Positions 1 to 64,000 of a DNA stretch of 64,000 nucleotides are shown one piece after another. The stretch is taken from positions 124,001 to 188,000 of the forward strand of contig OX097180.1 of NCBI GenBank assembly GCA_944407095.1. Direction: 5' to 3'. Each line of letters opens with the position of its first letter. Position 1 is the stretch's first letter. Both the position numbers and the translations under genes were made by a program. Below the pieces are notes generated by a model. That model was not told the origin of the DNA. It did no database searches and saw only the letters and a list, made by a program, of their open reading frames with translations. Source of the DNA: Candidatus Enterousia intestinigallinarum. GTDB taxonomy: Bacteria > Pseudomonadota > Alphaproteobacteria > Rs-D84.

Positions 1-6
1 TGTTTT

Positions 7-693
7 TTATTGCACATATTGACAGGGACCACTTAATACGAAAGTACCTGAATTATCCTTATATGTTCTGTATTGTTCTGGTATGCCGGCTGAAATAGGG
101 CCGGCCTTGCAATTAGTAATATTTGTACTGGGGGCTTTTTCATTATCCGTCAGTAACACAAAGTTATTATGAGTCCACCCACACAACGGGGCATTGCCGT
201 AAGTGTTTACTACATTATTATCACAGGGGCACTTTGTGCACGCGCCGGATGTTGATTGACTCATTAGTTGCCGGCTGCCATAAAATGATACATCACAAAA
301 GCAATACAGGTTTTCACAAGTATAATTATATGTTCCATCACCATTATCAGTCATTCTATATGATTTACCATTTGTCTTATCTGCGACCGTAAGTTGATTA
401 GCATCTGCACATTTACACTTGTTGATTATGTCTAATGCTGCATTGTTTGCACAACAATATGTATAGTCAGATTCAATGCCCATAGTTCTGCATTGCTGAC
501 TTGTAACCATTGTGCCGTACATAGTGTTGCCATATCGATTTTTGCACCACGTCGAGCATTGTGGCGCAACGACATAATCACTGCCGGTCAATGGACATTC
601 GGCACCAAATCCAATATCGCTTATATAAACACCGGAATATACCGGTTTGGCATAAAGTGCCATTATTGCAATGATAATTGTTGATTTTTTCAT
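7..693 (-). CDS. Cys-rich secreted protein of unknown function
   Basis: 228 residues. The N-terminus has a short Lys pair and a hydrophobic stretch ending near YAKPVYS, consistent with a Sec signal peptide, so the mature protein is probably periplasmic or surface-exposed. The rest carries about 20 Cys, many paired (CC, CKC, CPC, CFC), and a DNGDGTYNYTC segment. This is the style of disulfide-rich modules seen in other proteins of this window (1390-residue protein, 429-residue protein, 159-residue protein). No enzymatic motif is recognised. The start is supported by an AAAAAGGGGACG Shine-Dalgarno region. The gene is preceded by its own promoter and a ~270 nt structured leader ending in a terminator directly before the ribosome-binding site, so expression is probably attenuated. 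Its stop lies at the window edge, so downstream context is unknown. Confidence 0.75.
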   Translation of the reverse strand: MKKSTIIIAIMALYAKPVYSGVYISDIGFGAECPLTGSDYVVAPQCSTWCKNRYGNTMYGTMVTSQQCRTMGIESDYTYCCANNAALDIINKCKCADANQLTVADKTNGKSYRMTDNGDGTYNYTCENLYCFCDVSFYGSRQLMSQSTSGACTKCPCDNNVVNTYGNAPLCGWTHNNFVLLTDNEKAPSTNITNCKAGPISAGIPEQYRTYKDNSGTFVLSGPCQYVQ

Positions 694-972
694 TTTTGCG
701 TCCCCTTTTTGCTAGCAAAACAAAACCGCCAAATCAGTGGCGGTCGGGGAGTTCAAAAAATCATAATCAAAGAAATGACCCCGCTGGCCTTTGGATAAAA
801 ATCCTGTTATATAACCAGCGGCTCCCCGACAAATAATCGGGGTATACAAAACACAAATGGCGCAACTGCGCCGCGTGTTTGTACAGCGGATTTATTTCAG
901 TGTATTAAACACTGCTTTGATTATGGGCTTTTTGACGACCCCGAACCCAGTATCCACCCGGATTCAAAAATT
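694..972 (-). promoter_or_regulatory. Structured 5' leader with attenuator-like terminator (copy 1)
   Basis: On the minus strand a ~270 nt leader runs from the promoter at 973-1001 to the ATG at 693. It holds a hairpin CAGTGT/ACACTG (897-913), a GGCGC/GCGCC hairpin (859-872), and three segments that can pair in two exclusive ways. Segment B with the last base of A side, 822-830, reads CTCCCCGAC on the plus strand and pairs either with 837-842 (TCGGGG) or with 743-751 (GTCGGGGAG). An inner hairpin CCGCTGG/CCAGCGG (781-787/815-821) sits inside the long-range pairing. An intrinsic terminator (716-744) follows, and the Shine-Dalgarno GGGGA lies ~15 nt further on. The same order occurs in the leader at 56551-56791. 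No known riboswitch family was recognised. Confidence 0.65.
716..744 (-). terminator. Leader-internal intrinsic terminator before the start codon
   Basis: Minus-strand hairpin ACCGCC/GGCGGT with a 9-nt loop followed by GTTTTGTTTTG. It lies between the leader and the ribosome-binding site of the Cys-rich gene, so it would abort transcription before the coding region unless prevented from forming. Confidence 0.7.
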
Positions 973-1001
973 AGTATATGTTATTGATTGATAAAAAGCA
1001 A
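973..1001 (-). promoter_or_regulatory. Promoter of the Cys-rich gene and its leader
   Basis: Minus strand -35 TTGCTT (996-1001) and -10 TATACT (973-978) with a 17-nt spacer. It starts just past the xseA stop codon, so the Cys-rich gene is separately transcribed. Predicted transcript start is near 966. Confidence 0.6.
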
Positions 1002-1006
1002 GCGTA

Positions 1007-2242
1007 TTAAATTTTTACCACACCGTCAGCAAATTCTATTGATGCGGGACGTGCGCCATCGGCGCGACTGATGATGTTGTTTTCGTCGTCGCGTACAATC
1101 GCATATCCACGGGATAAAACGTTTTTATAACTCAATGAATTTAACATTTGCCCCAAATGAGCAATCGACTGACCCAGTGTTGACATTTTGTTTTGCATTA
1201 TGTTTGGGAACGCGGACAATGCATCCATACGCTGGCGTGCAGTTGCGATTTTGCCATTGATTATTATGTTCAGCGTCCGCGTTATATCATCCAGACGCTG
1301 CTGTTGTTCCATAACAACCTGTTTCGGGCTTTTAACAACAATCGATTCCACGCGTGCACGCGCGTTGGTCAGGCGTGTTGTGAAATTATTTGACAGTCGA
1401 TGCCACAGGTTGTCCAGTTCCTGAATCAATGACAATTTGGTCGGCACCACCATTTCCGCCGCCCCGGTTGGTGTCGGCGCGCGGACATCGGCCGCAAAAT
1501 CAATCAGCATCCAGTCCGGTTCGTGGCCAACCCCGGATATCAGTGGGATTTCACTGGCCGCAGCGGCACGAACAACGGTTTCTTCTGAAAAGGGCAACAA
1601 ATCTTCCAATGCGCCGCCGCCACGCGCAACAATTATAACATCAACATTTTTTGCGCGGTTAAAGTATTCAATGCCGGCGGCAACCTCGGCCGCGGCGGTT
1701 GTGCCCTGGACAGTTGCAGGATACAAAACAACCGTTACTGGAAAACGTTCGCGCAAGCGGTTTTGAATATCCTGAAATGCGGCGCCGGTCGGGCTGGTAA
1801 CGACGCCGATACGTTGGGGCAGACGTGGCAATGGCTTTTTACGTGCCTGGTCGAATAATCCCTCGGCGGCCAGTTTGCGTTTGCGTTCCTCTAACATTTT
1901 CAGTATTGCACCAACACCGGCCATTTCGATTTCTGATACTATGATTTGATAATTACTGCGTGCTGGATATGTTGTAAAGCGGCCGGTAATAATAACCTCT
2001 AGCCCATCTTCCAACTTGAACGGGACAGGGGTGCCGCGCCAAATAATAACAGAAATTGCCGCACCGGCGTCCTTTATCGTCATATACATATGTCCAGACG
2101 TGGCGCGTGTAATCTGTGACAATTCGCCACGCACCCGAATCCGCGGGAAAGCGGTTTCCACAACGTTTTTCAACAATGCGGATGCATCAGAAACACTGAA
2201 TATAGTATCTGGCTGAACAAATGGTTGTGGCTTTTCAATCAT
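1007..2242 (-). CDS. xseA: Exodeoxyribonuclease VII large subunit
   Basis: 411 residues, somewhat shorter than the ~450 of E. coli XseA. It is the catalytic large subunit of exonuclease VII, which degrades single-stranded DNA in both directions together with XseB. An N-terminal OB-fold (about residues 15-105, with VRGELSQITRATSGHMY) is followed by the catalytic exonuclease VII domain with RIGVVTSPTGAAFQDI, IIVARGGGALEDLLPF and SGVGHEPDWMLIDFAADVRAPTPTGAAE (short motif pieces typical of the family). The C-terminal coiled-coil-like part ends with the usual LSRGYAIV motif. It begins 3 nt after the 163-residue paralog gene and is the last gene of a minus-strand operon. xseB is not next to it in this window. 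Confidence 0.95.
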   Translation of the reverse strand: MIEKPQPFVQPDTIFSVSDASALLKNVVETAFPRIRVRGELSQITRATSGHMYMTIKDAGAAISVIIWRGTPVPFKLEDGLEVIITGRFTTYPARSNYQIIVSEIEMAGVGAILKMLEERKRKLAAEGLFDQARKKPLPRLPQRIGVVTSPTGAAFQDIQNRLRERFPVTVVLYPATVQGTTAAAEVAAGIEYFNRAKNVDVIIVARGGGALEDLLPFSEETVVRAAAASEIPLISGVGHEPDWMLIDFAADVRAPTPTGAAEMVVPTKLSLIQELDNLWHRLSNNFTTRLTNARARVESIVVKSPKQVVMEQQQRLDDITRTLNIIINGKIATARQRMDALSAFPNIMQNKMSTLGQSIAHLGQMLNSLSYKNVLSRGYAIVRDDENNIISRADGARPASIEFADGVVKI

Positions 2243-2245
2243 AGT

Positions 2246-2737
2246 TTAACGTCTGTCTAATTCTTTTTTTATTTCCGCGATGAAGCGTTCTTTGTTTGGC
2301 GTTTTCATATCACGAACCCGCTTGTTTATCGGCGTACCTAATTCATACGGTACGCGCAGCGGTGCAAACTGGTCGCCAGTTGTATCAAACGGGATGTCAA
2401 AACGATTGTCGCGCAAGAATACAACCGGTGCGTATTCCCACGCCCCCAATTTTATTGCCGACGGCGTCCATATTTCGTCGCCGCCATACAAGTTATAAAT
2501 GCATATAGTTGACAGGGCACAGAATCCCTTTGGATACGGGGTAAAGCCCATAAATTGCATATCGCCGACGTACCGGTCACGGAACAGGTGGTCTTTGAAT
2601 TTTTGCCGCAACACGTATGATATATCATACAAAGTGTACTGCGCATCAAATTCTTGTAATGCGAAACGGTCTATTTCGCGTGCCTTAGCCAATACCCGTT
2701 GGGTTGCTGCATCATATTTTTTTATATAGTCGTTCAT
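2246..2737 (-). CDS. Paralog of the neighbouring C/H/D protein, His lost
   Basis: 163 residues, no signal peptide, unknown function. It aligns with the gene immediately upstream in the operon (2780-3328): both start with a (K)YDAATQ motif, share a GFC core (C73 here, C74 there), an aromatic stretch, and a D..DQF segment. In the paralog a C...NHVWL...D arrangement resembles a cysteine peptidase or transglutaminase-like triad. Here the position of the His is occupied by the APVV stretch, so this copy probably lacks that activity if it exists. It is separated by 42 nt from the paralog gene and by 3 nt from xseA. Tandem duplication followed by divergence is the simplest reading. Confidence 0.8.
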   Translation of the reverse strand: MNDYIKKYDAATQRVLAKAREIDRFALQEFDAQYTLYDISYVLRQKFKDHLFRDRYVGDMQFMGFTPYPKGFCALSTICIYNLYGGDEIWTPSAIKLGAWEYAPVVFLRDNRFDIPFDTTGDQFAPLRVPYELGTPINKRVRDMKTPNKERFIAEIKKELDRR

Positions 2738-2779
2738 AATAATGAAATTATAGCATATTTGATGTCAAAAACAAGTATG

Positions 2780-3328
2780 TCATCTGCGCCCCAATGCCCG
2801 CAAAGAATTTTCAAACACAATCCGTTCCAGGTCTATGCCCAAATAGTTTGCAAACTTGTATGCACGACGAAACGCAAAGTCACTGCTGACATAGTGCCCA
2901 ATTTTACTATATGGTATTTCAACATATTTTCCATTTGAATCGATGAACTGGTCAAACGTTAAATCCAATGGTTGGCCAGTGAACACGTTTTCCAGCCACA
3001 CGTGGTTGCCGATATTATATTCGCCACTTGTTATCATTTTCAGGCACCATACTTCGGTTCCATCGTCCATACGAAATAGCTGGTTCCAAGTATAACTGGC
3101 AATGCCACAAAATCCGGCAGAAAAACGTTCTTGTTCAACACGCCGACGTTCGTATTTTTGTGACAGTACGCAATGGCGCAGGCACGGATTCTGAAATGCC
3201 ACACGAAACGATTTCACCATACTGACCATATCATACGCGGGGCTAAATTCCGGTGGCAACTGCAAAGATTTTACTGTTTTTAACAGTTTTTGTGTGGCTG
3301 CGTCATAATCCGTCATATCTATATCCAT
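2780..3328 (-). CDS. Putative cysteine-hydrolase-like protein (C/H/D residues)
   Basis: 182 residues, apparently cytoplasmic. Residues C74 (GFCGIASYTWNQLF), H109 (IGNHVWLEN) and D122/D126 (LDLTFDQF) have the order and spacing of papain-like or transglutaminase-like catalytic triads: Cys at the head of a helix, His on a strand, Asp on the next strand. That function is inference, not recognised homology. The start may be M1 or M5 (MTDYDAATQ), the latter matching the paralog better. The gene starts 1 nt after the tsaD stop (TAATATG) and is followed by its paralog, so it is translated in the tsaD-xseA operon. Confidence 0.75.
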   Translation of the reverse strand: MDIDMTDYDAATQKLLKTVKSLQLPPEFSPAYDMVSMVKSFRVAFQNPCLRHCVLSQKYERRRVEQERFSAGFCGIASYTWNQLFRMDDGTEVWCLKMITSGEYNIGNHVWLENVFTGQPLDLTFDQFIDSNGKYVEIPYSKIGHYVSSDFAFRRAYKFANYLGIDLERIVFENSLRALGRR

Positions 3329-3329
3329 A

Positions 3330-4460
3330 TTATAATTCTGTCAGTGGCCAACGTGGACGTGGCGCAACCGGTTCGGTAACAACACGCCCCAGTTTGTAAT
3401 TTTCTAATCCAGCCCAGGCAATCATTGCGCCATTATCCGTGCACAGGTTCATCGGCGGTGCAGCGAATACGACCCCACGTGCCGCAGCCAATTTTTCCAT
3501 TGCGCTGCGAACAGCGCTGTTTTTCGCAACCCCGCCGGCAACGACCAGTGTTTTTGGTGCCGCATCAATCACGCGCGTATCATCAAACGCATTGTTCAAT
3601 CGGTCTATTATACAATCGACAACGGCCGCCTGGAAAGATGCACAAAAATCATTTATAAACTCGTCGGAATAGGGCGGTTGAACGCGCGACAAAAATGTTC
3701 GCGCAGCGGTCTTGATTCCACTGAAAGAAAAATCACATCCCGGTTTGTCACATAACGGGCGCGGAAAATTAAACGCACGCGGATTACCAGATACAGCACG
3801 CTTATCCACAACTGGGCCACCTGGATAACCAAGGCCCAGCATTTTTGCAACCTTGTCAAACGCTTCGCCCGCGCTGTCGTCCAACGTCTGGCCAATCAGT
3901 TCATATTTTCCAACGCCACGAACCAATAAAATCTGACAGTGACCGCCAGATGCTAACATCAACAAATATGGAAAGTCCACGGATGTGGCACCATCCGCGC
4001 CATTTGCCGCCGCCGCGTGCAGACGCGGAACCAGTGCGTGACCTTCCAGATGATTTACGGCAACCAGTGGTTTGCCAGTTGTTTGCGCTATACCCGTTGC
4101 CGCCATCCAGCCAATCAACACACCGCCAATCAGTCCCGGCCCCGCGGTTGCAGCGATAACGTCGATATCGGAAATGGATTTTCCCGCCGCGTCCAATGTT
4201 TTACGAATAACGTCATCTATTGCCAATATATGTGCACGCGCCGCCAGTTCCGGCACCACACCGCCATATTTCTGGTGCTCTGGAATTTGCGAGTATATTA
4301 TATGCGATAATATGTTACGATCGGAATCCACAATCGCGGCCGACGTTTCATCGCACGATGATTCTATGCCCAAACACAGTATCGGGCGCGTGGTTGCATC
4401 AGTGTGAACATCGCCACGCAACTTGCCCATATCCATACGAATTATTTTTTCTTCTGTCAT
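3330..4460 (-). CDS. tsaD: tRNA N6-adenosine threonylcarbamoyltransferase TsaD
   Basis: 376 residues. TsaD transfers the threonylcarbamoyl group to A37 of ANN-decoding tRNAs as part of the TsaBDE complex. Visible family features are the N-terminal GIESSCDETSAAIV ATPase-fold strand, the metal-binding HLEGH motif, LASGGHCQ, DDSAGEAFDKVAKMLGLGYPGGP and the C-terminal VAGGVAKNSAVR plus LCTDNGAMIAWAG motifs. An N-terminal extension of ~25 residues precedes the first strand; an internal start at M10 or M12 is possible. The start overlaps the stop of the DUF1460 gene as ATGA, indicating translational coupling. Neither tsaB nor tsaE is adjacent. Confidence 0.97.
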   Translation of the reverse strand: MTEEKIIRMDMGKLRGDVHTDATTRPILCLGIESSCDETSAAIVDSDRNILSHIIYSQIPEHQKYGGVVPELAARAHILAIDDVIRKTLDAAGKSISDIDVIAATAGPGLIGGVLIGWMAATGIAQTTGKPLVAVNHLEGHALVPRLHAAAANGADGATSVDFPYLLMLASGGHCQILLVRGVGKYELIGQTLDDSAGEAFDKVAKMLGLGYPGGPVVDKRAVSGNPRAFNFPRPLCDKPGCDFSFSGIKTAARTFLSRVQPPYSDEFINDFCASFQAAVVDCIIDRLNNAFDDTRVIDAAPKTLVVAGGVAKNSAVRSAMEKLAAARGVVFAAPPMNLCTDNGAMIAWAGLENYKLGRVVTEPVAPRPRWPLTEL

Positions 4461-5143
4461 TTTATTTCCACCAACATTATACCAATATCGTGTGTGCCAT
4501 TAGCGCGGCGCATAGCATATTCATAAAAGTCCGTGTCCATAACACGTCCATATTCCTGGGACGCGTGCCGTAATACGCCGCCCGGTAGCAAGAATCCCAT
4601 ATGCCGAACCGCCAAATCCGTACCTATTTTATCACTGATTTGCGATTTGTCAGCAATAAACAGCACTATCAACGGTTGTGACGGATTCAATGTTCCCAGT
4701 TTGTCGTACGGAATATATTCCAACATAACGTTACGTGTCGGATATTCCGCATCAATGCCGTGAACCGTACGCAACCAGTTTTTACGGTCTATTGCAACAT
4801 TTCGCGTGGCGACATCGCCATATTGTTTGGTCACAACGGAAACGCGATTGGCATTGTTTTCCAACCAGTCGGTTTCTATAAAATGATTTCTGGTCAGGAA
4901 CCCGATTTTACCGTCTTTATACCGAATTTTATTCAGTGTTTCGACATCGCCCCTGGCCAGTGCCGTTTCAACAAACGTAGTGCAATCAAACGCATCGTTA
5001 CGAATTAAAGGGTCGGCATCAGGTAATATTCCTTCGCCCAGCGGATCCGCAACATACGCCGCCCCCAAGTATTCGTGACCGATATCGGAATATTCCGCTG
5101 GCGCACAAGCAGTCAGTATTAAAATCAGCGCCAGCCATTTCAT
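4457..5143 (-). CDS. DUF1460 family lipoprotein, amidase-like
   Basis: 228 residues when started at the ATG at 5143, which gives a lipoprotein signal MKWLALILILTAC with lipobox LTAC; a longer reading from 5194 would overlap the upstream gene and hide the signal. The FDCTTFVETALA motif is the Cys nucleophile region typical of DUF1460 (NlpC/P60-like, N-acetylmuramoyl-L-alanine amidase-related) proteins. The later IDAEYPTRNVM and VRHMGFLLPGGVLRHAS stretches supply the His region. Likely a membrane-anchored periplasmic enzyme acting on peptidoglycan peptides; the substrate cannot be inferred. It lies 14 nt after the small membrane protein and overlaps tsaD by 4 nt. Confidence 0.85.
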   Translation of the reverse strand: MKWLALILILTACAPAEYSDIGHEYLGAAYVADPLGEGILPDADPLIRNDAFDCTTFVETALARGDVETLNKIRYKDGKIGFLTRNHFIETDWLENNANRVSVVTKQYGDVATRNVAIDRKNWLRTVHGIDAEYPTRNVMLEYIPYDKLGTLNPSQPLIVLFIADKSQISDKIGTDLAVRHMGFLLPGGVLRHASQEYGRVMDTDFYEYAMRRANGTHDIGIMLVEIK

Positions 5144-5157
5144 TTTAATTTTTAACT

Positions 5158-5463
5158 TTAATTGTTTTGATTTACCTGTATTCCGGTATAGCACAATGCA
5201 ACCGCGTCACGTACCGCCATTTCGCCGGATTCTGGTAATGTTGCGATTTTATCAACACATTGAACCAGTAAATCCAGATTTTCTTCTGACGCCGCCAGAA
5301 TTTGTGCGGCCGCGGTTCTGCGGTTCAAATCGGCGCCACGCCATTGTTTCAATGTGCCATTTTCCAAATCACTGGACCGCATTGCGAAAAAGAACACAAC
5401 AACCGCAAAAATCAATACGGCAATGCCGATAAAAAACTTCAGGTATTTTTTCAAGAATTTCAT
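5158..5463 (-). CDS. Small single-pass membrane protein
   Basis: 101 residues. A Lys-rich start (MKFLKKYLKF) precedes one hydrophobic helix at about residues 10-28, then a ~70-residue soluble domain with a helical pattern (AAQILAASEENLDLLVQCVDKIATLP). Topology is probably N-in with a periplasmic domain. No family was recognised. It sits between the DUF2155 and DUF1460 genes in the same operon, 18 nt after the first. Its overlap with a long upstream reading of the DUF1460 gene is resolved by starting that gene at 5143. Confidence 0.7.
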   Translation of the reverse strand: MKFLKKYLKFFIGIAVLIFAVVVFFFAMRSSDLENGTLKQWRGADLNRRTAAAQILAASEENLDLLVQCVDKIATLPESGEMAVRDAVALCYTGIQVNQNN

Positions 5464-5481
5464 ATTATCCCCCCGATATAA

Positions 5482-5841
5482 TTATTCACAACGCACCAAC
5501 CATAAATCATAGTCCGCATTTTGCAGCGGATTGTCCCCAGGTTCGTTTGCACTCATCCAGCCACTAAAAATCTGGCCGGAATCTGATTTATTGATTTCTA
5601 TGAACATAAAGAAATCTTCGGCATCAAACGGATCGGTCTGTTTGCACGAACGCACAACCATATTCAGTTTTTCATACTGCGCGTTTTGCCCGACGGGCAG
5701 GGTGACGGTTTGAACCTTGCCGGCGGCCTTGTTCATAATGCGGATTACAGCCGCATCACGGTCAATATACGCGTGTGCCGGTGCGATTCCCATAAAACCA
5801 GTAAATATGCAAAAAAATCCAATAAGAAACTGTTTTTTCAT
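5482..5841 (-). CDS. DUF2155 domain-containing exported protein
   Basis: 119 residues from the ATG at 5841, which begins a clear signal peptide (MKKQFLIGFF...APAHA, cleavage near residue 26); the 12-codon longer reading would put charged residues ahead of it. The mature part (AVIRIMNKAAGKVQTVTLPVG, then RSCKQTDPFDAEDFFMFIEI, then GWMSANEPGDNPLQ and YDLWLVRC) matches the DUF2155 family, a small alphaproteobacterial periplasmic family of unknown role with two conserved Cys that could form a disulfide. It is the first gene of the minus-strand operon that ends with xseA. Confidence 0.88.
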   Translation of the reverse strand: MKKQFLIGFFCIFTGFMGIAPAHAYIDRDAAVIRIMNKAAGKVQTVTLPVGQNAQYEKLNMVVRSCKQTDPFDAEDFFMFIEINKSDSGQIFSGWMSANEPGDNPLQNADYDLWLVRCE

Positions 5842-5906
5842 AATCGATATATTACCGTCGCACCGCAACAAAGTCAAATTATTAAATATTCAGACATCAA
5901 AAAATA

Positions 5907-5934
5907 TTGACAAAACTATATTATGTGCAATACT
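5907..5934 (+). promoter_or_regulatory. Promoter for a probably leaderless mRNA
   Basis: TTGACA (5907-5912), 16-nt spacer, AATACT (5929-5934). The predicted start of transcription, about 7 nt downstream, coincides with the A of the ATG at 5941, and no Shine-Dalgarno sequence is present, so the AbiEii-like gene may be translated from a leaderless transcript. Confidence 0.6.
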
Positions 5935-5940
5935 TAAAAT

Positions 5941-6867
5941 ATGGTAAAAATAGGAACTGGCACGTATAACATTTTGCGGAAAGAACCAAATCCAGAAATG
6001 GCCGAAAAGGATTATCTGGAATGTCTGATTTTGGACAAACTGTTCAGCGACGCATATATCTGCGATAATTTTGTATTTGCAGGTGGCGCATCGTTGTCAA
6101 AGTCGTATCGTATGACCAACCGCATTGGTCAAGATATAGATTTAGTTTGTTCTGACTTTGACGATATTCCCGACAATCATTCGCGCAAGCAGCTAGATAA
6201 ATTTCGCAAACGTTTCAAAGCGACCGTGTTTTCCGACCTGAAACAAAAAATAGGCGAGGTTATAAATAAAAACCAACAGTTTTTAATTATGACCGACGGG
6301 GATTGGCGCGGTTTGAAAAACACGGAACAGTTTATGACATCGCCGACACTGCATCTGATGTACAAATCGGAATTCAGCACGAATCTGGGGCATTTGTGTA
6401 TTGAAATAATACCGCGCAAATACCCAGTGTCGTCTATTACGTACAGTGATATTATTCCATATTCTATTGGTCAATCAATCGGTGACATACCGACTGTACG
6501 TTATGAACAAACCTTTTGGGACAAAGTGTATGCACTGCATTCAAATTCGGTTGCTGCGCGCCCGCATTTTAACCAATTCTTTTCAAGGCATTATTATGAT
6601 GTTGCGACCATCGCAAGCAGAATTGATTTGCCGGCAACGTGGGATATGCTGCTTGACATAGAACGTCACCAGGCAAAATATACGCTAAAGCATATCGCAC
6701 CCCTGGAATCATTTAACGATGTGCACTTGTTACCCGACGCTGATACGCTGCATAAACTTGGGGTTGATTATGCTGCGGCTGACGACAGATTTTTGACTGC
6801 ACGCGACGACTGGAATCAGATAGTGCATAAATTGGAAAAATTAAACAGAAAATTAAAAACACTGTAA
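5941..6867 (+). CDS. AbiEii-type nucleotidyltransferase (orphan toxin-like)
   Basis: 308 residues. The FAGGASLSKSYRMTNRIGQDIDLV stretch (residues 46-69) carries the GG-x-SLSK and D-x-D motifs of the DNA polymerase beta-like nucleotidyltransferase fold as found in the AbiEii/AbiGii toxin family. The SRHYYDVATIA motif further on is also typical of AbiEii. Such toxins transfer nucleotides to tRNA or other targets and are normally paired with an AbiEi winged-helix antitoxin encoded just upstream. Here nothing resembling AbiEi precedes the gene; instead a metallophosphoesterase gene follows after 21 nt. An internal start at M20 is possible. The ATG lies at the predicted transcription start, so the mRNA is probably leaderless. 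Defence, toxin or housekeeping roles remain open. Confidence 0.82.
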   Translation: MVKIGTGTYNILRKEPNPEMAEKDYLECLILDKLFSDAYICDNFVFAGGASLSKSYRMTNRIGQDIDLVCSDFDDIPDNHSRKQLDKFRKRFKATVFSDLKQKIGEVINKNQQFLIMTDGDWRGLKNTEQFMTSPTLHLMYKSEFSTNLGHLCIEIIPRKYPVSSITYSDIIPYSIGQSIGDIPTVRYEQTFWDKVYALHSNSVAARPHFNQFFSRHYYDVATIASRIDLPATWDMLLDIERHQAKYTLKHIAPLESFNDVHLLPDADTLHKLGVDYAAADDRFLTARDDWNQIVHKLEKLNRKLKTL

Positions 6868-6888
6868 TACTAAATAAAGGAGAGTATT

Positions 6889-7413
6889 ATGGCAACATAT
6901 GTATTTTCAGACCCGCATTTTGATTCAGAACGCATTATCGTGAACGGCAAACGTCCGTTTAACAGCGTTGACGAAATGAATAAAACCATTATCACAAACT
7001 ATAATATGATTGTGAAAAAGCAAGATGTTTGCTATTGGCTGGGCGACGTTATGTACGACGCATCAAAAGAAAAGGTATTCAAACTTTTAACCCGTATGCG
7101 CGGACGCAAGTACTTGATAATGGGAAATCACGATCGCAATCATTCGGAAAATTGGTGGCTGTCGTGCGGATTTGACAAAGTGTTTTCTCATCCGATTTAC
7201 GATGCAAAAAATTATATTTTGTTATCGCACGAACCGTTGCCAGAATTTGGCAATGTACCGCCGATTGTGAACTATCACGGTCATATTCACATCCAAGATT
7301 ACGATTTTCCAGATCACGCCCAGTGCATAAACGTATGCCTGGAACGCACTGGATATAAACCGGTTCCATTGGTAAATCCATATATTTTGAAACCGCGTGA
7401 ATTTTCACGTTAA
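6889..7413 (+). CDS. Calcineurin-like metallophosphoesterase
   Basis: 174 residues with the full set of metal-binding motifs in order: SDPHFDSERI (D-x-H), WLGDVMYD (GD), MGNHDRNH (GNHD), LSHEPLP (H) and YHGHIHIQ (GHxH). Small single-domain members of this family include phage and plasmid phosphoesterases and 2',3'-cyclic phosphodiesterases; substrate unknown. A strong AAAGGAGAG ribosome-binding site precedes the ATG, unlike the partner gene upstream. It is co-transcribed with the AbiEii-like gene and closed by a terminator at 7421-7449. A role in reversing or controlling the nucleotidyltransferase is an inference from the pairing only. Confidence 0.9.
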   Translation: MATYVFSDPHFDSERIIVNGKRPFNSVDEMNKTIITNYNMIVKKQDVCYWLGDVMYDASKEKVFKLLTRMRGRKYLIMGNHDRNHSENWWLSCGFDKVFSHPIYDAKNYILLSHEPLPEFGNVPPIVNYHGHIHIQDYDFPDHAQCINVCLERTGYKPVPLVNPYILKPREFSR

Positions 7414-7420
7414 ATGCAAT

Positions 7421-7449
7421 AAAAAATCCCGCAATCGCGGGATTTTTTA
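7421..7449. terminator. Bidirectional terminator between phosphoesterase and rplS
   Basis: A6-ATCCCGC-AATC-GCGGGAT-T5 hairpin; works for the plus-strand phosphoesterase operon and the minus-strand rplS operon. Confidence 0.85.
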
Positions 7450-7461
7450 TACAGTAAAACA

Positions 7462-7863
7462 TTATTTGTCCGCCTGTTTTTCTGCCTTTCCCGCAGATGC
7501 AGCCGACAAATCTTCGACGATACGCGCCTTTTTGCCGGACAATCCACGCAGGAAGAACAGTTTTGCACGACGAACCTTACCAGTGCGAACCTTTTCGATT
7601 TTTTCAATCGCCGGGCTGTACAGCGGGAATTTACGTTCCACACCGACACCGTATGATTCGCGACGAACGGTAAAAGATGCATTATTGCCGTCACCACCGT
7701 CACGGGCGATAACAACGCCTTCAAAAACCTGGATGCGGAACTTGTCGCCATCCTTGATTTTGACGTGTACTTTGACGGTATCACCGGACTTAAATGCCGG
7801 GATTTTTTTGTCGCCCTTTAACTTTTCAATCTGGGCCTGTTCGATTTTTTTAATAATGCTCAT
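7462..7863 (-). CDS. rplS: Large ribosomal subunit protein bL19
   Basis: 133 residues, usual length ~115 plus a charged C-terminal tail ([14 protein letters not shown]). The [52 protein letters not shown] and [19 protein letters not shown] motifs are those of bL19, which sits at the 30S-50S interface. Last gene of the classical rpsP-rimM-trmD-rplS operon, 3 nt after trmD, ended by the terminator at 7421-7449. Confidence 0.98.
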
Positions 7864-7866
7864 TTT

Positions 7867-8547
7867 TCATTTTCCTTCTATTAAATCCGGACGACGTTGT
7901 TTTGTTATTTCGTCCGATTGTTGTTTCCGCCACCGTTCTATATTGCCGTGGTGACCGGACAGCAGGACTTCTGGGACATTATGTCCACGCCATACCGACG
8001 GGCGGGTATATAACGGCCATTCCAACCCCCCGATTTCAAAACTTTCATTGGCCGTGGCATCCGCGCCACCGCCCAGCACATTATCCATCACGCGAACCAC
8101 ACTGTCAATAAAAACTTGTGCGGCAATTTCACCGCCCGACAGTATATAATCGCCAATGGATAATTCCATTATATCATATTCATCAATGATTCGCTGATCA
8201 ATGCCTTCGTACCGACCACACAGCAGGGTGAATACTCCATTTGGTTGCCCGGCAAATTCACGAACCATTTTTTGTGTCAATCGTGGCCCGCGTGGTGAAA
8301 AATAAATTATTTTACCGCGATTTTTAACCGAATCCAGCGCGTCGCCCAACACGTCTGCACGCATAACCTGGCCAACGCCACCGCCAAATTGTTCGTCATC
8401 AACACTGCCATAGTTGTCGTGGGCAAAATCACGAATGTTTATTGCATCATACGACCAAATATCATTATTCAAAGCACGCCCGACAACCCCGCCACCCAAC
8501 GTGCCAGGAAACATTTCCGGAAAAATGGTCAGTATGTTGAAATGCAT
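7867..8547 (-). CDS. trmD: tRNA (guanine-N1)-methyltransferase
   Basis: 226 residues. TrmD methylates G37 of tRNAs reading CNN codons using S-adenosylmethionine, preventing frameshifts. The deep-trefoil-knot SPOUT signature is visible: LLCGRYEGIDQRII, ELSIGDYILSGGEIAA and the following helix IDSVVRVM. The catalytic Asp region GGGVGQVMRADV is present, and the C-terminal domain (YTRPSVWRGHNVPEVLLSGHHGNIERWR) is complete. It lies 1 nt downstream of rimM and 3 nt upstream of rplS, the conserved order. Confidence 0.98.
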   Translation of the reverse strand: MHFNILTIFPEMFPGTLGGGVVGRALNNDIWSYDAINIRDFAHDNYGSVDDEQFGGGVGQVMRADVLGDALDSVKNRGKIIYFSPRGPRLTQKMVREFAGQPNGVFTLLCGRYEGIDQRIIDEYDIMELSIGDYILSGGEIAAQVFIDSVVRVMDNVLGGGADATANESFEIGGLEWPLYTRPSVWRGHNVPEVLLSGHHGNIERWRKQQSDEITKQRRPDLIEGK

Positions 8548-8548
8548 T

Positions 8549-9016
8549 TTATAACACAGTTATTGTTTTGCTTTTTACATCAACCGTTGCGCCGACAAAC
8601 GACACCATTTCGCCACTATCCAGTTCCAATATGTCGCCGCCGCCATAGTTTTGAATATCATCAACGACACCTATGACCAGTCCGTCACGTACAACACGCA
8701 TACCGATTAAATCGGTCTGATAGTATTCACCATCGGCCAATTCCGGCAAATCGTCGCGATTTATAAACAATTCAACCCCGCGCAACAGTTCCGCGGCATT
8801 GCGGTCATTGACGCCATCTATTCTGGCAACAATCACCGACGATGTTGGGTTTAACGGACGTACAAAATGGAACGCACCGGCCGCCAATTTAGGACTATAT
8901 ACCGGCAGCGTTTTCATATCCGTTGGTGTCGCGGTATATGTTTGCACACGCACTTCGCCACGAATTCCCTGTGGCGCAACAATTTTTCCGACCAAGATTT
9001 TTTTGTTGTCCGTCAT
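8549..9016 (-). CDS. rimM: 16S rRNA processing protein RimM
   Basis: 155 residues. RimM assists maturation of the 30S head, binding uS19. The N-terminal domain starts with VGKIVAPQGIRGEVRV and the PRC-barrel C-terminal domain contains EYYQTDLIGMRVV, IGVVDDIQNYGGGDILEL and SFVGATVDV, as usual. It follows rpsP after a 51-nt gap that contains a GC-rich hairpin (9038-9061) and abuts trmD. Confidence 0.96.
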   Translation of the reverse strand: MTDNKKILVGKIVAPQGIRGEVRVQTYTATPTDMKTLPVYSPKLAAGAFHFVRPLNPTSSVIVARIDGVNDRNAAELLRGVELFINRDDLPELADGEYYQTDLIGMRVVRDGLVIGVVDDIQNYGGGDILELDSGEMVSFVGATVDVKSKTITVL

Positions 9017-9037
9017 ATTAAAATAATAACTGTATAA

Positions 9038-9061
9038 TGCCCGGGTGTATCCCGGGCATTC
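9038..9061 (-). other. GC-rich hairpin between rpsP and rimM
   Basis: AATGCCCGGG/CCCGGGCATT palindrome directly after the rpsP stop on the minus strand. It lacks a clean T-tract, so it is more likely an mRNA-processing or stabilising hairpin, or a partial attenuator that raises rpsP relative to rimM-trmD, than a full terminator. Confidence 0.5.
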
Positions 9062-9067
9062 GCAAAA

Positions 9068-9520
9068 TTATTCAGCCACTGTTTCCGCAGGTGTGTCCGC
9101 TGGGGCGGATTCTTCAGCTGGCGCTTCAGCCGCGGCTTTGGCAGCTGCTTCAGCGGCGGCCTGTTCTTCGGCTATTTTTGCCAATTTATCCTGCTTGTCT
9201 TTAATTTTCTGCAGTGTTTTTTCAGATTGCTGATTCTTTTTTGTCTGGTTCGGAATAGTACGTGCTGCAACCAAACCGGCATTTGCCAAGAAACGATATA
9301 CACGGTCGGATGGTTTGGCACCCTTGGCCAACCAGGCCTTGATTTCATCGACTTTCAAGATAACACGCTTTTCGTTGTCGCGTGCCAACATCGGGTCGTA
9401 TTTACCGACGACTTCCAAAATATTGCCGGAATTACGCGCATTACGGGAATCCGTAACAACAACGTGATAGTATGGGCGCTTTTTAGCACCGAAACGGGCC
9501 AATCTGATAACAGTTGCCAT
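9068..9520 (-). CDS. rpsP: Small ribosomal subunit protein bS16
   Basis: 150 residues; the conserved ~80-residue core starts MATVIRLARFGAKKRPYYHVVV (split motif) and includes DSRNARNSG, EVVGKYDPM and AKGAKPSDRVYRFL. The remaining ~65 residues are a Lys/Gln then Ala/Glu-rich tail, disordered in appearance, such as is found in some alphaproteobacterial bS16 proteins but longer than in E. coli (82 residues). First gene of the rpsP-rimM-trmD-rplS operon. AAGGAGCAAAATT precedes the ATG. Confidence 0.97.
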   Translation of the reverse strand: MATVIRLARFGAKKRPYYHVVVTDSRNARNSGNILEVVGKYDPMLARDNEKRVILKVDEIKAWLAKGAKPSDRVYRFLANAGLVAARTIPNQTKKNQQSEKTLQKIKDKQDKLAKIAEEQAAAEAAAKAAAEAPAEESAPADTPAETVAE

Positions 9521-9654
9521 AATTTTGCTCCTTCATATTTATAAACTGTTTTATCCACAAAGAAAACCAACATCAAGGACGAATACTCGTCGGTTGATGG
9601 CCCACACGCATACCGCGTACTGGATTTACTATAATGGCAATCTTTGGGATTTGC
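9521..9654 (-). promoter_or_regulatory. Leader of the rpsP operon with stem-loop
   Basis: About 134 nt between the predicted transcript start and rpsP. It contains a strong stem-loop on the minus strand with arms CATCAA..GACGA and TCGTC..TTGATG (about 9571-9599). It may be an autoregulatory site for a ribosomal protein or an RNA-stabilising hairpin; no T-tract, so not an ordinary terminator. Confidence 0.4.
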
Positions 9655-9660
9655 GGAGTT

Positions 9661-9689
9661 ATTATGTACAAAAAAATAAAAAAAGTCAA
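9661..9689 (-). promoter_or_regulatory. Promoter of the rpsP-rimM-trmD-rplS operon
   Basis: Minus strand -35 TTGACT (9684-9689), 17-nt T-rich spacer, -10 CATAAT (9661-9666). Confidence 0.6.
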
Positions 9690-9780
9690 ATTATTTGTTG
9701 TTTTTTATGATGATTTATAAATCACAATGTTATATACTAAATTTGCAAACGCACAAAATGTATAATTTAAGGAGAAACAT

Positions 9781-10191
9781 ATGAAAAAACTGTCACTGTT
9801 GGCACTGGTTGCCGTATCACTGGCGGCGTGCGGCGATAACAAACCGACACCGGCCGATTTTGCAACAATCGAAACAGAAATTCAGAACGTTGCCGCCCAG
9901 GGCGAAAACATTTCTATTGTTGCGTTGGGTCAGGCGGGGGATTATATCTTGCCGCTGCCGGCAACAGATGCATTGACTGCAATCGCGGCCAAGGATAAAA
10001 CCGTAACATTTTTGTCGGTTGAAAACCCGGCCCAATATGTCGCAGAAGGTACCTGTCTGTTGAACATAATTCCGCAGAACACAATGGCTGCAATGAACAC
10101 ACCGGAAAATAAGTGCAATTTCCGCCTGTTCTGTGGCACGGCTGAAGATATGGGTGCAGAAGTTTACGCGGTAGAGGTTTGTTCTGAATAA
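9781..10191 (+). CDS. Small putative lipoprotein
   Basis: 136 residues. MKKLSLLALVAVSLAAC is a lipoprotein signal with lipobox LAAC (Cys17), so the protein is probably membrane-anchored in the periplasm. The mature part is mixed alpha/beta with three Cys near the C-terminus (TCLLNII, NKCNFRLFCGT, VEVCSE). No family was recognised. It is monocistronic: preceded by an A/T-rich region with TATAAT at 9762-9767 and an AAGGAGAAAC ribosome-binding site, and followed by the terminator at 10216-10244. Confidence 0.75.
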   Translation: MKKLSLLALVAVSLAACGDNKPTPADFATIETEIQNVAAQGENISIVALGQAGDYILPLPATDALTAIAAKDKTVTFLSVENPAQYVAEGTCLLNIIPQNTMAAMNTPENKCNFRLFCGTAEDMGAEVYAVEVCSE

Positions 10192-10215
10192 CATCAAATC
10201 CGCATTTTACACAAT

Positions 10216-10244
10216 AAAAAATCCCCAAGTTTGGGGATTTTTTA
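10216..10244. terminator. Bidirectional terminator, lipoprotein/gdhA
   Basis: A6-TCCCCAA-GT-TTGGGGA-T6 hairpin between converging genes. Confidence 0.85.
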
Positions 10245-10266
10245 TTGTATTGTCAAACAACGGTAT

Positions 10267-11520
10267 TTAATACCACCCGCGCAGTTTCATTGCTGTTGCC
10301 ACACGCTTGATAGAGTGCATATATGCCGCTTCGCGCATTGATACGTTGTATTCTTCTTTGATTTTATAAATCGCATCAAAGGCGCTTTTCATTGCGACAA
10401 TTTCTTTTTGTTCGACTTCGGCTTCTTCCCAATAATAGCCATAACGGTTTTGAACCCACTCAAAATAAGAAACCGTAACACCGCCGGCATTGGCCAGAAT
10501 ATCCGGAACAACGGTCACGCCATTGTTCAACAAAATTTCTTCACCTTCCAATGTGGTGGGGCCGTTTGCACCTTCGACAACCAATTTAGTTTTAATCAAC
10601 GGTGCGGTATCTTTGTTTATCGTGTTTTCCATTGCACACGGCGACAGAACATCAACGTCCAATCCCCAGAACTGTTCAATGCTGATTTCTGTGGCACCCG
10701 GGAATCCCTTGATACTGCCTTTGTTTTCAGATTTGAACTGCATCAACGCATCAATATCCAAACCATTTTCGTTAAACAGCGTTGTGTTCCATTCGGCAAT
10801 CGCAACAATGCGTGCACCCATATCGTGCGCACATTTGGCAGTAAAGCTGCCAACATTGCCAAAGCCCTGGATTGCTATGCGTGCACCGCGCATTTCCTTG
10901 TTTTGTTTTTTCAGTGCTTCGGACACAATAATTGCAATGCCCAGACCGGTTGCGGAATTGCGTCCCTTTGACCCGGCCAGTTCGACTGGTTTGCCGGTAA
11001 ATGTACCAAAAGACGATTCGCCAGACAACTTGATATATTCATCTGTCATCCACGCCATAATCTGGCCATTTGTGTTGACGTCTGGGGCAGGCACATCGCG
11101 CTTTTCACCCAAAATCGGATAAATCGCATCAACGTATCCACGGCACAGACGTTCTAATTCACCGGCCGATAATTCTTTGGGGTCAACAATAATGCCACCT
11201 TTGCCACCACCATACGGAATGCCGGTCACGGAACATTTGAACGTCATCCATATTGATAACGCCGCGACTTCGTCCCGTGTAACAGCGGGATGAAAGCGAA
11301 CGCCCCCCTTAGACGGGCCAACGGCAGTGTTATGCTGCGCACGGAAACCAGTAAAAACGCGAATAGAACCGTCGTCCATTTTTACCGGTATGGAAACTTC
11401 GACCATACGCTGCGGATATTTCAAAATTTCATAAACATCCGCTGGCATACCCAGTTTGTCACAAGCGACCTTGACACGTTGCTGAGCCGCGGTCAGCGGA
11501 TTCATATTTTCATTTGCCAT
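10267..11520 (-). CDS. gdhA: Glutamate dehydrogenase (Glu/Leu/Phe/Val family)
   Basis: 417 residues from the ATG at 11520, the usual length for hexameric class II enzymes; the AAAGGGAG ribosome-binding site supports this start over longer readings. It interconverts glutamate and 2-oxoglutarate plus ammonia. Seen are QHNTAVGPSKGGVRFHP, the catalytic-Lys motif YGGGKGGI, PAPDVNTN, the Rossmann dinucleotide site IQGFGNVGSFTA and the C-terminal EGANGPTT and LANAGGVTVSYFEWVQN motifs. Cofactor preference (NAD or NADP) cannot be decided by eye. It is the only amino-acid/nitrogen enzyme in this neighbourhood and is monocistronic. Confidence 0.95.
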   Translation of the reverse strand: MANENMNPLTAAQQRVKVACDKLGMPADVYEILKYPQRMVEVSIPVKMDDGSIRVFTGFRAQHNTAVGPSKGGVRFHPAVTRDEVAALSIWMTFKCSVTGIPYGGGKGGIIVDPKELSAGELERLCRGYVDAIYPILGEKRDVPAPDVNTNGQIMAWMTDEYIKLSGESSFGTFTGKPVELAGSKGRNSATGLGIAIIVSEALKKQNKEMRGARIAIQGFGNVGSFTAKCAHDMGARIVAIAEWNTTLFNENGLDIDALMQFKSENKGSIKGFPGATEISIEQFWGLDVDVLSPCAMENTINKDTAPLIKTKLVVEGANGPTTLEGEEILLNNGVTVVPDILANAGGVTVSYFEWVQNRYGYYWEEAEVEQKEIVAMKSAFDAIYKIKEEYNVSMREAAYMHSIKRVATAMKLRGWY

Positions 11521-11660
11521 AACTAAAACTCCCTTTATTGTTTGTTTAACAGGCAAGGGTAAATGTAGGACTGAAAATAATAAAAAGCAACAGGAAAAGG
11601 CCAACTGCGTTTTATGCTGGACTTTTTATCGTAACGGGTATAGAATCCAGCCATAAAAAC

Positions 11661-11734
11661 GCGGGCGTGGTATAATGGTAGCACGTCAGCTTCCCAAGCT
11701 GAAGACGAGGGTTCGATTCCCTTCGCCCGCACCA
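11661..11734 (+). tRNA. tRNA-Gly (anticodon CCC)
   Basis: Full cloverleaf: acceptor GCGGGCG/CGCCCGC, anticodon stem TCAGC/GCTGA around loop TTCCCAA giving anticodon CCC (reads GGG), T-loop TTCGATT, and an encoded CCA end (ACCA). It is followed immediately by palindromic repeats and a GIY-YIG gene. Confidence 0.95.
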
Positions 11735-11829
11735 CCCTTCGCCTCGGCGAGGCTTCGGGTGGCCGCGCCACACGTAAGACGAGCCGTTCAGGCAAAGGAG
11801 TGCCACACGAAGTCTTGACGAAGTGTGGC
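11735..11829. repeat. Palindromic repeat cluster after tRNA-Gly
   Basis: Two GC-rich palindromes: GCCTCGGCGAGGC (11741-11753) within a CCTTCG..CTTCGGG context, and GCCACAC (11802-11808) pairing with GTGTGGC (11823-11829) around a GAAGTCTTGACGAA loop. The style resembles short dispersed palindromic (REP-like) elements; only this copy was found in the window. Confidence 0.5.
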
Positions 11830-11851
11830 TGAATATAATATATATTCTAAT

Positions 11852-12097
11852 ATGTTTTATGTTTATCTTATACAATCTGAAAAATTTCCAAACCAAAGAT
11901 ATATTGGCTATTCCGCTAATTTGAAACAACGGTTGGTCGACCATAATGCCGGATATTCCAAACATACGGCAAAATTCAAACCCTGGAAATTAATAACCTA
12001 TATCGCATTTTCAAATGAAATATCCGCAAAAAATTTTGAGACATATCTAAAAAGCGGTTCTGGCCAGGCGTTTGCCAACAAACGATTGTGGCAATAA
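11852..12097 (+). CDS. GIY-YIG nuclease superfamily protein
   Basis: 81 residues from the ATG at 11852. The single GIY-YIG domain is visible: FYVYLIQS (the GIY strand, here VYL), RYIGYSANLKQRLVDHN (YIG plus catalytic Arg helix), and a conserved Glu region SAKNFETYLKSGSG with the usual basic end FANKRLW. Small stand-alone members (UPF0213/COG2827-like) are common and mostly of unknown role; some behave as mobile or repair nucleases. A GTG at 11825 in the palindrome would give 9 more residues but is unlikely. Location directly after tRNA-Gly and palindromes hints at transfer. Ended by a terminator at 12101-12122. Confidence 0.88.
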   Translation: MFYVYLIQSEKFPNQRYIGYSANLKQRLVDHNAGYSKHTAKFKPWKLITYIAFSNEISAKNFETYLKSGSGQAFANKRLWQ

Positions 12098-12100
12098 CAA

Positions 12101-12122
12101 ACCGACCTTGTGTCGGTTTTTT
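12101..12122 (+). terminator. Terminator after the GIY-YIG gene
   Basis: ACCGAC-CTTGT-GTCGGT stem followed by TTTTTATTTT. Confidence 0.75.
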
Positions 12123-12375
12123 ATTTTGATTTTTGCGATAATTCGTATTCCAATTTTTCTAACTTTGATTGAATCGATCGCATTAGTTTTTTATTTGTAT
12201 TACTGCGTGCCATTGTTTTACGCAACAGTTCTGCCTGGCGCGCAATCGCAAACGCGCCACACACTTTGGCGCGCGATTCCACCGACGACACCAATCCCAA
12301 CAACTGCGCCCAATCCATTTCCTGGGTGCTTTCGGGGCTGCGAAAATTCTTTGACGCGTTTCTTTTTTCGTTCAT
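12121..12375 (-). CDS. Small hypothetical protein, helical
   Basis: 84 residues, very charged, no signal peptide. The C-terminal half (RQAELLRKTMARS...LMRSIQSKLEKLEYELSQKSK) is a likely amphipathic helix or coiled coil. Unknown family. It starts 3 nt after the stop of the LysM-domain membrane protein gene, so the two are translated from one mRNA, and it converges on the GIY-YIG gene terminator. Confidence 0.6.
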   Translation of the reverse strand: MNEKRNASKNFRSPESTQEMDWAQLLGLVSSVESRAKVCGAFAIARQAELLRKTMARSNTNKKLMRSIQSKLEKLEYELSQKSK

Positions 12376-12378
12376 TTT

Positions 12379-13539
12379 TTATTTTGCACTGGCAGATGTA
12401 GGAATTTGTAATTGTTGTTGTGGAAATATTAAATCCGGATTTGCAATGTTGTTGCGTTCTGCGATTATACTGAACAAAACACCGCGACGCAGAAAATTGC
12501 GTGCAATAATCCACAAGCAATCGCCACGACGTACTGTATAGTATGTATCATCATCACCAGTCATTTGCGGCATTGTAAAATGATGTTTAACCTCTGCAAT
12601 GGCACGACCATCGCCATCGTGCAGGCGCACCGTCAAATCATATTCACGGCCTGGTTCCAACTGGCCAACGTCTGCCCCCAATCCAAAATGCTTATGATCA
12701 GAAACACGCGCGAATCCCAAATACTTGTCATCCAAAGACAATGACACACGCAACCGTGGCAAAGAATCACCAGTTACAACAATGCGTCCAGTATCCAGAT
12801 AATCAATCTTTGATACGACCAAATCGCCATCAACCAACATTGTCGGCGCCTGCAGTAAAGTGCTGCCGTCATTGGTCATCAACAGCGATACGGAATTGGT
12901 ATATCCACGTGGAGAAATATAAACAAAAACGTTTTCGTCAGATTCAACATCACCTTCGACGCCTATCAGTGAAATAGTATAGTTGCCTGCATCAAACGGT
13001 GTTGTCGGCGAATATACAAATTCGCCATTTTTATCGGTACGCGCGGTCGCAACGATATCGCCGTTTATCACAATAGACACACTTTTGTTCGGCATCCAGC
13101 GTCCCGCAACAACAACCGTTCCGGCGGGTTCTATTCTGACGATATCGAACATAGGCACCGTGTATTCAACAGTGGCATCGGCAACCTGTATTGTCGGTTC
13201 CGCAACAGGCGGCACAACAACAACTGTCGGATTGGGGCGATGAAAAAACGCAACCCAAACTGCAATCAGAACAACAATGACCGCACATAAAATCGGGAAC
13301 CAGTATGACGCCAGTCCGCTACGGCGCTGCGGCTGAACAATTTCGGATGTTGCGACGGATTGTGTATCATTTTTAGGATTCGGACGCGCAAATATATTTA
13401 ATGTCTTCAAAAAGCGTCGCGCAAAGTTACGGCGATTTTCCATCCAGTCGTTTTGCTGTGCAATAGCACTATCAATCAAATCATCTGTTGAACGCTTGGT
13501 TTTTCCCATATTTGTGTTGGCTTTGTTGTTTTTAGACAT
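12379..13539 (-). CDS. LysM-domain membrane protein
   Basis: 386 residues from the ATG at 13539, chosen because CAGGAG lies 9 nt upstream; the ORF opens 14 codons earlier. A ~75-residue basic cytoplasmic tail is followed by one transmembrane helix (WFPILCAVIVVLIAVWVAFF), a ~230-residue periplasmic region with Ig-like repeats (AGRWMPNKSVSIVINGDIVATARTD-type strands twice) and a C-terminal LysM domain (TVRRGDCLWIIARNF...IANPDLIFPQQQLQIP). It probably tethers the inner membrane to peptidoglycan. Its layout resembles LysM proteins that alphaproteobacteria encode near cell-wall genes, but no specific role is evident. Divergent from the phosphofructokinase gene. Confidence 0.85.
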   Translation of the reverse strand: MSKNNKANTNMGKTKRSTDDLIDSAIAQQNDWMENRRNFARRFLKTLNIFARPNPKNDTQSVATSEIVQPQRRSGLASYWFPILCAVIVVLIAVWVAFFHRPNPTVVVVPPVAEPTIQVADATVEYTVPMFDIVRIEPAGTVVVAGRWMPNKSVSIVINGDIVATARTDKNGEFVYSPTTPFDAGNYTISLIGVEGDVESDENVFVYISPRGYTNSVSLLMTNDGSTLLQAPTMLVDGDLVVSKIDYLDTGRIVVTGDSLPRLRVSLSLDDKYLGFARVSDHKHFGLGADVGQLEPGREYDLTVRLHDGDGRAIAEVKHHFTMPQMTGDDDTYYTVRRGDCLWIIARNFLRRGVLFSIIAERNNIANPDLIFPQQQLQIPTSASAK

Positions 13540-13650
13540 ACCGATATTCTCCTGAAACAATAAGTGTAATTCGTTGGACAAATTATTGCAAAAATAATTT
13601 CTTTGTCAACTTATTTGTGCTATAATTTACTGGATAAAAATGGGGATATT

Positions 13651-14730
13651 ATGAAAAAAATAGGCATTATGACAACCGGGGGCGATTGTTCCGGATTAAA
13701 CACAGTTATTCAACGTCTGTACCGTGGCGCAACCCTGCGTGGATGGCGTGTTATCGGTATATTGGACGGCACGGACGGACTGTGCACAACACCGCCACGC
13801 GTTGTGGAATTTAACAACGAAACATTACCCATAGAAAATGCGCGTCTGGCGGGTAGTTTCCTGCACAATGGGCGTGCCGACGCATTAAATTTTGAAACCG
13901 CGGCAGAAAACGGGAAATTGGAACATTTTAACAAACAGTTACGTAAATCGTTGCTGGAATTAAAACTGGATGCATTGGTTCTGATTGGTGGCAATGGCAG
14001 TTTGTCGTTGGCGTGGTGTAATCGTGAAATCTATTCAGGGCTGCAGTTGGTATGTATTCCTAAAACCATAGATATGGACATACCGTTGACGGATAAGACA
14101 ATCGGCTTTAATACTGCTGTTCAACAACTAACATCTTTTTGTGACCAGTTGATGTTGACGGCACGCAGTCATCACCGCTGGTTTGTAACCCAGACAATGG
14201 GGCGTGATTGTGGTCAACTGGCATTAAATGCTGGTATTGCAATCGGCGCAACGGCGATTTTAATTCCAGAAATAAAGTTTGATATAAATTCATTGATATC
14301 GCATATAAAAAATGCACCAACGGATTATGGCATTATCCTGGTATCCGAAGGAATATCATTACGCGGCCATTCGGGACGGCCGGCGGATATGATATCACGC
14401 AAACTGACGGCGGCGGGAATAGTGAACAGAACCGCATATCCGGAACATACCCAACGCGTTGGCGACACAACCGCAGCGGACAGAATATTGGCGACGCGTA
14501 TGGCGGACTGTGCACTGCGTGCGATTGAAAACAATGAAACATATGTAATGACCGCAATCAATGATTGTAAATGTGAAACGGTCAGTTTGGCGGACTTCTT
14601 TGACGCTGGATACGTCAGTGCCGATCCAAATATTCCGGACGTCCAGACATCCGATGCATACGTGTCGCCGGACGACCCACTGTTAAACATCGCCACCGAT
14701 ATGGGTATATATATTGGCGAAATTAAATAA
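13651..14730 (+). CDS. pfkA: 6-phosphofructokinase family enzyme with altered active site
   Basis: 359 residues from the ATG at 13651 (GGGGATATT before it; a TATAAT -10 box lies at 13620-13625). PfkA-fold: MTTGGDCSGLN phosphate-binding loop, GGNGS (113-117), PKTIDMDIPLTDKTIGFNTA (137-156) and MGRDCGQLAL. It should phosphorylate fructose 6-phosphate. Family knowledge: ATP enzymes carry GGDGS and PGTIDND, PPi enzymes GGDD and PKTIDND. Here Gly is kept at the ATP-type position while Lys is PPi-type, and the Mg-binding Asp of GGDGS is Asn and the Asn of TIDND is Met. Phosphodonor and activity are therefore uncertain. Monocistronic, with a terminator at 14731-14756. Confidence 0.85.
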   Translation: MKKIGIMTTGGDCSGLNTVIQRLYRGATLRGWRVIGILDGTDGLCTTPPRVVEFNNETLPIENARLAGSFLHNGRADALNFETAAENGKLEHFNKQLRKSLLELKLDALVLIGGNGSLSLAWCNREIYSGLQLVCIPKTIDMDIPLTDKTIGFNTAVQQLTSFCDQLMLTARSHHRWFVTQTMGRDCGQLALNAGIAIGATAILIPEIKFDINSLISHIKNAPTDYGIILVSEGISLRGHSGRPADMISRKLTAAGIVNRTAYPEHTQRVGDTTAADRILATRMADCALRAIENNETYVMTAINDCKCETVSLADFFDAGYVSADPNIPDVQTSDAYVSPDDPLLNIATDMGIYIGEIK

Positions 14731-14756
14731 AAACGGGGCAAACGCCCCGTTTTTAT
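14731..14756. terminator. Bidirectional terminator pfkA/secA
   Basis: AAACGGGGC-AAAC-GCCCCGTTTTTATTTT hairpin. The same GGGGCAAACGCCCC hairpin recurs at 22552-22580 and, with a TTT loop variant, at 17822-17852. Confidence 0.85.
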
Positions 14757-14757
14757 T

Positions 14758-17367
14758 TTACTTTAATTTGCCGTGACAATGCTTGTATTTTAATCCAGAA
14801 CCACAGGGGCAGGGTGCATTACGGCGCGCTTCACCAGCGTCATTTAAGCTGGCGTCGTGCTGGGCACGTTCCTTTTCCGTGGCAGCAACATCTTCACGTG
14901 TCAGTTCCATACGGCAAATATAGGATACGGACATAATCTTGAAATTATTTATTGTATTCTTAAACAATTCTAATGCCTCGCGCTTGTATTCATACAGCGG
15001 ATTTTTCTGAGCATACCCGCGCAATCCGATTGCCGTCTGCAGATAATCCATCTGTTGCAGGTGACGCTTCCATACGGAATCCAACGCCCCCAGCATCATT
15101 TGACGCGATGCCATCTGCATCAATTCCGGGCCGTATTTTTCGGCCTGGTGACCATAGCGACGCATTGCCAAATTATACAGTGTTTCATAGGCACGACGTT
15201 CGGAAATTGTTTCATCCGTTTTCCATTTTTCAATATCCGTGATATCCAACGCGAATACACGCAGCATTGCATCGTGAATTCCCTGGGTATTCCAGTCCGC
15301 CGGATGCGATTTTTCCGGGATATTGTTTTCACAAATCATTTCAACAACGTCACCTATCATTTCACGCGCCAACGGTGACAAATCTTCTGTCACCATCAAA
15401 TCATCACGTTGTTTATACACAACACCACGCTGTTCGTTCATAACGTCGTCGTATTTCAATAATTCTTTACGAGATTCAAAGTATCTGGCTTCGACACGTT
15501 TCTGGGCTTTTTCCAATGCCTTGGTTATCCAGGGATGTGTTATTGCTTCGCCCGGCTTCAGCCCCAGTGTTGTCAGCATACCCTGCAGACGCGCCGCACC
15601 GAATATGCGCATCAAATCATCGTCCAACGCCAAAAAGAATTTTGAATCACCGGGGTCGCCCTGGCGTCCGGCACGACCGCGTAACTGATTATCAATGCGG
15701 CGCGATTCGTGACGTTCCGTACCAATAACATACAGACCGCCCGCATCCAGAACCTGACGTTTGTTGGCCTCAATACGGTCATAAATTTCCTGTTTTTTAG
15801 TATCAAATTCTGGGTCGTCTGGTGACAATTCAGCAATCAATTCTTCGGCATTACCACCCAGTTTAATATCTGTTCCGCGCCCCGCCATATTTGTTGCGAT
15901 TGTAACCGCACCGGGCGCGCCCGCCTGGGCAACAATTTTTGCTTCGGATTCGTGATGCTTGGCGTTCAAAACAGCCGGATTTATCCCCAGGCGCTTGCGC
16001 ACAATGGCGGCCAGTTCTTCGGATTTTTCAATCGATACAGTTCCAACCAGAACGGGCTGTTTGCGCGACATACAATCTTCAATTTGCTTAATGATAGCAT
16101 CATATTTTTCATCTTTGTTACGATAAATTTCATCGTGATGATCAATACGCGCCACGGGTCGATTTGTCGGAATAGATACAACACGCAGTTTATAAATTTC
16201 TTCGAATTCTGCGGCTTCTGTCATTGCGGTACCGGTCATACCAGATAATGTCGGATACAAACGGAACAGGTTCTGGTAAGAAATACTGGACACGGTTTGA
16301 TTTTCCGGCTGAACCTTGACGTGTTCTTTGGCCTCAATCGCCTGGTGCAGACCTTTGCCAAATCGGCGACCAGTCATAACGCGGCCGGTAAATTCATCAA
16401 CAATCAGAATTTCACCGTCACGCACGACATAGTTCACATTTTTCTGATACAAGTGGTGTGCCAGCAGCGATTGCTGAATATGCATAACCAGCGCCGCATT
16501 TTCAGACGCATACAAATTATCGCCCACCAACAGACCTGCATCTTTTAACAGGCGGGTTGCGGTGTCAACACCGGCCTCGGTCAACGTAACGTGACGGTCT
16601 TTTTCGTCTTTCTTATAATCATCGGGTCCCAGTTGTGCAACAACTGCATCAACTTTTTCATACAATTCGCTGGTATCTTCGGCTGGGCCGGAAATAATCA
16701 ACGGAGTACGTGCTTCGTCAATCAGAATACTGTCAACTTCGTCAACAATGGCATAAAACAACGGGCGCAAGACCTGTTGCGCCTTGGAAAACTTCATATT
16801 ATCGCGCAGATAGTCAAATCCCAATTCAGAATTTGTAACATATGTTATGTCGCACGCATATGCATTACGACGTTCATCATCGGTCATATCGTGCTGAATA
16901 ATGCCAACTGTCATCCCCAAGAATCTGTAAACCTGACCCATCCATTCCGCGTCACGCGATGCCAAATAATCGTTCACGGTAATCAGGTGTGCGCCTTTGC
17001 CGTGCAACGCCTTCAAATACAGTGCCAAAGTTGCGACCAGAGTTTTACCTTCACCAGTTTTCATTTCAGCAATTTGACCGTTATTCAAAACCATACCACC
17101 AATCAACTGTACGTTAAAGTGGCGCAGGCCGATTGAACGCTTGGCCGCTTCACGTACGGCGGCAAAAGCATCGGGCAAAATATTTTTTTCTTTTTCGCCG
17201 TCCGCCAACCGCTTGCGCAAAACGTCAGTTTGCGCACGCAATTCTTCATCAGACATTGCGTGATATTTGGGTTCCAAATCATTGATAAGGGAAACAACCT
17301 TGTCATACGATTTTACAATTCTGTCGTTGGCCGATCCCAACAATTTTCCAATAACATTTTTTAACAT
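14758..17367 (-). CDS. secA: Protein translocase ATPase SecA
   Basis: 869 residues from the ATG at 17367 (MLKNVIGKLLGSANDR), with AAGGA upstream; a 26-codon longer reading is unlikely. SecA drives export through SecYEG, which the many signal-peptide proteins of this window need. Seen are the Walker A MKTGEGKT, DEAD-type VDEVDSILIDEARTPLIISG, the preprotein-crosslinking domain, MSGMTGTA region (LSGMTGTAMTEA), GRGTDI, QLRGRAGRQGDPG and the C-terminal zinc-binding SEC-C motif CPCGSGLKYKHCH. Own promoter at 17395-17423; converges on pfkA. Confidence 0.99.
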   Translation of the reverse strand: MLKNVIGKLLGSANDRIVKSYDKVVSLINDLEPKYHAMSDEELRAQTDVLRKRLADGEKEKNILPDAFAAVREAAKRSIGLRHFNVQLIGGMVLNNGQIAEMKTGEGKTLVATLALYLKALHGKGAHLITVNDYLASRDAEWMGQVYRFLGMTVGIIQHDMTDDERRNAYACDITYVTNSELGFDYLRDNMKFSKAQQVLRPLFYAIVDEVDSILIDEARTPLIISGPAEDTSELYEKVDAVVAQLGPDDYKKDEKDRHVTLTEAGVDTATRLLKDAGLLVGDNLYASENAALVMHIQQSLLAHHLYQKNVNYVVRDGEILIVDEFTGRVMTGRRFGKGLHQAIEAKEHVKVQPENQTVSSISYQNLFRLYPTLSGMTGTAMTEAAEFEEIYKLRVVSIPTNRPVARIDHHDEIYRNKDEKYDAIIKQIEDCMSRKQPVLVGTVSIEKSEELAAIVRKRLGINPAVLNAKHHESEAKIVAQAGAPGAVTIATNMAGRGTDIKLGGNAEELIAELSPDDPEFDTKKQEIYDRIEANKRQVLDAGGLYVIGTERHESRRIDNQLRGRAGRQGDPGDSKFFLALDDDLMRIFGAARLQGMLTTLGLKPGEAITHPWITKALEKAQKRVEARYFESRKELLKYDDVMNEQRGVVYKQRDDLMVTEDLSPLAREMIGDVVEMICENNIPEKSHPADWNTQGIHDAMLRVFALDITDIEKWKTDETISERRAYETLYNLAMRRYGHQAEKYGPELMQMASRQMMLGALDSVWKRHLQQMDYLQTAIGLRGYAQKNPLYEYKREALELFKNTINNFKIMSVSYICRMELTREDVAATEKERAQHDASLNDAGEARRNAPCPCGSGLKYKHCHGKLK

Positions 17368-17394
17368 ACCAAAATCCTTGTCTTTTCCTTGAAA

Positions 17395-17423
17395 GGTATA
17401 GCAATTTTGCGCCTTGCGGTCAA
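17395..17423 (-). promoter_or_regulatory. secA promoter, overlapping a divergent promoter
   Basis: Minus strand -35 TTGACC (17418-17423), 17-nt spacer, -10 TATACC (17395-17400). The -35 hexamer overlaps the -35 of the plus-strand promoter at 17414-17441, so the two polymerases probably compete. Confidence 0.6.
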
Positions 17424-17441
17424 GGTACTTTATGATATAAT
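17414..17441 (+). promoter_or_regulatory. Promoter of the 72-residue protein gene
   Basis: TTGCGG (17414-17419), 16-nt spacer, TATAAT (17436-17441). Leads to a ~54-nt leader with a GGGGGGAA ribosome-binding site. Confidence 0.6.
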
Positions 17442-17501
17442 GCAATTAAAGAAACAAACAAGTACGAAATTAAAATTTTATCAAAAAACGGGGGGAATTT
17501 T

Positions 17502-17720
17502 ATGCGTGAACAGACCGTACGCCGGCTGAATCCGGCAAATATAACCAGTGAAGTTTATATTGTTGCACCAACACAGATAGAATATATATCGCAAATTTTT
17601 GCGGACAATGTCGCCGACACACTGAATTTGCGTACATTTGCACAAAAAATCCGTCAAATTGCCGAACAGTCGTTACGAACCGCATTGTCCGCCGCCCGTC
17701 ATCAGGGCGAAAAACGGTGA
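17502..17720 (+). CDS. Small hypothetical protein
   Basis: 72 residues, no signal peptide or membrane segment. A beta-like N-terminal half (SEVYIVAPTQIEYISQIF) and a helical C-terminal half (LRTFAQKIRQIAEQSLRTALSAARHQ). Family not recognised. It has a good promoter (17414-17441) and a strong ribosome-binding site, so it is likely real. It diverges from secA and is followed by a 130-nt stretch with an inverted repeat and a shared terminator. Confidence 0.6.
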   Translation: MREQTVRRLNPANITSEVYIVAPTQIEYISQIFADNVADTLNLRTFAQKIRQIAEQSLRTALSAARHQGEKR

Positions 17721-17736
17721 TAGTAATTTGTGACTT

Positions 17737-17800
17737 GATACTCGTAACTCGTATTTACCATAAACACGACCGACACACCGAATATTGAATCACGAGTATC
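17737..17800. repeat. Inverted repeat in intergenic region
   Basis: GATACTCGT (17737-17745) is the inverse of ACGAGTATC (17792-17800). The surrounding A/T-rich sequence up to 17821 ends in AGTAACCAGCAACA, a motif that also occurs as AGTAACCAACAAC before the next similar terminator at 22534. Possibly a degenerate small mobile repeat. Confidence 0.4.
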
Positions 17801-17821
17801 GATTTACTAGTAACCAGCAAC

Positions 17822-17852
17822 AAAAAAAACGGGGCATTTGCCCCGTTTTTTG
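17822..17852. terminator. Bidirectional terminator, 72-aa gene/1390-aa gene
   Basis: A7-CGGGGCA-TT-TGCCCCG-T6 hairpin between converging genes. Confidence 0.85.
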
Positions 17853-20800
17853 TTATTCCATACTGTCATCATATACAGAATAGGTTGTTCCACCAGAGTT
17901 CAACTTCAACGCACCTATACCACTGGCCCCCATATTTCCATAGAACGTTGTTCCATTGATACTTACGTTCAGGGACGGGGTAGTTTTCCGTTCACTGCGC
18001 AGATAAATCTTTTCACCGTTGACGTTCAACACACGTCCACAGTCACCGACTTCATCAGCACCGGCACCGGAACCTATCGTGGTCAACCCGTCATCACACG
18101 CATTGCGAACACCTGCGCTGCCCTGGGATACGGTGGATGCCGCCGCCCAATATCCGGCACCAACATCAGAACACGTTGTGTTGTTTGCCGTTGCGATATA
18201 TGAACCACCACCACAAGAAATCTTACAATCACTTGCCGTATCGTGGTTTGCGGCCGCGGTGCCACTGATTGTATAATTGGTCAAACAGTTGCTGTACGAA
18301 CTGATACTGCCCTGGGCGACACTGTGTGCACCGACGTACCAGTTACCAGCCGGCGTAGTACAACTTGTTGCGTTTGCCGTGGTAATTCTGGTACCCGCCG
18401 CACAACTGATTTTACAATCCGTTGATGCATCGTGGTCCGTACGCGTTGTTGTATTTGGCGTCGAATAATTCGTCAGGCACGCTTTGACCGTTTCGGTCGG
18501 TGTTGTTGAGCCCGCCGTCACACTGTGTGACGCAGTGTACCAACTGCCCGTTGGCGTTGTACACGCAGCATCTGCTGTTACCACACGGGTACCCGCCGCA
18601 CAAGTAATACTGCAATCAGATTTTGCATCGTGATTCGACGCTGCGGTACCACTGGTTGAATACCCCGACGGACACGCCGTACACGCCGACATTCCAGTTG
18701 ATGCCGCGTACGTATTGGCGGCGCAAACCGTACAACTGGTGGCGGTACTGTCATTTGAACCTTGGAAAGTACCAACCGCACACGCCGGACAGGTTATTCC
18801 GCTGACATACCGACCCGCATTTGCTGTTACCGTATTCACCGTTTGTGTACACGACGCATTATTAGTGCTGCAACCGGACTTGATTGTGCCGTCGCCAGTA
18901 CCAGCGCTGTTTGCATATGCAACATAACTACACGCCGGATTAGAGCACGAATTACACGTCACCTCATAGCATCCAGTTGGCTTTGTACACGCGGTCTGGG
19001 AACCGCCCCACGGCCGTGATTTTGTATTACTGTAACATTTTGTTATACCACCTTCGTTATCGTCATCAGAATTAGGATATCCCGACGGACACGCGCTGCA
19101 CGTTGTGCCGGCATCATAATATCCCGCATCAGCAGACACGGCAACAACCGGTTTGGTACAATTTGCGTTGTTGGTGCTGCATCCGGATTTAATTGTGCCG
19201 TCGCCAGTACCCGCACTGTTTGAATATGCAACATATGTACAAGCAGAACCTGAACACGTTCCCCATTCTGTCACAGCACTGCAGTTGTTTGGAACACTGC
19301 CGTTCACCTGGGAACCGGTCCACGCACGTGACTTGCTGTTACTGTAACAAGATGTAATAGCAGCAGCACCGGCATCTGAATTCGGATAACCAGACGGACA
19401 ATCTGTTGGTGCAGCCGTGCCACCAGTACAGTAATTATCCGCCGTACATTGTGAACAGGTCTGACCATTTACATATGCACCGGCCTTGGCCTGGAACGCG
19501 GTCGATATGTTGGATGCGCCCCACGCGGTTGCACTGGTTGCCGTTTGCTTTAATTGACCCGCACTGCAGTATGAACTGACTGATGTTGCCGCACGTGTTT
19601 GATTGCACTGAGTATAAGAAGTCCACCCAGTACCCCCATTACGTGTCCAACCCGATGTTTGTGCTGGGCAACTGTTCTGCACACCACCGCTGCAATACGT
19701 TGCACCCGTGCATTGTGATTGGCCGGTACAGTTATTACCACTGGTGTTACATCCGGTTGTATAGTATCCGCTGGATACCGTTTTGCACGCTGACGCACCC
19801 GCCGCACTGTACTTTGTGCGCCCACTGCATGCCGAACAAGATGACGTAGAACCATATGTAATCGTATGCGCCGCTTTATATGTACCCGCCGCACAGGTTG
19901 CTTGTGTTGCACTGTTCGCAGTACCAACATAATGTCCTGCCTCAACATCCATTTTACACCCACTTTGCGCGGATGTCGCCGCACCATCACGATAACCGGA
20001 CGGACACTGGCTGCGCGTACTGGTTGAACCATAATTTACTGTATGTGCCGCACGATAGTATCCGGTACCGACGGATGTACACGCCGCCTCTGCGGTTGCA
20101 ACGTACGTACCGCCCGCACAACTGGTTTTGCAGCCGCTTTCGGATGATGCCGCAGCACCATCGCGGTAATTTGCAGGGCACTGGCTGCGTGTACTGGTTG
20201 AGCCGTAATTCACCGTATGCGCACCCTTGTAATACCCAGTTCCAACAGATGTACATGCTGCATTCGCAGTTGCGACATAAGTCCCGCCCGCACAACTGGT
20301 CTTACAAGCATTTATATTTGCTGCCCCTGTACCATCGCGATAATTAGCCGGACACTGTGTCTGGGCGCTGTTGCTGGACTTGTAATATCCAGACGATACG
20401 GTCTTACAGGACGTTTGGCCTGTCAAATTCTGATATTGTGTTGATCCCGAACACGCCGTACAAGACGCAGCACCAGATGAACTATATGTACCGGCACCAC
20501 ACGTTGAACACGAAGATGTAGAACCATACTTTACCGTATGTGCGGCCTTATACCGACCACCAGCACAGGTTGATTGTGTCGCACTGTTAGCAGTAGCAAC
20601 ATAATGCCCCGCATCAACATCCATTTCGCACCCATTTACATTGGCTGCACCAGCACCGTCACGATACCCGGATGGACACTGTGTTTGGGCGCTGTTACTG
20701 GACTTGTAATATCCAGACGATACGGTCTTACAGGACGTTTGGCCTGTCAAATTCTGATATTGTGTTGATCCCGAACACGCCGTACAAGACGCAGCACCAG

Positions 20801-22025
20801 ATGAACTATATGTACCGGCACCACACGTTGAACACGAAGATGTAGAACCATACTTTACCGTATGTGCGGCCTTATACCGACCACCAGCACAGGTTGATTG
20901 TGTCGCACTGTTAGCAGTAGCAACATAATGCCCCGCATCAACATCCATTTCGCACCCATTTACATTGGCTGCACCAGCACCGTCACGATACCCGGATGGA
21001 CACTGTGTTTGGGCGCTGTTACTGGACTTGTAATATCCAGACGATACGGTCTTACAGGACGTTTGGCCTGTCAAATTCTGATATTGTGTTGATCCCGAAC
21101 ACGCCGTACAAGACGCAGCACCAGATGAACTATATGTACCGGCACCACACGTTGAACACGAAGATGTAGAACCATACTTTACCGTATGTGCGGCCTTATA
21201 CCGACCAGCGGCACAAGTTGACTGAGTTGAGCTGTTCGCTGTTGCAATATATTTACCCGCAGATACGCTTATTTGGCATTGCGACGCGGATGTTTTACCG
21301 GCTGTTGTATTTGCAGTATAACTGCCCGGACAACTGTTCTGAACACCACCGCTGCAATATGTTGCACCCGTGCATTGTGATTGATTGGTACAGTTATTGC
21401 CACTACTGTTGCATCCGGTTGTATAGTATCCGCTGGATACCGTTTTGCAAGACGACTGACCCGTCAAATTTTGATACTTTGTTCGCCCACTGCACGCACT
21501 GCACGATGCAGACGCCTGAGTGCCACTGCCGGCTTTATACGTACCGGCGGCACAAGCCGACCATACCGCATATACAGTATCATTTGCGTTAAATGTTATA
21601 CTGGTTGAACCCGATGTCGCGGTGCTGGACGTTGACCATCCCTTGAACACATATCCCGCACGATAGAATGATGTCGTTGCGCCACTGGCCAAAGAACAAG
21701 ATGTCCCCGGCGTACACTTCTTGGAACTTGGGGTTGTACCCAACCCACCATTCAAATTATATGTAATCGTAACCTCGTTCAGCTTTGGACACGCCGTTCC
21801 ACCGGTACAGGTATAATCCGACCCCATAACCGAGCAGGGACGACACGCATTTCCGGCCCTTGCGGTTGTATTACACGTGGTTGACGATGACGATGATGTC
21901 ATATAGTATCCAGACGCACAACTGGTGTACTTTTTATATGACGGACACGAATACCCCGCAGCCAGAGCATTCCCGGCAAAAATCAACATAAACAAACACG
22001 CTAAATAACGCAGAATTTTTGACAT
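17853..22025 (-). CDS. Giant Cys-rich repeat secreted protein
   Basis: 1390 residues. A signal peptide (MSKILRYLACLFMLIFAGNALA) precedes Cys-rich repeats. About residues 75-155 contain a Listeria-Bacteroides (InlB B-type, Flg_new) repeat: ITYNLNGGLGTTP, YRAGYVFKGWST and NDTVYAVWS. Most of the rest is made of 40-60-residue modules such as CAAGTYKAAHTITYGSTSSC, CSACSGRTKY and CKTVSSGYYTTGC, which resemble the ephrin-receptor-like/GCC2-GCC3 disulfide modules common in eukaryotic surface proteins. Three modules in the middle are nearly identical (108-residue period). The last ~60 residues form a distinct Cys-poor domain (NVNGEKIYLRSERKTTPSL, SVYDDSME). Likely a surface adhesin or structural protein. 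Monocistronic; no structured leader like that of the two smaller Cys-rich genes. Confidence 0.85.
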   Translation of the reverse strand: MSKILRYLACLFMLIFAGNALAAGYSCPSYKKYTSCASGYYMTSSSSSTTCNTTARAGNACRPCSVMGSDYTCTGGTACPKLNEVTITYNLNGGLGTTPSSKKCTPGTSCSLASGATTSFYRAGYVFKGWSTSSTATSGSTSITFNANDTVYAVWSACAAGTYKAGSGTQASASCSACSGRTKYQNLTGQSSCKTVSSGYYTTGCNSSGNNCTNQSQCTGATYCSGGVQNSCPGSYTANTTAGKTSASQCQISVSAGKYIATANSSTQSTCAAGRYKAAHTVKYGSTSSCSTCGAGTYSSSGAASCTACSGSTQYQNLTGQTSCKTVSSGYYKSSNSAQTQCPSGYRDGAGAANVNGCEMDVDAGHYVATANSATQSTCAGGRYKAAHTVKYGSTSSCSTCGAGTYSSSGAASCTACSGSTQYQNLTGQTSCKTVSSGYYKSSNSAQTQCPSGYRDGAGAANVNGCEMDVDAGHYVATANSATQSTCAGGRYKAAHTVKYGSTSSCSTCGAGTYSSSGAASCTACSGSTQYQNLTGQTSCKTVSSGYYKSSNSAQTQCPANYRDGTGAANINACKTSCAGGTYVATANAACTSVGTGYYKGAHTVNYGSTSTRSQCPANYRDGAAASSESGCKTSCAGGTYVATAEAACTSVGTGYYRAAHTVNYGSTSTRSQCPSGYRDGAATSAQSGCKMDVEAGHYVGTANSATQATCAAGTYKAAHTITYGSTSSCSACSGRTKYSAAGASACKTVSSGYYTTGCNTSGNNCTGQSQCTGATYCSGGVQNSCPAQTSGWTRNGGTGWTSYTQCNQTRAATSVSSYCSAGQLKQTATSATAWGASNISTAFQAKAGAYVNGQTCSQCTADNYCTGGTAAPTDCPSGYPNSDAGAAAITSCYSNSKSRAWTGSQVNGSVPNNCSAVTEWGTCSGSACTYVAYSNSAGTGDGTIKSGCSTNNANCTKPVVAVSADAGYYDAGTTCSACPSGYPNSDDDNEGGITKCYSNTKSRPWGGSQTACTKPTGCYEVTCNSCSNPACSYVAYANSAGTGDGTIKSGCSTNNASCTQTVNTVTANAGRYVSGITCPACAVGTFQGSNDSTATSCTVCAANTYAASTGMSACTACPSGYSTSGTAASNHDAKSDCSITCAAGTRVVTADAACTTPTGSWYTASHSVTAGSTTPTETVKACLTNYSTPNTTTRTDHDASTDCKISCAAGTRITTANATSCTTPAGNWYVGAHSVAQGSISSYSNCLTNYTISGTAAANHDTASDCKISCGGGSYIATANNTTCSDVGAGYWAAASTVSQGSAGVRNACDDGLTTIGSGAGADEVGDCGRVLNVNGEKIYLRSERKTTPSLNVSINGTTFYGNMGASGIGALKLNSGGTTYSVYDDSME
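20374..21208. repeat. 324-bp tandem repeat inside the giant Cys-rich gene
   Basis: Units at 20374-20697, 20698-21021 and a partial one at 21022-21208 are practically identical at the DNA level, including silent positions, with a 324-bp (108-codon) period. Flanking modules are related but diverged, so this is a recent in-frame amplification likely maintained by recombination. Confidence 0.9.
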
Positions 22026-22126
22026 AGAAACTTCCTACTTCTACTTCTTTTTCTCTTTTATGTATCATTTTATGAAAAATGGGGTATGTGTTGCAAGCAA
22101 AAAATCCGTTGGAATCTTTATTTTCG

Positions 22127-22154
22127 TTGCAAACGGCAAAAAGCGTGGTACAAT
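22127..22154 (+). promoter_or_regulatory. rnpB promoter
   Basis: TTGCAA (22127-22132), 16-nt spacer, TACAAT (22149-22154); transcription would start at about 22161, the 5' end of RNase P RNA. Confidence 0.65.
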
Positions 22155-22161
22155 TCTGCCC

Positions 22162-22493
22162 GCAGATGAGCAGAGCATAGCTGATTCCGGTTTTCCCGGA
22201 ATTGGAGGAAAGTCCGGACTGCGTGGGACAGCATACCGGCTAATGACCGGGCGGAGCAATCCGACGATTAGAGCAACAGTGACGAATCGATTAAAAATCG
22301 GGTGAAACGGGCAATCTCTATGCGCAGCAACCTCGAATAGGTCCCCGCTAAGCGTGTCCCAGGCGATGGGGACGGGTAGAGGGCTTGACATCTTGTGGTA
22401 ACACATTATGCAGACTAATTATGCTCGCTACCCCGGGGTGGTTGGAAACGACTGGCCCGGGGCAGTACAGAATCCGGCTTATAGTTCATCTGC
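22162..22493 (+). ncRNA. rnpB: RNase P RNA, bacterial class A
   Basis: Catalytic RNA that matures tRNA 5' ends with RnpA. Hallmarks seen: the P4-region consensus GAGGAAAGTCCGGACT (22205-22220), the universal ACAGAATCCGGCTTA near the 3' end (22467-22481), and terminal helix P1 formed by GCAGATGA (22162-22169) with TCATCTGC (22486-22493). Length ~332 nt. Followed at once by a terminator. Confidence 0.95.
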
Positions 22494-22520
22494 AAAATCC
22501 GCCCTGTGGCGGATTTTTTG
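22494..22520 (+). terminator. rnpB terminator
   Basis: AAAATCCGCC-CTGT-GGCGGATTTTTTG hairpin. Confidence 0.9.
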
Positions 22521-22551
22521 TTACCTGTGCCAAGTAACCAACAACTAGCAA

Positions 22552-22580
22552 CAAAAACGGGGCAAACGCCCCGTTTTTTA
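22552..22580 (-). terminator. dnaK terminator
   Basis: ACGGGGC-AAAC-GCCCCGT hairpin with A/T tracts on both sides, directly after the dnaK stop codon. Confidence 0.8.
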
Positions 22581-24473
22581 TTTCTTTTCAGAAAAGTCCG
22601 CGTCACGCGTACCGTCATCGTTTGGCTTGTTATCATCGCCACCCGCTGACTGTGCCGCTTCTTGGGACGCTTTATAGACCGCTTCGCCCAGTTTCATTGA
22701 CTTTTCGGTCAATGCATCTGTCTTGGCCTTCAGCGCTTCTGCCGTCGCATCGGATTTCGCCAATTCGTCGGCCAGTTCTTTTTTCGCGTCTTCAATCGCC
22801 TTCTTTTCATCGGCGCTGATTTTGTCGCCGTGTTCTTTCAACGCTTTTTCAACCGTGAATACCGCAGTTTCGGCGTTATTCTTGGCTTCGGCCAGTTCGC
22901 GTTTTTTCTTGTCCGCGTCGGCGTTGGCAGCGGCTTCATCAACCATACGCTTGATTTCTTCTTCGCTTAAACCACCGTCGGATTTAATGGAAATCGCCTG
23001 TTCTTTGCCGGTACCCTTGTCCTTGGCGGAAACGTGCACAATACCGTTTGCGTCGATATCAAATGATACCTCAATCTGCGGCATACCACGCGGGGCGGGG
23101 GCTATGCCTTCCAAATTAAACTGTCCCAACAGTTTATTATCCGCAGCCATATCGCGTTCACCCTGGAATACGCGAATTGTCACAGCTGACTGGTTGTCTT
23201 CGGCGGTACTGAACACCTGGGACTTCTTGGTCGGAATTGTGGTGTTACGGTCAATCAGACGTGTAAACACACCACCCAATGTTTCAATACCCAATGACAA
23301 CGGTGTAACATCCAACAACAATACGTCTTTGACATCGCCCTTTAAGACGCCACCCTGAATCGCGGCACCCAGTGCGACAACTTCGTCCGGATTTACACCC
23401 TTGTGCGGTTCACGGCCAAAGAATTCTTTGACTGTTTCCTGAACCTTTGGCATACGGGTCTGACCACCAACCAAAATGACTTCGTTTATCTGACTCTTGT
23501 CCAGGCCGGCATCTTTCAACGCCTTGCGGCACGGTTCGATTGTCTTTTGAATCAAATCGTCCACCAGCGATTCCAACTTCGCACGTGTCAATGTTGTGTT
23601 AAAGTGTTTCGGGCCAGACGCATCCGCCGTCAAGAACGGCAGATTGATATCCGTTGATGTCTTGGACGACAGTTCGATTTTGGCTTTTTCAGCGGCTTCC
23701 TTCAAACGTTGCAGTGCCAACTTGTCGCCCGACAGGTCAATTCCTGTCTGGGATTTGAATTCATCAATCAAGTATTTCAATATACGTGCATCAAAGTCCG
23801 AACCACCCAATGCGGTATCACCGTTTGTGGATTTAACCTCAAACACGCCGTCAACAATTTCCAAAATGGAAATATCAAACGTGCCACCACCCAAATCGTA
23901 CACGGCGATTGTACCGTTCTTGTTTTTATCCAAACCATACGCCAACGCGGCGGCCGTCGGTTCGTTCACAATACGCAGAACGTTCAGTCCCGCGATACGG
24001 CCAGCATCCTTGGTTGCCTGACGCTGGGAATCGTTAAAGTACGCAGGTACCGTAATAACCGCATCGGATACGGTTTCACCCAAATATGCTTCGGCATCTT
24101 TTTTCAACTTTGCCAAAATCATAGCGGAAATTTGTGACGGGGCATACTTTTTACCTTCTATTTCAACCCAGGCATCGCCATTGTCGCCAGCAACAATTTT
24201 GTACGGAACACGTGCGGTGATTTCCTTTACCGCCGGGCTGTCAAAACGCAATCCCATCAATCGCTTGATTTCATAAATAGTGTTTTCCGGGTTGGTTACC
24301 GCCTGGTTCTTGGCAGTAATACCGACCAACTGTTCGCCGCTGGACGTCATTGCGACAACAGACGGTGTTGTACGCTGACCTTCAGCATTTTCAATAATTT
24401 TCGGGTCGCTGCCATCCATAAATGCCATTGCGGAATTAGTCGTACCCAAGTCAATACCTAATACTTTTCCCAT
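22578..24473 (-). CDS. dnaK: Molecular chaperone DnaK (Hsp70)
   Basis: 631 residues, normal length. ATP-dependent chaperone working with DnaJ and GrpE, neither of which is adjacent here (dnaK is alone between terminators). The nucleotide-binding domain shows [57 protein letters not shown] and [14 protein letters not shown]. The substrate-binding domain has [14 protein letters not shown] and [17 protein letters not shown]. The C-terminal lid is helical and ends in an acidic tail with an unusual basic end (DADFSEKK) instead of EEVKDKK. A sigma-70-like promoter with RpoH-like features lies at 24514-24542. Confidence 0.99.
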
Positions 24474-24513
24474 TTTTTACTCCTTGCAAACTGTTTTCTT
24501 TTTGCTGCTTTAG

Positions 24514-24542
24514 CATATAGTGAACACTAAATACGTTTTCAA
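24514..24542 (-). promoter_or_regulatory. dnaK promoter (sigma-70 and possibly RpoH)
   Basis: Minus strand -35 TTGAAA (24537-24542) within CTTGAAA, 17-nt spacer, -10 TATATG (24514-24519). CTTGAAA and the CACTATAT context also resemble an RpoH heat-shock promoter. Confidence 0.55.
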
Positions 24543-24562
24543 GGCCACAGGAAAAAAATAAT

Positions 24563-24593
24563 AATAAAAAAACCGCCCAAGCGGACGGTTTTT
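24563..24593 (-). terminator. rplY terminator
   Basis: Minus-strand AACCGTCC-GCTT-GGGCGGTT hairpin (one mismatch bulge) followed by a long T-tract. Confidence 0.75.
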
Positions 24594-24611
24594 AATTTGC
24601 AATAACCGATA

Positions 24612-25241
24612 TTATTTCTTGGCATCGGCGGCCGGTGCAGCAGCTGCAGCTGCGGCAGCTTTCGGTGCATCTGTTTCATCCGGCATTTTACCACCGATTG
24701 TCGCAAACGCCAATTCCGCCTGGTGCAGGCCCAGTTCAACGCCCGCCGGCAAAACCAAGTCGGTTCCGTGTACTGCATCACCAATGGTCAGGTTGGTCAA
24801 ATCAATAGTGATTTTTTCCGGAATATCGTGAACCAATCCACGCAGCGCAACCTTACGAACCGCAAAGTTCAACACGCCGCCCAGTTTTAATCCCTTTGAT
24901 ACTTCGGCATTTACAACCTCGACCGGGACGCTGACGTTGACCGGCTTTTTAACATCGATACGCTTAAAGTCCGCGTGAACAACCCGGTCTGTTACTGGGT
25001 GATACTGAATATCCATCAGCATTGCGTCTTCGTGGCCGTTGGCGGTTTCAATTTCGAACAGTTTTGTACGCAAACTGGGTGTCTGCAACAGCATTTCAAA
25101 ATCGCGGCCGTTCAGTTCAATCGCGACCGGCGCCTTTTTTTCGCCATAGATGACGGCGGGGATATTCTTGTTCTTGCGAATGCCACGTGCGGCCCCCTTG
25201 CCGACACGCCCGCGAATTTCTGCATTTAATTTAATAGCCAT
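24612..25241 (-). CDS. rplY: Large ribosomal subunit protein bL25/Ctc
   Basis: 209 residues, the long CTC form with an N-terminal 5S rRNA-binding L25 domain (LNAEIRGRVGKGAARGIRKNKNIPAVIYG, given here only as family landmark pieces LNAEIRGRVGKG and IPAVIYG) and a C-terminal TL5 beta domain (VNVSVPVEVVNAEVSKG, VHDIPEKITIDLTNL). It binds 5S rRNA in the central protuberance. The last ~20 residues are Ala-rich. Usually next to pth, which is absent here. Own promoter at 25308-25336. Confidence 0.95.
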   Translation of the reverse strand: MAIKLNAEIRGRVGKGAARGIRKNKNIPAVIYGEKKAPVAIELNGRDFEMLLQTPSLRTKLFEIETANGHEDAMLMDIQYHPVTDRVVHADFKRIDVKKPVNVSVPVEVVNAEVSKGLKLGGVLNFAVRKVALRGLVHDIPEKITIDLTNLTIGDAVHGTDLVLPAGVELGLHQAELAFATIGGKMPDETDAPKAAAAAAAAPAADAKK

Positions 25242-25307
25242 TTTTAAGTCCTTACGTTGTTTATTTTTTTGTTGTTACGTGACCTCCAAGGGTGCCACGC
25301 GGGCCAT

Positions 25308-25336
25308 ATTATTTACTAAAACAGTTGAAAAATCAA
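25308..25336 (-). promoter_or_regulatory. rplY promoter
   Basis: Minus strand -35 TTGATT (25331-25336), 17-nt spacer, -10 AATAAT (25308-25313), just outside the rsmD 3' end. Confidence 0.5.
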
Positions 25337-25341
25337 GGTTT

Positions 25342-25905
25342 TTATTCGCCGCCACGACGTAAAATTAAAAATCGTGCCCGACCGTATGTCTTATCACGTA
25401 AAATATCCCAACCATCGGGGGCGGATACGGCATTTACGGCTTCTTGTTCCCAAATCAGAATTGTCCCTGGGCGCACACGCCGCGTAACCGCGCGTACAAA
25501 CGCCGCGCCAACGTCTGCCGCATCATACGGCGCATCAACAAAAATCAAATCGGCTGTGGCACCATATCGCTTTACCGCCATTGTTGCGTCAATCTGTTCG
25601 GTTGTTGCAGAATTATCTATGTCCAACGCAGCCAAGTTACGACGCACAGTTTTTATTGATTCTGGGGCGATATCCGTAAATATTACGCGTGCATTTGGAT
25701 ATCTGGACAGACATTCTATGCCAAACGCGCCACTGCCTGCAAAAGCGTCCCAAACCGTAAATTCGGCATCGGCATCAACCAATCCAGACGCTATAATATT
25801 AAACAGCGCCGCACGCGCCCGATTTTGCGTTGGTCGCGCACCACGCGGCAAATACAATTTACGCCCGTGGAAACGTCCTGAAATAATTTGCAATTTTGAA
25901 TCCAT
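25342..25905 (-). CDS. rsmD: 16S rRNA (guanine-966-N2)-methyltransferase RsmD
   Basis: 187 residues. RsmD methylates G966 of 16S rRNA with S-adenosylmethionine. Motifs: RISGRFHGRKLYLP-type N-terminus (IISGRFHGRKLYLPRGARPTQNRARAALFNI seen in parts), the SAM site WDAFAGSGAFGIECLSR and VIFTDIAPESIKTVRRN. The catalytic NPPY/DPPY-type motif reads DAPY (LIFVDAPYDAAD), with Ala replacing the first Pro, a mild deviation. Its start overlaps the upstream region of the divergent tadA gene by very little; the two genes share an ~17-bp promoter gap. Confidence 0.93.
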   Translation of the reverse strand: MDSKLQIISGRFHGRKLYLPRGARPTQNRARAALFNIIASGLVDADAEFTVWDAFAGSGAFGIECLSRYPNARVIFTDIAPESIKTVRRNLAALDIDNSATTEQIDATMAVKRYGATADLIFVDAPYDAADVGAAFVRAVTRRVRPGTILIWEQEAVNAVSAPDGWDILRDKTYGRARFLILRRGGE

Positions 25906-25922
25906 ACGCTAAAGTGTACATT

Positions 25923-26381
25923 ATGAGATTTATGAAGCAAGCCATAAATTTGGCAATCCGTGCAAAATCACACGACGACGTGCCAATCGGCGCGGTTATT
26001 GTCCGCGACGGTCAAATAATCGCCCGTGGTGAAAACCGTGTCCAGAAATGTAAAAATCCAATTTTACACGCTGAAATTGTTGCGATAAATCGTGCGTGCA
26101 AAAAACTGGGGACAAAATTTTTAGATGATTGTGACATCTATGTTACATTGGAACCGTGCGCAATGTGTGCAACGGCGATTTCATTGGCACGAATACGCGG
26201 CGTATATTACGCAGCCACGGACGAAAAGGGCGGCGGCGTCACCCACAACGCAAAAATATATGAAACAGACCGGCACCTGTGGCGCCCAACTGTGACCCAA
26301 GTTCCAGAATATGCAGCCGAATCAGCAACACTGCTGCGCGAATTTTTCGCTGCACGACGCAAAAATAAAAACGGCGAATAG
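25923..26381 (+). CDS. tadA: tRNA-adenosine deaminase TadA (nucleoside deaminase)
   Basis: 152 residues from the ATG at 25923; an ORF start at 25896 would overlap rsmD. Zinc deaminase fold with the catalytic HAE motif (ILHAEIVAINRAC) and zinc-binding EPCAMC (TLEPCAMCATAISLARI), plus DDVPIGAVIVRDG near the start. TadA makes inosine at the wobble position of tRNA-Arg(ACG). Guanine deaminases share the fold, but the length and N-terminal motif favour TadA. The start codon lies only a few nt after a plausible -10 (TAAAGT, 25911-25916), so the leader is very short. Its stop codon is inside the terminator at 26366-26398. Confidence 0.92.
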   Translation: MRFMKQAINLAIRAKSHDDVPIGAVIVRDGQIIARGENRVQKCKNPILHAEIVAINRACKKLGTKFLDDCDIYVTLEPCAMCATAISLARIRGVYYAATDEKGGGVTHNAKIYETDRHLWRPTVTQVPEYAAESATLLREFFAARRKNKNGE

Positions 26382-26398
26382 AATTCGCCGTTTTTTAT
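26366..26398. terminator. Bidirectional terminator tadA/gpmI
   Basis: AAAAACGGCGAA-TAGA-TTCGCCGTTTTTT hairpin that includes the tadA stop codon in its loop. Confidence 0.85.
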
Positions 26399-26399
26399 A

Positions 26400-27875
26400 T
26401 CAGTCAACCAAACTGTGCCCCGACATATCAGACGGCTGTGGTACCCCCAACAGTTTTAACATCGTCGGTGCAATGTCCGCCAATCCACCGTCACGTACCG
26501 TATGCGGCGTATTTGACACAACAATAAAGTTCACCGGATTTGTTGTATGCGCCGTCCAGGGCAGGTTGTTTTCATCATCCCACATTTTTTCGGCATTTCC
26601 GTGATCCGCGGTAATTAAAACAGTTCCACCCAATTCCAGCACCGCCGGCACCAATCGCGCCAACTGTGTATCCAGGAACTCCATCGCGCGTATTGCCGCG
26701 TCTTCTTTGCCAGTATGGCCAACCATATCGCCATTTGCATAGTTCAAAATAACGACATCAAATTGTGACAACTTCGTCAGCAAAGCGTCTGTGATTTCGC
26801 GCGCGGACATTTCCGGCTTCAAATCAAACGTTGCAACATCGGGTGACGGAATCAGAACTTTTTCACCACCGGCAAAATTTATATTACGTTCCGCGTCAAA
26901 GAAATACGTGACGTGGTTGTATTTTTCGGTTTCCGCGATACGCAACTGCGACTTGCCATTTGCCGCCAGAACATCGCCCAGTGTATTTTCAACCGCCACA
27001 TCTGGCAACAGGGCGGGGCATAACTCGTTCAACCCTTCGCCATATTGGGAAAAGCACAACATCTTTGCACCGGTTTTCAAAATTGCGCGAACAATCTGGC
27101 GTGCGCGGTCACTGCGGTAATTACCGAACAAGAATCCGTCGTTTGCACTGATTGGCGCATCACCATCAATCACAGTTGGGCGGATAAATTCGTCAGTTTC
27201 GCCACGATTATATGCCGCACGCAGAGCTTCATCTATGCTCTGTGCACGATATTCGGATTCGGCGCACGCGATTGCGTCAAACGCCAACTGTGTGCGGTCA
27301 ATATTCTGATTTCTGTCCATTGCATAGTACCGCCCAGACAGGGTTCCAAAAAACGCGCGCCCGTCCGCGAAATATGGCGCCAACGAATCTTTTATCATTG
27401 CAACATATTCGGGGGCGGACTGGGGCGGAGTATCACGACCGTCCGCAATAAAATGAATACACAACCGTAATCCGGCATCCAGAATCCGACGTGCAATAGT
27501 CATCATATCGTGAATGTCGGCGTGAACACGTCCGTCTGACATCAGTCCTGCCAAATGAACAATTCCGCCATCTTTACGCACGGATTCGATAAATGTGCGC
27601 AGCGGAATATTTTCGTCCCAGTTTTCCAACTGAAACCGGCGCAAGAACTGATTTACCACACGTCCTGATCCAATTGTGATGTGTCCGACTTCGGAATTTC
27701 CCATTGTTCCGTCGGGTAATCCGACCGCCGGTCCACTGGCATCCAGGTGTGAATGCGGATACTTACTCAACAATTCTTCGAAAAACGGCATATTAGCCAT
27801 TGATACGGCGTTGTGCGGCCCACGTGGTGCAATACCGACCCCGTCCATAATACATAATACAAGCGGTTTTGTCAT
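26400..27875 (-). CDS. gpmI: Phosphoglycerate mutase, 2,3-bisphosphoglycerate-independent
   Basis: 491 residues from the ATG at 27875 (AAAGGAAATT precedes it); the open frame extends 52 codons further but those are Phe-rich non-family residues. GpmI interconverts 2- and 3-phosphoglycerate in glycolysis with two Mn ions. Seen are the N-terminal CIMDGVGIAP, the phosphoserine loop MGNSEVGHITIGSGR, HLAGLMSDGRVHADIHD, IADGRDTPPQSA and the C-terminal metal motifs LNYANGDMVGHTG and LITADHGNAE. Monocistronic with a promoter at 27908-27936. Confidence 0.98.
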   Translation of the reverse strand: MTKPLVLCIMDGVGIAPRGPHNAVSMANMPFFEELLSKYPHSHLDASGPAVGLPDGTMGNSEVGHITIGSGRVVNQFLRRFQLENWDENIPLRTFIESVRKDGGIVHLAGLMSDGRVHADIHDMMTIARRILDAGLRLCIHFIADGRDTPPQSAPEYVAMIKDSLAPYFADGRAFFGTLSGRYYAMDRNQNIDRTQLAFDAIACAESEYRAQSIDEALRAAYNRGETDEFIRPTVIDGDAPISANDGFLFGNYRSDRARQIVRAILKTGAKMLCFSQYGEGLNELCPALLPDVAVENTLGDVLAANGKSQLRIAETEKYNHVTYFFDAERNINFAGGEKVLIPSPDVATFDLKPEMSAREITDALLTKLSQFDVVILNYANGDMVGHTGKEDAAIRAMEFLDTQLARLVPAVLELGGTVLITADHGNAEKMWDDENNLPWTAHTTNPVNFIVVSNTPHTVRDGGLADIAPTMLKLLGVPQPSDMSGHSLVD

Positions 27876-27907
27876 AATTTCCTTTCCCCTTACATTTTTA
27901 CGGCAAA

Positions 27908-27936
27908 AATGTATCACAACAGTTTTTTGATTGCAA
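27908..27936 (-). promoter_or_regulatory. gpmI promoter sharing its -35 with the xre promoter
   Basis: Minus strand -35 TTGCAA (27931-27936), 17-nt spacer, -10 TACATT (27908-27913). TTGCAA is its own reverse complement and is used as -35 in both directions. Confidence 0.6.
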
Positions 27937-27959
27937 AAGAAAAAGAAAAATTGTATAAA
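27931..27959 (+). promoter_or_regulatory. xre promoter sharing its -35 with gpmI
   Basis: -35 TTGCAA (27931-27936), 17-nt spacer of A/G, -10 TATAAA (27954-27959). Confidence 0.6.
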
Positions 27960-28006
27960 TTCATTGTGTGGGTATAGGAAGTATTTCATAATAAGAGAGA
28001 AAAAAA

Positions 28007-28423
28007 ATGAGTGGAAAACCTTTTCAGCCAACAGCTGTTGACGAGCATATTGGTCAACGTGTACAACTGCGTCGTGTTATGATGGGGCTGTCACAAAAAG
28101 ATTTGGCGAAAATATGTGGTGTAACATTTCAACAGATTCAGAAATACGAAAGTGCGGGCAACCGTATTTCCGCATCACGCCTGTTTGAACTAAGCACGGC
28201 GTTAGAAACCCCGATATCGTTCTTTTTTATCGGTCTGCCGGGGTATATGCCGGAACCGAACCGCAGTGGTCGCATACCCCAACGTGTATCAGAACAGAAA
28301 TCCAATGACCCGCTGTCAAAAAATGAATCTTTGCAGTTGATAAATTTATATTGGAAACTGCCAAATGATGAACAACGCAAAACCATTATGGATATGTTAC
28401 GGGCATTAAACGGCGTTGAATAG
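28007..28423 (+). CDS. XRE-family transcriptional regulator
   Basis: 138 residues. A lambda-repressor-like helix-turn-helix at about residues 15-70 (IGQRVQLRRVMMGLSQKDLAKICGVTFQQIQKYE in parts: LRRVMMGLSQKDLA, GVTFQQIQKYESAGNRISASRLFEL) is followed by a short C-terminal region. The FQQIQKYE/NRISASRLFEL signature is shared by a widespread alphaproteobacterial XRE group often annotated only as HTH regulators. Target unknown; it diverges from gpmI with a shared -35 hexamer, so it could affect gpmI. Ends in the terminator at 28441-28470. Confidence 0.92.
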   Translation: MSGKPFQPTAVDEHIGQRVQLRRVMMGLSQKDLAKICGVTFQQIQKYESAGNRISASRLFELSTALETPISFFFIGLPGYMPEPNRSGRIPQRVSEQKSNDPLSKNESLQLINLYWKLPNDEQRKTIMDMLRALNGVE

Positions 28424-28440
28424 ATATAATAAAAAATTAT

Positions 28441-28470
28441 AAACACGCCCCGAATTTTCGGGGCGTGTTT
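28441..28470. terminator. Bidirectional terminator xre/envelope operon
   Basis: AAACACGCCCCGAA-TT-TTCGGGGCGTGTTT, a 14-bp stem. Confidence 0.85.
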
Positions 28471-28476
28471 ATTATA

Positions 28477-29766
28477 TTATTGACGTATCAAAGATGTTAC
28501 TGTGTTTGATAACTGAATTGTTTGCGGTACGGAAACTGCCTGTTGCAAAGTGAATCCCGACGACCGTAATACAAACGGTGAAGTTGTGCTGACACCATTT
28601 TTTACACAATCTGAATATGCCTCTGCCTCGGCAATCATCCAGCATTGGTTATTCAACGGTGTTTCCTTTGATTGACCGGTACCATACTGCATTGTGGTCT
28701 TATCATATCCGGCCGCCGCAACACAGTAATTTGTTGACGGGGAATCTGCGTCAAATATATATCCAATATCACACTGAATACAAACACCACCGTCCGGTGA
28801 CGCACCACCACGCAGATTTTCCGTACACGGTTGGCACGTTCTGTCCGCTGATGACGGGAAAGCATAACCCTTTTCACGACATTTGTATGTATAGCATCCC
28901 ATATTGTCGTTAAATTCCAACATCATTGTTGCTTCATCAAATCCATTGCTGGGCCAGTTTGAACACGTCTGGGTCAGGGCACACGCCGCTTCGTCAATGG
29001 CGACACAATCATTACCCGCCGCATTGGCAGTATAACCATTTTTGCACAGCAATGTCGCTTCGCCCGCGGGCCAACCATCAATACCACCGCGTTTACTTTT
29101 CCACCCTTCGCGACGTGCACGAATAACATATGGTGTTGCCCAAACACCGTGTCCGCTGGCCAACCAGTCAGATACAGCCAAAATCATATCGTGTTCCTGA
29201 CCTTTATTCACACCACAGCCCTGATATTCATTCCAATGAAACATTGGTATAGCATCTTCAAACTGCGGTTCACGCGCCATAGTTAAATTATTAAAATCAT
29301 CGCGACGTATTAGTGTAGAATCACACCCAGTTGGGGCGGAATCCTGACAACCTTCGCCACCAAATCCCGGTTTGCACAGCCAATAACACGTTTGTGCCCC
29401 CTGTGCTGATTCCGCATACAATGTCCAGGCGTTGCCTTTTTTCTTTTTTTCGGCATAAATAGTCGTTGGACAGAACCGTGCGCCGTTTTCATTTACCTCG
29501 CGCGCGACCAACATTAAAATCCCCATATCATCGACCAACACACATTGCCCCGGGGAATTTGCATCAATACTATAATTTCCCTTACAGGTATCCTTGTATC
29601 GGCCGATTGTCGCATTCCCCAAATTAGAACCTTGGCAATAACTCATTATCGGGTTTTTCCAACTGCCTTTCAGATTGTTTATTTGAACACCACCACCGGC
29701 AATCGCAACACACGGAATTATTTGTGCAACCAATAATGATAAAAATATGTTTCGTATATTTCTCAT
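28477..29766 (-). CDS. Cys-rich secreted protein
   Basis: 429 residues from the ATG at 29766, which starts a signal peptide (MRNIRNIFLSLLVAQIIPCVAIAGG). The mature protein has ~25 Cys, among them EGF-like spacings (CYWLCKPGFGGEGC, CKNGYTANAAGNDCVAIDEAAC, CQPCTENLRGGASPDGGVCIQC). That arrangement resembles disulfide modules of extracellular proteins. No enzyme motif. It is the last gene of a minus-strand envelope operon, 13 nt after the 838-residue protein gene, with only a weak ribosome-binding site, so translation may be coupled. Confidence 0.78.
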   Translation of the reverse strand: MRNIRNIFLSLLVAQIIPCVAIAGGGVQINNLKGSWKNPIMSYCQGSNLGNATIGRYKDTCKGNYSIDANSPGQCVLVDDMGILMLVAREVNENGARFCPTTIYAEKKKKGNAWTLYAESAQGAQTCYWLCKPGFGGEGCQDSAPTGCDSTLIRRDDFNNLTMAREPQFEDAIPMFHWNEYQGCGVNKGQEHDMILAVSDWLASGHGVWATPYVIRARREGWKSKRGGIDGWPAGEATLLCKNGYTANAAGNDCVAIDEAACALTQTCSNWPSNGFDEATMMLEFNDNMGCYTYKCREKGYAFPSSADRTCQPCTENLRGGASPDGGVCIQCDIGYIFDADSPSTNYCVAAAGYDKTTMQYGTGQSKETPLNNQCWMIAEAEAYSDCVKNGVSTTSPFVLRSSGFTLQQAVSVPQTIQLSNTVTSLIRQ

Positions 29767-29779
29767 TTTAATTACCCGT

Positions 29780-32296
29780 TTATTCCGCAACATAACATAC
29801 GGAGTTTTCATAATATCCGCCCATCAGTTCTTCACACTGTGCACGATACCATTCATCGGTAAATGTGCATTCGTCACGCGACAAATCATATGATGCAACC
29901 GGTGTTTCCAATCCGTCATTATAATCCAGGCAACGCAACATTGTCGTATTTTCAACACAGCGCCCCCAATCGGTTACTTCATTACCACCATACACCTGTC
30001 TATAGAACCCAGACAGCAAAGTTCCATTGCCGCTGACACGACTGTCAACAACGTTAGTAACACTGTCATCGTCATCCATCCAGTACCCATCCAATTCTTC
30101 ACAGGTTTCCATCAACTGGTAATCCAGTTCTTCCTGGATATCGTCTATTGCACGACTTATCTGGTCACTAACCTCTGTGATAAACGCCTCACCAGAACTG
30201 GTCGGATCCGCACAATTTTGCTCTGCAAAGTTCTGAATTGATTCTTCCAATTCATCCGGGCTCATATTACGGCAGTTCCACGGATAGCCCATTTCTCCAT
30301 CATCCGGGGTGCACAAATCCGCCAGATAATTATCAATCGCGGTTTCGCAGCCCTCGGTAATACGAACGGTATCAACCGTATCAACAAACGCCAACAAAGC
30401 GGTTAAACCACACCGGTCTGCGGCAGCGGTACCGGTTAAACTGCTGCTGTTATTACCAGTACCAGCAACTAGTTTTCCATTACCATCAAACTGACATCCC
30501 GATGTATCACCATACAGGGAAGCACAGGCAATAACCTGATCCTGGCACATTGAACGTGCAGCATACGCACTGATTGCACCGGTATATTGCGATGTAGTAT
30601 TGTCAAAATCCTGCAACGCGCCAGTTTGCGTATCATAACATTCGGCCATAGTGCTGACACAGGACATTTTGACTTCTTCTATTTTTTCATCCTGTGCCTG
30701 TGCGATTTCAATCAGGGCCTGGCGCTTAAATTCTTCCCATACAATGTCAGATATATCACGACAGGTATCTAATGCACTTTCTGCAAACATACGTTTGTCG
30801 TCCAAAAATGTATTAAATTCCGGATTTGAACTCAATACATCACCAGCGTTACTGGCATTTACCCCCGGCAGTAATATCATATTCGTCAATTCAAACAAGC
30901 GCGGTGAATAAATCGGCTCACCCGTACTTTGGTTGATATATGCCCCGGTATAGTCCAAACAACGTTGATAATTCGGACCACAGGCCGTATCCGCCTGAAT
31001 AGCGGAACGAACATTTGCGATACATTCGTTCACGTCGGCGGAATTATGTGATTGATATTCTTCCAGACGGGCTTCACGCAGGTATTTTTCCGCCGTACGT
31101 ACAGTTTGTTCCAATCCCTCTTTTTGAGAATTTATATTTTTCTCATACAGGTTGCAATCCTGTGTAATCATAATGCTGTACGCGCTGCGCGCCATTGTCA
31201 AAACGGCATTATTCTCGCAAGAATCTGCGATTAAATCCAGACATTGTTTGCTGGCCTCGTTATACAAATCCTGGCCGGTCAGGGTGGACAAATCAACCCC
31301 CGTTGACGTATCAAATATAGAACTGCCAGAATCGCCCCAAATATCACCCAAGTCAGATGTAAAATCAACCGTCAACAGCCCCAGCGAAGTCCCCGACGAA
31401 CTGGATGACGAAGATGATGAACTGTTTCCAGACAACAAATCACTGATTTCCGACAACATATTTGCCGCGGCACTGGCGTCACGTTTGATTGCATTTTCCC
31501 CCTCGGTCGCGGTGTACATTGCGGTAACTTCTTCGGCCGTCAGATTGACCGCTGTCAGATTATTATCCTGGAACTGCGCCAACAGGTTTAATGCCTGGTC
31601 AATCGCGTTTTCCGTATCACGAAATTCATCATATCGGGCACTGCACACGCATCTGCGGTATGTGTCATTTGCATTTGCACAAAACTGATCCATACAGGTT
31701 GCATACGCTTCACGACATTCTGCATAACCGCCCCCAATGGCAGAAATATCTGTAAAGACCGCTGTTGCACGCGCGGTTGATGCACGCGACGCACCAACAA
31801 CGGAATTAGTCGATGCCGCACGCGCCGTACTGGCCGGATTATGCGTTGCGCCACGCACGACATTTGACGATGCCGCACGCGATGTGGTTGCACTGCGTGC
31901 CGCAGTTGCTGATGTCGGAATCGTCTGACGAATTGTGCCACTGCGCCCGGTGACAACATTTGTTGCCGATGGCATAATATTTGCCGAACGCGCCACAGTC
32001 GTGCTGGGGCGTGATGTTGCACTGCGCGACACGGTTGTTGCCGCCGCACGTCCTGAAACAGTTGATGTCGTTGTCGGTGTTGTACCCGACGTTGCAGCGG
32101 AATTTACACGCACAACGCGACTGCTGTTTGCGCGCGATGTTGCACCGGTGGCCGCGTCCGATGTCGCAGTCGTAACAGACGCCGTGGACGAGCCACGTGG
32201 ATTTGGTGCCTGTTCAGCCAACGCCGGCCAGCACAGTGCCAACACCGACCAAAAAGCAAGTGAATATTTGCAAAAATCAGCAACGCGTTTAATCAA
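29780..32296 (-). CDS. Large secreted protein with Ser/Thr/Ala/Arg-rich region
   Basis: 838 residues. Signal peptide about residues 1-27 (ending CWPALA). Residues ~30-190 are low-complexity Ser/Thr/Ala/Arg with repeated ARSAT/SRAAS/TTVSRSA units. A globular part begins with GYAECREAYATCMDQFC, which has regularly spaced Cys, followed by a coiled-coil-like stretch. A run of ten Ser occurs at about residues 289-298. The rest has many Cys pairs in helical context (CRDISDIVWEEF, CVSTMAECYDTQ, CQDQVIACASLYGD, CETAIDNYLADLC) and an acidic end. Probably periplasmic or surface-located, function unknown. Upstream gene lies 60 nt away. Confidence 0.8.
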   Translation of the reverse strand: MIKRVADFCKYSLAFWSVLALCWPALAEQAPNPRGSSTASVTTATSDAATGATSRANSSRVVRVNSAATSGTTPTTTSTVSGRAAATTVSRSATSRPSTTVARSANIMPSATNVVTGRSGTIRQTIPTSATAARSATTSRAASSNVVRGATHNPASTARAASTNSVVGASRASTARATAVFTDISAIGGGYAECREAYATCMDQFCANANDTYRRCVCSARYDEFRDTENAIDQALNLLAQFQDNNLTAVNLTAEEVTAMYTATEGENAIKRDASAAANMLSEISDLLSGNSSSSSSSSSSGTSLGLLTVDFTSDLGDIWGDSGSSIFDTSTGVDLSTLTGQDLYNEASKQCLDLIADSCENNAVLTMARSAYSIMITQDCNLYEKNINSQKEGLEQTVRTAEKYLREARLEEYQSHNSADVNECIANVRSAIQADTACGPNYQRCLDYTGAYINQSTGEPIYSPRLFELTNMILLPGVNASNAGDVLSSNPEFNTFLDDKRMFAESALDTCRDISDIVWEEFKRQALIEIAQAQDEKIEEVKMSCVSTMAECYDTQTGALQDFDNTTSQYTGAISAYAARSMCQDQVIACASLYGDTSGCQFDGNGKLVAGTGNNSSSLTGTAAADRCGLTALLAFVDTVDTVRITEGCETAIDNYLADLCTPDDGEMGYPWNCRNMSPDELEESIQNFAEQNCADPTSSGEAFITEVSDQISRAIDDIQEELDYQLMETCEELDGYWMDDDDSVTNVVDSRVSGNGTLLSGFYRQVYGGNEVTDWGRCVENTTMLRCLDYNDGLETPVASYDLSRDECTFTDEWYRAQCEELMGGYYENSVCYVAE

Positions 32297-32355
32297 ATTT
32301 TACATCTCTCTTTTTGCATTTTATCATTTTTTGGATAGTTTAATCAACACCCAAT

Positions 32356-33012
32356 TTATTCTATGCAACAATTTACCGCATTTTTTACCCAGTCACCCAA
32401 ACGACGCACCGCCGACTTAGATTCTGCAACGGTCGGCGCCTTTTCCGGCACGGTTGCAGATGTCGGCTTTTCCGCGTCAACTACACATTTTGCATATACG
32501 TCTGGCGCAATTTTTTTAACCCCGGTCAAATCGATTAAATCCATATTGATGCCCCAGAACAAAGAATACAGTTCATATGACTTGTTAAACAAATCATATG
32601 CATCACGGGTATTACCAGCGGATAGCGCCTTGGTTCCAACTTCCATAACACGCATAGACGCAGCCAACAAATGCTTGGAAATGCACCATACTTCGCCATT
32701 TTCGGCCGATGATTTTTTAACGATACGACTCATTAAATCCTTGCGCATATCGCGAACAGTATTTATCAAATCGTAAAAACCGGTTTTTTGCGTTTTTGCG
32801 CCGCTGAAAAAGAAATGTTCTTCCAGTGAAATCAGGTTCATCAGCGCGATAGACAAATCCTGGTCTGATGATAAATCCAACGGATTTACTTTTTTAGATG
32901 CATCAACACGCGCCACCATTTCTTCCAGTGTCATTTTCGCTGCGCGATTTGACTTTTTATTTGACGCCTTTGCGGCCGCTTGTTTTACCGTTTTTTCAGA
33001 TTTTTTTGCCAT
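32356..33012 (-). CDS. Helical hypothetical protein with Lys/Ala-rich N-terminus
   Basis: 218 residues from the ATG at 33012 (GGAAGGAAAATT before it). Residues 1-32 are Lys/Ala/Ser-rich (KTVKQAAAKASNKKSNRAAK). The middle is alpha-helical (LSIALMNLISLEEHFFFSGAKTQ, LINTVRDMRKDLMSRIVKK, HLLAASMRVMEVGTKAL) in the style of the HEPN-like or four-helix domains, but no catalytic motif is seen. The C-terminal 45 residues are Pro/Val/Ala-rich. Cytoplasmic by sequence. Located 26 nt after the CPVC membrane protein gene in the same operon. Confidence 0.75.
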   Translation of the reverse strand: MAKKSEKTVKQAAAKASNKKSNRAAKMTLEEMVARVDASKKVNPLDLSSDQDLSIALMNLISLEEHFFFSGAKTQKTGFYDLINTVRDMRKDLMSRIVKKSSAENGEVWCISKHLLAASMRVMEVGTKALSAGNTRDAYDLFNKSYELYSLFWGINMDLIDLTGVKKIAPDVYAKCVVDAEKPTSATVPEKAPTVAESKSAVRRLGDWVKNAVNCCIE

Positions 33013-33038
33013 AATTTTCCTTCCTTTCAAAAATCAAA

Positions 33039-33548
33039 TTACATTGTAATCAGCCAGAACACGATTGTCGCCACAATCAAAAACGACAGTGGAACAACAA
33101 CCTTTTGAAATGCGAACTTTGCGTGACCGCCGTTGTCACGTTTAATTTTGATATACCAACGCGCGCCCAGATAAAACGCGATTGTTCCAACGATAATACC
33201 CAACAAGAACTTATCAATTCCCCACAGTGTCGCCGCGCCAAATTCCACACTGGGCAACGCATAAACCAACCCCAGCAGTCCGTAATAGAATACGAACGGC
33301 ACAACAATCTGCCAGAAAGCACTTTTTACATTATGCTTTTTCAACCATCCGGCCGTCCAGAAAAACAGCGACAATGTCAATCCACCGGCCCAGATTCCGG
33401 TAATAACATCATCAACCCCCAGCAAACGCATACCTTCCAACCCAGCGCCAACCGCAACCGTGCACACCGGACAAACCGCCATTGCCGCCGGCATAATCAT
33501 CAACATCGCCAACGCCGCAAATCCCAACTGTGAAATAACTTTTTTCAT
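33039..33548 (-). CDS. CPVC-motif membrane protein
   Basis: 169 residues. A hydrophobic N-terminal segment ends in AAMA-VCPVCTVAVGAGLEGMRLLGVDDVITG-type sequence, with a CPVC motif at residues 25-28 at the periplasmic face, and about four further transmembrane helices (GIWAGGLTLSLFFWTAGWL, AFWQIVVPFVFYYGLLGLVYAL, FLLGIIVGTIAFYLGARWYI, VVVPLSFLIVATIVFWLIT). The CPVC pair next to a membrane helix recalls thiol-redox or metal-binding membrane proteins; similar proteins occur in diverse bacteria but uncharacterised. First gene of the envelope operon 33548-28477. Confidence 0.75.
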   Translation of the reverse strand: MKKVISQLGFAALAMLMIMPAAMAVCPVCTVAVGAGLEGMRLLGVDDVITGIWAGGLTLSLFFWTAGWLKKHNVKSAFWQIVVPFVFYYGLLGLVYALPSVEFGAATLWGIDKFLLGIIVGTIAFYLGARWYIKIKRDNGGHAKFAFQKVVVPLSFLIVATIVFWLITM

Positions 33549-33608
33549 ACCTTTCCCCTGTATTTATATATCAGTTTTTATAATCGTACACAAATTCATA
33601 TTATTCGG

Positions 33609-34454
33609 TCAATATGATTTTATCACGCCGCGCATATGTGCACTGCGTGCGCGTGAATTGTTTTCCAATTCCGTCGCATTTGGCGTCACCGTATGAATCG
33701 GTGCAAAACGCGCCGGGGCAACCGTCGGCAACCGTGGATCGCCCGCCGGCGTTGTCCAGTCCCTAAATGTATTTTTTACAATTCTGTCTTCGATTGAATG
33801 AAATGTGACACAAACACATTTGCCGCCGACAACTAATCGTTCTGGCACCGCCGTCAATGCACGCGTCAATTCGCCCATTTCATCATTTACCGCAATACGC
33901 AGCGCCTGAAAAACTGGTGCCACATCACGCGGATTATGAATCAAATTCTTTAATTCAAATGTTGTTTTCGGGGCGGCGTCCTTGATTGCGCGGGCCAAAA
34001 TAGAACTTTTTTTGACATCGCCATAATCACGCAATATTTGCGCCAGTTCCCCAACGGATAAATCACGTATTAAATCAGCAGCCGACGCCCCCATACCAGA
34101 CATACGCATATCCAACGGCCCGTCACCCCGGAAAGAAAATCCCCGTGCGGCAACATCTATCTGCATCGAAGAAATGCCCAAATCAAACACTATTGCATCA
34201 TACGTGCCGGTCATTTCGGCAATATCAGAAAAAGGGCGGGGCACAAATTCAAATCGACCGGCAAATTCAGCGGCCAAACTTTCCGCATCCGCTGCAACGT
34301 TCGGATCGCGGTCAAATGCAATCACACGCGCCCCACGCATTAAAAACGCACGCGAGTACCCACCCGCACCAAAAGTTGCATCAATTATAGTGCGTCCATC
34401 AATATCGCCCAATGCGTCAATAACAGCATCTAATAATACGGGTATGTGTTTCAT
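33609..34454 (-). CDS. rsmH: 16S rRNA (cytosine-1402-N4)-methyltransferase RsmH
   Basis: 281 residues, on the short side of the usual ~300. Motifs: HIPVLLDAVIDAL, the SAM site IDATFGAGGYSRAFL, DRDPNVAADA, DLGISSMQID, GPLDMRMS and CVTFHSIEDRIVK. The ATG overlaps the dnaE stop (TAATG), indicating coupling to dnaE. This is unusual because rsmH normally starts the dcw cluster with mraZ and ftsL, which are not here. Confidence 0.95.
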   Translation of the reverse strand: MKHIPVLLDAVIDALGDIDGRTIIDATFGAGGYSRAFLMRGARVIAFDRDPNVAADAESLAAEFAGRFEFVPRPFSDIAEMTGTYDAIVFDLGISSMQIDVAARGFSFRGDGPLDMRMSGMGASAADLIRDLSVGELAQILRDYGDVKKSSILARAIKDAAPKTTFELKNLIHNPRDVAPVFQALRIAVNDEMGELTRALTAVPERLVVGGKCVCVTFHSIEDRIVKNTFRDWTTPAGDPRLPTVAPARFAPIHTVTPNATELENNSRARSAHMRGVIKSY

Positions 34455-37400
34455 TATTCTATTTCCACCCTTATCCCCAGGTTCACAAAGTCATTTGCAG
34501 TCGTTGCGCCCAGTTCGACACCGCCTGGTATCGCCATTGCGGCAACTTTGTCCGCAGCGTGCAAATTTAATACCACACGCGTTGATCCAGGACGCAGCGC
34601 GGTCAGGGCTTTTTTTACATCTGGCAATACACCGCCGTCATAAATATCCAATGTAATTTTTTTTGCGATTTTCGCCACCCACTGGGTCAACGGCATAATA
34701 GAATCAACAAACACGGAAACCCTGTCATCACGACACGACGTCTTACCAGAAATCAGCACCAGTGTTTCATTAGACAATATTTGTGCAAAATCAGACGCAG
34801 ATTGTCCAAATGCAACGGCATCAATATTGCCAAAACTGTCGGACGCGTTTATGGTAATCATATCCTTGCCCGCTTTGGTTCGACGACGAGAAAAAGAACT
34901 GACGGTCGCGGCAATTTGTACCTGTTTTCTGTCGCCCAGTTCGGCCAACGTCGCACTGGTAGCCAGTTTGGCACGTGAAATTAAATGCTTGTATTGATCC
35001 AACGGATGCGCCGATATATAGAATCCCAGTGCCGACAATTCGTTTTCCAATCGCTGGGCAAATGTCCAGGCGGGCGTATTTGGCAGATTCTTTTTCAACC
35101 TGTCTTCGGCGACATCATCTTCGATTGTATTTGCGAACAGCGACAGTGCGTTCGCCCCGTCACGTGATTTTGACGCATACGACAATATCGCATCTGCATT
35201 CATAAACACCGCCGCCCGGTTCGGTTCCAAAGAATCCAGAACCCCGACCTTGGCAAAGGCCTCTAAAATTCTTTTATTGATAATCGGGGCACAGCGTTTC
35301 GCAAAATCGGTCAGATTTTTGAACTTTCCATTTGCATTTCGTTCCGCAACAATCGCATCAGTTGCAACAGTGCCGACACCCTTGATTGCGGCCAATGCAT
35401 AAATAATTTTACCGCCACGCACCGTGAACAGTGATTCACTTTCATTTATATCTGGTGCAACAATTTGAATACCAAAGTTTGATTTTGCATCATCCACAAA
35501 CAATGCCAACTGATCCGTATCGTTCAGATTGCTGGACATAGACGCTGCCAAAAATTCCGGGGTATAGTTTGCCTTTAGATACGCGCACTGGTTCGCGACA
35601 ATCGAATACGCAATCGCGTGTGATTTGTTAAAGGCATACTTGGCAAATTCTTTGAACTTTTCCCACAAATCCTTGGCCTGTTCACGATTTAGTGTTTGTT
35701 CTTTTTCACACCCGTCATAAAACTTACCTTCCAGTTCGTCCAACATCTTGGCTATTTTTTTACCCATCGCCTTACGCACGTTGTCCGACTGGCCGCGTGT
35801 AAATCCAGCCAAAGCACGCGTCAACTGCATAACCTGTTCTTGGTACACAATGATGCCATATGTTTCTTTTAATATAGGTTCGGCGCGCGGGTGGACGTAT
35901 TCAACTTTTTCATCACCGTGCATACGCGCGATAAATTGCGGAATAAACGCAATCGGCCCCGGGCGGTTCAGTGCGTTTAACGCAGATATTTCCAAGAAAC
36001 TTGTCGGATGCATTTTGCGTAATGTTTGCTGAACAAACGGAGCATCGAACTGGAATATTCCTTCGGTTAAACCGGCTTGCCATAACTTCATAGTTTTTTC
36101 ATCATCAACCGGTATTTTGTCCAAGTCAATATTTATACCACGTGTCTGCTGAATCAACTTTATTGCGTATTTTAATATCGCCAATGTTTCCAAGCCCAAA
36201 AAGTCAAATTTAATCAGTCCCGATGATTCCAGATAGTGCCCGTCAAACTGACACGACGGCAACGGGTTCGCCGGGTCACGATATACAGGTGCAATTTTTG
36301 TTGTCGGTCGGTCGCCAATAACAACCCCGCACGCGTGCTGGCCCAGATTACGCAACGAACCCTCCAGTTCTTCAGCAATAGTGACAACCTTGTTCATATC
36401 TTCGTCGGTCTGCAGCACCATTTGAATTTCTGGCGATGCGTCAACTGCGTCTTTCAGTGTTTTCGCATCCGCCGGTATCAGTTTGGACAACCGGTCTGAT
36501 TTGGAATAGGGTATTCCATATACGCGTCCAATATCGCGAATTGCGCCACGCGCCTGCAAACTGCCAAAAGTGATTATACGGCATACGGAATCGTGACCAT
36601 ACTTGTCACAAATATAGGCCAACACACGTTCAATTCCCGTTGGTTCAAAGTCCACGTCGAAATCGGGCATAGAAATACGATCAGGATTTAGAAAACGTTC
36701 AAACAGCAATCCATACTTCAACGGATTGACGTGCGTAATTCCCAGCGCCCACGCCACAATGGACCCAGCCCCAGACCCACGCCCCGGTCCAGTCAAAATA
36801 TCGTTTCGCCGGCACCAATCAATATAGTCCGCAACAATCAGGAAATATCCCGGGAATCCCATATTGATAATGACCCCCAGTTCAAATTCCGCCTGTTCAT
36901 AATATGGTTTGGTGTCCGTTATTCCGTGTTGCGCCAATTTTTTTGCCAACCCTGACATAGTATGATCACGCAGCATCTGGCATTCTTGTTCCAAATCATC
37001 ACCGAAACGCGGCAGCAACGGCTTTTCGTGAACGTTCACCATAAAACCGCAACGCTGAGAAATTACGACGGTGTTTTCTATGGCTTCTGGCAAATCGGAA
37101 AACAGTTCTGCCATTTCGTCGGCTGTTTTGAAATACTGTTCTGACGATTTACGCGGACGGTCGGGGTCAATAACCTTGGTCTGCCCCAGAACACAACTCA
37201 ACGCATCTTCGGCCTCATAGTCGCGTGACGCAGCAAATTCAACATCATTTGTCGCGACAATCGGAATATTCATATCCAGCGCGATTTTCAAAAATCCCGG
37301 TTCCGTTTTAATTTCGTCGGCCAATCCGTGCCGTTGAATTTCCATATAGAATCGGTCGCCAAATATATCCAGCAACTGATTCGCATATTGACGTGCCTGG

Positions 37401-37864
37401 CCGTCCTGGGCATTCAGAATCGCCATACCAATCGGCCCGGTATGCGCACCGGACAAACAAATCAGTCCCCCACTGTGCGACGCCAGTTCTTCAAACGTTA
37501 TATACGGCCCCAAATGATGATTATCAGTCCGCATATACATAATACGACTCAATTCACACAGATTCAGATATCCGTCGTGATTTTGCGCCAACAACACTAT
37601 CCGCGACAGGGCATTTTGACGCAGAATTTTTGGGCCAACCGTATGCTGATTTAATGTTATTTCCGTACCGATTATGGGCTGCACCTTATTTTTGGGCATA
37701 ACATCGGAAAATTCGGCACAACCGGACATCATATTAGTATCCGTCAGGGCGCACGCCGTCATATTATTTGCAATACACAACTCCGGAATTTGCTTTATTT
37801 TCAGCGTTCCGGCACCAATAGAAATACGCGAATGCGTGCGAAGATGAACGAATTGATTTGCCAT
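34454..37864 (-). CDS. dnaE: DNA polymerase III alpha subunit
   Basis: 1136 residues from the ATG at 37864 (MANQFVHLRTHSRISIGAG), typical of DnaE1. It is the replicative polymerase. Visible in order: the PHP domain with HLRTHS, the DIISMPDFDVDF-type catalytic Asp motif (DRISMPDFDVDF), GPGRGSGAGSIVAWALGI, the VYQEQVMQ and FNKSHAIAYS region, the helix-hairpin-helix (ALAAIKGVGTVATDAIVAER), and an OB-fold (RRRTKAGKDMITINASD). The PHP His cluster looks partly altered (HLRTHSRIS versus HVHTEYSL), as in many non-proofreading DnaE. Followed by rsmH in an overlapping junction. Confidence 0.97.
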   Translation of the reverse strand: MANQFVHLRTHSRISIGAGTLKIKQIPELCIANNMTACALTDTNMMSGCAEFSDVMPKNKVQPIIGTEITLNQHTVGPKILRQNALSRIVLLAQNHDGYLNLCELSRIMYMRTDNHHLGPYITFEELASHSGGLICLSGAHTGPIGMAILNAQDGQARQYANQLLDIFGDRFYMEIQRHGLADEIKTEPGFLKIALDMNIPIVATNDVEFAASRDYEAEDALSCVLGQTKVIDPDRPRKSSEQYFKTADEMAELFSDLPEAIENTVVISQRCGFMVNVHEKPLLPRFGDDLEQECQMLRDHTMSGLAKKLAQHGITDTKPYYEQAEFELGVIINMGFPGYFLIVADYIDWCRRNDILTGPGRGSGAGSIVAWALGITHVNPLKYGLLFERFLNPDRISMPDFDVDFEPTGIERVLAYICDKYGHDSVCRIITFGSLQARGAIRDIGRVYGIPYSKSDRLSKLIPADAKTLKDAVDASPEIQMVLQTDEDMNKVVTIAEELEGSLRNLGQHACGVVIGDRPTTKIAPVYRDPANPLPSCQFDGHYLESSGLIKFDFLGLETLAILKYAIKLIQQTRGINIDLDKIPVDDEKTMKLWQAGLTEGIFQFDAPFVQQTLRKMHPTSFLEISALNALNRPGPIAFIPQFIARMHGDEKVEYVHPRAEPILKETYGIIVYQEQVMQLTRALAGFTRGQSDNVRKAMGKKIAKMLDELEGKFYDGCEKEQTLNREQAKDLWEKFKEFAKYAFNKSHAIAYSIVANQCAYLKANYTPEFLAASMSSNLNDTDQLALFVDDAKSNFGIQIVAPDINESESLFTVRGGKIIYALAAIKGVGTVATDAIVAERNANGKFKNLTDFAKRCAPIINKRILEAFAKVGVLDSLEPNRAAVFMNADAILSYASKSRDGANALSLFANTIEDDVAEDRLKKNLPNTPAWTFAQRLENELSALGFYISAHPLDQYKHLISRAKLATSATLAELGDRKQVQIAATVSSFSRRRTKAGKDMITINASDSFGNIDAVAFGQSASDFAQILSNETLVLISGKTSCRDDRVSVFVDSIMPLTQWVAKIAKKITLDIYDGGVLPDVKKALTALRPGSTRVVLNLHAADKVAAMAIPGGVELGATTANDFVNLGIRVEIE

Positions 37865-37963
37865 ACCGGCACAATAGCAAAAAATCATAATGCGGGGCAA
37901 CCGCAAAAATAAAAAATATTTATTATTAGAAACTAGCTGACGGTTTATGCTTATGTAAAAAAT

Positions 37964-37991
37964 AAAAATCCCGTCATTGGCGGGATTTTTA
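37964..37991 (-). terminator. Terminator of the tolA operon
   Basis: AAAAATCCCG-TCATTGG-CGGGATTTTT hairpin, minus strand, at the tolA 3' end (also faces dnaE's upstream region). Confidence 0.8.
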
Positions 37992-38795
37992 CATAACCTT
38001 GCCCTGGGTGGGATAAAATGTCAGTTGTATTTTTTCCCACTTATCAAACTCATTTTCCGGCAACATCTTAAACGGCTGGCACACGTTTATCGCACTGCGT
38101 ATTGTGTCCAGGACATACGCAAACGCTGGATCTGTTTCCGCAAGCGCCGCCGATTCAAACCATACATCACGCACAGTACCATTACGACGCATCGTCAAAT
38201 GCGCCACCGCACGAATATCGCCAATATCCGTACGTGTTGTATCTATTGTCCAACAACGCGTCATCGCCACACGCAGCGCATCAACCACCGACACCGTCAA
38301 CGTGCGATTCAGTGACACAGATTCACGGTTTACGCGTATAACTGTTTTTTTCTTCTTTGGCTTTTCCGTTTCAGATGGGGTCGGTTTTGGTTCGTCTTCA
38401 ACTGTTTTCACAACTGGATCCGGCACGTCCGGGGCGGTTGGCGTTTCTTCAACCAAACTTGGGACAGTTATTTGTTCCGGTTCCGTTTCTATTGGCGCGG
38501 GTTCTGGTTCCGGATCGGCCACGGATGCCGCATCGTTGTCACTTTGATTTGACACATCTGTGTCATCGGGTGTTTCTGGTTCAGAATCTGCATTGACATT
38601 ATACAAAATAGTTTCATCACCACTGACACGCACAGAATCCAAATCGATTTCCAGTATTTCTATGCGATCGGACGCCACGGTCATTGCACGATCAACAACA
38701 ACGGCGAACGACGTCACCATTATCGCAATCAGTGCCAAGTGCCCACACACGGATATCAAGAAATTTTCTGATGAAAATAGATTGCCAAAATTCAT
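37989..38795 (-). CDS. tolA: TolA-like protein of the Tol system
   Basis: 268 residues. One N-terminal transmembrane helix (LALIAIMVTSFAVVVDRA) is followed by a Pro/Glu/Asp/Val-rich periplasmic linker (~residues 60-150, with EPEPAPIETEPEQ-type repeats) and a C-terminal TolA/TonB-type domain containing a DALRVAMTRCWTIDTT motif and YVLDTIRSAINVCQPFKMLP. It couples the TolQR motor to the outer membrane. Identity rests on the position after tolR and the domain order; sequence likeness to E. coli TolA is low, and an energy-transducer TonB role is an alternative. tolB and pal do not follow; a terminator does. Confidence 0.82.
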   Translation of the reverse strand: MNFGNLFSSENFLISVCGHLALIAIMVTSFAVVVDRAMTVASDRIEILEIDLDSVRVSGDETILYNVNADSEPETPDDTDVSNQSDNDAASVADPEPEPAPIETEPEQITVPSLVEETPTAPDVPDPVVKTVEDEPKPTPSETEKPKKKKTVIRVNRESVSLNRTLTVSVVDALRVAMTRCWTIDTTRTDIGDIRAVAHLTMRRNGTVRDVWFESAALAETDPAFAYVLDTIRSAINVCQPFKMLPENEFDKWEKIQLTFYPTQGKVM

Positions 38796-38801
38796 ATCTG
38801 T

Positions 38802-39206
38802 TTATTCTACATCCAGTTGAGTACGCAAACCAACACGCTGGAAACCGGCGTCTTTCAGTTTTCCCATAATGGACATCACCGCACCATAGTCCGCCGACGC
38901 GTCCCCATTTATCATAATTGTCAAATCCGGGTTTTCGCCACGCATTGCGACAACGCGACGAACCGCGTCATCGCGCGATAATTTTGTTTCACCGACATAA
39001 TATTCGCCTGTGGCATCGACACTGATTTGAATTGCGTGATCATTTCCGGTCAATGCCGACGTGCCCGCCCGCGGCAGATTCAAATCAATCCCCGTGGTCA
39101 GCATCGGCGTTGTCACCATAAACACAGCTAACAGCACCGTCATAATGTCTATCATTGGTGTCAGTGATATATTGACATCTGTGTTTCTGTTTCTTCTGCG
39201 CGTCAT
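38802..39206 (-). CDS. tolR: Biopolymer transport protein TolR (ExbD family)
   Basis: 134 residues. A basic N-terminus (MTRRRNRNTDVNISLTPMIDIM) is followed by one transmembrane helix (MTVLLAVFMVTTPMLT) with the conserved Asp (TPMIDIM) that carries the proton path, and a periplasmic domain with GIDLNLPRAGTS and LTIMINGDASADYG. It forms the ion-driven TolQR motor. Position between tolQ (9 nt upstream) and tolA (6 nt downstream) fixes the assignment to the Tol rather than Exb system. Confidence 0.93.
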   Translation of the reverse strand: MTRRRNRNTDVNISLTPMIDIMTVLLAVFMVTTPMLTTGIDLNLPRAGTSALTGNDHAIQISVDATGEYYVGETKLSRDDAVRRVVAMRGENPDLTIMINGDASADYGAVMSIMGKLKDAGFQRVGLRTQLDVE

Positions 39207-39214
39207 TTTGATAC

Positions 39215-39721
39215 CTATTTGCGTTTGTCGTATTTTCCGGCTTTCAATTCTTTGACCCGTTCGGTTAAAACGTCGTACAGGTCGTCTGATTTTTTACTAA
39301 AATACTGATACGCGATTGCCGCCGGCACCGCAGCAATCAGCCCCAACGCCGTTGTTCCCAATGCAGTTGCCAATCCAGGCGCAATAACACCGATTGAAAC
39401 GGACTGATTCACACCAATTGATGCAAACGAATCCATAACCCCCCAAATAGTTCCAAACAGTCCGATAAATGGTGCAACATACGACACCATTGACAAGAAC
39501 CACAGATTTCTATCAAACGGACGTATCAATTTATCTGCAATCAAAGATAAATTGTCACTGTTTTTAATCTGTACCGGATGTTTTTTCTGAAAATGCCACA
39601 GGCGGATTTTTTCAACAATCACAGCCCAGGACATAATGCTGCCTAACACCAACACCAACGAAATGAACAACGTCATCAAATCGCCAGTAAATAACGTCGT
39701 CAAAGAAAAAGCATTTGTCAT
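39215..39721 (-). CDS. tolQ: TolQ (MotA/TolQ/ExbB proton channel family), short form
   Basis: 168 residues, against ~230 in E. coli. Transmembrane segments: TLFISLVLVLGSIMSWAVIV near the start, VAPFIGLFGTIWGVMDSFASI and PGLATALGTTALGLIAAVPAAIAYQYF. The latter two carry the hallmark channel motifs GLFGTIWGVM and ATALGTTALGL. The cytoplasmic loop between the first and second helices is greatly shortened (KIRLWHFQKKHPVQIKNSDNLSLIADKL). AAGGGTAATTATA precedes the ATG. Third gene of ruvB-ybgC-tolQ-tolR-tolA. Confidence 0.92.
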   Translation of the reverse strand: MTNAFSLTTLFTGDLMTLFISLVLVLGSIMSWAVIVEKIRLWHFQKKHPVQIKNSDNLSLIADKLIRPFDRNLWFLSMVSYVAPFIGLFGTIWGVMDSFASIGVNQSVSIGVIAPGLATALGTTALGLIAAVPAAIAYQYFSKKSDDLYDVLTERVKELKAGKYDKRK

Positions 39722-39748
39722 TATAATTACCCTTGGTTAAAAAATTAT

Positions 39749-40126
39749 TTATTCCCTGAACGGTTCGGCGACGCTGTCCGGTATACGCTTTGGCATCATA
39801 TTGGCACCGATATATGCCGCCGTTCCAGTAAGTATAGCACAAATCACACCGTCTTTCACGAACTTTTGTTCAACAGACAGCGACGCCGCCCCCAATTTAG
39901 TCACAGCAGTTTCAACAATAACTGTGTCCGATAAAAACAGCGGATGCACATACCTTATACTTAAATCCCGCACAACAAAGCCAACATCACCGTCCGGAAA
40001 TTTAATTCCGCGCAATATATCCATACGCGCACGTTCGGCAATTTCAATATAGCGACCGTGATACACTATGCCACCGGCATCAGTATCAGCATATGCAATC
40101 GCAAATGGAAATTTATGAATTTTCAT
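39749..40126 (-). CDS. ybgC: Acyl-CoA thioester hydrolase YbgC
   Basis: 125 residues from the ATG at 40126 (AGGGGACAAAG upstream); an ORF start at 40192 would overlap ruvB. Hotdog-fold thioesterase of the 4-hydroxybenzoyl-CoA class: YADTDAGGIVYHGRYIEIAERAR carries the catalytic Asp, followed by VVRDLSIRYVHPLFLSDTVIVET. In many proteobacteria ybgC is the first gene of the tol-pal operon; here it links ruvB to tolQ. Confidence 0.93.
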   Translation of the reverse strand: MKIHKFPFAIAYADTDAGGIVYHGRYIEIAERARMDILRGIKFPDGDVGFVVRDLSIRYVHPLFLSDTVIVETAVTKLGAASLSVEQKFVKDGVICAILTGTAAYIGANMMPKRIPDSVAEPFRE

Positions 40127-40157
40127 TTTACTTTGTCCCCTTGTAATATTTGTAAAT

Positions 40158-41147
40158 TTATTTGACCAATCCCAAATGCGCATAACCCGCATCGGTCACA
40201 ATGCGTCCCCGTGGTGTGCGCTGGATAAATCCCAACTGCATCAGATATGGTTCAATAACATCTTCTATGGTATCGGCGGGCTCGGATAATGCCGCGGCCA
40301 AATTTTCAATGCCAACTGGCCCACCGGCATAGTGCCGTATTATCGCACTCATATATTCGCGATCTAATTCATCCAAGCCACCCGCATCTATATGCAGTTG
40401 TACCAATGTTGTTTTTATTGTATCGGTTGAAATCGTGTCACGCCCCAATGCGGCGGCGAAATCGCGCGCGCGTTTCAGCAATCGGTTTGCAATACGCGGT
40501 GTGCCGCGTGCACTGCGCGCCAACATTGCGGCACCGTCGGCATCAATCGGTGTGCCCAGTATATTTGCACTGCGCATTATAATCTTGGCCAAATCGTCCG
40601 ACGAATAAAATGACAGGCGTAAATCAATTCCAAATCGGTCACGCAACGGATTAGACAGCAATCCCGTACGCGTTGTCGCACCCACCAGCGTAAACGGGGG
40701 CAGGTCAATCCGCACACTTTTCGCGGATGGCCCTTCACCCAGCATTATATCCAGTTTGAAATCTTCCATTGCGGAATACAAAACTTCTTCGATTGCCGTC
40801 GGCAAACGATGAATTTCATCAATAAACAAAACATCCATCGGTTCCAGCGACGTTAAAATCGCTGCCAAGTCACCTTGTTTGGTCAGCATAGGCGCCGCCG
40901 TCGCACGGAAATTCGTACCCAATTCGTTTGCAACAATATGCGCCAGCGTGGTTTTACCCAACCCCGGCGGCCCATACAGCAAAACGTGGTCCATTGCTTC
41001 ACCGCGGGACTTTGCCCCAGATATAAACACAGACAGGTTTTGCTTCAACCCGTCGTGTCCGATAAAATCAGACAACGCACGCGGACGAATTGACGCCACC
41101 ATTTCGTCTGGGATATTTGGGTCTAAAAATCTATCTTTGTTTTGCAT
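40158..41147 (-). CDS. ruvB: Holliday junction helicase RuvB
   Basis: 329 residues. AAA+ motor that drives branch migration with RuvA. Seen are the N-terminal [23 protein letters not shown], Walker [22 protein letters not shown] (Walker B), the sensor motif [20 protein letters not shown], and the C-terminal winged-helix with [12 protein letters not shown]. It starts 3 nt after the a/b-hydrolase gene. ruvA and ruvC are not next to it, although they commonly precede ruvB. Confidence 0.98.
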
Positions 41148-41150
41148 ATT

Positions 41151-41810
41151 TTATAATAACTTGTTATCTGCATTTTCACGTCCGACATATGCCTTCAAAT
41201 CATTATACATTTGACGCAGGTCTGCCGGCTGGGAATAATGTTCATCCGCATTTTTAACACGTATGGTTTCCAAATCTATCTGCGCCTGTTTTTTCAGCAC
41301 CTGGGTCAGATGTGTGGCAAATGCCTTGGCCTCATCCGACTCATTTGCACCCTGCAACAACAGTCCGCGGTTCGGACGCGGCGATAAAAAAGCAAAGTCC
41401 GACACGGACGGATCCGGCGATACCAGTGCAAACCCAGAAACCTCTGGCCGGCGCATCATCGCCTGCAAAACATACCAGGCCCCCAACTGATTGCCCGCCA
41501 ACCATATGCGGTCGCTGTCTTCATTTCTGTTTTGAATCCAATCAATTACCGTTGCTATATCCAGCATATTTTCAGATGTAGTACCGATTGCGCCCTCGGA
41601 ATAACCAACGCCACGATAATCAAAACGCACCACAGAAAATCCCGCATCCATAAATGCGCGAAACATTGCGTATGAAACACGATCGTTCATATGGTATTTC
41701 TGACGCGGATTACCGGACAGCACCACCGCCAACGGGGCGGCCAGCGTGTCTGATTTATGGTACACCGCGTGCAATTTACCCGCTTCGCCGGAAATCATAA
41801 TATCAACCAT
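41151..41810 (-). CDS. Alpha/beta-hydrolase-fold protein lacking the Ser nucleophile
   Basis: 219 residues. The fold is recognisable: VVLSGNPRQKYHMND (oxyanion-hole region), VRFDYRGVGYSEG and a nucleophile elbow WLAGNQLGAWYVL (106-110) where the G-x-S-x-G Ser is Gln108. Later LLLQGANESDEAK (Asp/Glu region) and HYSQPADLRQMYNDLKAYV (His region) remain. In related alphaproteobacterial hydrolases the elbow reads GFSFGA-like. The protein is thus probably not a Ser hydrolase; it may be a binding protein or an enzyme with another mechanism. First gene of the operon leading to ruvB-ybgC-tolQRA; strong AAGGAAGG ribosome-binding site. Confidence 0.85.
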   Translation of the reverse strand: MVDIMISGEAGKLHAVYHKSDTLAAPLAVVLSGNPRQKYHMNDRVSYAMFRAFMDAGFSVVRFDYRGVGYSEGAIGTTSENMLDIATVIDWIQNRNEDSDRIWLAGNQLGAWYVLQAMMRRPEVSGFALVSPDPSVSDFAFLSPRPNRGLLLQGANESDEAKAFATHLTQVLKKQAQIDLETIRVKNADEHYSQPADLRQMYNDLKAYVGRENADNKLL

Positions 41811-41837
41811 AATATCGCCTTCCTTGCTTTAATTTAA

Positions 41838-41866
41838 TTATTATTCTATCGTTACTTATAGAACAA
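41838..41866 (-). promoter_or_regulatory. Possible promoter of the hydrolase-ruvB-tol operon
   Basis: Minus strand -35 TTGTTC (41861-41866), 17-nt spacer, -10 TAATAA (41838-41843). Moderate match only. Confidence 0.35.
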
Positions 41867-41954
41867 ACGCAGTGCGATTTTCAACAGAAATTTTTGCTTT
41901 GACATAGCGGGCGATATTGTTTTAAGATTTATCAGAGAGAAAAAGGGCTTTGTT

Positions 41955-42884
41955 ATGGCTAGATTTATTTTAATGGCGATGTTTGCCGGATTGGTTGTTT
42001 TTAATGTGCACGCTGCAACAACGGATGAAACGGTCGTGTATGATAACTTCCAAACAATTTATACGGAAACACCGGTACAATCTTATTATGCATATCCGGA
42101 TGACCCCAATTTTATACCGGAAACGGAGTTTATGAACCGGGCCGACAGTTTGGATTATGATTTTAATATAGAAGAAGCGCGTCAATTTGAATCTATGTTG
42201 CATCCGGGGGTATCGTTTGCCGACCGCCCGATGATTATATGTCGTAATTTCGGGTGCACACGCCTGAACGACCGTATAACGCGTACATTCTTGTTTAACA
42301 GTTTGGCGAATATGTTTATGATGAACGAATATTCACGCGTCTATATCTGTGAAGCAGATCCGTTTTCACGCGACTGTCTGCAGTCCGGAATATCGTTCCC
42401 TGTACGCAGCGGCATCGCCAACGCCCTGGTTAAAATCCCCAAGGCAACAATTTCCCAGGTGAACGTTTCAACCGGCCTGTCCAAGGCGACGGTCAGTATG
42501 ACATACGAATTCCTGGTCAATGGCATCGCGCGCACGTGCGAACCAACAATTATGGATATCGTTGTTCCAATAAATTCCCAGGCAACCCTGTCCAACCGCG
42601 AATTTACCTGTAATATGACCAGCGATGGTTTAAGCAACGTGTCGCTGTTGGTCAGCATCGACTATATCGATTTGGACTATGGCATTTTGGGCGGCTATTA
42701 TTCATTGGGGATGCAGGGGCCGACAACTGGTGGTGGCACCGGATACGCACTGTTCAAAACGGAATTTACCACTGGTGGTATGCAGTTCCGCGCCGTCGTT
42801 ACTGGTGAAGACGATATTGCCGGTGCAAATTCTATGATGACGATACAACCCGGCGAATATGCGGTTGAACCGCTGAAAAAATAA
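41955..42884 (+). CDS. Secreted protein upstream of a two-component system
   Basis: 309 residues. A signal peptide (MARFILMAMFAGLVVFNVHAA, cleavage near 21) is followed by an N-terminal region with many Tyr/Asp/Pro (YYAYPDDPNFIPETEF), an ICRNFGCTRLND motif, YICEADPFSRDC, and a C-terminal beta-rich half with repeats of VSMTYEF, LVNGIARTCEPTI, LSNREFTC. Family not recognised. It lies 43 nt upstream of the response-regulator gene, suggesting co-expression; it could be a sensed or regulated envelope component. A TTGACA-18-TAAGAT promoter-like site sits at 41903-41932. Confidence 0.7.
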   Translation: MARFILMAMFAGLVVFNVHAATTDETVVYDNFQTIYTETPVQSYYAYPDDPNFIPETEFMNRADSLDYDFNIEEARQFESMLHPGVSFADRPMIICRNFGCTRLNDRITRTFLFNSLANMFMMNEYSRVYICEADPFSRDCLQSGISFPVRSGIANALVKIPKATISQVNVSTGLSKATVSMTYEFLVNGIARTCEPTIMDIVVPINSQATLSNREFTCNMTSDGLSNVSLLVSIDYIDLDYGILGGYYSLGMQGPTTGGGTGYALFKTEFTTGGMQFRAVVTGEDDIAGANSMMTIQPGEYAVEPLKK

Positions 42885-42927
42885 ATTCGCCGGCGGCAAC
42901 GCCGAAAATGCGAAATTTATTATTCTT

Positions 42928-43596
42928 ATGAACAAAACAGTTTTAATTATTGATGATGACGATATGTTGCGCAAAACGCTGGCACGCGGATTGCGCGACA
43001 ATGGTTTTAATGTCCTGACCGCCCCCAGTGCCGAAGAGGGCGATAAAATCCTGGCCCACGTTGTTGCAGACGCAATCGTACTGGACAGAATGATGGCGGG
43101 ACGCGACGGATTGACATTTCTGCGCGACCTGCGTGCGCGTGGCGTTATGATTCCGGTAATAATGCTTACCGCAATGTCAGGTGCGGAAAATGCGATTGAC
43201 GGCCTGGCGGGCGGGGCAAACGACTATCTGGCAAAGCCATTTCAGTTACGCGAACTGATTCTGCGACTGAACAATATAATCAAAAACAACGAATTGCCGG
43301 ACGACCGATTACCGGGCGGCCTGATATTTACCGACGAAGAATTTTTTATAACAGACCCACAAAAACCGGGCAGTGCACCCCGTATTTTGCCATTATCCGG
43401 CGAAGAAAAGAAACTGTTGCGGGGGCTGACAACGCCATTTGGAAACATAACACCGGCAACACCGATGGTTGCAAAACGCTTGCGCAATAAATTAAATGTT
43501 GTATTATCAGATATAGACATAATTACAATACGCGGTCGCGGGTATAAACTGGTTCATATCCGCCCGAGCAGTAACAACAATGGTGATGAAAAATGA
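42928..43596 (+). CDS. OmpR-family response regulator
   Basis: 222 residues. A receiver domain (residues 1-118) has the acidic pocket DDDD at 9-12, phosphoacceptor Asp53 (IVLDRMMAG) and LAKPFQ Lys; the C-terminal part (from ~130) is a winged helix with a compact recognition-helix region (VAKRLRNKLNVVLSDIDIITIRGRGYKLV) typical of PhoB/OmpR outputs, though shortened relative to E. coli OmpR. It overlaps the histidine kinase start as ATGA, so the pair is co-translated. The secreted protein gene upstream may be part of the same transcript. Confidence 0.9.
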   Translation: MNKTVLIIDDDDMLRKTLARGLRDNGFNVLTAPSAEEGDKILAHVVADAIVLDRMMAGRDGLTFLRDLRARGVMIPVIMLTAMSGAENAIDGLAGGANDYLAKPFQLRELILRLNNIIKNNELPDDRLPGGLIFTDEEFFITDPQKPGSAPRILPLSGEEKKLLRGLTTPFGNITPATPMVAKRLRNKLNVVLSDIDIITIRGRGYKLVHIRPSSNNNGDEK

Positions 43597-44873
43597 GATT
43601 GATACCACGCAGTTTTTTATGGCGCACAATTTTGATGATTCTGATACCCCTGATTATAGCCCAGGTTATCATCGCCAACGTATTTTTTGGCAACCATTGG
43701 GCACGCGTCCACGCAACACTGGCACGCAGTTTGGCGGTTGAAATCGTCACAATGATGAACTTTATTGATGACAACAATACAGACACCGCCAAAACAATGG
43801 CGCGCGATATGGGCATAAACGTTTCAATAAATTCAAAATTAAACCGCCCCAGCAAAAATGATAATGAATCACGTGAAGCGGGATTGTTGGCCAGTGAACT
43901 GTCCAACCGCCTGAAACGGCCGGCTCAGATATATATAGACAAAGGCAAACGCCTGGTATTTGTTGACGTGCCGACAAACGACGGTAAAATCGCGACGTTT
44001 GGCACATCGCTGTATCGCATTTATTCCACCAGTACGGAAGTATTTATTATATGGTTGATTGGTTCAATATTGATTGTATCGATACTGATTACGCCGTTCA
44101 TCATTATGCACACGCGCAGTATCAGACGCATTGCCAAGGCAGCTGGTCGATTTGGCCGCGGATTGGACGCCCCTGGATTCCAACCGACCGGTTCCAAAGA
44201 AATACGTGAAGCCGCTGCTGCAATGATTACGATGAAGGAACGCCTGAATCGCTATAACCGCACACGTACGGATATGTTGAACGCGGTCAGCCACGATTTG
44301 AAAACACCACTAACACGTATGCGTCTGGCCGTGGAAACGGGATCCGCATCTCAAGAAGATTTGTTACAGGACATCGACCGTATGACGGAAATGGTGAACG
44401 GATATCTGGCGTTTGCACGTGGTGAAATTCCGGAAATAGAACAGGCAACTGAACTGCCCGCTATGCTGTTGCGTATTGCGCGCGACGCCGCCCCGGATAA
44501 GGATATTCAAACCGAATTTCCGGACGAACCGGCACAATTCTATGCACGTCCGATGGCATTGGCACGCGCATTTAGCAATATTATTGAAAATGCGGCGCGT
44601 TATGCCAAAAAGACAATTCGCATAACCGAACACGATACTCCCGACCAGGTAGAGGTTATTATCGAAGACGACGGCCCCGGCATTCCAGACGATAAAAAAC
44701 GCGATGCAATGCGTCCGTTTGTACGTCTTGATGAATCACGCAGTGAAAAAACCGGTGGCACTGGTCTGGGGTTGTCAATTGCACAAACCGCGATTGAAAA
44801 CCACGGTGGGCAGTTATTCTTGGAAAACAGCGATCTGGGCGGGCTAAAGGTTCGTATAGTATTACCGATATAA
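43593..44873 (+). CDS. EnvZ-like sensor histidine kinase
   Basis: 426 residues. Two transmembrane helices (about residues 12-32 and 150-172) flank a periplasmic sensor segment of ~115 residues, followed by HAMP (TRSIRRIAKAAGRFGRG), a HisKA domain with phosphoacceptor His in NAVSHDLKTPLTRMRLAVE and a HATPase with N box (FSNIIENAARYAKK), D-box DDGPGIPDDK and RSEKTGGTGLGLSI. The SHDLKTPLTR motif matches EnvZ/RstB-type kinases. The sensed signal is unknown. Followed after 18 nt by argS. Confidence 0.92.
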   Translation: MRLIPRSFLWRTILMILIPLIIAQVIIANVFFGNHWARVHATLARSLAVEIVTMMNFIDDNNTDTAKTMARDMGINVSINSKLNRPSKNDNESREAGLLASELSNRLKRPAQIYIDKGKRLVFVDVPTNDGKIATFGTSLYRIYSTSTEVFIIWLIGSILIVSILITPFIIMHTRSIRRIAKAAGRFGRGLDAPGFQPTGSKEIREAAAAMITMKERLNRYNRTRTDMLNAVSHDLKTPLTRMRLAVETGSASQEDLLQDIDRMTEMVNGYLAFARGEIPEIEQATELPAMLLRIARDAAPDKDIQTEFPDEPAQFYARPMALARAFSNIIENAARYAKKTIRITEHDTPDQVEVIIEDDGPGIPDDKKRDAMRPFVRLDESRSEKTGGTGLGLSIAQTAIENHGGQLFLENSDLGGLKVRIVLPI

Positions 44874-44891
44874 TTTTGACGGATATAAAAA

Positions 44892-46547
44892 ATGAATTTG
44901 TATAAATACGTATCAGAATCAATAAACAACAAACTGGGATTCACCGCAAATCTGGAAGTTCCGCGCAATCGTGCGTTTGGTGATTTTTCAACAAACGCCG
45001 CAATGGTTATGGCAAAAAGTGCCGGGAAAAATCCGCGTGAATTGGCGGCGGAAATTCTGCCCCAGTTACAGGAATTGGACTTTGTTGCCGACGCATCAAT
45101 CGCGGGACCGGGATTTATAAACCTAAAACTGCGCGATGACTTTATATGGGACGCGGCCGCCAAGCCACACAATGTAAAAACCGACACACCAAAAAAAATT
45201 GATTTAGATTACGGTGGCTATAACGTGGGCAAGGCATTACACATTGGCCACCTGCGTACGTCTATTGTTGGTGACACGTTTAACCGTATTGCAAAATATT
45301 TGGGACACACAACCAAAAGTTACAATCACATTGGCGATTGGGGGCGTCCTATGGGATTGATTATCGCGTGGATTTTAGAATATGGTATGCCAAAAAACGC
45401 GGATGAATTAAACAAAATCTATCCAGAATCCACCGCACGTGCAAAATCAGACGACGCCTGGATGACACGCGCCAAAGAAGTTACCGCTGAATTACAATCA
45501 GGCAATCCGGAATATCGCAAAATTTACGATGATTTTATGAAAATATCTTTGAATCAGATGGATATGGTATTACACCGGCTGAATCTGCTGCCGTTTGACG
45601 CAACTATGGGCGAACGCGGGGTTGCGCCGTATGTCGCCGATACACAAAAAATATTAGAAGACAAAGGATTGCTGGTCGAATCCGACGGCGCGATGATTGT
45701 AAATGTACGCACCGACGATGACACCGCGCCAATGCCGCCGCTGATGTTCCGCACCAGTTCGGACACACAAACATACGCCGCGGCCGATTTGTCTGCAATA
45801 TATTATCGCACCAAAACCGACACGCCGGATATAATCGGCTACTTTACGGATTCACGTCAAAATCTGCATTTTCAACAGGTTTTTCGTGTCGCAAAAATGG
45901 CTGGATTGACAAACGCCGAACTGTTTCACACCGGCTTTGGCGCATTGACGGGGCCGGACGGCAAACCGTTCAAGACCCGTGACGGCGGCGTTGCCGAATT
46001 ACTGGATATATTGGATATGGTGAACGATGCCGTGCGCACACGTGTCGCAGACGCCGGCAAAGAACTGGACGATGACACAATCGCATCAATTGCATTGGCG
46101 GCGGTAAAGTTTAATGATTTACTGCACGATGTACGTTCCGATTATATATTCGACCCAAATCAAATCACCAGTTTCGAGGGACGCACCGGTCCATACATCC
46201 TGTACACGGCAGTACGTCTGAACAGCGTATTAAAACGGGCAGGGGACACGTTCGACGTTGATACCGCGAAAACACTGACCGATGATGAACGCAATTTGCT
46301 GGTTGAAACATTGGACTTTGAACGCACGGTGCAAAGTGCGTTTGACAACCGCGCAACAGATATGATTGCAAATTATGCGTATGATTTGTGCCAGTTGGCG
46401 AACAGTTTTTATCATAACTGCCCAATACTGCGCGACGATGTGGACGATGTAACACGGGGACATCGACTGAAAATAGCCCGTATTGCACGCGACACATTGG
46501 CCACAGCAATCGATTTAATGGGATTGAAAATCCCAGATGAAATGTAG
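44892..46547 (+). CDS. argS: Arginyl-tRNA synthetase
   Basis: 551 residues. Class I synthetase that charges tRNA-Arg. Family motifs: the HIGH signature in YNVGKALHIGHLRTS, GDWGRPMG, the ALTGPDGKPFKTRDGG segment that replaces the KMSKS loop in ArgRS (KMSK absent, as usual for ArgRS), and the C-terminal anticodon-binding helical region ending LATAIDLMGLKIPDEM (typical ArgS ends ...GLELLGI). The N-terminal additional domain contains the AFGDFSTNAAMVMA motif. Starts 18 nt after the histidine kinase and is ended by the hairpin at 46554-46577. Confidence 0.98.
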   Translation: MNLYKYVSESINNKLGFTANLEVPRNRAFGDFSTNAAMVMAKSAGKNPRELAAEILPQLQELDFVADASIAGPGFINLKLRDDFIWDAAAKPHNVKTDTPKKIDLDYGGYNVGKALHIGHLRTSIVGDTFNRIAKYLGHTTKSYNHIGDWGRPMGLIIAWILEYGMPKNADELNKIYPESTARAKSDDAWMTRAKEVTAELQSGNPEYRKIYDDFMKISLNQMDMVLHRLNLLPFDATMGERGVAPYVADTQKILEDKGLLVESDGAMIVNVRTDDDTAPMPPLMFRTSSDTQTYAAADLSAIYYRTKTDTPDIIGYFTDSRQNLHFQQVFRVAKMAGLTNAELFHTGFGALTGPDGKPFKTRDGGVAELLDILDMVNDAVRTRVADAGKELDDDTIASIALAAVKFNDLLHDVRSDYIFDPNQITSFEGRTGPYILYTAVRLNSVLKRAGDTFDVDTAKTLTDDERNLLVETLDFERTVQSAFDNRATDMIANYAYDLCQLANSFYHNCPILRDDVDDVTRGHRLKIARIARDTLATAIDLMGLKIPDEM

Positions 46548-46553
46548 TCATAT

Positions 46554-46577
46554 AATACGGTACAATAATACCGTATT
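46554..46577 (+). terminator. argS terminator
   Basis: AATACGGTA-CAATAA-TACCGTATT hairpin with a short A/T tail. Confidence 0.6.
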
Positions 46578-46585
46578 AAAAATCC

Positions 46586-46614
46586 TTGACTTTTCCGGTA
46601 TAGCGAGGCATAAT
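46586..46614 (+). promoter_or_regulatory. rplM-rpsI promoter
   Basis: TTGACT (46586-46591), 17-nt spacer, CATAAT (46609-46614). Confidence 0.7.
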
Positions 46615-46648
46615 AGTCCCGCTAAATTTTAATAAAAGGTAAAAAACT

Positions 46649-47122
46649 ATGGCAGCGACAAAATCGTTAAAAAAGTGTGAATTGGACGCCAAATGGTATC
46701 TGATTGACGCAACCGATTGCACGCTGGGTCGTTTGGCGGCGTATACTGCGAACATCCTGCGTGGTAAAAACAAGCCAACGTGGACGCCGAATATGGATTG
46801 TGGCGATCACGTTATCATCATCAATGCGGACAAGGTTGCACTGTCTGGCAAAAAAGCTGACAAAACCAAGTTCTTTTGGCATTCCCTGTGGACGGGCAGC
46901 ACCAAGGAACGCACCTTGGGTCAGATGCGCAGTGAAAAACCGGAAAAACTGGTCACCAACGCGGTAAAGCGTATGATGGGCCGTCGCACTGCAGTTGCAT
47001 TGGCGAACAAACGTTTGACCAAACTGCACGTATATGCGGGACCGGAACACAAGCACGCGGCACAAAATCCGATTGTTATCAATTTTGCCGAACTGAATCG
47101 TAAAAATAAAAGGGGCGAATAA
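46649..47122 (+). CDS. rplM: Large ribosomal subunit protein uL13
   Basis: 157 residues, family length ~142. Motifs: [41 protein letters not shown] (landmark pieces only), [14 protein letters not shown] and [18 protein letters not shown]. It begins with a Lys-rich start and its stop overlaps rpsI as TAATG, matching the universal rplM-rpsI pair. Confidence 0.98.
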
Positions 47123-47613
47123 TGACAGAAGCAAAGAAAACTGCGACCAAGACAGCCGCAAAAACAACTAAACGGGCCGCCCCGGCAAAAACGACCGCGA
47201 AAAAAGCGGTGGCTGACGTAAAATTGTCTAATGCGACATACGCCACGGGCAAGCGCAAGGATTCCATTGCACGCGTATATCTGATTGCGGGCAAGGGTCA
47301 AATTATCGTCAACGGAATTCCGATGGCTGAATATTTCCGCCGTCCGGTGCTGCAGATGATTATCGCACAACCGTTTGGCATTACAAAACGTGAAACCGCA
47401 TACGATGTTCACGCAATCGTCGCCGGCGGTGGTTTGTCTGGCCAGGCGGGTGCCGTAAAACACGGTATTTCCAAAGCATTGGAAAAAGCGGAACCGGATT
47501 TACGCAAAACGCTGAAATCAGCCGGATTCCTGACACGCGACAGTCGTGTTGTTGAACGTAAGCACTTTGGTCGTCACAAGGCGCGTCGTTCCACACAGTT
47601 CAGCAAACGTTAA
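47122..47613 (+). CDS. rpsI: Small ribosomal subunit protein uS9
   Basis: 163 residues; the conserved ~130-residue core ([49 protein letters not shown] and the C-terminal [14 protein letters not shown] that reaches the P-site tRNA) is preceded by ~35 residues of Lys/Ala/Thr ([19 protein letters not shown]) resembling a histone H1 tail. Such extensions occur in some alphaproteobacteria. Ended by the terminator at 47627-47657. Confidence 0.98.
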
Positions 47614-47626
47614 TGCGTATACATAT

Positions 47627-47657
47627 CAAAAATCCGCCAAACGGCGGATTTTTTTAT
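47627..47657 (+). terminator. rpsI terminator
   Basis: AAAAATCCGCC-AAAC-GGCGGATTTTTTT hairpin. Confidence 0.9.
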
Positions 47658-47674
47658 TATGATTAAAAAGTGTA

Positions 47675-47702
47675 TTGCGTTTATAAAAAAACTGTGTATA
47701 AT
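47675..47702 (+). promoter_or_regulatory. tig promoter
   Basis: TTGCGT (47675-47680), 16-nt spacer, TATAAT (47697-47702). Confidence 0.65.
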
Positions 47703-47736
47703 CACACAGCAATTTGTTATTTTTAGGGGAAACACA

Positions 47737-49047
47737 ATGTTCAAAAAAGAAAAAATCAAAGATTTGCACTATACCGTAAACGGGCTGATTTCTGCCGACG
47801 AATTACAAACCGCGGCCGATGAAATACTGGTCGAATACGGTAAAAAGGCCAAAATGCCAGGATTTCGTCCGGGACATATTCCATTGAATATCCTGCGCCA
47901 GAAATACAACGCATCTGCAATGGGCGAAGCCATTGACAAGCTGATGAACCGCGATTTGAACGAATACATTGCGGACAAAAAAATTCGCCTGGCCGGCACG
48001 CCAAAGGCCGATTTGTCGGGTTGGGAAATTGGCAAGGATGCTGAATACACACTGGAATTTGATATTCTGCCGACATTGCCGGCGATTGACCTGGAAAAAT
48101 TCACAGTAACAAAAAAGACAACCAAACTGGACGAAGCCGAGGTTGAAAAATCACTGGAAAACATCCGCAAATCGCGCAGTGTTGCAGAAAAACAACCTGA
48201 CGATTATGTTGCCCAGAACGGCGACACCGCTGTCATTGATTTCAAGGGATTCCTGGGTGACACCGCATTTGATGGTGGCGCCGCGGAAAAGCATCACTTG
48301 GTATTGGGCTCTGGCGCGTTTATTCCGGGATTTGAAGACCAGGTTATCGGTCACCGTGCCGGTGACGAATTTGACGTCAACGTAAAATTCCCAGACGAAT
48401 ATCACGCGGCCAATCTGGCGGGTAAAGACGCGCGCTTTGCGGTAAAGGTACACGAAGTTCGCAAACATACTCTGCCGGAATTGAACGACGAACTGGCGAA
48501 ATCCGTCGGTCACGAATCCGTTGAAAAATTGCGTGAACATATTCGCACAATCCTGAACGAACAATATGAAGAGGCCGCAAAACGCGAAATGCGCAATGAA
48601 TTGTTGGACATATTGGCGGACAAGGTTAAATTGGATTTGCCAGATGTTCTGGTTGACCAGGAATTAAATATGGCCAAACAGGAACACGACCGCACCCACG
48701 CGAACTGCAATGGCGATTGCGGCAACGACCATAAATGGGACGAAAAAAAGGAACGCAAGGACGCCGAACGCCGCGTTAAATTGGGACTGATACTGGCAGA
48801 ATGGGGCACCCAGAACAAAGTAGAGGTTACACGCGACGATTTGCAACAGGCCATCTGGGCCGAAGCCGCCCGCTATCCTGATCCGAAACAGGTATTTGAA
48901 TTCTATAATAAGAATCAAAATGCGTTGGCAATGCTGCGCGGGATGATTTTCGAACGCAAGGCACTGGACGCAATGCTGACACACGTCAAGACAAAAGAAA
49001 AGGCCGTAAAACCTGAAGAACTGTTTCAGCAGGCACCTGTTCGCTAG
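47737..49047 (+). CDS. tig: Trigger factor with a Cys/His-rich insertion
   Basis: 436 residues from the ATG at 47737 (AGGGGAAACACA before it). Ribosome-bound chaperone and peptidyl-prolyl isomerase. The N-terminal ribosome-binding domain has the GFRPGHIPLNILRQKY loop (GFRxGKxP type), the FKBP domain spans ~155-245 (NGDTAVIDFKGFLGDTAFDGG, GSGAFIPGFEDQ) and the C-terminal arms end in a long helical region. At ~320-335 there is an insertion HANCNGDCGNDHKW with two Cys and two His, absent from E. coli Tig, that could bind metal. In other bacteria tig is followed by clpP; here thyA follows. Confidence 0.96.
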   Translation: MFKKEKIKDLHYTVNGLISADELQTAADEILVEYGKKAKMPGFRPGHIPLNILRQKYNASAMGEAIDKLMNRDLNEYIADKKIRLAGTPKADLSGWEIGKDAEYTLEFDILPTLPAIDLEKFTVTKKTTKLDEAEVEKSLENIRKSRSVAEKQPDDYVAQNGDTAVIDFKGFLGDTAFDGGAAEKHHLVLGSGAFIPGFEDQVIGHRAGDEFDVNVKFPDEYHAANLAGKDARFAVKVHEVRKHTLPELNDELAKSVGHESVEKLREHIRTILNEQYEEAAKREMRNELLDILADKVKLDLPDVLVDQELNMAKQEHDRTHANCNGDCGNDHKWDEKKERKDAERRVKLGLILAEWGTQNKVEVTRDDLQQAIWAEAARYPDPKQVFEFYNKNQNALAMLRGMIFERKALDAMLTHVKTKEKAVKPEELFQQAPVR

Positions 49048-49053
49048 TAAATA

Positions 49054-49083
49054 ACACACGCGCATTTGCGCGTGTAGTTTTTT
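49054..49083 (+). terminator. tig terminator
   Basis: ACACGCGCA-TT-TGCGCGTGT hairpin followed by AGTTTTTT; located 25 nt upstream of thyA. Confidence 0.7.
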
Positions 49084-49107
49084 ATCAAAGGATAAAGGAT
49101 TAAAACA

Positions 49108-50064
49108 ATGAAGGCATATTTAGATATTTTGGACAATATTATGACAAACGCCACGGATTTGCGTATGAACCGTACGGGTATTCCGGACATTGGTCTGTCC
49201 GCCGGCGCCGTGTTTGAACACGATATGTCAACCGGCTTTCCATTGGTTACAACCAAAAAAATGGGGCTGAAAAACATAGCAACCGAACTGGAATTTTTCT
49301 TGCATGGAATCACGGACAAACGCTGGTTACAGGACAGAAAATGCCATATATGGGACGAATGGGCAAACCCGGTAAAGGTTGAACAAAAATACAATATTGC
49401 AACCAATAATTTACCAGATCTTACCGACGACGAAAAAACTAATATACGAAATGCAATTATGGATTCTGAACGCGACCTGGGGCCAATTTATGGTTTCCAA
49501 TGGCGTCATTTTGGCGGCGAATACGTATGGAACGAAAACCGTATAAATAAAAATCCAACGGATAATTTTAATCCCAAAAATCCGGGCATAGACCAAGTTC
49601 AAAATGCCATTTATAAACTAAAAAACAATCCAAACGACCGTCGTATACTGGTCAGTGCGTGGAATCCGGTCGCCATACCGCAAATGGCGTTGCCGCCGTG
49701 CCACGTTATGCACCAGCTGGTTGTGCGCGATGGAAAACTATCTTTAATATGGACACAGCGTTCTTGTGATATGTTCCTGGGCGTGCCGTATAATATTGCC
49801 AGCTATGCATTGCTGTTGTTATTGTATGCCAAGGAAGCAGGGCTGAAACCCGGGATGCTAAAGGGTGAGTTACACGATGCACACATTTATCAAAATCATA
49901 TTCCCCAGGTTCGCGAACAACTGAAACGCAAACCGTATCCTTTGCCAACCGTTGAAATACCAGACGACAACTGGCGCGGTATGCTGAATTGGTCGGCTCA
50001 GGGCGGATTTGTATTAAAAAATTATATTTGTCACGAAAAATTACGCGGCGAAGTGGCACGATAA
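49108..50064 (+). CDS. thyA: Thymidylate synthase ThyA with an insertion
   Basis: 318 residues, against ~264 in E. coli. It makes dTMP from dUMP with methylene-tetrahydrofolate. Motifs: GFPLVTTKKM, DLGPIYGFQWRHFG, the nucleophile in ALPPCHVMHQLVV, RSCDMFLGVPYNIASYALLLLLYAKEAGL and HDAHIYQNH. The extra ~50 residues lie at about 85-170 (YNIATNNLPDLTDDEKTNIRN and VWNENRINKNPTDNFNPKNP), a known variable-insert position in some ThyA. Starts 60 nt after tig past a terminator; ends in the terminator at 50068-50098. Confidence 0.97.
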   Translation: MKAYLDILDNIMTNATDLRMNRTGIPDIGLSAGAVFEHDMSTGFPLVTTKKMGLKNIATELEFFLHGITDKRWLQDRKCHIWDEWANPVKVEQKYNIATNNLPDLTDDEKTNIRNAIMDSERDLGPIYGFQWRHFGGEYVWNENRINKNPTDNFNPKNPGIDQVQNAIYKLKNNPNDRRILVSAWNPVAIPQMALPPCHVMHQLVVRDGKLSLIWTQRSCDMFLGVPYNIASYALLLLLYAKEAGLKPGMLKGELHDAHIYQNHIPQVREQLKRKPYPLPTVEIPDDNWRGMLNWSAQGGFVLKNYICHEKLRGEVAR

Positions 50065-50067
50065 ATA

Positions 50068-50098
50068 AAAAAAAGTCCCAAAAATTGGGACTTTTTTA
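50068..50098 (+). terminator. thyA terminator
   Basis: AAAAGTCCCAA-AAA-TTGGGACTTTTTT hairpin. Confidence 0.85.
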
Positions 50099-50113
50099 TT
50101 TTCAAAATAGAAT

Positions 50114-50141
50114 TTGACATATTTCCAAACAGTGCTATAAA
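50114..50141 (+). promoter_or_regulatory. Promoter of the 163-residue protein gene
   Basis: TTGACA (50114-50119), 16-nt spacer, TATAAA (50136-50141). Confidence 0.65.
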
Positions 50142-50176
50142 TTATGCGTTTGAGTTTTATCCAAGGAGTTTTGATT

Positions 50177-50668
50177 ATGGAAACAAAACTTGTACCTATT
50201 TATGCATTGCGTATGCTGATGTTGGAACGGCTGAACCCGCAATTTTTTGCCGCAAATGCAGATATGATTTTACGCACATCACTGGCCGCCCAGGATTATA
50301 TTTTATCCGGCCAATACTATGAATACGACCCGCGTACAGGTCGCCTGTTCAGAAAATTACCTGGTTACATAAGCATACACAAAAAATACAATCTGCCGTA
50401 TGACCCGGAAACAAGCACACTGATTCCACAAAGCATAAATCCTGGATTAGTTATGGATTTGTCCTGGTCGTTTCAAACCGACAAATTAAACGGCATTATT
50501 GATGACCGTGGCAACATTCGCGACACAAGGCGCCTGGGCTCGTCCGAAGTTTTACAGGTATATCATAATTCGTCTGCGTCCGGCACACCAATAAATGTGC
50601 TGTATAAAATAACCAAAAGTCAGTTTGAAGCAATGGTCGCATCAACGATGCAGACAAAAACAAAATAA
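50177..50668 (+). CDS. Hypothetical soluble protein
   Basis: 163 residues from the ATG at 50177 (AAGGAGTTTTGATT before it); an 11-codon longer reading exists. No signal peptide, no membrane helix. Sequence is mixed, with YYEYDPRTGRLFRKLPGYISIHKKYNLPYDPETSTLIP in the middle (fragments), suggesting a compact alpha/beta domain. Family unknown. It is a monocistronic unit with its own consensus promoter and terminator, so it is surely expressed. Confidence 0.7.
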   Translation: METKLVPIYALRMLMLERLNPQFFAANADMILRTSLAAQDYILSGQYYEYDPRTGRLFRKLPGYISIHKKYNLPYDPETSTLIPQSINPGLVMDLSWSFQTDKLNGIIDDRGNIRDTRRLGSSEVLQVYHNSSASGTPINVLYKITKSQFEAMVASTMQTKTK

Positions 50669-50695
50669 AAAAGCGCCCGCCCGGGCGTTTTTTTA
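50667..50695 (+). terminator. Terminator after the 163-residue protein gene
   Basis: AAAAAACGCCCG-CC-CGGGCGTTTTTTT-type hairpin (AAGCGCCCGCCCGGGCGTT). Confidence 0.8.
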
Positions 50696-50773
50696 TTTGA
50701 ACAAAAACGACACCTGTTGCAAAATAAATAAACCGGTGGTATTATTGATTGACAATAAAGCAGGGTAAATATT

Positions 50774-51229
50774 ATGAAAAAAATTTTTGCATTATTTATG
50801 GTTATGGCACTGACCGCGTGCGGTGCAAATCTGGATTTGGACAGATATGAAACATCTGGGGCTGGCAATGTGAACACTGTATCCGAAGGCGTCATTATCA
50901 GTGCGCGCCCGGTTACAATCGCGACCGAAAACGGTGACGTCGGTCAATTAGCCGGTGGAATTATCGGCGGTGTCGCCGGCGGCCAAATCAGTGACAATGC
51001 ACTGACACAAACCATCGGCGCGGTGGGCGGCGCCGTATTGGGCGGATATCTGGGTGGCAAAGCACAAGAAGGTCTGTCCGCACAGGGTGGTATAGAATAC
51101 ATTGTAAAACTGGATTCTGGCAAAGCCGTGACACTGACCCAGGGTGACGATGTTAAATTTTCAGTCGGTCAATCGGTATATGTCCTGGACGCCGATTATG
51201 GTGAACGTGCGCGAATAATTGCCAAATAA
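50774..51229 (+). CDS. Glycine-zipper outer-membrane lipoprotein (SlyB/Pcp-like)
   Basis: 151 residues. Lipoprotein signal MKKIFALFMVMALTAC (lipobox LTAC, Cys16). Residues ~55-100 form a glycine-zipper 2TM segment (AGGIIGGVAGGQISDNALTQTIGAVGGAVLGGYLGG), followed by a beta domain with YIVKLDSGKAVTLTQ and VYVLDADYGERARII, typical of SlyB/Pcp and the rickettsial 17-kDa antigen. Likely outer membrane integrity or stress. A terminator with GGCGTCA/TGACGCC follows. Confidence 0.9.
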   Translation: MKKIFALFMVMALTACGANLDLDRYETSGAGNVNTVSEGVIISARPVTIATENGDVGQLAGGIIGGVAGGQISDNALTQTIGAVGGAVLGGYLGGKAQEGLSAQGGIEYIVKLDSGKAVTLTQGDDVKFSVGQSVYVLDADYGERARIIAK

Positions 51230-51233
51230 CCAA

Positions 51234-51263
51234 ATGGCGTCATTTGACGCCGTTTTTATTTTT
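51234..51263 (+). terminator. Terminator after the SlyB-like gene
   Basis: TGGCGTCA-TT-TGACGCCG hairpin followed by TTTTTATTTTT. Confidence 0.75.
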
Positions 51264-51271
51264 ATAATTAC

Positions 51272-51300
51272 TTGCTTTTTCGAAAAAAATCCCGTATAAT
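51272..51300 (+). promoter_or_regulatory. rpsA promoter
   Basis: TTGCTT (51272-51277), 17-nt spacer, TATAAT (51295-51300). The ~83-nt leader (51307-51389) carries no clear Shine-Dalgarno sequence. Confidence 0.7.
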
Positions 51301-51389
51301 CCGTCTGATTTTGCGGGTGGGCGCATTATCAATCCGAATAACCCCACAAGTCCTCGCATTATTTACAGATATGCGACGGCCAACTTTGT

Positions 51390-53090
51390 ATGAACTTCTT
51401 TATGAAAGATTTATCCAAAGATTTATTTAATCCGATATCCGGCGAAGATTTCGTCCAGATGTTCACCAAGGACTATGGAACCCAGGAAACTTTGCAGGGT
51501 TACGCAACCAAGGGCACCGTCAAAGATATTCGCGGTGATTTCGCGATTGTTGACGTTGGTCTGAAATCCGAAGGCCGCGTTCCGTTAAAGGAATTTGGCG
51601 CATCCGTACCAGCGGTTGGCGACATTATCGACGTTTTTGTCGAACGCTATGAATCCCGCGAAGGTACAGCCGTCCTGTCCTATACCAAGGCGCGTGCTGA
51701 AAAAGCGTGGAAAGAACTGGAAAAAACCGTTGCCGAAGGTATTGATCCCGAAGGTACAATTATCGATGTTGTTCGCGGTGGCTATACCGTTGACATCAAC
51801 GGTGTGTTTGCATTTATGCCGTCCAGCCAGGTTGATCACAAACCGGTTCGCGATCCGAAATCGCTGATTGGTTTGAAAGACAAATTCCGAGTATTGAAAA
51901 TGGACGCACTGCGCACAAACGCGATTGTTTCACGTCGCGCGATTCAGGCGGACACTATTGCGGCCGCACAACGCGAAGCGATGAAGAACATATCACTGGG
52001 TGCCGTTATCGAAGGTACGGTTAAAAACATCACTGATTACGGTGTGTTTGTCGACCTGGGCGGCATTGACGGACTGTTGCACGTGACGGATTTGTCGTGG
52101 AAACGCGTAAATCATCCGCGCGAACTGGTTCACGTCGGCCAGAAAATCAAGGTCAAGGTTATCCAATTCGATCCAGAATCCCACCGTATATCGCTGGGCG
52201 CGAAACAGTTGGAAGAAGACCCGTGGGAAAATGCGTCCCGTGCGTTCAACGTCGGCGACACAGTATCGGGCAAAGTATCATCTTTGACTGATTACGGTGC
52301 ATTTATCGACCTGGGTAATAATATCGAAGGTCTGGTTCATATGTCTGAACTGTCCTGGACAAACAAAAACATCCACCCCAGCAAAGTTTTGCAGGTGGGC
52401 CAGGATGTGAACGTTGTTGTTCTGGGTATCGACCAGGAAAAGCGTCGTATTTCGTTGGGCTATAAACAGCTGCAGCCGAATCCGTGGAAGCAGTTTGCCG
52501 AAACCCACAACGTTGGCGACGTTGTCACTGGTCCAATTAAAAACACGACTGAATTTGGTCTGTTTGTGGCATTGACACCGGAATTGGACGGTATGGTTCA
52601 CATTTCCGACCTGTCTTGGAATAAACTGGACGAAGAAGAACTGAAAAAGTTCGTTCGTGGCCAGGAAGTAACCGCCAAGATTCTGGACATCAATCCGGAA
52701 AAAGAACGTATCACCCTGGGCATCAAACAGTTGACCGAGGGCGCAGACAGCAACAATGCGTCTTTGAAAAAGGGCGCCGTTGTTTCCGGTACTGTATCCG
52801 AAGTTACACCTGATGAATTGATTTTGGCATTGCCGAACGATATCAAGGGCGTAATCCGTCGTACAGACCTGTCGCGTGAAAAGTCCGAACAGGACACCAG
52901 CAAGTTCAAAATTGGCGACACAGTCGAAGCATCTGTTGTTTCCGTTGACAACAACGTTGTCAAACTGTCTATCCGCGCACTGCAGGTGACGCTGGAAAAG
53001 CAGGCGGTCAAAGAATACGCCAACCAGGCCGACAGTGGCTCTGTTCTGGGCGACATTCTGGGTGCTGCGATTGAAAACAGCAAAAAATAA
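51390..53090 (+). CDS. rpsA: Small ribosomal subunit protein bS1
   Basis: 566 residues, six S1 OB-fold repeats, normal length (~560). bS1 binds mRNA on the 30S subunit. Repeats start at VKDIRGDFAIVDVGLKSEGRVP, VRGGYTVDINGVFAFMPSSQVD, VKNITDYGVFVDLGGIDGLLH, VSSLTDYGAFIDLGNNIEGLVH, IKNTTEFGLFVALTPELDGMVH and VSEVTPDELILALPNDIKGVI (first pieces only). As in E. coli, no Shine-Dalgarno sequence is seen; the ATG at 51390 is followed 4 codons later by another (MKDLSK), so the precise start is open. cmk, its usual upstream neighbour, is absent. Confidence 0.97.
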   Translation: MNFFMKDLSKDLFNPISGEDFVQMFTKDYGTQETLQGYATKGTVKDIRGDFAIVDVGLKSEGRVPLKEFGASVPAVGDIIDVFVERYESREGTAVLSYTKARAEKAWKELEKTVAEGIDPEGTIIDVVRGGYTVDINGVFAFMPSSQVDHKPVRDPKSLIGLKDKFRVLKMDALRTNAIVSRRAIQADTIAAAQREAMKNISLGAVIEGTVKNITDYGVFVDLGGIDGLLHVTDLSWKRVNHPRELVHVGQKIKVKVIQFDPESHRISLGAKQLEEDPWENASRAFNVGDTVSGKVSSLTDYGAFIDLGNNIEGLVHMSELSWTNKNIHPSKVLQVGQDVNVVVLGIDQEKRRISLGYKQLQPNPWKQFAETHNVGDVVTGPIKNTTEFGLFVALTPELDGMVHISDLSWNKLDEEELKKFVRGQEVTAKILDINPEKERITLGIKQLTEGADSNNASLKKGAVVSGTVSEVTPDELILALPNDIKGVIRRTDLSREKSEQDTSKFKIGDTVEASVVSVDNNVVKLSIRALQVTLEKQAVKEYANQADSGSVLGDILGAAIENSKK

Positions 53091-53113
53091 GACAAATATA
53101 TTTTGTTCTTGCA

Positions 53114-53147
53114 AACAGAATCCGACACTTGCCGGATTCTGTTTTTT
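53114..53147 (+). terminator. rpsA terminator
   Basis: AACAGAATCCG-ACACTTGC-CGGATTCTGTT plus TTTT. Confidence 0.85.
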
Positions 53148-53163
53148 ATGTTAAAATCTACAT

Positions 53164-53718
53164 ATGAAAAAAATGATTATTCTTATGGGTGGACAGGGCG
53201 TAGGCAAGGGCACATTTGCCCGTATGTTATGTGAACGCCACGATTACAAATACATTGAAACAGGAAAGATGTTACGCGACGCGGCCACAACCGACCGGGG
53301 CGTTGCGGACATTATGGCACGTGGCGAATTGTTGCCGTTTGAAATGTTGATAAAACTGGTGTCGCAAAACATCGACCCGGCGCGCGATTTATTACTGGAT
53401 GGATTCCCACGCACACTGGCCCAGGCACAATGGTTGGTTGAAAATTACGCAGATAAATTTGACATACACGTATTATATCTAAATGTGCCGGAATCAATAA
53501 TGATTCAGCGTATACAAAAACGAATCCGCGACGGTGGTGGACGCGCCGACGACGCTGACAATGCGGCAATACGCAACCGGTTGGATATTTTTTGGAACAC
53601 AACAATGCCGGCTATTGACTGGCTGCGCACCGCACCGGGAATCCGATTTTCGGACGTTGATGTCACCGGTCCGGTTGATGAAAACTTCAAAGATATACTA
53701 ACCGCATTGGAACAATAA
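53164..53718 (+). CDS. adk: Adenylate kinase family protein, short lid
   Basis: 184 residues, a short-lid form (E. coli Adk 214). P-loop MGGQGVGKGTFARML (usual GxPGxGKGT), IETGKMLRDAA, LLDGFPRTLAQAQWL with the conserved Arg, and an Arg-rich short lid RIQKRIRDGGGRADDADNAAIRNR (fragments). It equilibrates adenine nucleotides; other NMP substrates cannot be excluded. The tight gap of 16 nt after the rpsA terminator and the absence of a ribosome-binding site suggest a near-leaderless or coupled translation. It converges on corA. Confidence 0.87.
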   Translation: MKKMIILMGGQGVGKGTFARMLCERHDYKYIETGKMLRDAATTDRGVADIMARGELLPFEMLIKLVSQNIDPARDLLLDGFPRTLAQAQWLVENYADKFDIHVLYLNVPESIMIQRIQKRIRDGGGRADDADNAAIRNRLDIFWNTTMPAIDWLRTAPGIRFSDVDVTGPVDENFKDILTALEQ

Positions 53719-53720
53719 AA

Positions 53721-54605
53721 TTAAACTACGCGGCGGCGTATCAGGCTGAACATAGCAAAGCCAATCAGCAGCACCATTATCAGTACAAATATTGCTGTGG
53801 CGGTTTGCTCGTTTTCTGCAAACGGCAATTCCATATTCATACCATAGTACCCAACAATCACCGTCGGAACAACCAGTATAATATTCCACATAGTCAACCG
53901 ATTGATGTATGTGTTTGAATCCATATTGATGACACTTTCAAACGTTTCTTTGATGGACTTCAACATTTTACTGTACGAAGTGACAACTTCTATACCCTGG
54001 GATAATTCAATACGCGCATCTTCGGCCAGTTCTTTGGTTTCTTCGGTTTTTACAAATCCGCGCACCTTTTCCAATTTGTCCAGCACCGCAACATTTCCCT
54101 TCAGTCCCGCCATATACAAGGTATAACTATTTTCCACCTCTAACAAAGCCATCAATTCGTTTTTGCGTATGCGTTCTTGCAATACTTTTTTAGACGCCAA
54201 AACACGCTTATTTAATTCTTTTAAGAAACGCAAATAAGATTCAGCAATATAATAAATTATATTCAAAACAAATTCTTCGCGCGATGTTTTTTCGTCTTTT
54301 TTAATTTTGTCCAACAAATCGCAACGCTTGCGGCAAACGGTTATAACACGGTTTGCAGAATAAATTATAGACAACGGTTCAGTATGCCACAATGTGTCCG
54401 TTTCACGATTTATAATCGGGAATCGCACAATAATGACCTTATAGTCATCTTCAACCTCGAACCGTGGTTGTTCGTCTGGATCCAAAATATCTGAAATAGT
54501 ATCTTCGTCGATTTTGAATTCACTTTGCAGGCGTTCAAAATCATCGTGGTCGGGGTTGCCGACATTTATCCAAGAAAACGTTTTTAATTTTTCCGTTACA
54601 AACAT
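53721..54605 (-). CDS. corA: CorA-like Mg2+ transporter
   Basis: 294 residues from the ATG at 54605, whose AAGGAGGCGT ribosome-binding site is the strongest in the region; a 16-codon longer reading is discarded. A large cytoplasmic N-terminal domain (RFEVEDDYKVIIVRFPII, VITVCRKRCDLLDKI) with a long stalk helix is followed by two C-terminal transmembrane helices. The signature GMN loop reads YYGMNMELPFAEN (between the two helices), so pore-family identity is good. Mg2+, Co2+ or Ni2+ selectivity cannot be inferred. Monocistronic. Confidence 0.93.
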   Translation of the reverse strand: MFVTEKLKTFSWINVGNPDHDDFERLQSEFKIDEDTISDILDPDEQPRFEVEDDYKVIIVRFPIINRETDTLWHTEPLSIIYSANRVITVCRKRCDLLDKIKKDEKTSREEFVLNIIYYIAESYLRFLKELNKRVLASKKVLQERIRKNELMALLEVENSYTLYMAGLKGNVAVLDKLEKVRGFVKTEETKELAEDARIELSQGIEVVTSYSKMLKSIKETFESVINMDSNTYINRLTMWNIILVVPTVIVGYYGMNMELPFAENEQTATAIFVLIMVLLIGFAMFSLIRRRVV

Positions 54606-54735
54606 ATGACGCCTCCTTGTTGTTGCCGGGTGGTATTGTAAAATATAAACCACAAAAAATCAAACCTTATCCAGGAATAAATACAAATATATTGTATCAT
54701 CAATTTATGATAATATTATAACAAAGGATTCAAAA

Positions 54736-55164
54736 ATGGCATTACAGACAACTTCGTTCAAAATTGCACGCTATATATTGCTGGCATTGGTTTTGGTGCT
54801 GTGCATTGGGATAATAACGTGGACACTTATTGCACGCAATCGCGCAGACCAGTCAACATCTGGCACCGTTGAAAATGTTATACGCATAACAAACACCGAC
54901 CCGTGCGTGCAAAGCGTAAATAACGCTGTTTCACAAATGTGGGCATATAATGCCGCCAGCATTCCCCAGAAATACCGTGATATGGTGACACAATACGTAA
55001 ATGAAAAAATTACAACACGTATAAACGGTTCCTGTAATGATGTAAGATTTGTATGCCGTCCGGGGCAAATTCGGCGCGACTGTGATCCGTGTGCACTGGG
55101 GTCGGCACGTCAGTTTGCAATAGAACAACAAATATCCGATATGATTGCCGAACAGTGCAAATAA
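54736..55164 (+). CDS. Single-pass membrane protein with Cys-rich end
   Basis: 142 residues. One N-terminal helix (YILLALVLVLCIGIITWTLIA, about 14-34), then a probable periplasmic domain with a Cys cluster near the end (CNDVRFVCRPGQIRRDCDPCALG and CK). Not recognised. AAAGGATTCAAAA precedes the ATG, and a TTGTAT-16-TATTAT promoter-like site at 54693-54720 overlaps the inverted repeat TATCAT/ATGATA. It ends 20 nt before the att-like repeat region. Confidence 0.7.
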   Translation: MALQTTSFKIARYILLALVLVLCIGIITWTLIARNRADQSTSGTVENVIRITNTDPCVQSVNNAVSQMWAYNAASIPQKYRDMVTQYVNEKITTRINGSCNDVRFVCRPGQIRRDCDPCALGSARQFAIEQQISDMIAEQCK

Positions 55165-55182
55165 ATCCGTTTTATACATAAA

Positions 55183-55278
55183 AATAATGCAAGGCCGATT
55201 ACCGTTATACCCACTGTAAATAAAAACAAAACCGCATCAGCGGTTTTATTTTTATTTATGGTCGGGGCGACAGGAATC
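55183..55278. repeat. Direct repeat copy 1 (tRNA-Pro 3' end remnant)
   Basis: 96 bp that match 55391-55486 with a single difference (A at 55201, G at 55409). The right end (55259-55278) equals the last 20 nt of tRNA-Pro plus CCA (minus strand), and it includes the tRNA terminator hairpin. Offset between copies is 208 bp. Confidence 0.9.
55221..55258. terminator. Terminator in repeat copy 1
   Basis: AAAACCGC-ATCA-GCGGTTTT hairpin with A/T tracts; identical copy at 55429-55466 ends tRNA-Pro. Confidence 0.8.
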
Positions 55279-55285
55279 CCGCGCG

Positions 55286-55311
55286 CACAACGATATATAA
55301 ATATCGTTGTG
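55286..55311. repeat. Perfect palindrome between the direct repeats
   Basis: CACAACGATAT-ATAA-ATATCGTTGTG, an 11-bp stem. It lies in the 112-bp unique segment 55279-55390. Confidence 0.7.
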
Positions 55312-55390
55312 GCTGTGGGGCATTCGTGACGTTTCGCACGGCGCACTGCTTGTGCTCAACTACTCATTGTCGAACCACTGCATTATTTTC

Positions 55391-55486
55391 AATAATGCAA
55401 GGCCGATTGCCGTTATACCCACTGTAAATAAAAACAAAACCGCATCAGCGGTTTTATTTTTATTTATGGTCGGGGCGACAGGAATC
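55391..55486. repeat. Direct repeat copy 2, including the tRNA-Pro 3' end
   Basis: Second copy of the 96-bp repeat; its right end is the 3' portion of the functional tRNA-Pro gene. This arrangement is typical of attachment-site duplication by an integrase, or of a local tandem duplication. Confidence 0.9.
55429..55466 (-). terminator. tRNA-Pro terminator
   Basis: AAAACCGC-ATCA-GCGGTTTT hairpin followed on the minus strand by a T-rich stretch. Confidence 0.8.
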
Positions 55487-55543
55487 GAACCTGCGACCCC
55501 TTGCACCCCATGCAAGTACTCTACCAGGCTGAGCTACGCCCCG
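55467..55543 (-). tRNA. tRNA-Pro (anticodon GGG)
   Basis: Minus-strand cloverleaf: acceptor CGGGGCG/CGCCCCG, discriminator A and encoded CCA, anticodon stem CTTGC/GCAAG with loop ATGGGGT giving anticodon GGG (reads CCC, CCU), T-arm GCAGG-TTCGATT-CCTGT. The 3' 20 nt are duplicated 208 bp away at 55259-55278. Confidence 0.95.
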
Positions 55544-55662
55544 ACGTACGCATATTTATACAATTCTATTCACGCAAAAGCAAGAATATATTTTATGCTT
55601 GCACGAATCGGAAAAATGTTACTAGTATTCGCATATCAATAAACATAACCAGGGAGTCATTC

Positions 55663-56040
55663 GTGATAGTAGGTATTGGAATTGATTTGGTCGAATGCGG
55701 CAGATTTCTGGATTGGTCCGCGTTCAAAAAACAACGCATATTTACAAAAAAAGAACTGGAATATGCCGACGCCGACAATGCAAATGCCGAAAAACATCTG
55801 GCAAATTTCTGGGCCGCACGCGAAGCGTGTCTAAAGGCACTGGGGATTGGATTTGGCGACGACATTGGTTTTTCCGATGTATCCGTAACACATAATGACG
55901 CGGGACGTCCGGAACTGATGCTGGCCGGCGGTGCCAAGGCAGCGTTAAAGGAACTGGCTGGTGGTGATGCAGTTGTCCACCTGTCAATAACCGACCAGGA
56001 CGATTATTCCGCCGCAATCGTTGTAATTGAAAAATTATAA
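55663..56040 (+). CDS. acpS: Holo-[acyl-carrier-protein] synthase AcpS
   Basis: 125 residues starting with GTG at 55663 (AGGGAG 8 nt upstream). It transfers phosphopantetheine from CoA to ACP for fatty-acid synthesis. Seen are GIGIDLVECGRF (catalytic Asp), RIFTKKELEYA, LANFWAAREACLKALGIG with the metal-binding Glu, and HLSITDQDDYSAAIVVIE. The family motif WAxKEAxxKAxG reads WAAREACLKALG. A shared terminator follows. Confidence 0.93.
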   Translation: MIVGIGIDLVECGRFLDWSAFKKQRIFTKKELEYADADNANAEKHLANFWAAREACLKALGIGFGDDIGFSDVSVTHNDAGRPELMLAGGAKAALKELAGGDAVVHLSITDQDDYSAAIVVIEKL

Positions 56041-56072
56041 AAACGAAACCGCCAATATGGCGGTTTTGTTTT
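56041..56072. terminator. Bidirectional terminator acpS/Cys-rich gene
   Basis: AAACCGCCA-ATA-TGGCGGTTTTG hairpin. Confidence 0.8.
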
Positions 56073-56550
56073 AATTGCTATAATAACAATCTGCTGTGTA
56101 CGTGTATGTTCCACTTGTGTCAGTTCCAGTTGTTCCGGACGGCAAATAACACGACGTAATCTCGGTTGAACCAGCCATAGACACCCCACTGTTTGGGCAC
56201 CGTGTACAACCAGAAGTGCCCGTTGTTGAACTGCCATAATATCCGGCGGCACATCTGAATTGAATTGACGATGCACACCTTGTTAAAGTTGCACAATATT
56301 TATATGTACGCCGTTCATAACCTGTTGCATATGCAGTCCAATTTGTGGATCGACAATTGAGTGATGTACATTGTGTACCACCACCAGCCATAACACAGGT
56401 TCCACCGGGGCAATCCGTGTCCACCGAGCACGCCAGTCCATCGGAAAGGCCGCCATCACAAATTCCACGTATACCAGCAACAGCAAACGTCGTACTCGAT
56501 ATAAATATGGGTATCGCAATAATTATAGTGGGTAAAATAAAATATTTCAT
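56071..56550 (-). CDS. Cys-rich secreted protein with structured leader
   Basis: 159 residues. Signal peptide (MKYFILPTIIIAIPIFISSTTFA). The mature part has ~16 Cys with repeating DTDCPGGTCV, CTSLNCRSTNW, CATLTRCASSIQFRC and GYYGSSTTGTSGCTRCPNSGVS. The CAAGYYGSS..CTRCP motif is shared with the 1390-residue protein, so these belong to one wider family of disulfide-rich surface proteins. Function unknown. Its 5' leader (56551-56791) is structurally similar to that of the gene at 7-693. Confidence 0.78.
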   Translation of the reverse strand: MKYFILPTIIIAIPIFISSTTFAVAGIRGICDGGLSDGLACSVDTDCPGGTCVMAGGGTQCTSLNCRSTNWTAYATGYERRTYKYCATLTRCASSIQFRCAAGYYGSSTTGTSGCTRCPNSGVSMAGSTEITSCYLPSGTTGTDTSGTYTYTADCYYSN

Positions 56551-56791
56551 AATTCAATCTCCTGATTTTTGTTGAAACAAAAAACCACCAGTTTTACTTG
56601 GTGGTCAGGAGGTTGACTACAATCATAGGAATTGTGCCGCGTATTTGATATTCCGCGACCCTCCTGACCCGAAAATCAGGAGTTTGTTTTTCGTCGTAAT
56701 ACTAAAACGGGCGCATTTTTGCGCGCCACAGGTTTATATTCCGACGCCTATGCACGGGTAGTCACACCCCATTGACGGAACACCCGTCAAC
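56551..56791 (-). promoter_or_regulatory. Structured 5' leader with attenuator-like terminator (copy 2)
   Basis: A ~240 nt minus-strand leader with the same order as copy 1. It has a 5' hairpin TTGACGG/CCGTCAA (56773-56791), a GGCGC/GCGCC hairpin (56709-56726), and segment 56660-56668 (CCTCCTGAC on plus) that pairs either with 56676-56682 (TCAGGAG) or with 56604-56612 (GTCAGGAGG). The inner hairpin (CCGC/GCGG, 56637-56656 region) sits inside the long-range pairing. An intrinsic terminator (56581-56606) follows, and the ribosome-binding site TCAGGAGA (56559-56566) is itself complementary to the CTCCTGA segment. Confidence 0.65.
56581..56606 (-). terminator. Leader-internal terminator before the Cys-rich gene
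   Basis: Minus-strand ACCACC/GGTGGT hairpin followed by TTTTTTG. It ends ~30 nt before the ATG. Confidence 0.75.
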
Positions 56792-56798
56792 GTTTTAT

Positions 56799-56827
56799 AT
56801 GTTATCGCATAGTATTTGAATATTCAA
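56799..56827 (-). promoter_or_regulatory. Promoter of the Cys-rich gene leader (copy 2)
   Basis: Minus strand -35 TTGAAT (56822-56827), 17-nt spacer, -10 TAACAT (56799-56804). It directly follows the terminator of the 795-residue protein gene. Confidence 0.55.
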
Positions 56828-56831
56828 GGCA

Positions 56832-56865
56832 AAATAAAAAACCGCATTTCGCGGTTTTTATTTTT
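56832..56865 (-). terminator. Terminator of the 795-residue protein gene
   Basis: AAAACCGC-GAAAT-GCGGTTTT hairpin with T-tract on the minus strand. Confidence 0.85.
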
Positions 56866-56866
56866 C

Positions 56867-59254
56867 TTACAGCAACGGCGGGAAACAATCGCCACCGGCT
56901 TCTGGGCAACAGTTGAATCCCATATCACCCATATCTGTATAAACTTCACCAGTACAGCACCCGTTCACGTCCGGCGCCGTACCGTCCGGACAGGTCGGCA
57001 AATCTTCAACCGTGTCCGACCACACCACGGACGTTACAGATTGCGGAACATATCCGTCATCGGACGCCACTGATGCCTGGGATGAATTTAATCCAGATTG
57101 ATTTTCCACCGGCGCGCTGACAATCGACGGACCGACTGTATCAACGGCCTGCATATTATTTTGACGCAATGTTTCAGTATCGTAATTTTCATCTGCGACA
57201 AACATATTTTCATTTTGTGAAACATTATATGCAGGTTTGCTGGCCAAAATTTCTTCTTCAGTTGGAATTTCCGGCTTTGGTTCAGTGCTTGAAACTGGTG
57301 TGGTTACGGCAACAGATTCAACAACCACATCAGCTGCTGGCACTTGTTCAGCAAGCGTTTCCGGTGTATCAACAGGTTCCGGTTCTGGTTCTGTCACGTG
57401 TTCAGGTTCCGGAATCTCCACGGGGGCCGGTTCTTCCGCAACAGGTTCTGGTTCAGGTTCTTCCACAGGAACGGGCACTGTTATTTGCGTTTCAACAGTT
57501 TCAACTGCGGCCGGCGTTTCCAATTCCGGTATAAACGGACTGTCCGCATCAGTTAAATCATCTGCCTGTGCGGTTTCCGTTGTGGTTGGCACTGTTGCGG
57601 TTAAATCAGGTGCATTTTCACTGGTGTTCTTTTGATACAACCACAATGTAAATATAGACAACCCAATCAACAACACCAACATTATATAATAAACTAATGT
57701 AGGTTTACGCGGTGCTGGATTACTTGGCGCCACATTACCAGTAATCGGCGACACAGGACGCGACGCGGACGCAGCGGCCGCAACAGTTGACGCCGGCGGG
57801 ACAGGGCGCCCCCCCGCATCTACCGCTGGCGACGCCGTGGCGGGCGCCTGGGGTTCTGGATTTTGTGCCGCTGGCAGTGGTTCAGATTCTGCATCTGGTA
57901 CAACTGGCGAAATATTCGGCACCAGTTCAGAATCTAATTGTTGGGCAGAATTATCCGCGGCCGTCGGCATATTTACGGACGTAATTGTATCCAAAACCGG
58001 TGTTGTTGCTTTTTCATCTGATACACGCGGTGCTTCTTCACCAGTTACTGGTCTGACATTTATTGGCGCGTTGTCCGCACGCTTATCAGACGGTGGTGTG
58101 AACGACAACGGTTTGTCATCAATAATATTTTCATACACTTCCGGATTGTCGGCAACCGGACTTGTTTCATCAGACACCGGACTGGAAACCCCAAACTCAA
58201 TCGGCTTAAACGCGATTTCTTCGTCCAATATTTCCGGGTCTTTATCAAACAGTGGTTTTACCGCATCATTATTTGTTTCATCGGCCATTATTTCCGCCTT
58301 TGGTTCTTCATTTATATTTTCTGTAAATTCCACGCGTTCTTCTTCATCAACAGGCATACGTGCAACCGCATCATCAGACGCCACGGCCGCAACACTGGTA
58401 TGTGCAGGTGCACCAACCGCAGTTGATTCAACAGGCGCAGAATCAACAGCCACGGATTCTTTGTCATCCGTATCAAAATCCACATCCGTATCATAAGACA
58501 CATTGTATGTTGTTGTAACCGATGGAATAGCATCGTGTGCCTGTGGGACATCGACATCACGCACAACAGCAACCGGTGCACGCGCCAAAATTTCACGCGC
58601 AATTTGTGCATCTTCATCCGCAACAATCAGGCGCCGCTGTGCATTATCCAGACGTTTTTTTGCACGACGCAGTTTTTCATTTGTTGCATCAATTTGTGCA
58701 TCAGTACGCAATATTTTAGACGCCGACTTTTTTGTCGGTTCACGTCCGACCTGTTTTTTCTGTTGCGACAACTTGGCCCGCAACTGGCGTAATTTCGTTT
58801 GCAGTTCGGCAATACTTTCACGTGTTCTGACGATTGTTTCGCGTGCAGTTTCGGCATTTGCGTCTGCAACGGCCAAACGTTCCGTCGCTGCGCGCCGGAC
58901 GGAATCTTCACGAAAAGCAGTCAGTGCCGTCAGCGCCGCCGTCAAATCATCGCCATTTTCATATGCGTTGATTAAATTGTCGTATTCGGCCAAGCCGCTG
59001 TATTCAATATCTAACTTTTGATATTTATTATTTTTCTTTGGGCGCACAGTTTCCAAATCAACATTATAATCATTGGCCAAAATGTCATCCCATTTGCGAT
59101 CACCAACCGGATTTATCACCAAAAGAGCATTTGGCTTGCGATCGTCCAGCGTGCTGTCCAAAACAAACACCAACTTATCATCGGCATCATAATACGCACG
59201 CAACACGTTTCCGGCGATATTGTATTCCCTGAACGTCAAAACAGATTTATCCAT
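56867..59254 (-). CDS. Coiled-coil, Pro/Glu-rich single-pass membrane protein
   Basis: 795 residues. The N-terminal ~110 residues form a domain (VLTFREYNIAGNVLRAYYDADDK, INPVGDRKWDDIL in parts), followed by a long coiled coil (~115-235, TETARETIVRTRESIAELQTKLRQLRAK in parts), a long acidic/Ala/Val-rich linker, one transmembrane helix (about 535-558, YYIMLVLLIGLSIFTLWLY) and a ~240-residue periplasmic part with Pro/Glu/Val repeats (PEPEPVAEEPAP) ending in a compact Cys-rich knot (CPDGTAPDVNGCC, NCCPEAGGDCFPP). Cytoplasmic coiled coil joined to a periplasmic spanning linker recalls TonB/TolA-type reach. Monocistronic. GAGAGGG precedes the ATG. Confidence 0.75.
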   Translation of the reverse strand: MDKSVLTFREYNIAGNVLRAYYDADDKLVFVLDSTLDDRKPNALLVINPVGDRKWDDILANDYNVDLETVRPKKNNKYQKLDIEYSGLAEYDNLINAYENGDDLTAALTALTAFREDSVRRAATERLAVADANAETARETIVRTRESIAELQTKLRQLRAKLSQQKKQVGREPTKKSASKILRTDAQIDATNEKLRRAKKRLDNAQRRLIVADEDAQIAREILARAPVAVVRDVDVPQAHDAIPSVTTTYNVSYDTDVDFDTDDKESVAVDSAPVESTAVGAPAHTSVAAVASDDAVARMPVDEEERVEFTENINEEPKAEIMADETNNDAVKPLFDKDPEILDEEIAFKPIEFGVSSPVSDETSPVADNPEVYENIIDDKPLSFTPPSDKRADNAPINVRPVTGEEAPRVSDEKATTPVLDTITSVNMPTAADNSAQQLDSELVPNISPVVPDAESEPLPAAQNPEPQAPATASPAVDAGGRPVPPASTVAAAASASRPVSPITGNVAPSNPAPRKPTLVYYIMLVLLIGLSIFTLWLYQKNTSENAPDLTATVPTTTETAQADDLTDADSPFIPELETPAAVETVETQITVPVPVEEPEPEPVAEEPAPVEIPEPEHVTEPEPEPVDTPETLAEQVPAADVVVESVAVTTPVSSTEPKPEIPTEEEILASKPAYNVSQNENMFVADENYDTETLRQNNMQAVDTVGPSIVSAPVENQSGLNSSQASVASDDGYVPQSVTSVVWSDTVEDLPTCPDGTAPDVNGCCTGEVYTDMGDMGFNCCPEAGGDCFPPLL

Positions 59255-59294
59255 TTTTCCCTCTCACTTTACTCGCGTCCAACGATAGTGCGCG

Positions 59295-59867
59295 TTATGC
59301 CTGCTTTTTCTTTGGTGGCGTGAACTGATACGCCTGTTTACAGTGCTCGTAACAATACGGCTTGCCAACAAACACCGGTGCCCCACAGAAATGAAAACCT
59401 TCGGAATCTGGGTCACCTATTGGCCAACGACACTGGTTTGGCTTCAAATTTGCCATTTCCAAAGAATGCTGAATAATCCGCTGATGCATCGCCAGATTTT
59501 TCGTCATTGATTTGGCACCAGTGGCCGGGGACGAAGTTTTCTTTTCCACCGGTTTTACCGGTTTAGTGACTGACTTTTTAGCAGCGGCCCCCGTACGCGA
59601 TGTGCCTGCCGTTTTTTTTGCAGCACCACGTGTCGCCGTGGTCTTTTTAGCAGTTGACTTAGCAGCCGATTTTTTCGCTTCTGCTTTTTTTGGTTTATCC
59701 GCCGCCGCAACACCACCGGCCTTGGAATTCCAGCCCAAACGGTTCAATTTGCCAACAACGGCATTTTTACTCATCCCCAGACGTTTACCAATTTCAGCCG
59801 TGGACAGCCCCTTGCCGGTCAGCGCCTTTAACTTTTTAAGTGTTGCGTTATCCCAACCTTTACTCAT
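59295..59867 (-). CDS. gcrA: Cell-cycle regulator GcrA
   Basis: 190 residues. GcrA is an alphaproteobacterial sigma-70 cofactor acting at methylated GANTC sites. The N-terminal helix-turn-helix (WDNATLKKLKALTGKGLSTAEIGKRLGMSKNAVVGKLNRLGW in parts) and the C-terminal zinc-like/sigma-binding motif (CRWPIGDPDSEGFHFCGAPV, PYCYEHCKQAYQ) are classic. The linker is a ~60-residue Lys/Ala/Ser/Thr tract (AKKSAAKSTAKKTTATRGAA) like a histone H1 tail, longer and more basic than in Caulobacter. The gene ends ~40 nt before the start of the 795-residue protein gene. Confidence 0.95.
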   Translation of the reverse strand: MSKGWDNATLKKLKALTGKGLSTAEIGKRLGMSKNAVVGKLNRLGWNSKAGGVAAADKPKKAEAKKSAAKSTAKKTTATRGAAKKTAGTSRTGAAAKKSVTKPVKPVEKKTSSPATGAKSMTKNLAMHQRIIQHSLEMANLKPNQCRWPIGDPDSEGFHFCGAPVFVGKPYCYEHCKQAYQFTPPKKKQA

Positions 59868-59940
59868 TTCAAAAAATCCTTGTTATATATAACGTCATAA
59901 TTGTAACATAATTTCGAATCGAAAGGCAAGGGGGAAAAAT

Positions 59941-60417
59941 ATGATTTACAATATCTTTTTCATTGTGCTGTTGGCGGTGGCGGCCATATGCGCGTGGCGT
60001 ATTTGCATTGCCGATTGGCGCCGTCGAATAATACCAGATGCGTATTTGTTCCCGCTGCTGTTGATTGGATTGGCTATAACGCACTTTTTCCCGTGGCCGA
60101 CATCCCCCGCCGACGGGGTAATTGCGGCAATATTCGGATATGCACTGGCCGCGTGTGTTGGGTTTATTTTTGACGTTCGCCAACGTCACCAGAATAAATC
60201 GAACGTCGCACCTGCACCAATCGGTATGGGCGATATAAAACTGATGGCGGCGGGCGGAATATGGTTGGGGACAGTTGGACTGGCCGTGGCACTGATTGTC
60301 GCGTGCGTGGCCGGAATAGTATGGGGATTGTGCCGGAAACAAAAATATATCCCGTTTGCACCGTTCTTTATTATTGGTGGAATTTTGTCTTTAATTACAA
60401 TGGTGTTTTTGATATAA
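59941..60417 (+). CDS. Prepilin peptidase, TadV/CpaA-type
   Basis: 158 residues, the single-domain aspartic membrane peptidase (A24) without the N-methyltransferase part. About five transmembrane helices. Catalytic Asp residues are D25 (ICIADWRRRIIPD) and D98 (APIGMGDIKLMAAGG). Such peptidases process Flp/Tad prepilins. AAGGGGGAAAA precedes the ATG. It leads an operon of three exported proteins of unknown function; no pilin-like gene was seen in the window. Confidence 0.9.
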   Translation: MIYNIFFIVLLAVAAICAWRICIADWRRRIIPDAYLFPLLLIGLAITHFFPWPTSPADGVIAAIFGYALAACVGFIFDVRQRHQNKSNVAPAPIGMGDIKLMAAGGIWLGTVGLAVALIVACVAGIVWGLCRKQKYIPFAPFFIIGGILSLITMVFLI

Positions 60418-60437
60418 TAATCTAAAAACAGGGAATA

Positions 60438-61346
60438 ATGGACAGAGAAATGAAATCGAAAATATTATCCATAATCGGTGCCGTATTCGGTCTGGGGGCA
60501 ATGCCGGCAATGGCAACGACATTTCCGACAACCACAACGCCTTTTTCACAATATGGCCAAATTCAAAATGTTCAAAATTATTCATCAAATCCATTTTGGA
60601 ACCCGAACAGCCCGTATAACCAGCGTATGCCCGTACCAGTTTATGTTCAGGGTACCGATGTGGATACAAACGATTGTCAAACGGTTGTTGGGGCATTGGT
60701 GTCGGCATATTGTGCATCGCGCAACAACTGTGTTGGGATTGACGTTGACGACGCGCGCCCGACGTTGACCGTACAGTTGGCCAGTTTGCCTAACCATAAC
60801 TATGTCACACCGTGTGCTGGATATATCGACACGGAATTCAGCAAATATGTATCCCAAAATGCACTAGCCGTACCGACGGGCGGGGCGGTTGCATTTCCAA
60901 CGGCAACAACACCAAACACAAACACGAACAGCCAACCGGCGGAATTTCAAAACCCATATCAGCAGCAATTACCAACCTGGAACGGCGAACCGTGGATGCA
61001 GGATATGCTTGAACGCAAACAGGAATTGGAACAACTGCAATCTGCGACCACTGGTGGCGATACAACATTGGCACGTGCTGACTTTCCGTCATCGGCATCA
61101 GATTTGACATTTACCCAGCGGATTCAAAACGACGCGGCGGGCTATGCCCCATACACGGGCAAATCTGCATACCGTACAATCAACATAGAAAGTGAAGAGG
61201 CATACCAACAGCGTACAAATGCATATTGCTCATCTGAAATTGCCAAACTTACAACAATTGATACAGACCTGGCAACACTATACAAATGTAAAAACGACGG
61301 AACTCCGTTCAACGATTGCAAAAAATTATTAAAGGGAATTTATTAA
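60438..61346 (+). CDS. Secreted protein of unknown function
   Basis: 302 residues. Signal peptide about 1-27 (IIGAVFGLGAMPAMA). Tyr/Asn/Pro/Thr-rich N-terminal part (PFWNPNSPYNQRMPVPVY), a globular part with CQTVVGALVSAYCASRNNCVGIDVDDARPTLTVQ (in parts) and a C-terminal helical part with CSSEIAKLTTIDTDLATLYKCKNDGTPFNDC. ~7 Cys. Not recognised. 20 nt after the prepilin peptidase gene and overlapping the next open frame, so one transcript is likely; AGGGAATA ribosome-binding site. Confidence 0.72.
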   Translation: MDREMKSKILSIIGAVFGLGAMPAMATTFPTTTTPFSQYGQIQNVQNYSSNPFWNPNSPYNQRMPVPVYVQGTDVDTNDCQTVVGALVSAYCASRNNCVGIDVDDARPTLTVQLASLPNHNYVTPCAGYIDTEFSKYVSQNALAVPTGGAVAFPTATTPNTNTNSQPAEFQNPYQQQLPTWNGEPWMQDMLERKQELEQLQSATTGGDTTLARADFPSSASDLTFTQRIQNDAAGYAPYTGKSAYRTINIESEEAYQQRTNAYCSSEIAKLTTIDTDLATLYKCKNDGTPFNDCKKLLKGIY

Positions 61347-61348
61347 AA

Positions 61349-62392
61349 ATGCGCAAAAATTTGGCCGTCTTTTTTGCCACAGTTGCATTGTTATTCGTTG
61401 CAAATGATGCAAATGCTTTGATGTGGAACGACCCTGGCGTAACCCCGGTACAGAGCATTTCTGATCACCGTTGGCGTGACGCGAACACTGGTCGCCTGAT
61501 AAATGTTACGGGTATGCCAAATGCAACCCCCACCCCAACTCCTTCTCCGGCACCGACCCCAAGTCCTGCACCAAGTTCGTCTGGCACTACGACGCCACGC
61601 ACAAATTGGGGCAGTATGACAAAGGCTGCAAGGGCGGGCGCCGCACTGGGTATTGTCGGTGGCGCAGCCGGCGTATATGCATCAACCGCGGGGCAGGGCG
61701 AGCACAGTGGTTGGAATGTTGCCGGTGGCGCGGCCAGTGGTGCAATTGCCGGCGCATCAATTGGCAGTATATTCCCAGTAATCGGTACTGGTATCGGGGC
61801 AGCTGCTGGCGCGGTTATCGGTGGTTTAATATCTGGTTCCCAATTGTTTTCGGAAACAGATTGTCTTTATGACCCCGTGACAGGTATCTTTACTTGCTGT
61901 AATACGGTATTCAATCAAGGGGAACGCCAGGCAAATATCGGCGATTATATGTTTTGTGGCGTGGAACAGGATGGTACCAATGTTATCGCCGCACCGGGTG
62001 TCCGCCAATGTTTACAGGGAAAAATGAAAGACGAATCCACTTGGTCCGATACCGCCGCGGGGTGGTGGGACGGAATGTGGGTTGATGATTTTTGGCAACC
62101 AGAATGCGTGGCTCGCTATTGTACGGAATCCGGCGCGCCGGCCGAAGGCATAGAATCATATATCGAATACATACCAGATACAACAAACTATTGTTGGAAC
62201 TGGGATTGCGTTTCCGGCTATACGCGCAGTGGTAACACCTGTATCGCCGCATCAACAAACGAACCGGTCAACCCATACACAACACCAGAAAGCCCAAATG
62301 CAAACCCATACGATGTATTGATACAACAACTGCAGCAGTACCGCACAAATATTATCAGAATGTGCGGATATATGTTGGGTACAAATAAATAA
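61349..62392 (+). CDS. Secreted Gly-zipper protein with Cys-rich C-terminus
   Basis: 347 residues from the ATG at 61349 (AAAGGG upstream). Signal peptide (MRKNLAVFFATVALLFVANDANA), Pro/Thr/Ser spacer (TPTPTPSPAPTPSPAPSSS), then a Gly/Ala-rich hydrophobic region (about 100-170, GIVGGAAGVYAS, GGAASGAIAGASIGSIFPVIGTGIGAAAGAVIGGLISG in parts) of glycine-zipper type that could insert in a membrane. A Cys-rich C-terminal part (CLYDPVTGIFTCC, CGVEQDG, CVARYCTESG, CWNWDCVSGY) follows. The combination is reminiscent of pore-forming or outer-membrane glycine-zipper proteins; role unknown. Second exported gene of the prepilin-peptidase operon. Confidence 0.75.
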   Translation: MRKNLAVFFATVALLFVANDANALMWNDPGVTPVQSISDHRWRDANTGRLINVTGMPNATPTPTPSPAPTPSPAPSSSGTTTPRTNWGSMTKAARAGAALGIVGGAAGVYASTAGQGEHSGWNVAGGAASGAIAGASIGSIFPVIGTGIGAAAGAVIGGLISGSQLFSETDCLYDPVTGIFTCCNTVFNQGERQANIGDYMFCGVEQDGTNVIAAPGVRQCLQGKMKDESTWSDTAAGWWDGMWVDDFWQPECVARYCTESGAPAEGIESYIEYIPDTTNYCWNWDCVSGYTRSGNTCIAASTNEPVNPYTTPESPNANPYDVLIQQLQQYRTNIIRMCGYMLGTNK

Positions 62393-62399
62393 AATTTTT

Positions 62400-64000
62400 A
62401 TGCAAATTCGTATAATTGCATCTTTGGTAATTGCACTTTGCGCCACACGTGTGGCGTTTTGTGCAGATGCGCAAAACATCTCCGCGTCTGCATCAACAAA
62501 CACAACTTCAATTATTGGCGACGGAACATCGGATTTTGGGTCCGATTTTATACCGGCGTCTGAACTGCTGGCGCGCCTCCCGGACGAAACACAGTGCGCA
62601 ACGGCCGTGTTCGCGAATGCGCTGCGTGAAAACGCCGGTGCTGTTTCTGAAACAGATTCCGAAACGGATATACAAAAGTGGATATACCAGACCTTTAATA
62701 ACGCCGATGTGTTACGTGCTGTATTGTCCTGTCCAGAAATTGCGTCACGTGCAGACGACGAAACAATTAAATTTCTGCCGATAACATATACTTTTCCAGC
62801 GGGTCGTGAAATTGTTGTAAATTACGAAACACAGCCCAAAATATTAAAACAGCGTGTAACACTGTCAGAAAAGCGTTCATTGCCGTCATCCGATCCAAAC
62901 CCACGGGTCGGCGCACCTGATGACGACGCAATCTGGACAAATACCGATCCCGCCTGGTACGGGATTATGGTGGTACAATCCGGAGCGTTAGATAACTTTG
63001 TCGGTCCAAACAAGAATAACACGGTATCGCTAAAATACATAAACGATAATATCGATACGTTATTTCCCCGGGGCAATCAGTGCACTGGTAAATCGGCACT
63101 GACAAATGATAACACTATGATAAATCGTGCAATGCGCGAAACGGTTGCACTGGACGATGACACAAATGACTACTATGTTGCGGGCGACGCCAACTTACAA
63201 TGGATTTCATACTTAGAAATCGGATTGGACGTTGCGATAACCGTTGCAACAATGGGCGGTGGCACGGTTGTTCTGGGTGCGACCAAGGCTGCCCGCGCAT
63301 CACGAACATTAAAGAATTTAAGTACCACATTGCGCACATTGCGCCAAACGGATTCTGTGCGTGACTATGTACGTATCAGTCAACAGTATGCACGTGCCGC
63401 CGAAGAACTGCGCAATATTGACCGTGTGGCGGACGCGGCTGGTTACGCCCGCAAATCGGCCGAGGTCGAAAACTATGCCCGCACAATGCGCAATTTGGAA
63501 AACACTGACGACAACGTGCGCCAATATCGCCAGGCATCAGAAACATTTTCATCATTAAATCAATATCGACGTACACTGCGCGGATGGCGGATTCCGCAAC
63601 GCGGCAATATTATTGCGCGTACCTGGCGTGCGGTTCGTGCGGCAAATACCGGCGCAACGCAACTGCGCAGCGCGGCCCGTGTCGCGCGCAGCAGTACGCT
63701 GTCCGGACGTGTGCGCGACTGGCTGTTTCAATCAACATTGGCAAATGTCGGGGCACTGGCGCGCCTGGAACGTGCCGGCGGATTTATATACGGCGCGCTG
63801 AAGTTTGTCGGCGGTATGTATGACTGGACGGAAACAAGCACCGGTGATTTCACCAGCGGTATAGAATTCAAGCCATTGACATTATTATCCGCCGACGATT
63901 TACAGGGTCAAGAAAACGTTATAAATCACGGAATGTGGTTGATGTGGGCGGGCGACGCATACACGGCCGCCGATGACGACGCCGCGTTTTTACAGGCAAT
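62400..64000 (+). CDS. Secreted protein, truncated by the window end
   Basis: Starts with ATG at 62400 and stays open in one frame to the window end (533 complete codons). Signal peptide (MQIRIIASLVIALCATRVAFCADA). N-terminal part has DETQCATAVFANALRENAG and a predicted alpha/beta domain with CTGKSALTND; a hydrophobic stretch (IGLDVAITVATMGGGTVVLGATKAA, ~275-300) is followed by a long Arg/Ala-rich helical region (RTLKNLSTTLRTLRQTD, RVADAAGYARKSAEVENYARTM). Not recognised. Located 8 nt after the Gly-zipper protein gene, so it belongs to the prepilin-peptidase operon. Confidence 0.75.
   Translation, partial: MQIRIIASLVIALCATRVAFCADAQNISASASTNTTSIIGDGTSDFGSDFIPASELLARLPDETQCATAVFANALRENAGAVSETDSETDIQKWIYQTFNNADVLRAVLSCPEIASRADDETIKFLPITYTFPAGREIVVNYETQPKILKQRVTLSEKRSLPSSDPNPRVGAPDDDAIWTNTDPAWYGIMVVQSGALDNFVGPNKNNTVSLKYINDNIDTLFPRGNQCTGKSALTNDNTMINRAMRETVALDDDTNDYYVAGDANLQWISYLEIGLDVAITVATMGGGTVVLGATKAARASRTLKNLSTTLRTLRQTDSVRDYVRISQQYARAAEELRNIDRVADAAGYARKSAEVENYARTMRNLENTDDNVRQYRQASETFSSLNQYRRTLRGWRIPQRGNIIARTWRAVRAANTGATQLRSAARVARSSTLSGRVRDWLFQSTLANVGALARLERAGGFIYGALKFVGGMYDWTETSTGDFTSGIEFKPLTLLSADDLQGQENVINHGMWLMWAGDAYTAADDDAAFLQA

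Follow-up and report, generated by a model that had tools for sequence, protein, structure and literature searches.

A multi-copy structured leader in Candidatus Enterousia intestinigallinarum, probably a domesticated relative of temperate-phage antirepressor leaders

In phages P1 and P7, RNase P frees the antisense RNA C4, which covers the antirepressor SD (PMC5320573, PMC12197685), and the c4-a1b1 motif was listed by Weinberg (2010; PMC2864571). In Acinetobacter baumannii, C4-like Group 1 sRNAs were reported as sRNA genes that may have targets in trans (PMC5320573). A second catalogued RNA, sRNA-Xcc1 (RF02221), is an 88-nt Xanthomonas RNA described as an integron-encoded trans-acting sRNA (PMC2996969), and in the most widespread Xanthomonas cassette it lies upstream of symE in the same orientation, which was taken to suggest a divergent regulatory mechanism (PMC12444791). 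In this study, we compared both RNAs with a leader found in a stretch of 64,000 nucleotides of contig OX097180.1 from Candidatus Enterousia intestinigallinarum (the window). sRNA-Xcc1 was reportedly also the subject of a 2011 study by Chen.

The leader was singled out in a first-pass annotation, which described it as the second of two structured copies upstream of Cys-rich genes. The arms, hairpins and SD named there were all located on the minus strand in both copies, in the present one between 56827 and 56551. It starts with a promoter-like site (56799-56827) made up of TTGAAT at 56822-56827 and TAACAT within 56799-56806; the pattern TTGNNN-15..18-TANNNT occurs in 35/37 copies, with 7.6 expected from shuffled sequence. 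This is followed by hairpin P1 (GTTGACG/CGTCAAT, 56771-56791; helix 1, 98.8% paired, changes on both sides at 6/7 pairs) and by hairpin P2 (56755-56770), placed by alignment and pair counts, whose loop carries strand a1 (TGACTAC, 56758-56764). Strand b1 (CATAGG) is found at 56747-56752, and stem P4 (GTCG/CGAC, 56693-56745; helices 5 and 6) encloses the GGCGC/GCGCC hairpin GGCGCGCAAAAATGCGCC at 56710-56727 and then GTTTTAGTAT at 56699-56708. These contents of P4 are the positional counterpart of a CCGCA/TGCGG hairpin and TTTTTGTGCC in sRNA-Xcc1 leaders. Segment 1 (CTCCTGA, 56676-56682) is the alternative partner of segment 2 (GGTCAGGAGG, 56660-56669), which is SD-like and forms the 5' arm of the central stem P5 (helix 7, 99.6% paired). 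Hairpin H1 (56636-56659; helix 8) lies inside a three-way junction, and hairpin H2 (56620-56634) carries strand b' (CCTATG, 56624-56629) in its loop, as read from pair counts and sequence. Strand a' (GTAGTCA, 56614-56620) is the partner of a1 (helix 3, 100% paired, both-side changes at 5/6 pairs), and b' is that of b1 (helix 4, 98.9% paired, 5/5 pairs). Segment 3 (CCTCCTGACC, 56603-56612) is the 3' arm of P5 and, judged by pair counts and duplex energies, can alternatively cover the SD. An intrinsic terminator (CCACCA..TGGTGG with TTTTTT, 56578-56604; helix 10, covarying) precedes the SD (TCAGGAG, 56559-56565), which repeats part of segment 2. The ATG of the regulated gene (56071-56550, minus strand) comes right after the leader; the gene product is a secreted protein of 159 aa, 13 of them Cys, for which a Pfam scan returned no match. 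The leader folds with a z-score of -6.0, and none of 200 shuffles was equally stable.

A hairpin and U tract before the gene is the arrangement of an intrinsic attenuator. A U tract follows the core hairpin in 103/106 clade copies, compared with 5/68 sRNA-Xcc1 loci elsewhere. By sequence, P5 and the terminator share no more than 2 nt and can coexist, and we therefore claim no antiterminator. P5 opens with GGU and its 3' side runs on as ACC-ACCA; since these ends are acceptor-like, release of the leader RNA by RNase P-type processing, as in C4 (PMC5320573), would be plausible.

BLAST of the own genome gave 9 matches to the window leader, and R1, a covariance model of the leader's 3' half built on subtype A, found 30 convincing copies in this 1.0-Mb genome. 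A further 2-3 copies were matched by RF02221 only, bringing the total to 30-33. To our knowledge, a structured leader present more than 30 times in 1 Mb would rank with the densest cis-regulatory RNA families. R1 also matched in 55/59 genomes of the genus, several with at least 38 candidates, and in a few genera of two other families of the same order, and had no match in 22 genomes elsewhere in the class. A pattern scan of GTDB contigs returned 64 stretches, nearly all from metagenome assemblies of uncultured Alphaproteobacteria, many of them from animal gut. The other copy in the window, of subtype C, lies at approximately 694-950 (minus strand) before a Cys-rich gene at about 10-693, with arms GTCGGGGAG (822-830) and CTCCCCGAC (743-751); a model built without it recovers it with an E-value of 2e-6. 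Some copies are unusual in their surroundings. At L142 (own genome, 973951) and L149 (902755), two near-identical small HTH genes lie behind clearly different subtype-B leaders, and L150 and L151, also in the own genome, have no credible ORF downstream and are possibly stand-alone RNAs or decayed loci. For L098 and L125, which carry the clade leader, the contig labels are Prevotella and 'bacterium Mgla'; the Prevotella contig is probably misbinned.

An ORF of at least 60 aa begins 8-45 nt past the terminator (median 27 nt) in 94/106 copies. A Cys content of at least 4% was observed in 75/94 of the downstream proteins compared with 5/62 ORFs of the window, and a crude rule assigns a signal-like N terminus to 79/94. 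It had been proposed to look for the same leader before other Cys-rich genes; the model searches yielded about 30 more copies, mostly before such genes. Many genes behind the leaders are paralogous (AVTKC family, RCAAGYYG repeats), and others in the clade encode HTH proteins, an OMP and an N6 methylase. The window also contains a very long ORF at 17856-22025 with 102 Cys and a signal-like start, which ends shortly ahead of the RNase P RNA gene (22162); no leader copy was found upstream of this ORF by the model search. Elsewhere in the window, a direct repeat of about 100 bp (AATGCAAGGCCGATT..GGTCGGGGCGACAGGAATC) occupies 55180-55290 and 55390-55490, and its second copy runs into a tRNA gene (55470-55543). 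By its sequence, this repeat looks like an attachment-site duplication.

Applied to 35 full-length copies, RNAalifold recovered the hairpins and the two long-range pairings a1:a' and b1:b'. In a named structure of 54 pairs, 95.6% of cells are paired and 36 pairs show double changes. Double-changed cells numbered 246. Column shuffles gave 69.9 +/- 7.8, none of 500 reaching the observed count, and versions with slid partners never exceeded 35. As the aligned copies are related, the cell counts are not independent, a concern partly met by the slid controls and by the variety of pair types. The pairings a1:a' and b1:b' are the best supported, with up to four pair types per position and double changes at 10/11 pairs. 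In the clade, the upstream strands a1b1 thus pair with a'b' of the core as expected of a C4-type mechanism. Neither these two pseudoknots nor the promoter, the terminator, the roughly 30 further copies and the known relatives were part of the first-pass annotation. Its proposal of a selected structured leader upstream of the second Cys-rich gene is borne out by the compensatory changes in 35 copies together with the folding z-score, and we regard a real, selected, multi-copy leader as almost certain. It had taken covariation between the two copies of the window as direct evidence. This was overstated: the two belong to different deep subtypes (A and C), and the proof comes from the larger alignment.

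By their arms, the copies fall into three subtypes, A (UCAGGAGG/CCUCCUGA), B (GGUUGGAGG/CCUCCAACC) and C (GUCGGGGAG/CUCCCCGAC). Segments 1, 2 and 3 vary together across them (segment 1 as CUCCUGA, CUCCAAC or CCCGA), in agreement with the suggestion that alternative helices have the 5' arm of the central stem in common. For the alternative helix itself, covariation holds across subtypes; inside subtype A, the segment 1:2 helix is nearly invariant, and its support comes from the cross-subtype comparison. The notion of an SD that repeats the switch arm and is able to pair with segment 3 is supported as well, to a degree that depends on subtype. Duplexes of the subtype-A segment 3 average -13.4 kcal/mol with subtype-A SDs and -8.6 with subtype-B SDs, and in subtype C (7 copies only) own arm and SD reach -12.3 compared with -9.95 kcal/mol when swapped, so the match follows subtype for A and C. 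In subtype B this signal is absent, own pairs being no better than swapped ones, and inside subtype A own pairs (-13.7 kcal/mol) are hardly better than swapped ones (-13.4 kcal/mol).

A search of Rfam with the window copy returned no family, and the region 56500-56860 had no match to RF02221 at E<=10. Three other copies of the own genome score 50.4, 49.2 and 39.4 bits against RF02221, all below its gathering threshold of 53 bits, and two copies from the genus exceed it with 57.8 and 55.5 bits. One own subtype-A copy reaches an E-value of 7e-4, and subtype C copies are matched by both R1 and RF02221 and thus act as intermediates. From these sequence links, the leader family is very likely homologous to sRNA-Xcc1, and the window copy, which has no RF02221 match itself, is therefore treated as a remote homolog and not as a formal member. 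Integron attC sites were also considered because sRNA-Xcc1 sits in cassettes; this reading was dropped, as the copies are dispersed on both strands, have their own promoter-like sites and contain helices that fit RNA logic.

RF02221 is present in 58/398 Pseudomonadota genomes, and this phylum search provided 68 sRNA-Xcc1 loci from outside the genus. Upstream they have a domain, absent from the Rfam model, in which strands complement the sRNA-Xcc1 3' strand. An ORF on the same strand usually begins after another 20-55 nt, and many loci repeat the upstream strands on either side of the SD. L187, for instance, has CGAAAAccccAATAGTAGCGG upstream and CGAAAAggaGAATAGTAGCC-ATG downstream, and in L176, a locus of the sRNA-Xcc1/symE type, the SD CTCACAGGAG stands opposite CTGTGAG in the RNA. 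The 3' strand pairs with its own upstream strand at -23.7 kcal/mol compared with -18.2 when swapped, and with its own SD region at -19.9 compared with -15.6 kcal/mol (0/10000 permutations as low in either case). At the 5% level per locus, the upstream signal is found in 37/68 and the downstream signal in 31/68 loci, the downstream repeat being weak or absent in several multi-copy genomes. This narrower duplex test replaced a wide-window own/swapped test and a direct-repeat similarity test, which were diluted by conserved GC-rich stretches and still beat all permutations. The downstream ORFs include Bro-N, KilA-N, P22_AR_N, Rha, SymE and HSDR_N, of which HSDR_N is a restriction gene and Rha, Bro-N and KilA-N, like Ant, are phage antirepressors. 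Named loci are the annotated ant genes of Haemophilus phage Aaphi23 and E. coli phage Rac-SA53 and, on plasmids, Rha in Providencia and BRO in Pseudomonas. Judged from these loci, sRNA-Xcc1 appears to be usually the 3' half of a larger leader. L176-L205 and L246-L249 offer a basis for extending the family and re-typing it as cis-regulatory. Within the window's genus, L161 (G020 C7 80229-80314) is a phage-style copy before a gene that is Rha-like by sequence resemblance, and it likely represents the ancestral form.

The C4 model RF01695 had no match in the window copy, nor in the clade copies and sRNA-Xcc1 loci scanned, cores included; phage Aaphi23 carries a true C4 at a separate position. A model of the sRNA-Xcc1 5' domain (R2), from which hairpin P1 is absent, matches upstream of the four named phage and plasmid antirepressor leaders (E 1e-12 to 1e-15) and also directly upstream of P1 c4 (E 4e-4). 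In the P1 sequence, TTGACAG and GTTAGTG occur both upstream of c4 and at the downstream SD. Because R2 matches before P1 c4 and C4 was not found at the sRNA-Xcc1 cores, we infer a shared leader plan, in which the 5' domains of C4 and sRNA-Xcc1 leaders are probably of common descent and the core would be either very divergent from C4 or replaced.

Taken together, the leader is probably a chromosomally amplified, domesticated relative of temperate-phage antirepressor leaders of the P1 c4 and sRNA-Xcc1 kind. By sequence, the leader combines its own promoter-like site, a 5' domain with a1 and b1, and a three-way-junction core with a' and b', joined by the pairings a1:a' and b1:b'; next come a hairpin and, about 27 nt on, a gene on the same strand. 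Many of the relatives on phages and plasmids carry a repeat of a1b1 around the SD. There, a'b' therefore has two possible partners, the upstream decoy and the SD, and would hide the latter by pairing with it. In the window's clade this switch seems to have been rewired: the SD copies the central-stem arm, the following hairpin has been turned into an intrinsic terminator, and segment 3 would serve as anti-SD because the SD repeats segment 2. Two exact clade patterns had no match in IMG/VR viral contigs, which suggests that the rewired form may be chromosomal. Control in cis by pairing at the SD is fairly likely. For the assignment of the ON fold we lean only slightly towards an open state in which a1:a', b1:b' and segment 2:3 engage segment 3 and the read-through transcript is translated. 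In the closed state, segment 1 would take segment 2 and segment 3 would hide the SD; alternatively, the upstream part might be cut off, after which segment 3 covers the SD. Most transcripts would probably stop at the terminator, freeing an RNA of about 210 nt.

The compact pseudoknotted fold with its near-invariant junction nucleotides, and a terminator and an SD in one leader unit with many copies per genome, would also suit a riboswitch, in which a small molecule bound by the three-way junction sets segment 3 and the terminator. This is unlikely, however, since the downstream genes (Cys-rich secreted, HTH, OMP, methylase) have no metabolic theme and suggest no ligand, the relatives precede phage antirepressors and SymE, and in them the a', b' and SD strands co-vary per locus, which is antisense logic. 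If the copies formed a family of sRNA genes acting in trans, in the manner of the A. baumannii C4-like sRNAs, with the downstream gene incidental, the gene start at a fixed distance in 94/106 copies, the SD that matches the subtype in A and C, and the strong enrichment of one functional class of downstream genes would be hard to explain. We consider this reading quite improbable, although nearly all copies have a promoter-like site and a terminator, arm A fits any subtype-A SD about equally, so that released RNAs could reach many mRNAs, and A. baumannii provides a precedent (PMC5320573). That many downstream genes are paralogous could further point to a passive remnant that was carried along by gene duplication or by recombination among the paralogs. 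Compensatory changes in most helices, and the presence of this leader ahead of genes unrelated to one another (HTH, OMP, methylase), speak strongly against it, and it is disfavoured as very improbable.

Returning to the domesticated antirepressor-type leader, subtype-A arms fit all subtype-A SDs, and action in trans is therefore possible as well. It is tempting to speculate that the more than 30 leaders per genome act in cis while the terminated RNAs also act in trans on the common SDs of the same subtype, coordinating the repertoire of secreted Cys-rich proteins or making it exclusive; we regard this as a doubtful extension. On the preferred reading, two catalogued RNAs, C4 and sRNA-Xcc1, would be joined by a common leader plan, and sRNA-Xcc1, so far regarded as a virulence sRNA that acts in trans and has many predicted targets, would gain a specific candidate target in the adjacent downstream gene. 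A phage switch would have been adopted at large scale by uncultured gut Alphaproteobacteria for the control of secreted proteins.

In comparison with sRNA-Xcc1, of which the Rfam model represents the 3' half only, the clade leaders share the three-way-junction core, with its closing stem, tetraloop hairpin, second hairpin with the b' loop and a' as junction strand. They add hairpin P1 and the U-tract terminator, the tetraloop hairpin is shortened in subtypes A and B, and the SD imitates a stem arm and not a1b1 as in many sRNA-Xcc1 loci. Like P1/P7 c4, the leader would encode an antisense RNA in the manner of an antirepressor operon leader, with a' and b' complementary to the upstream a1b1. In P1, as read from its sequence, a' and b' of c4 are also complementary to a2b2 at the SD; the window copy has no such a2b2 flanks, which are present in many relatives, at its SD and does not preserve the C4 pairing in that form. 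Unlike c4, its targets are mostly secreted proteins and a terminator has been added. The C4-like Group 1 sRNAs of A. baumannii resemble it as a phage-derived antisense RNA family multiplied in one genome; unlike them, each RNA here serves as the leader of a single gene at constant spacing.
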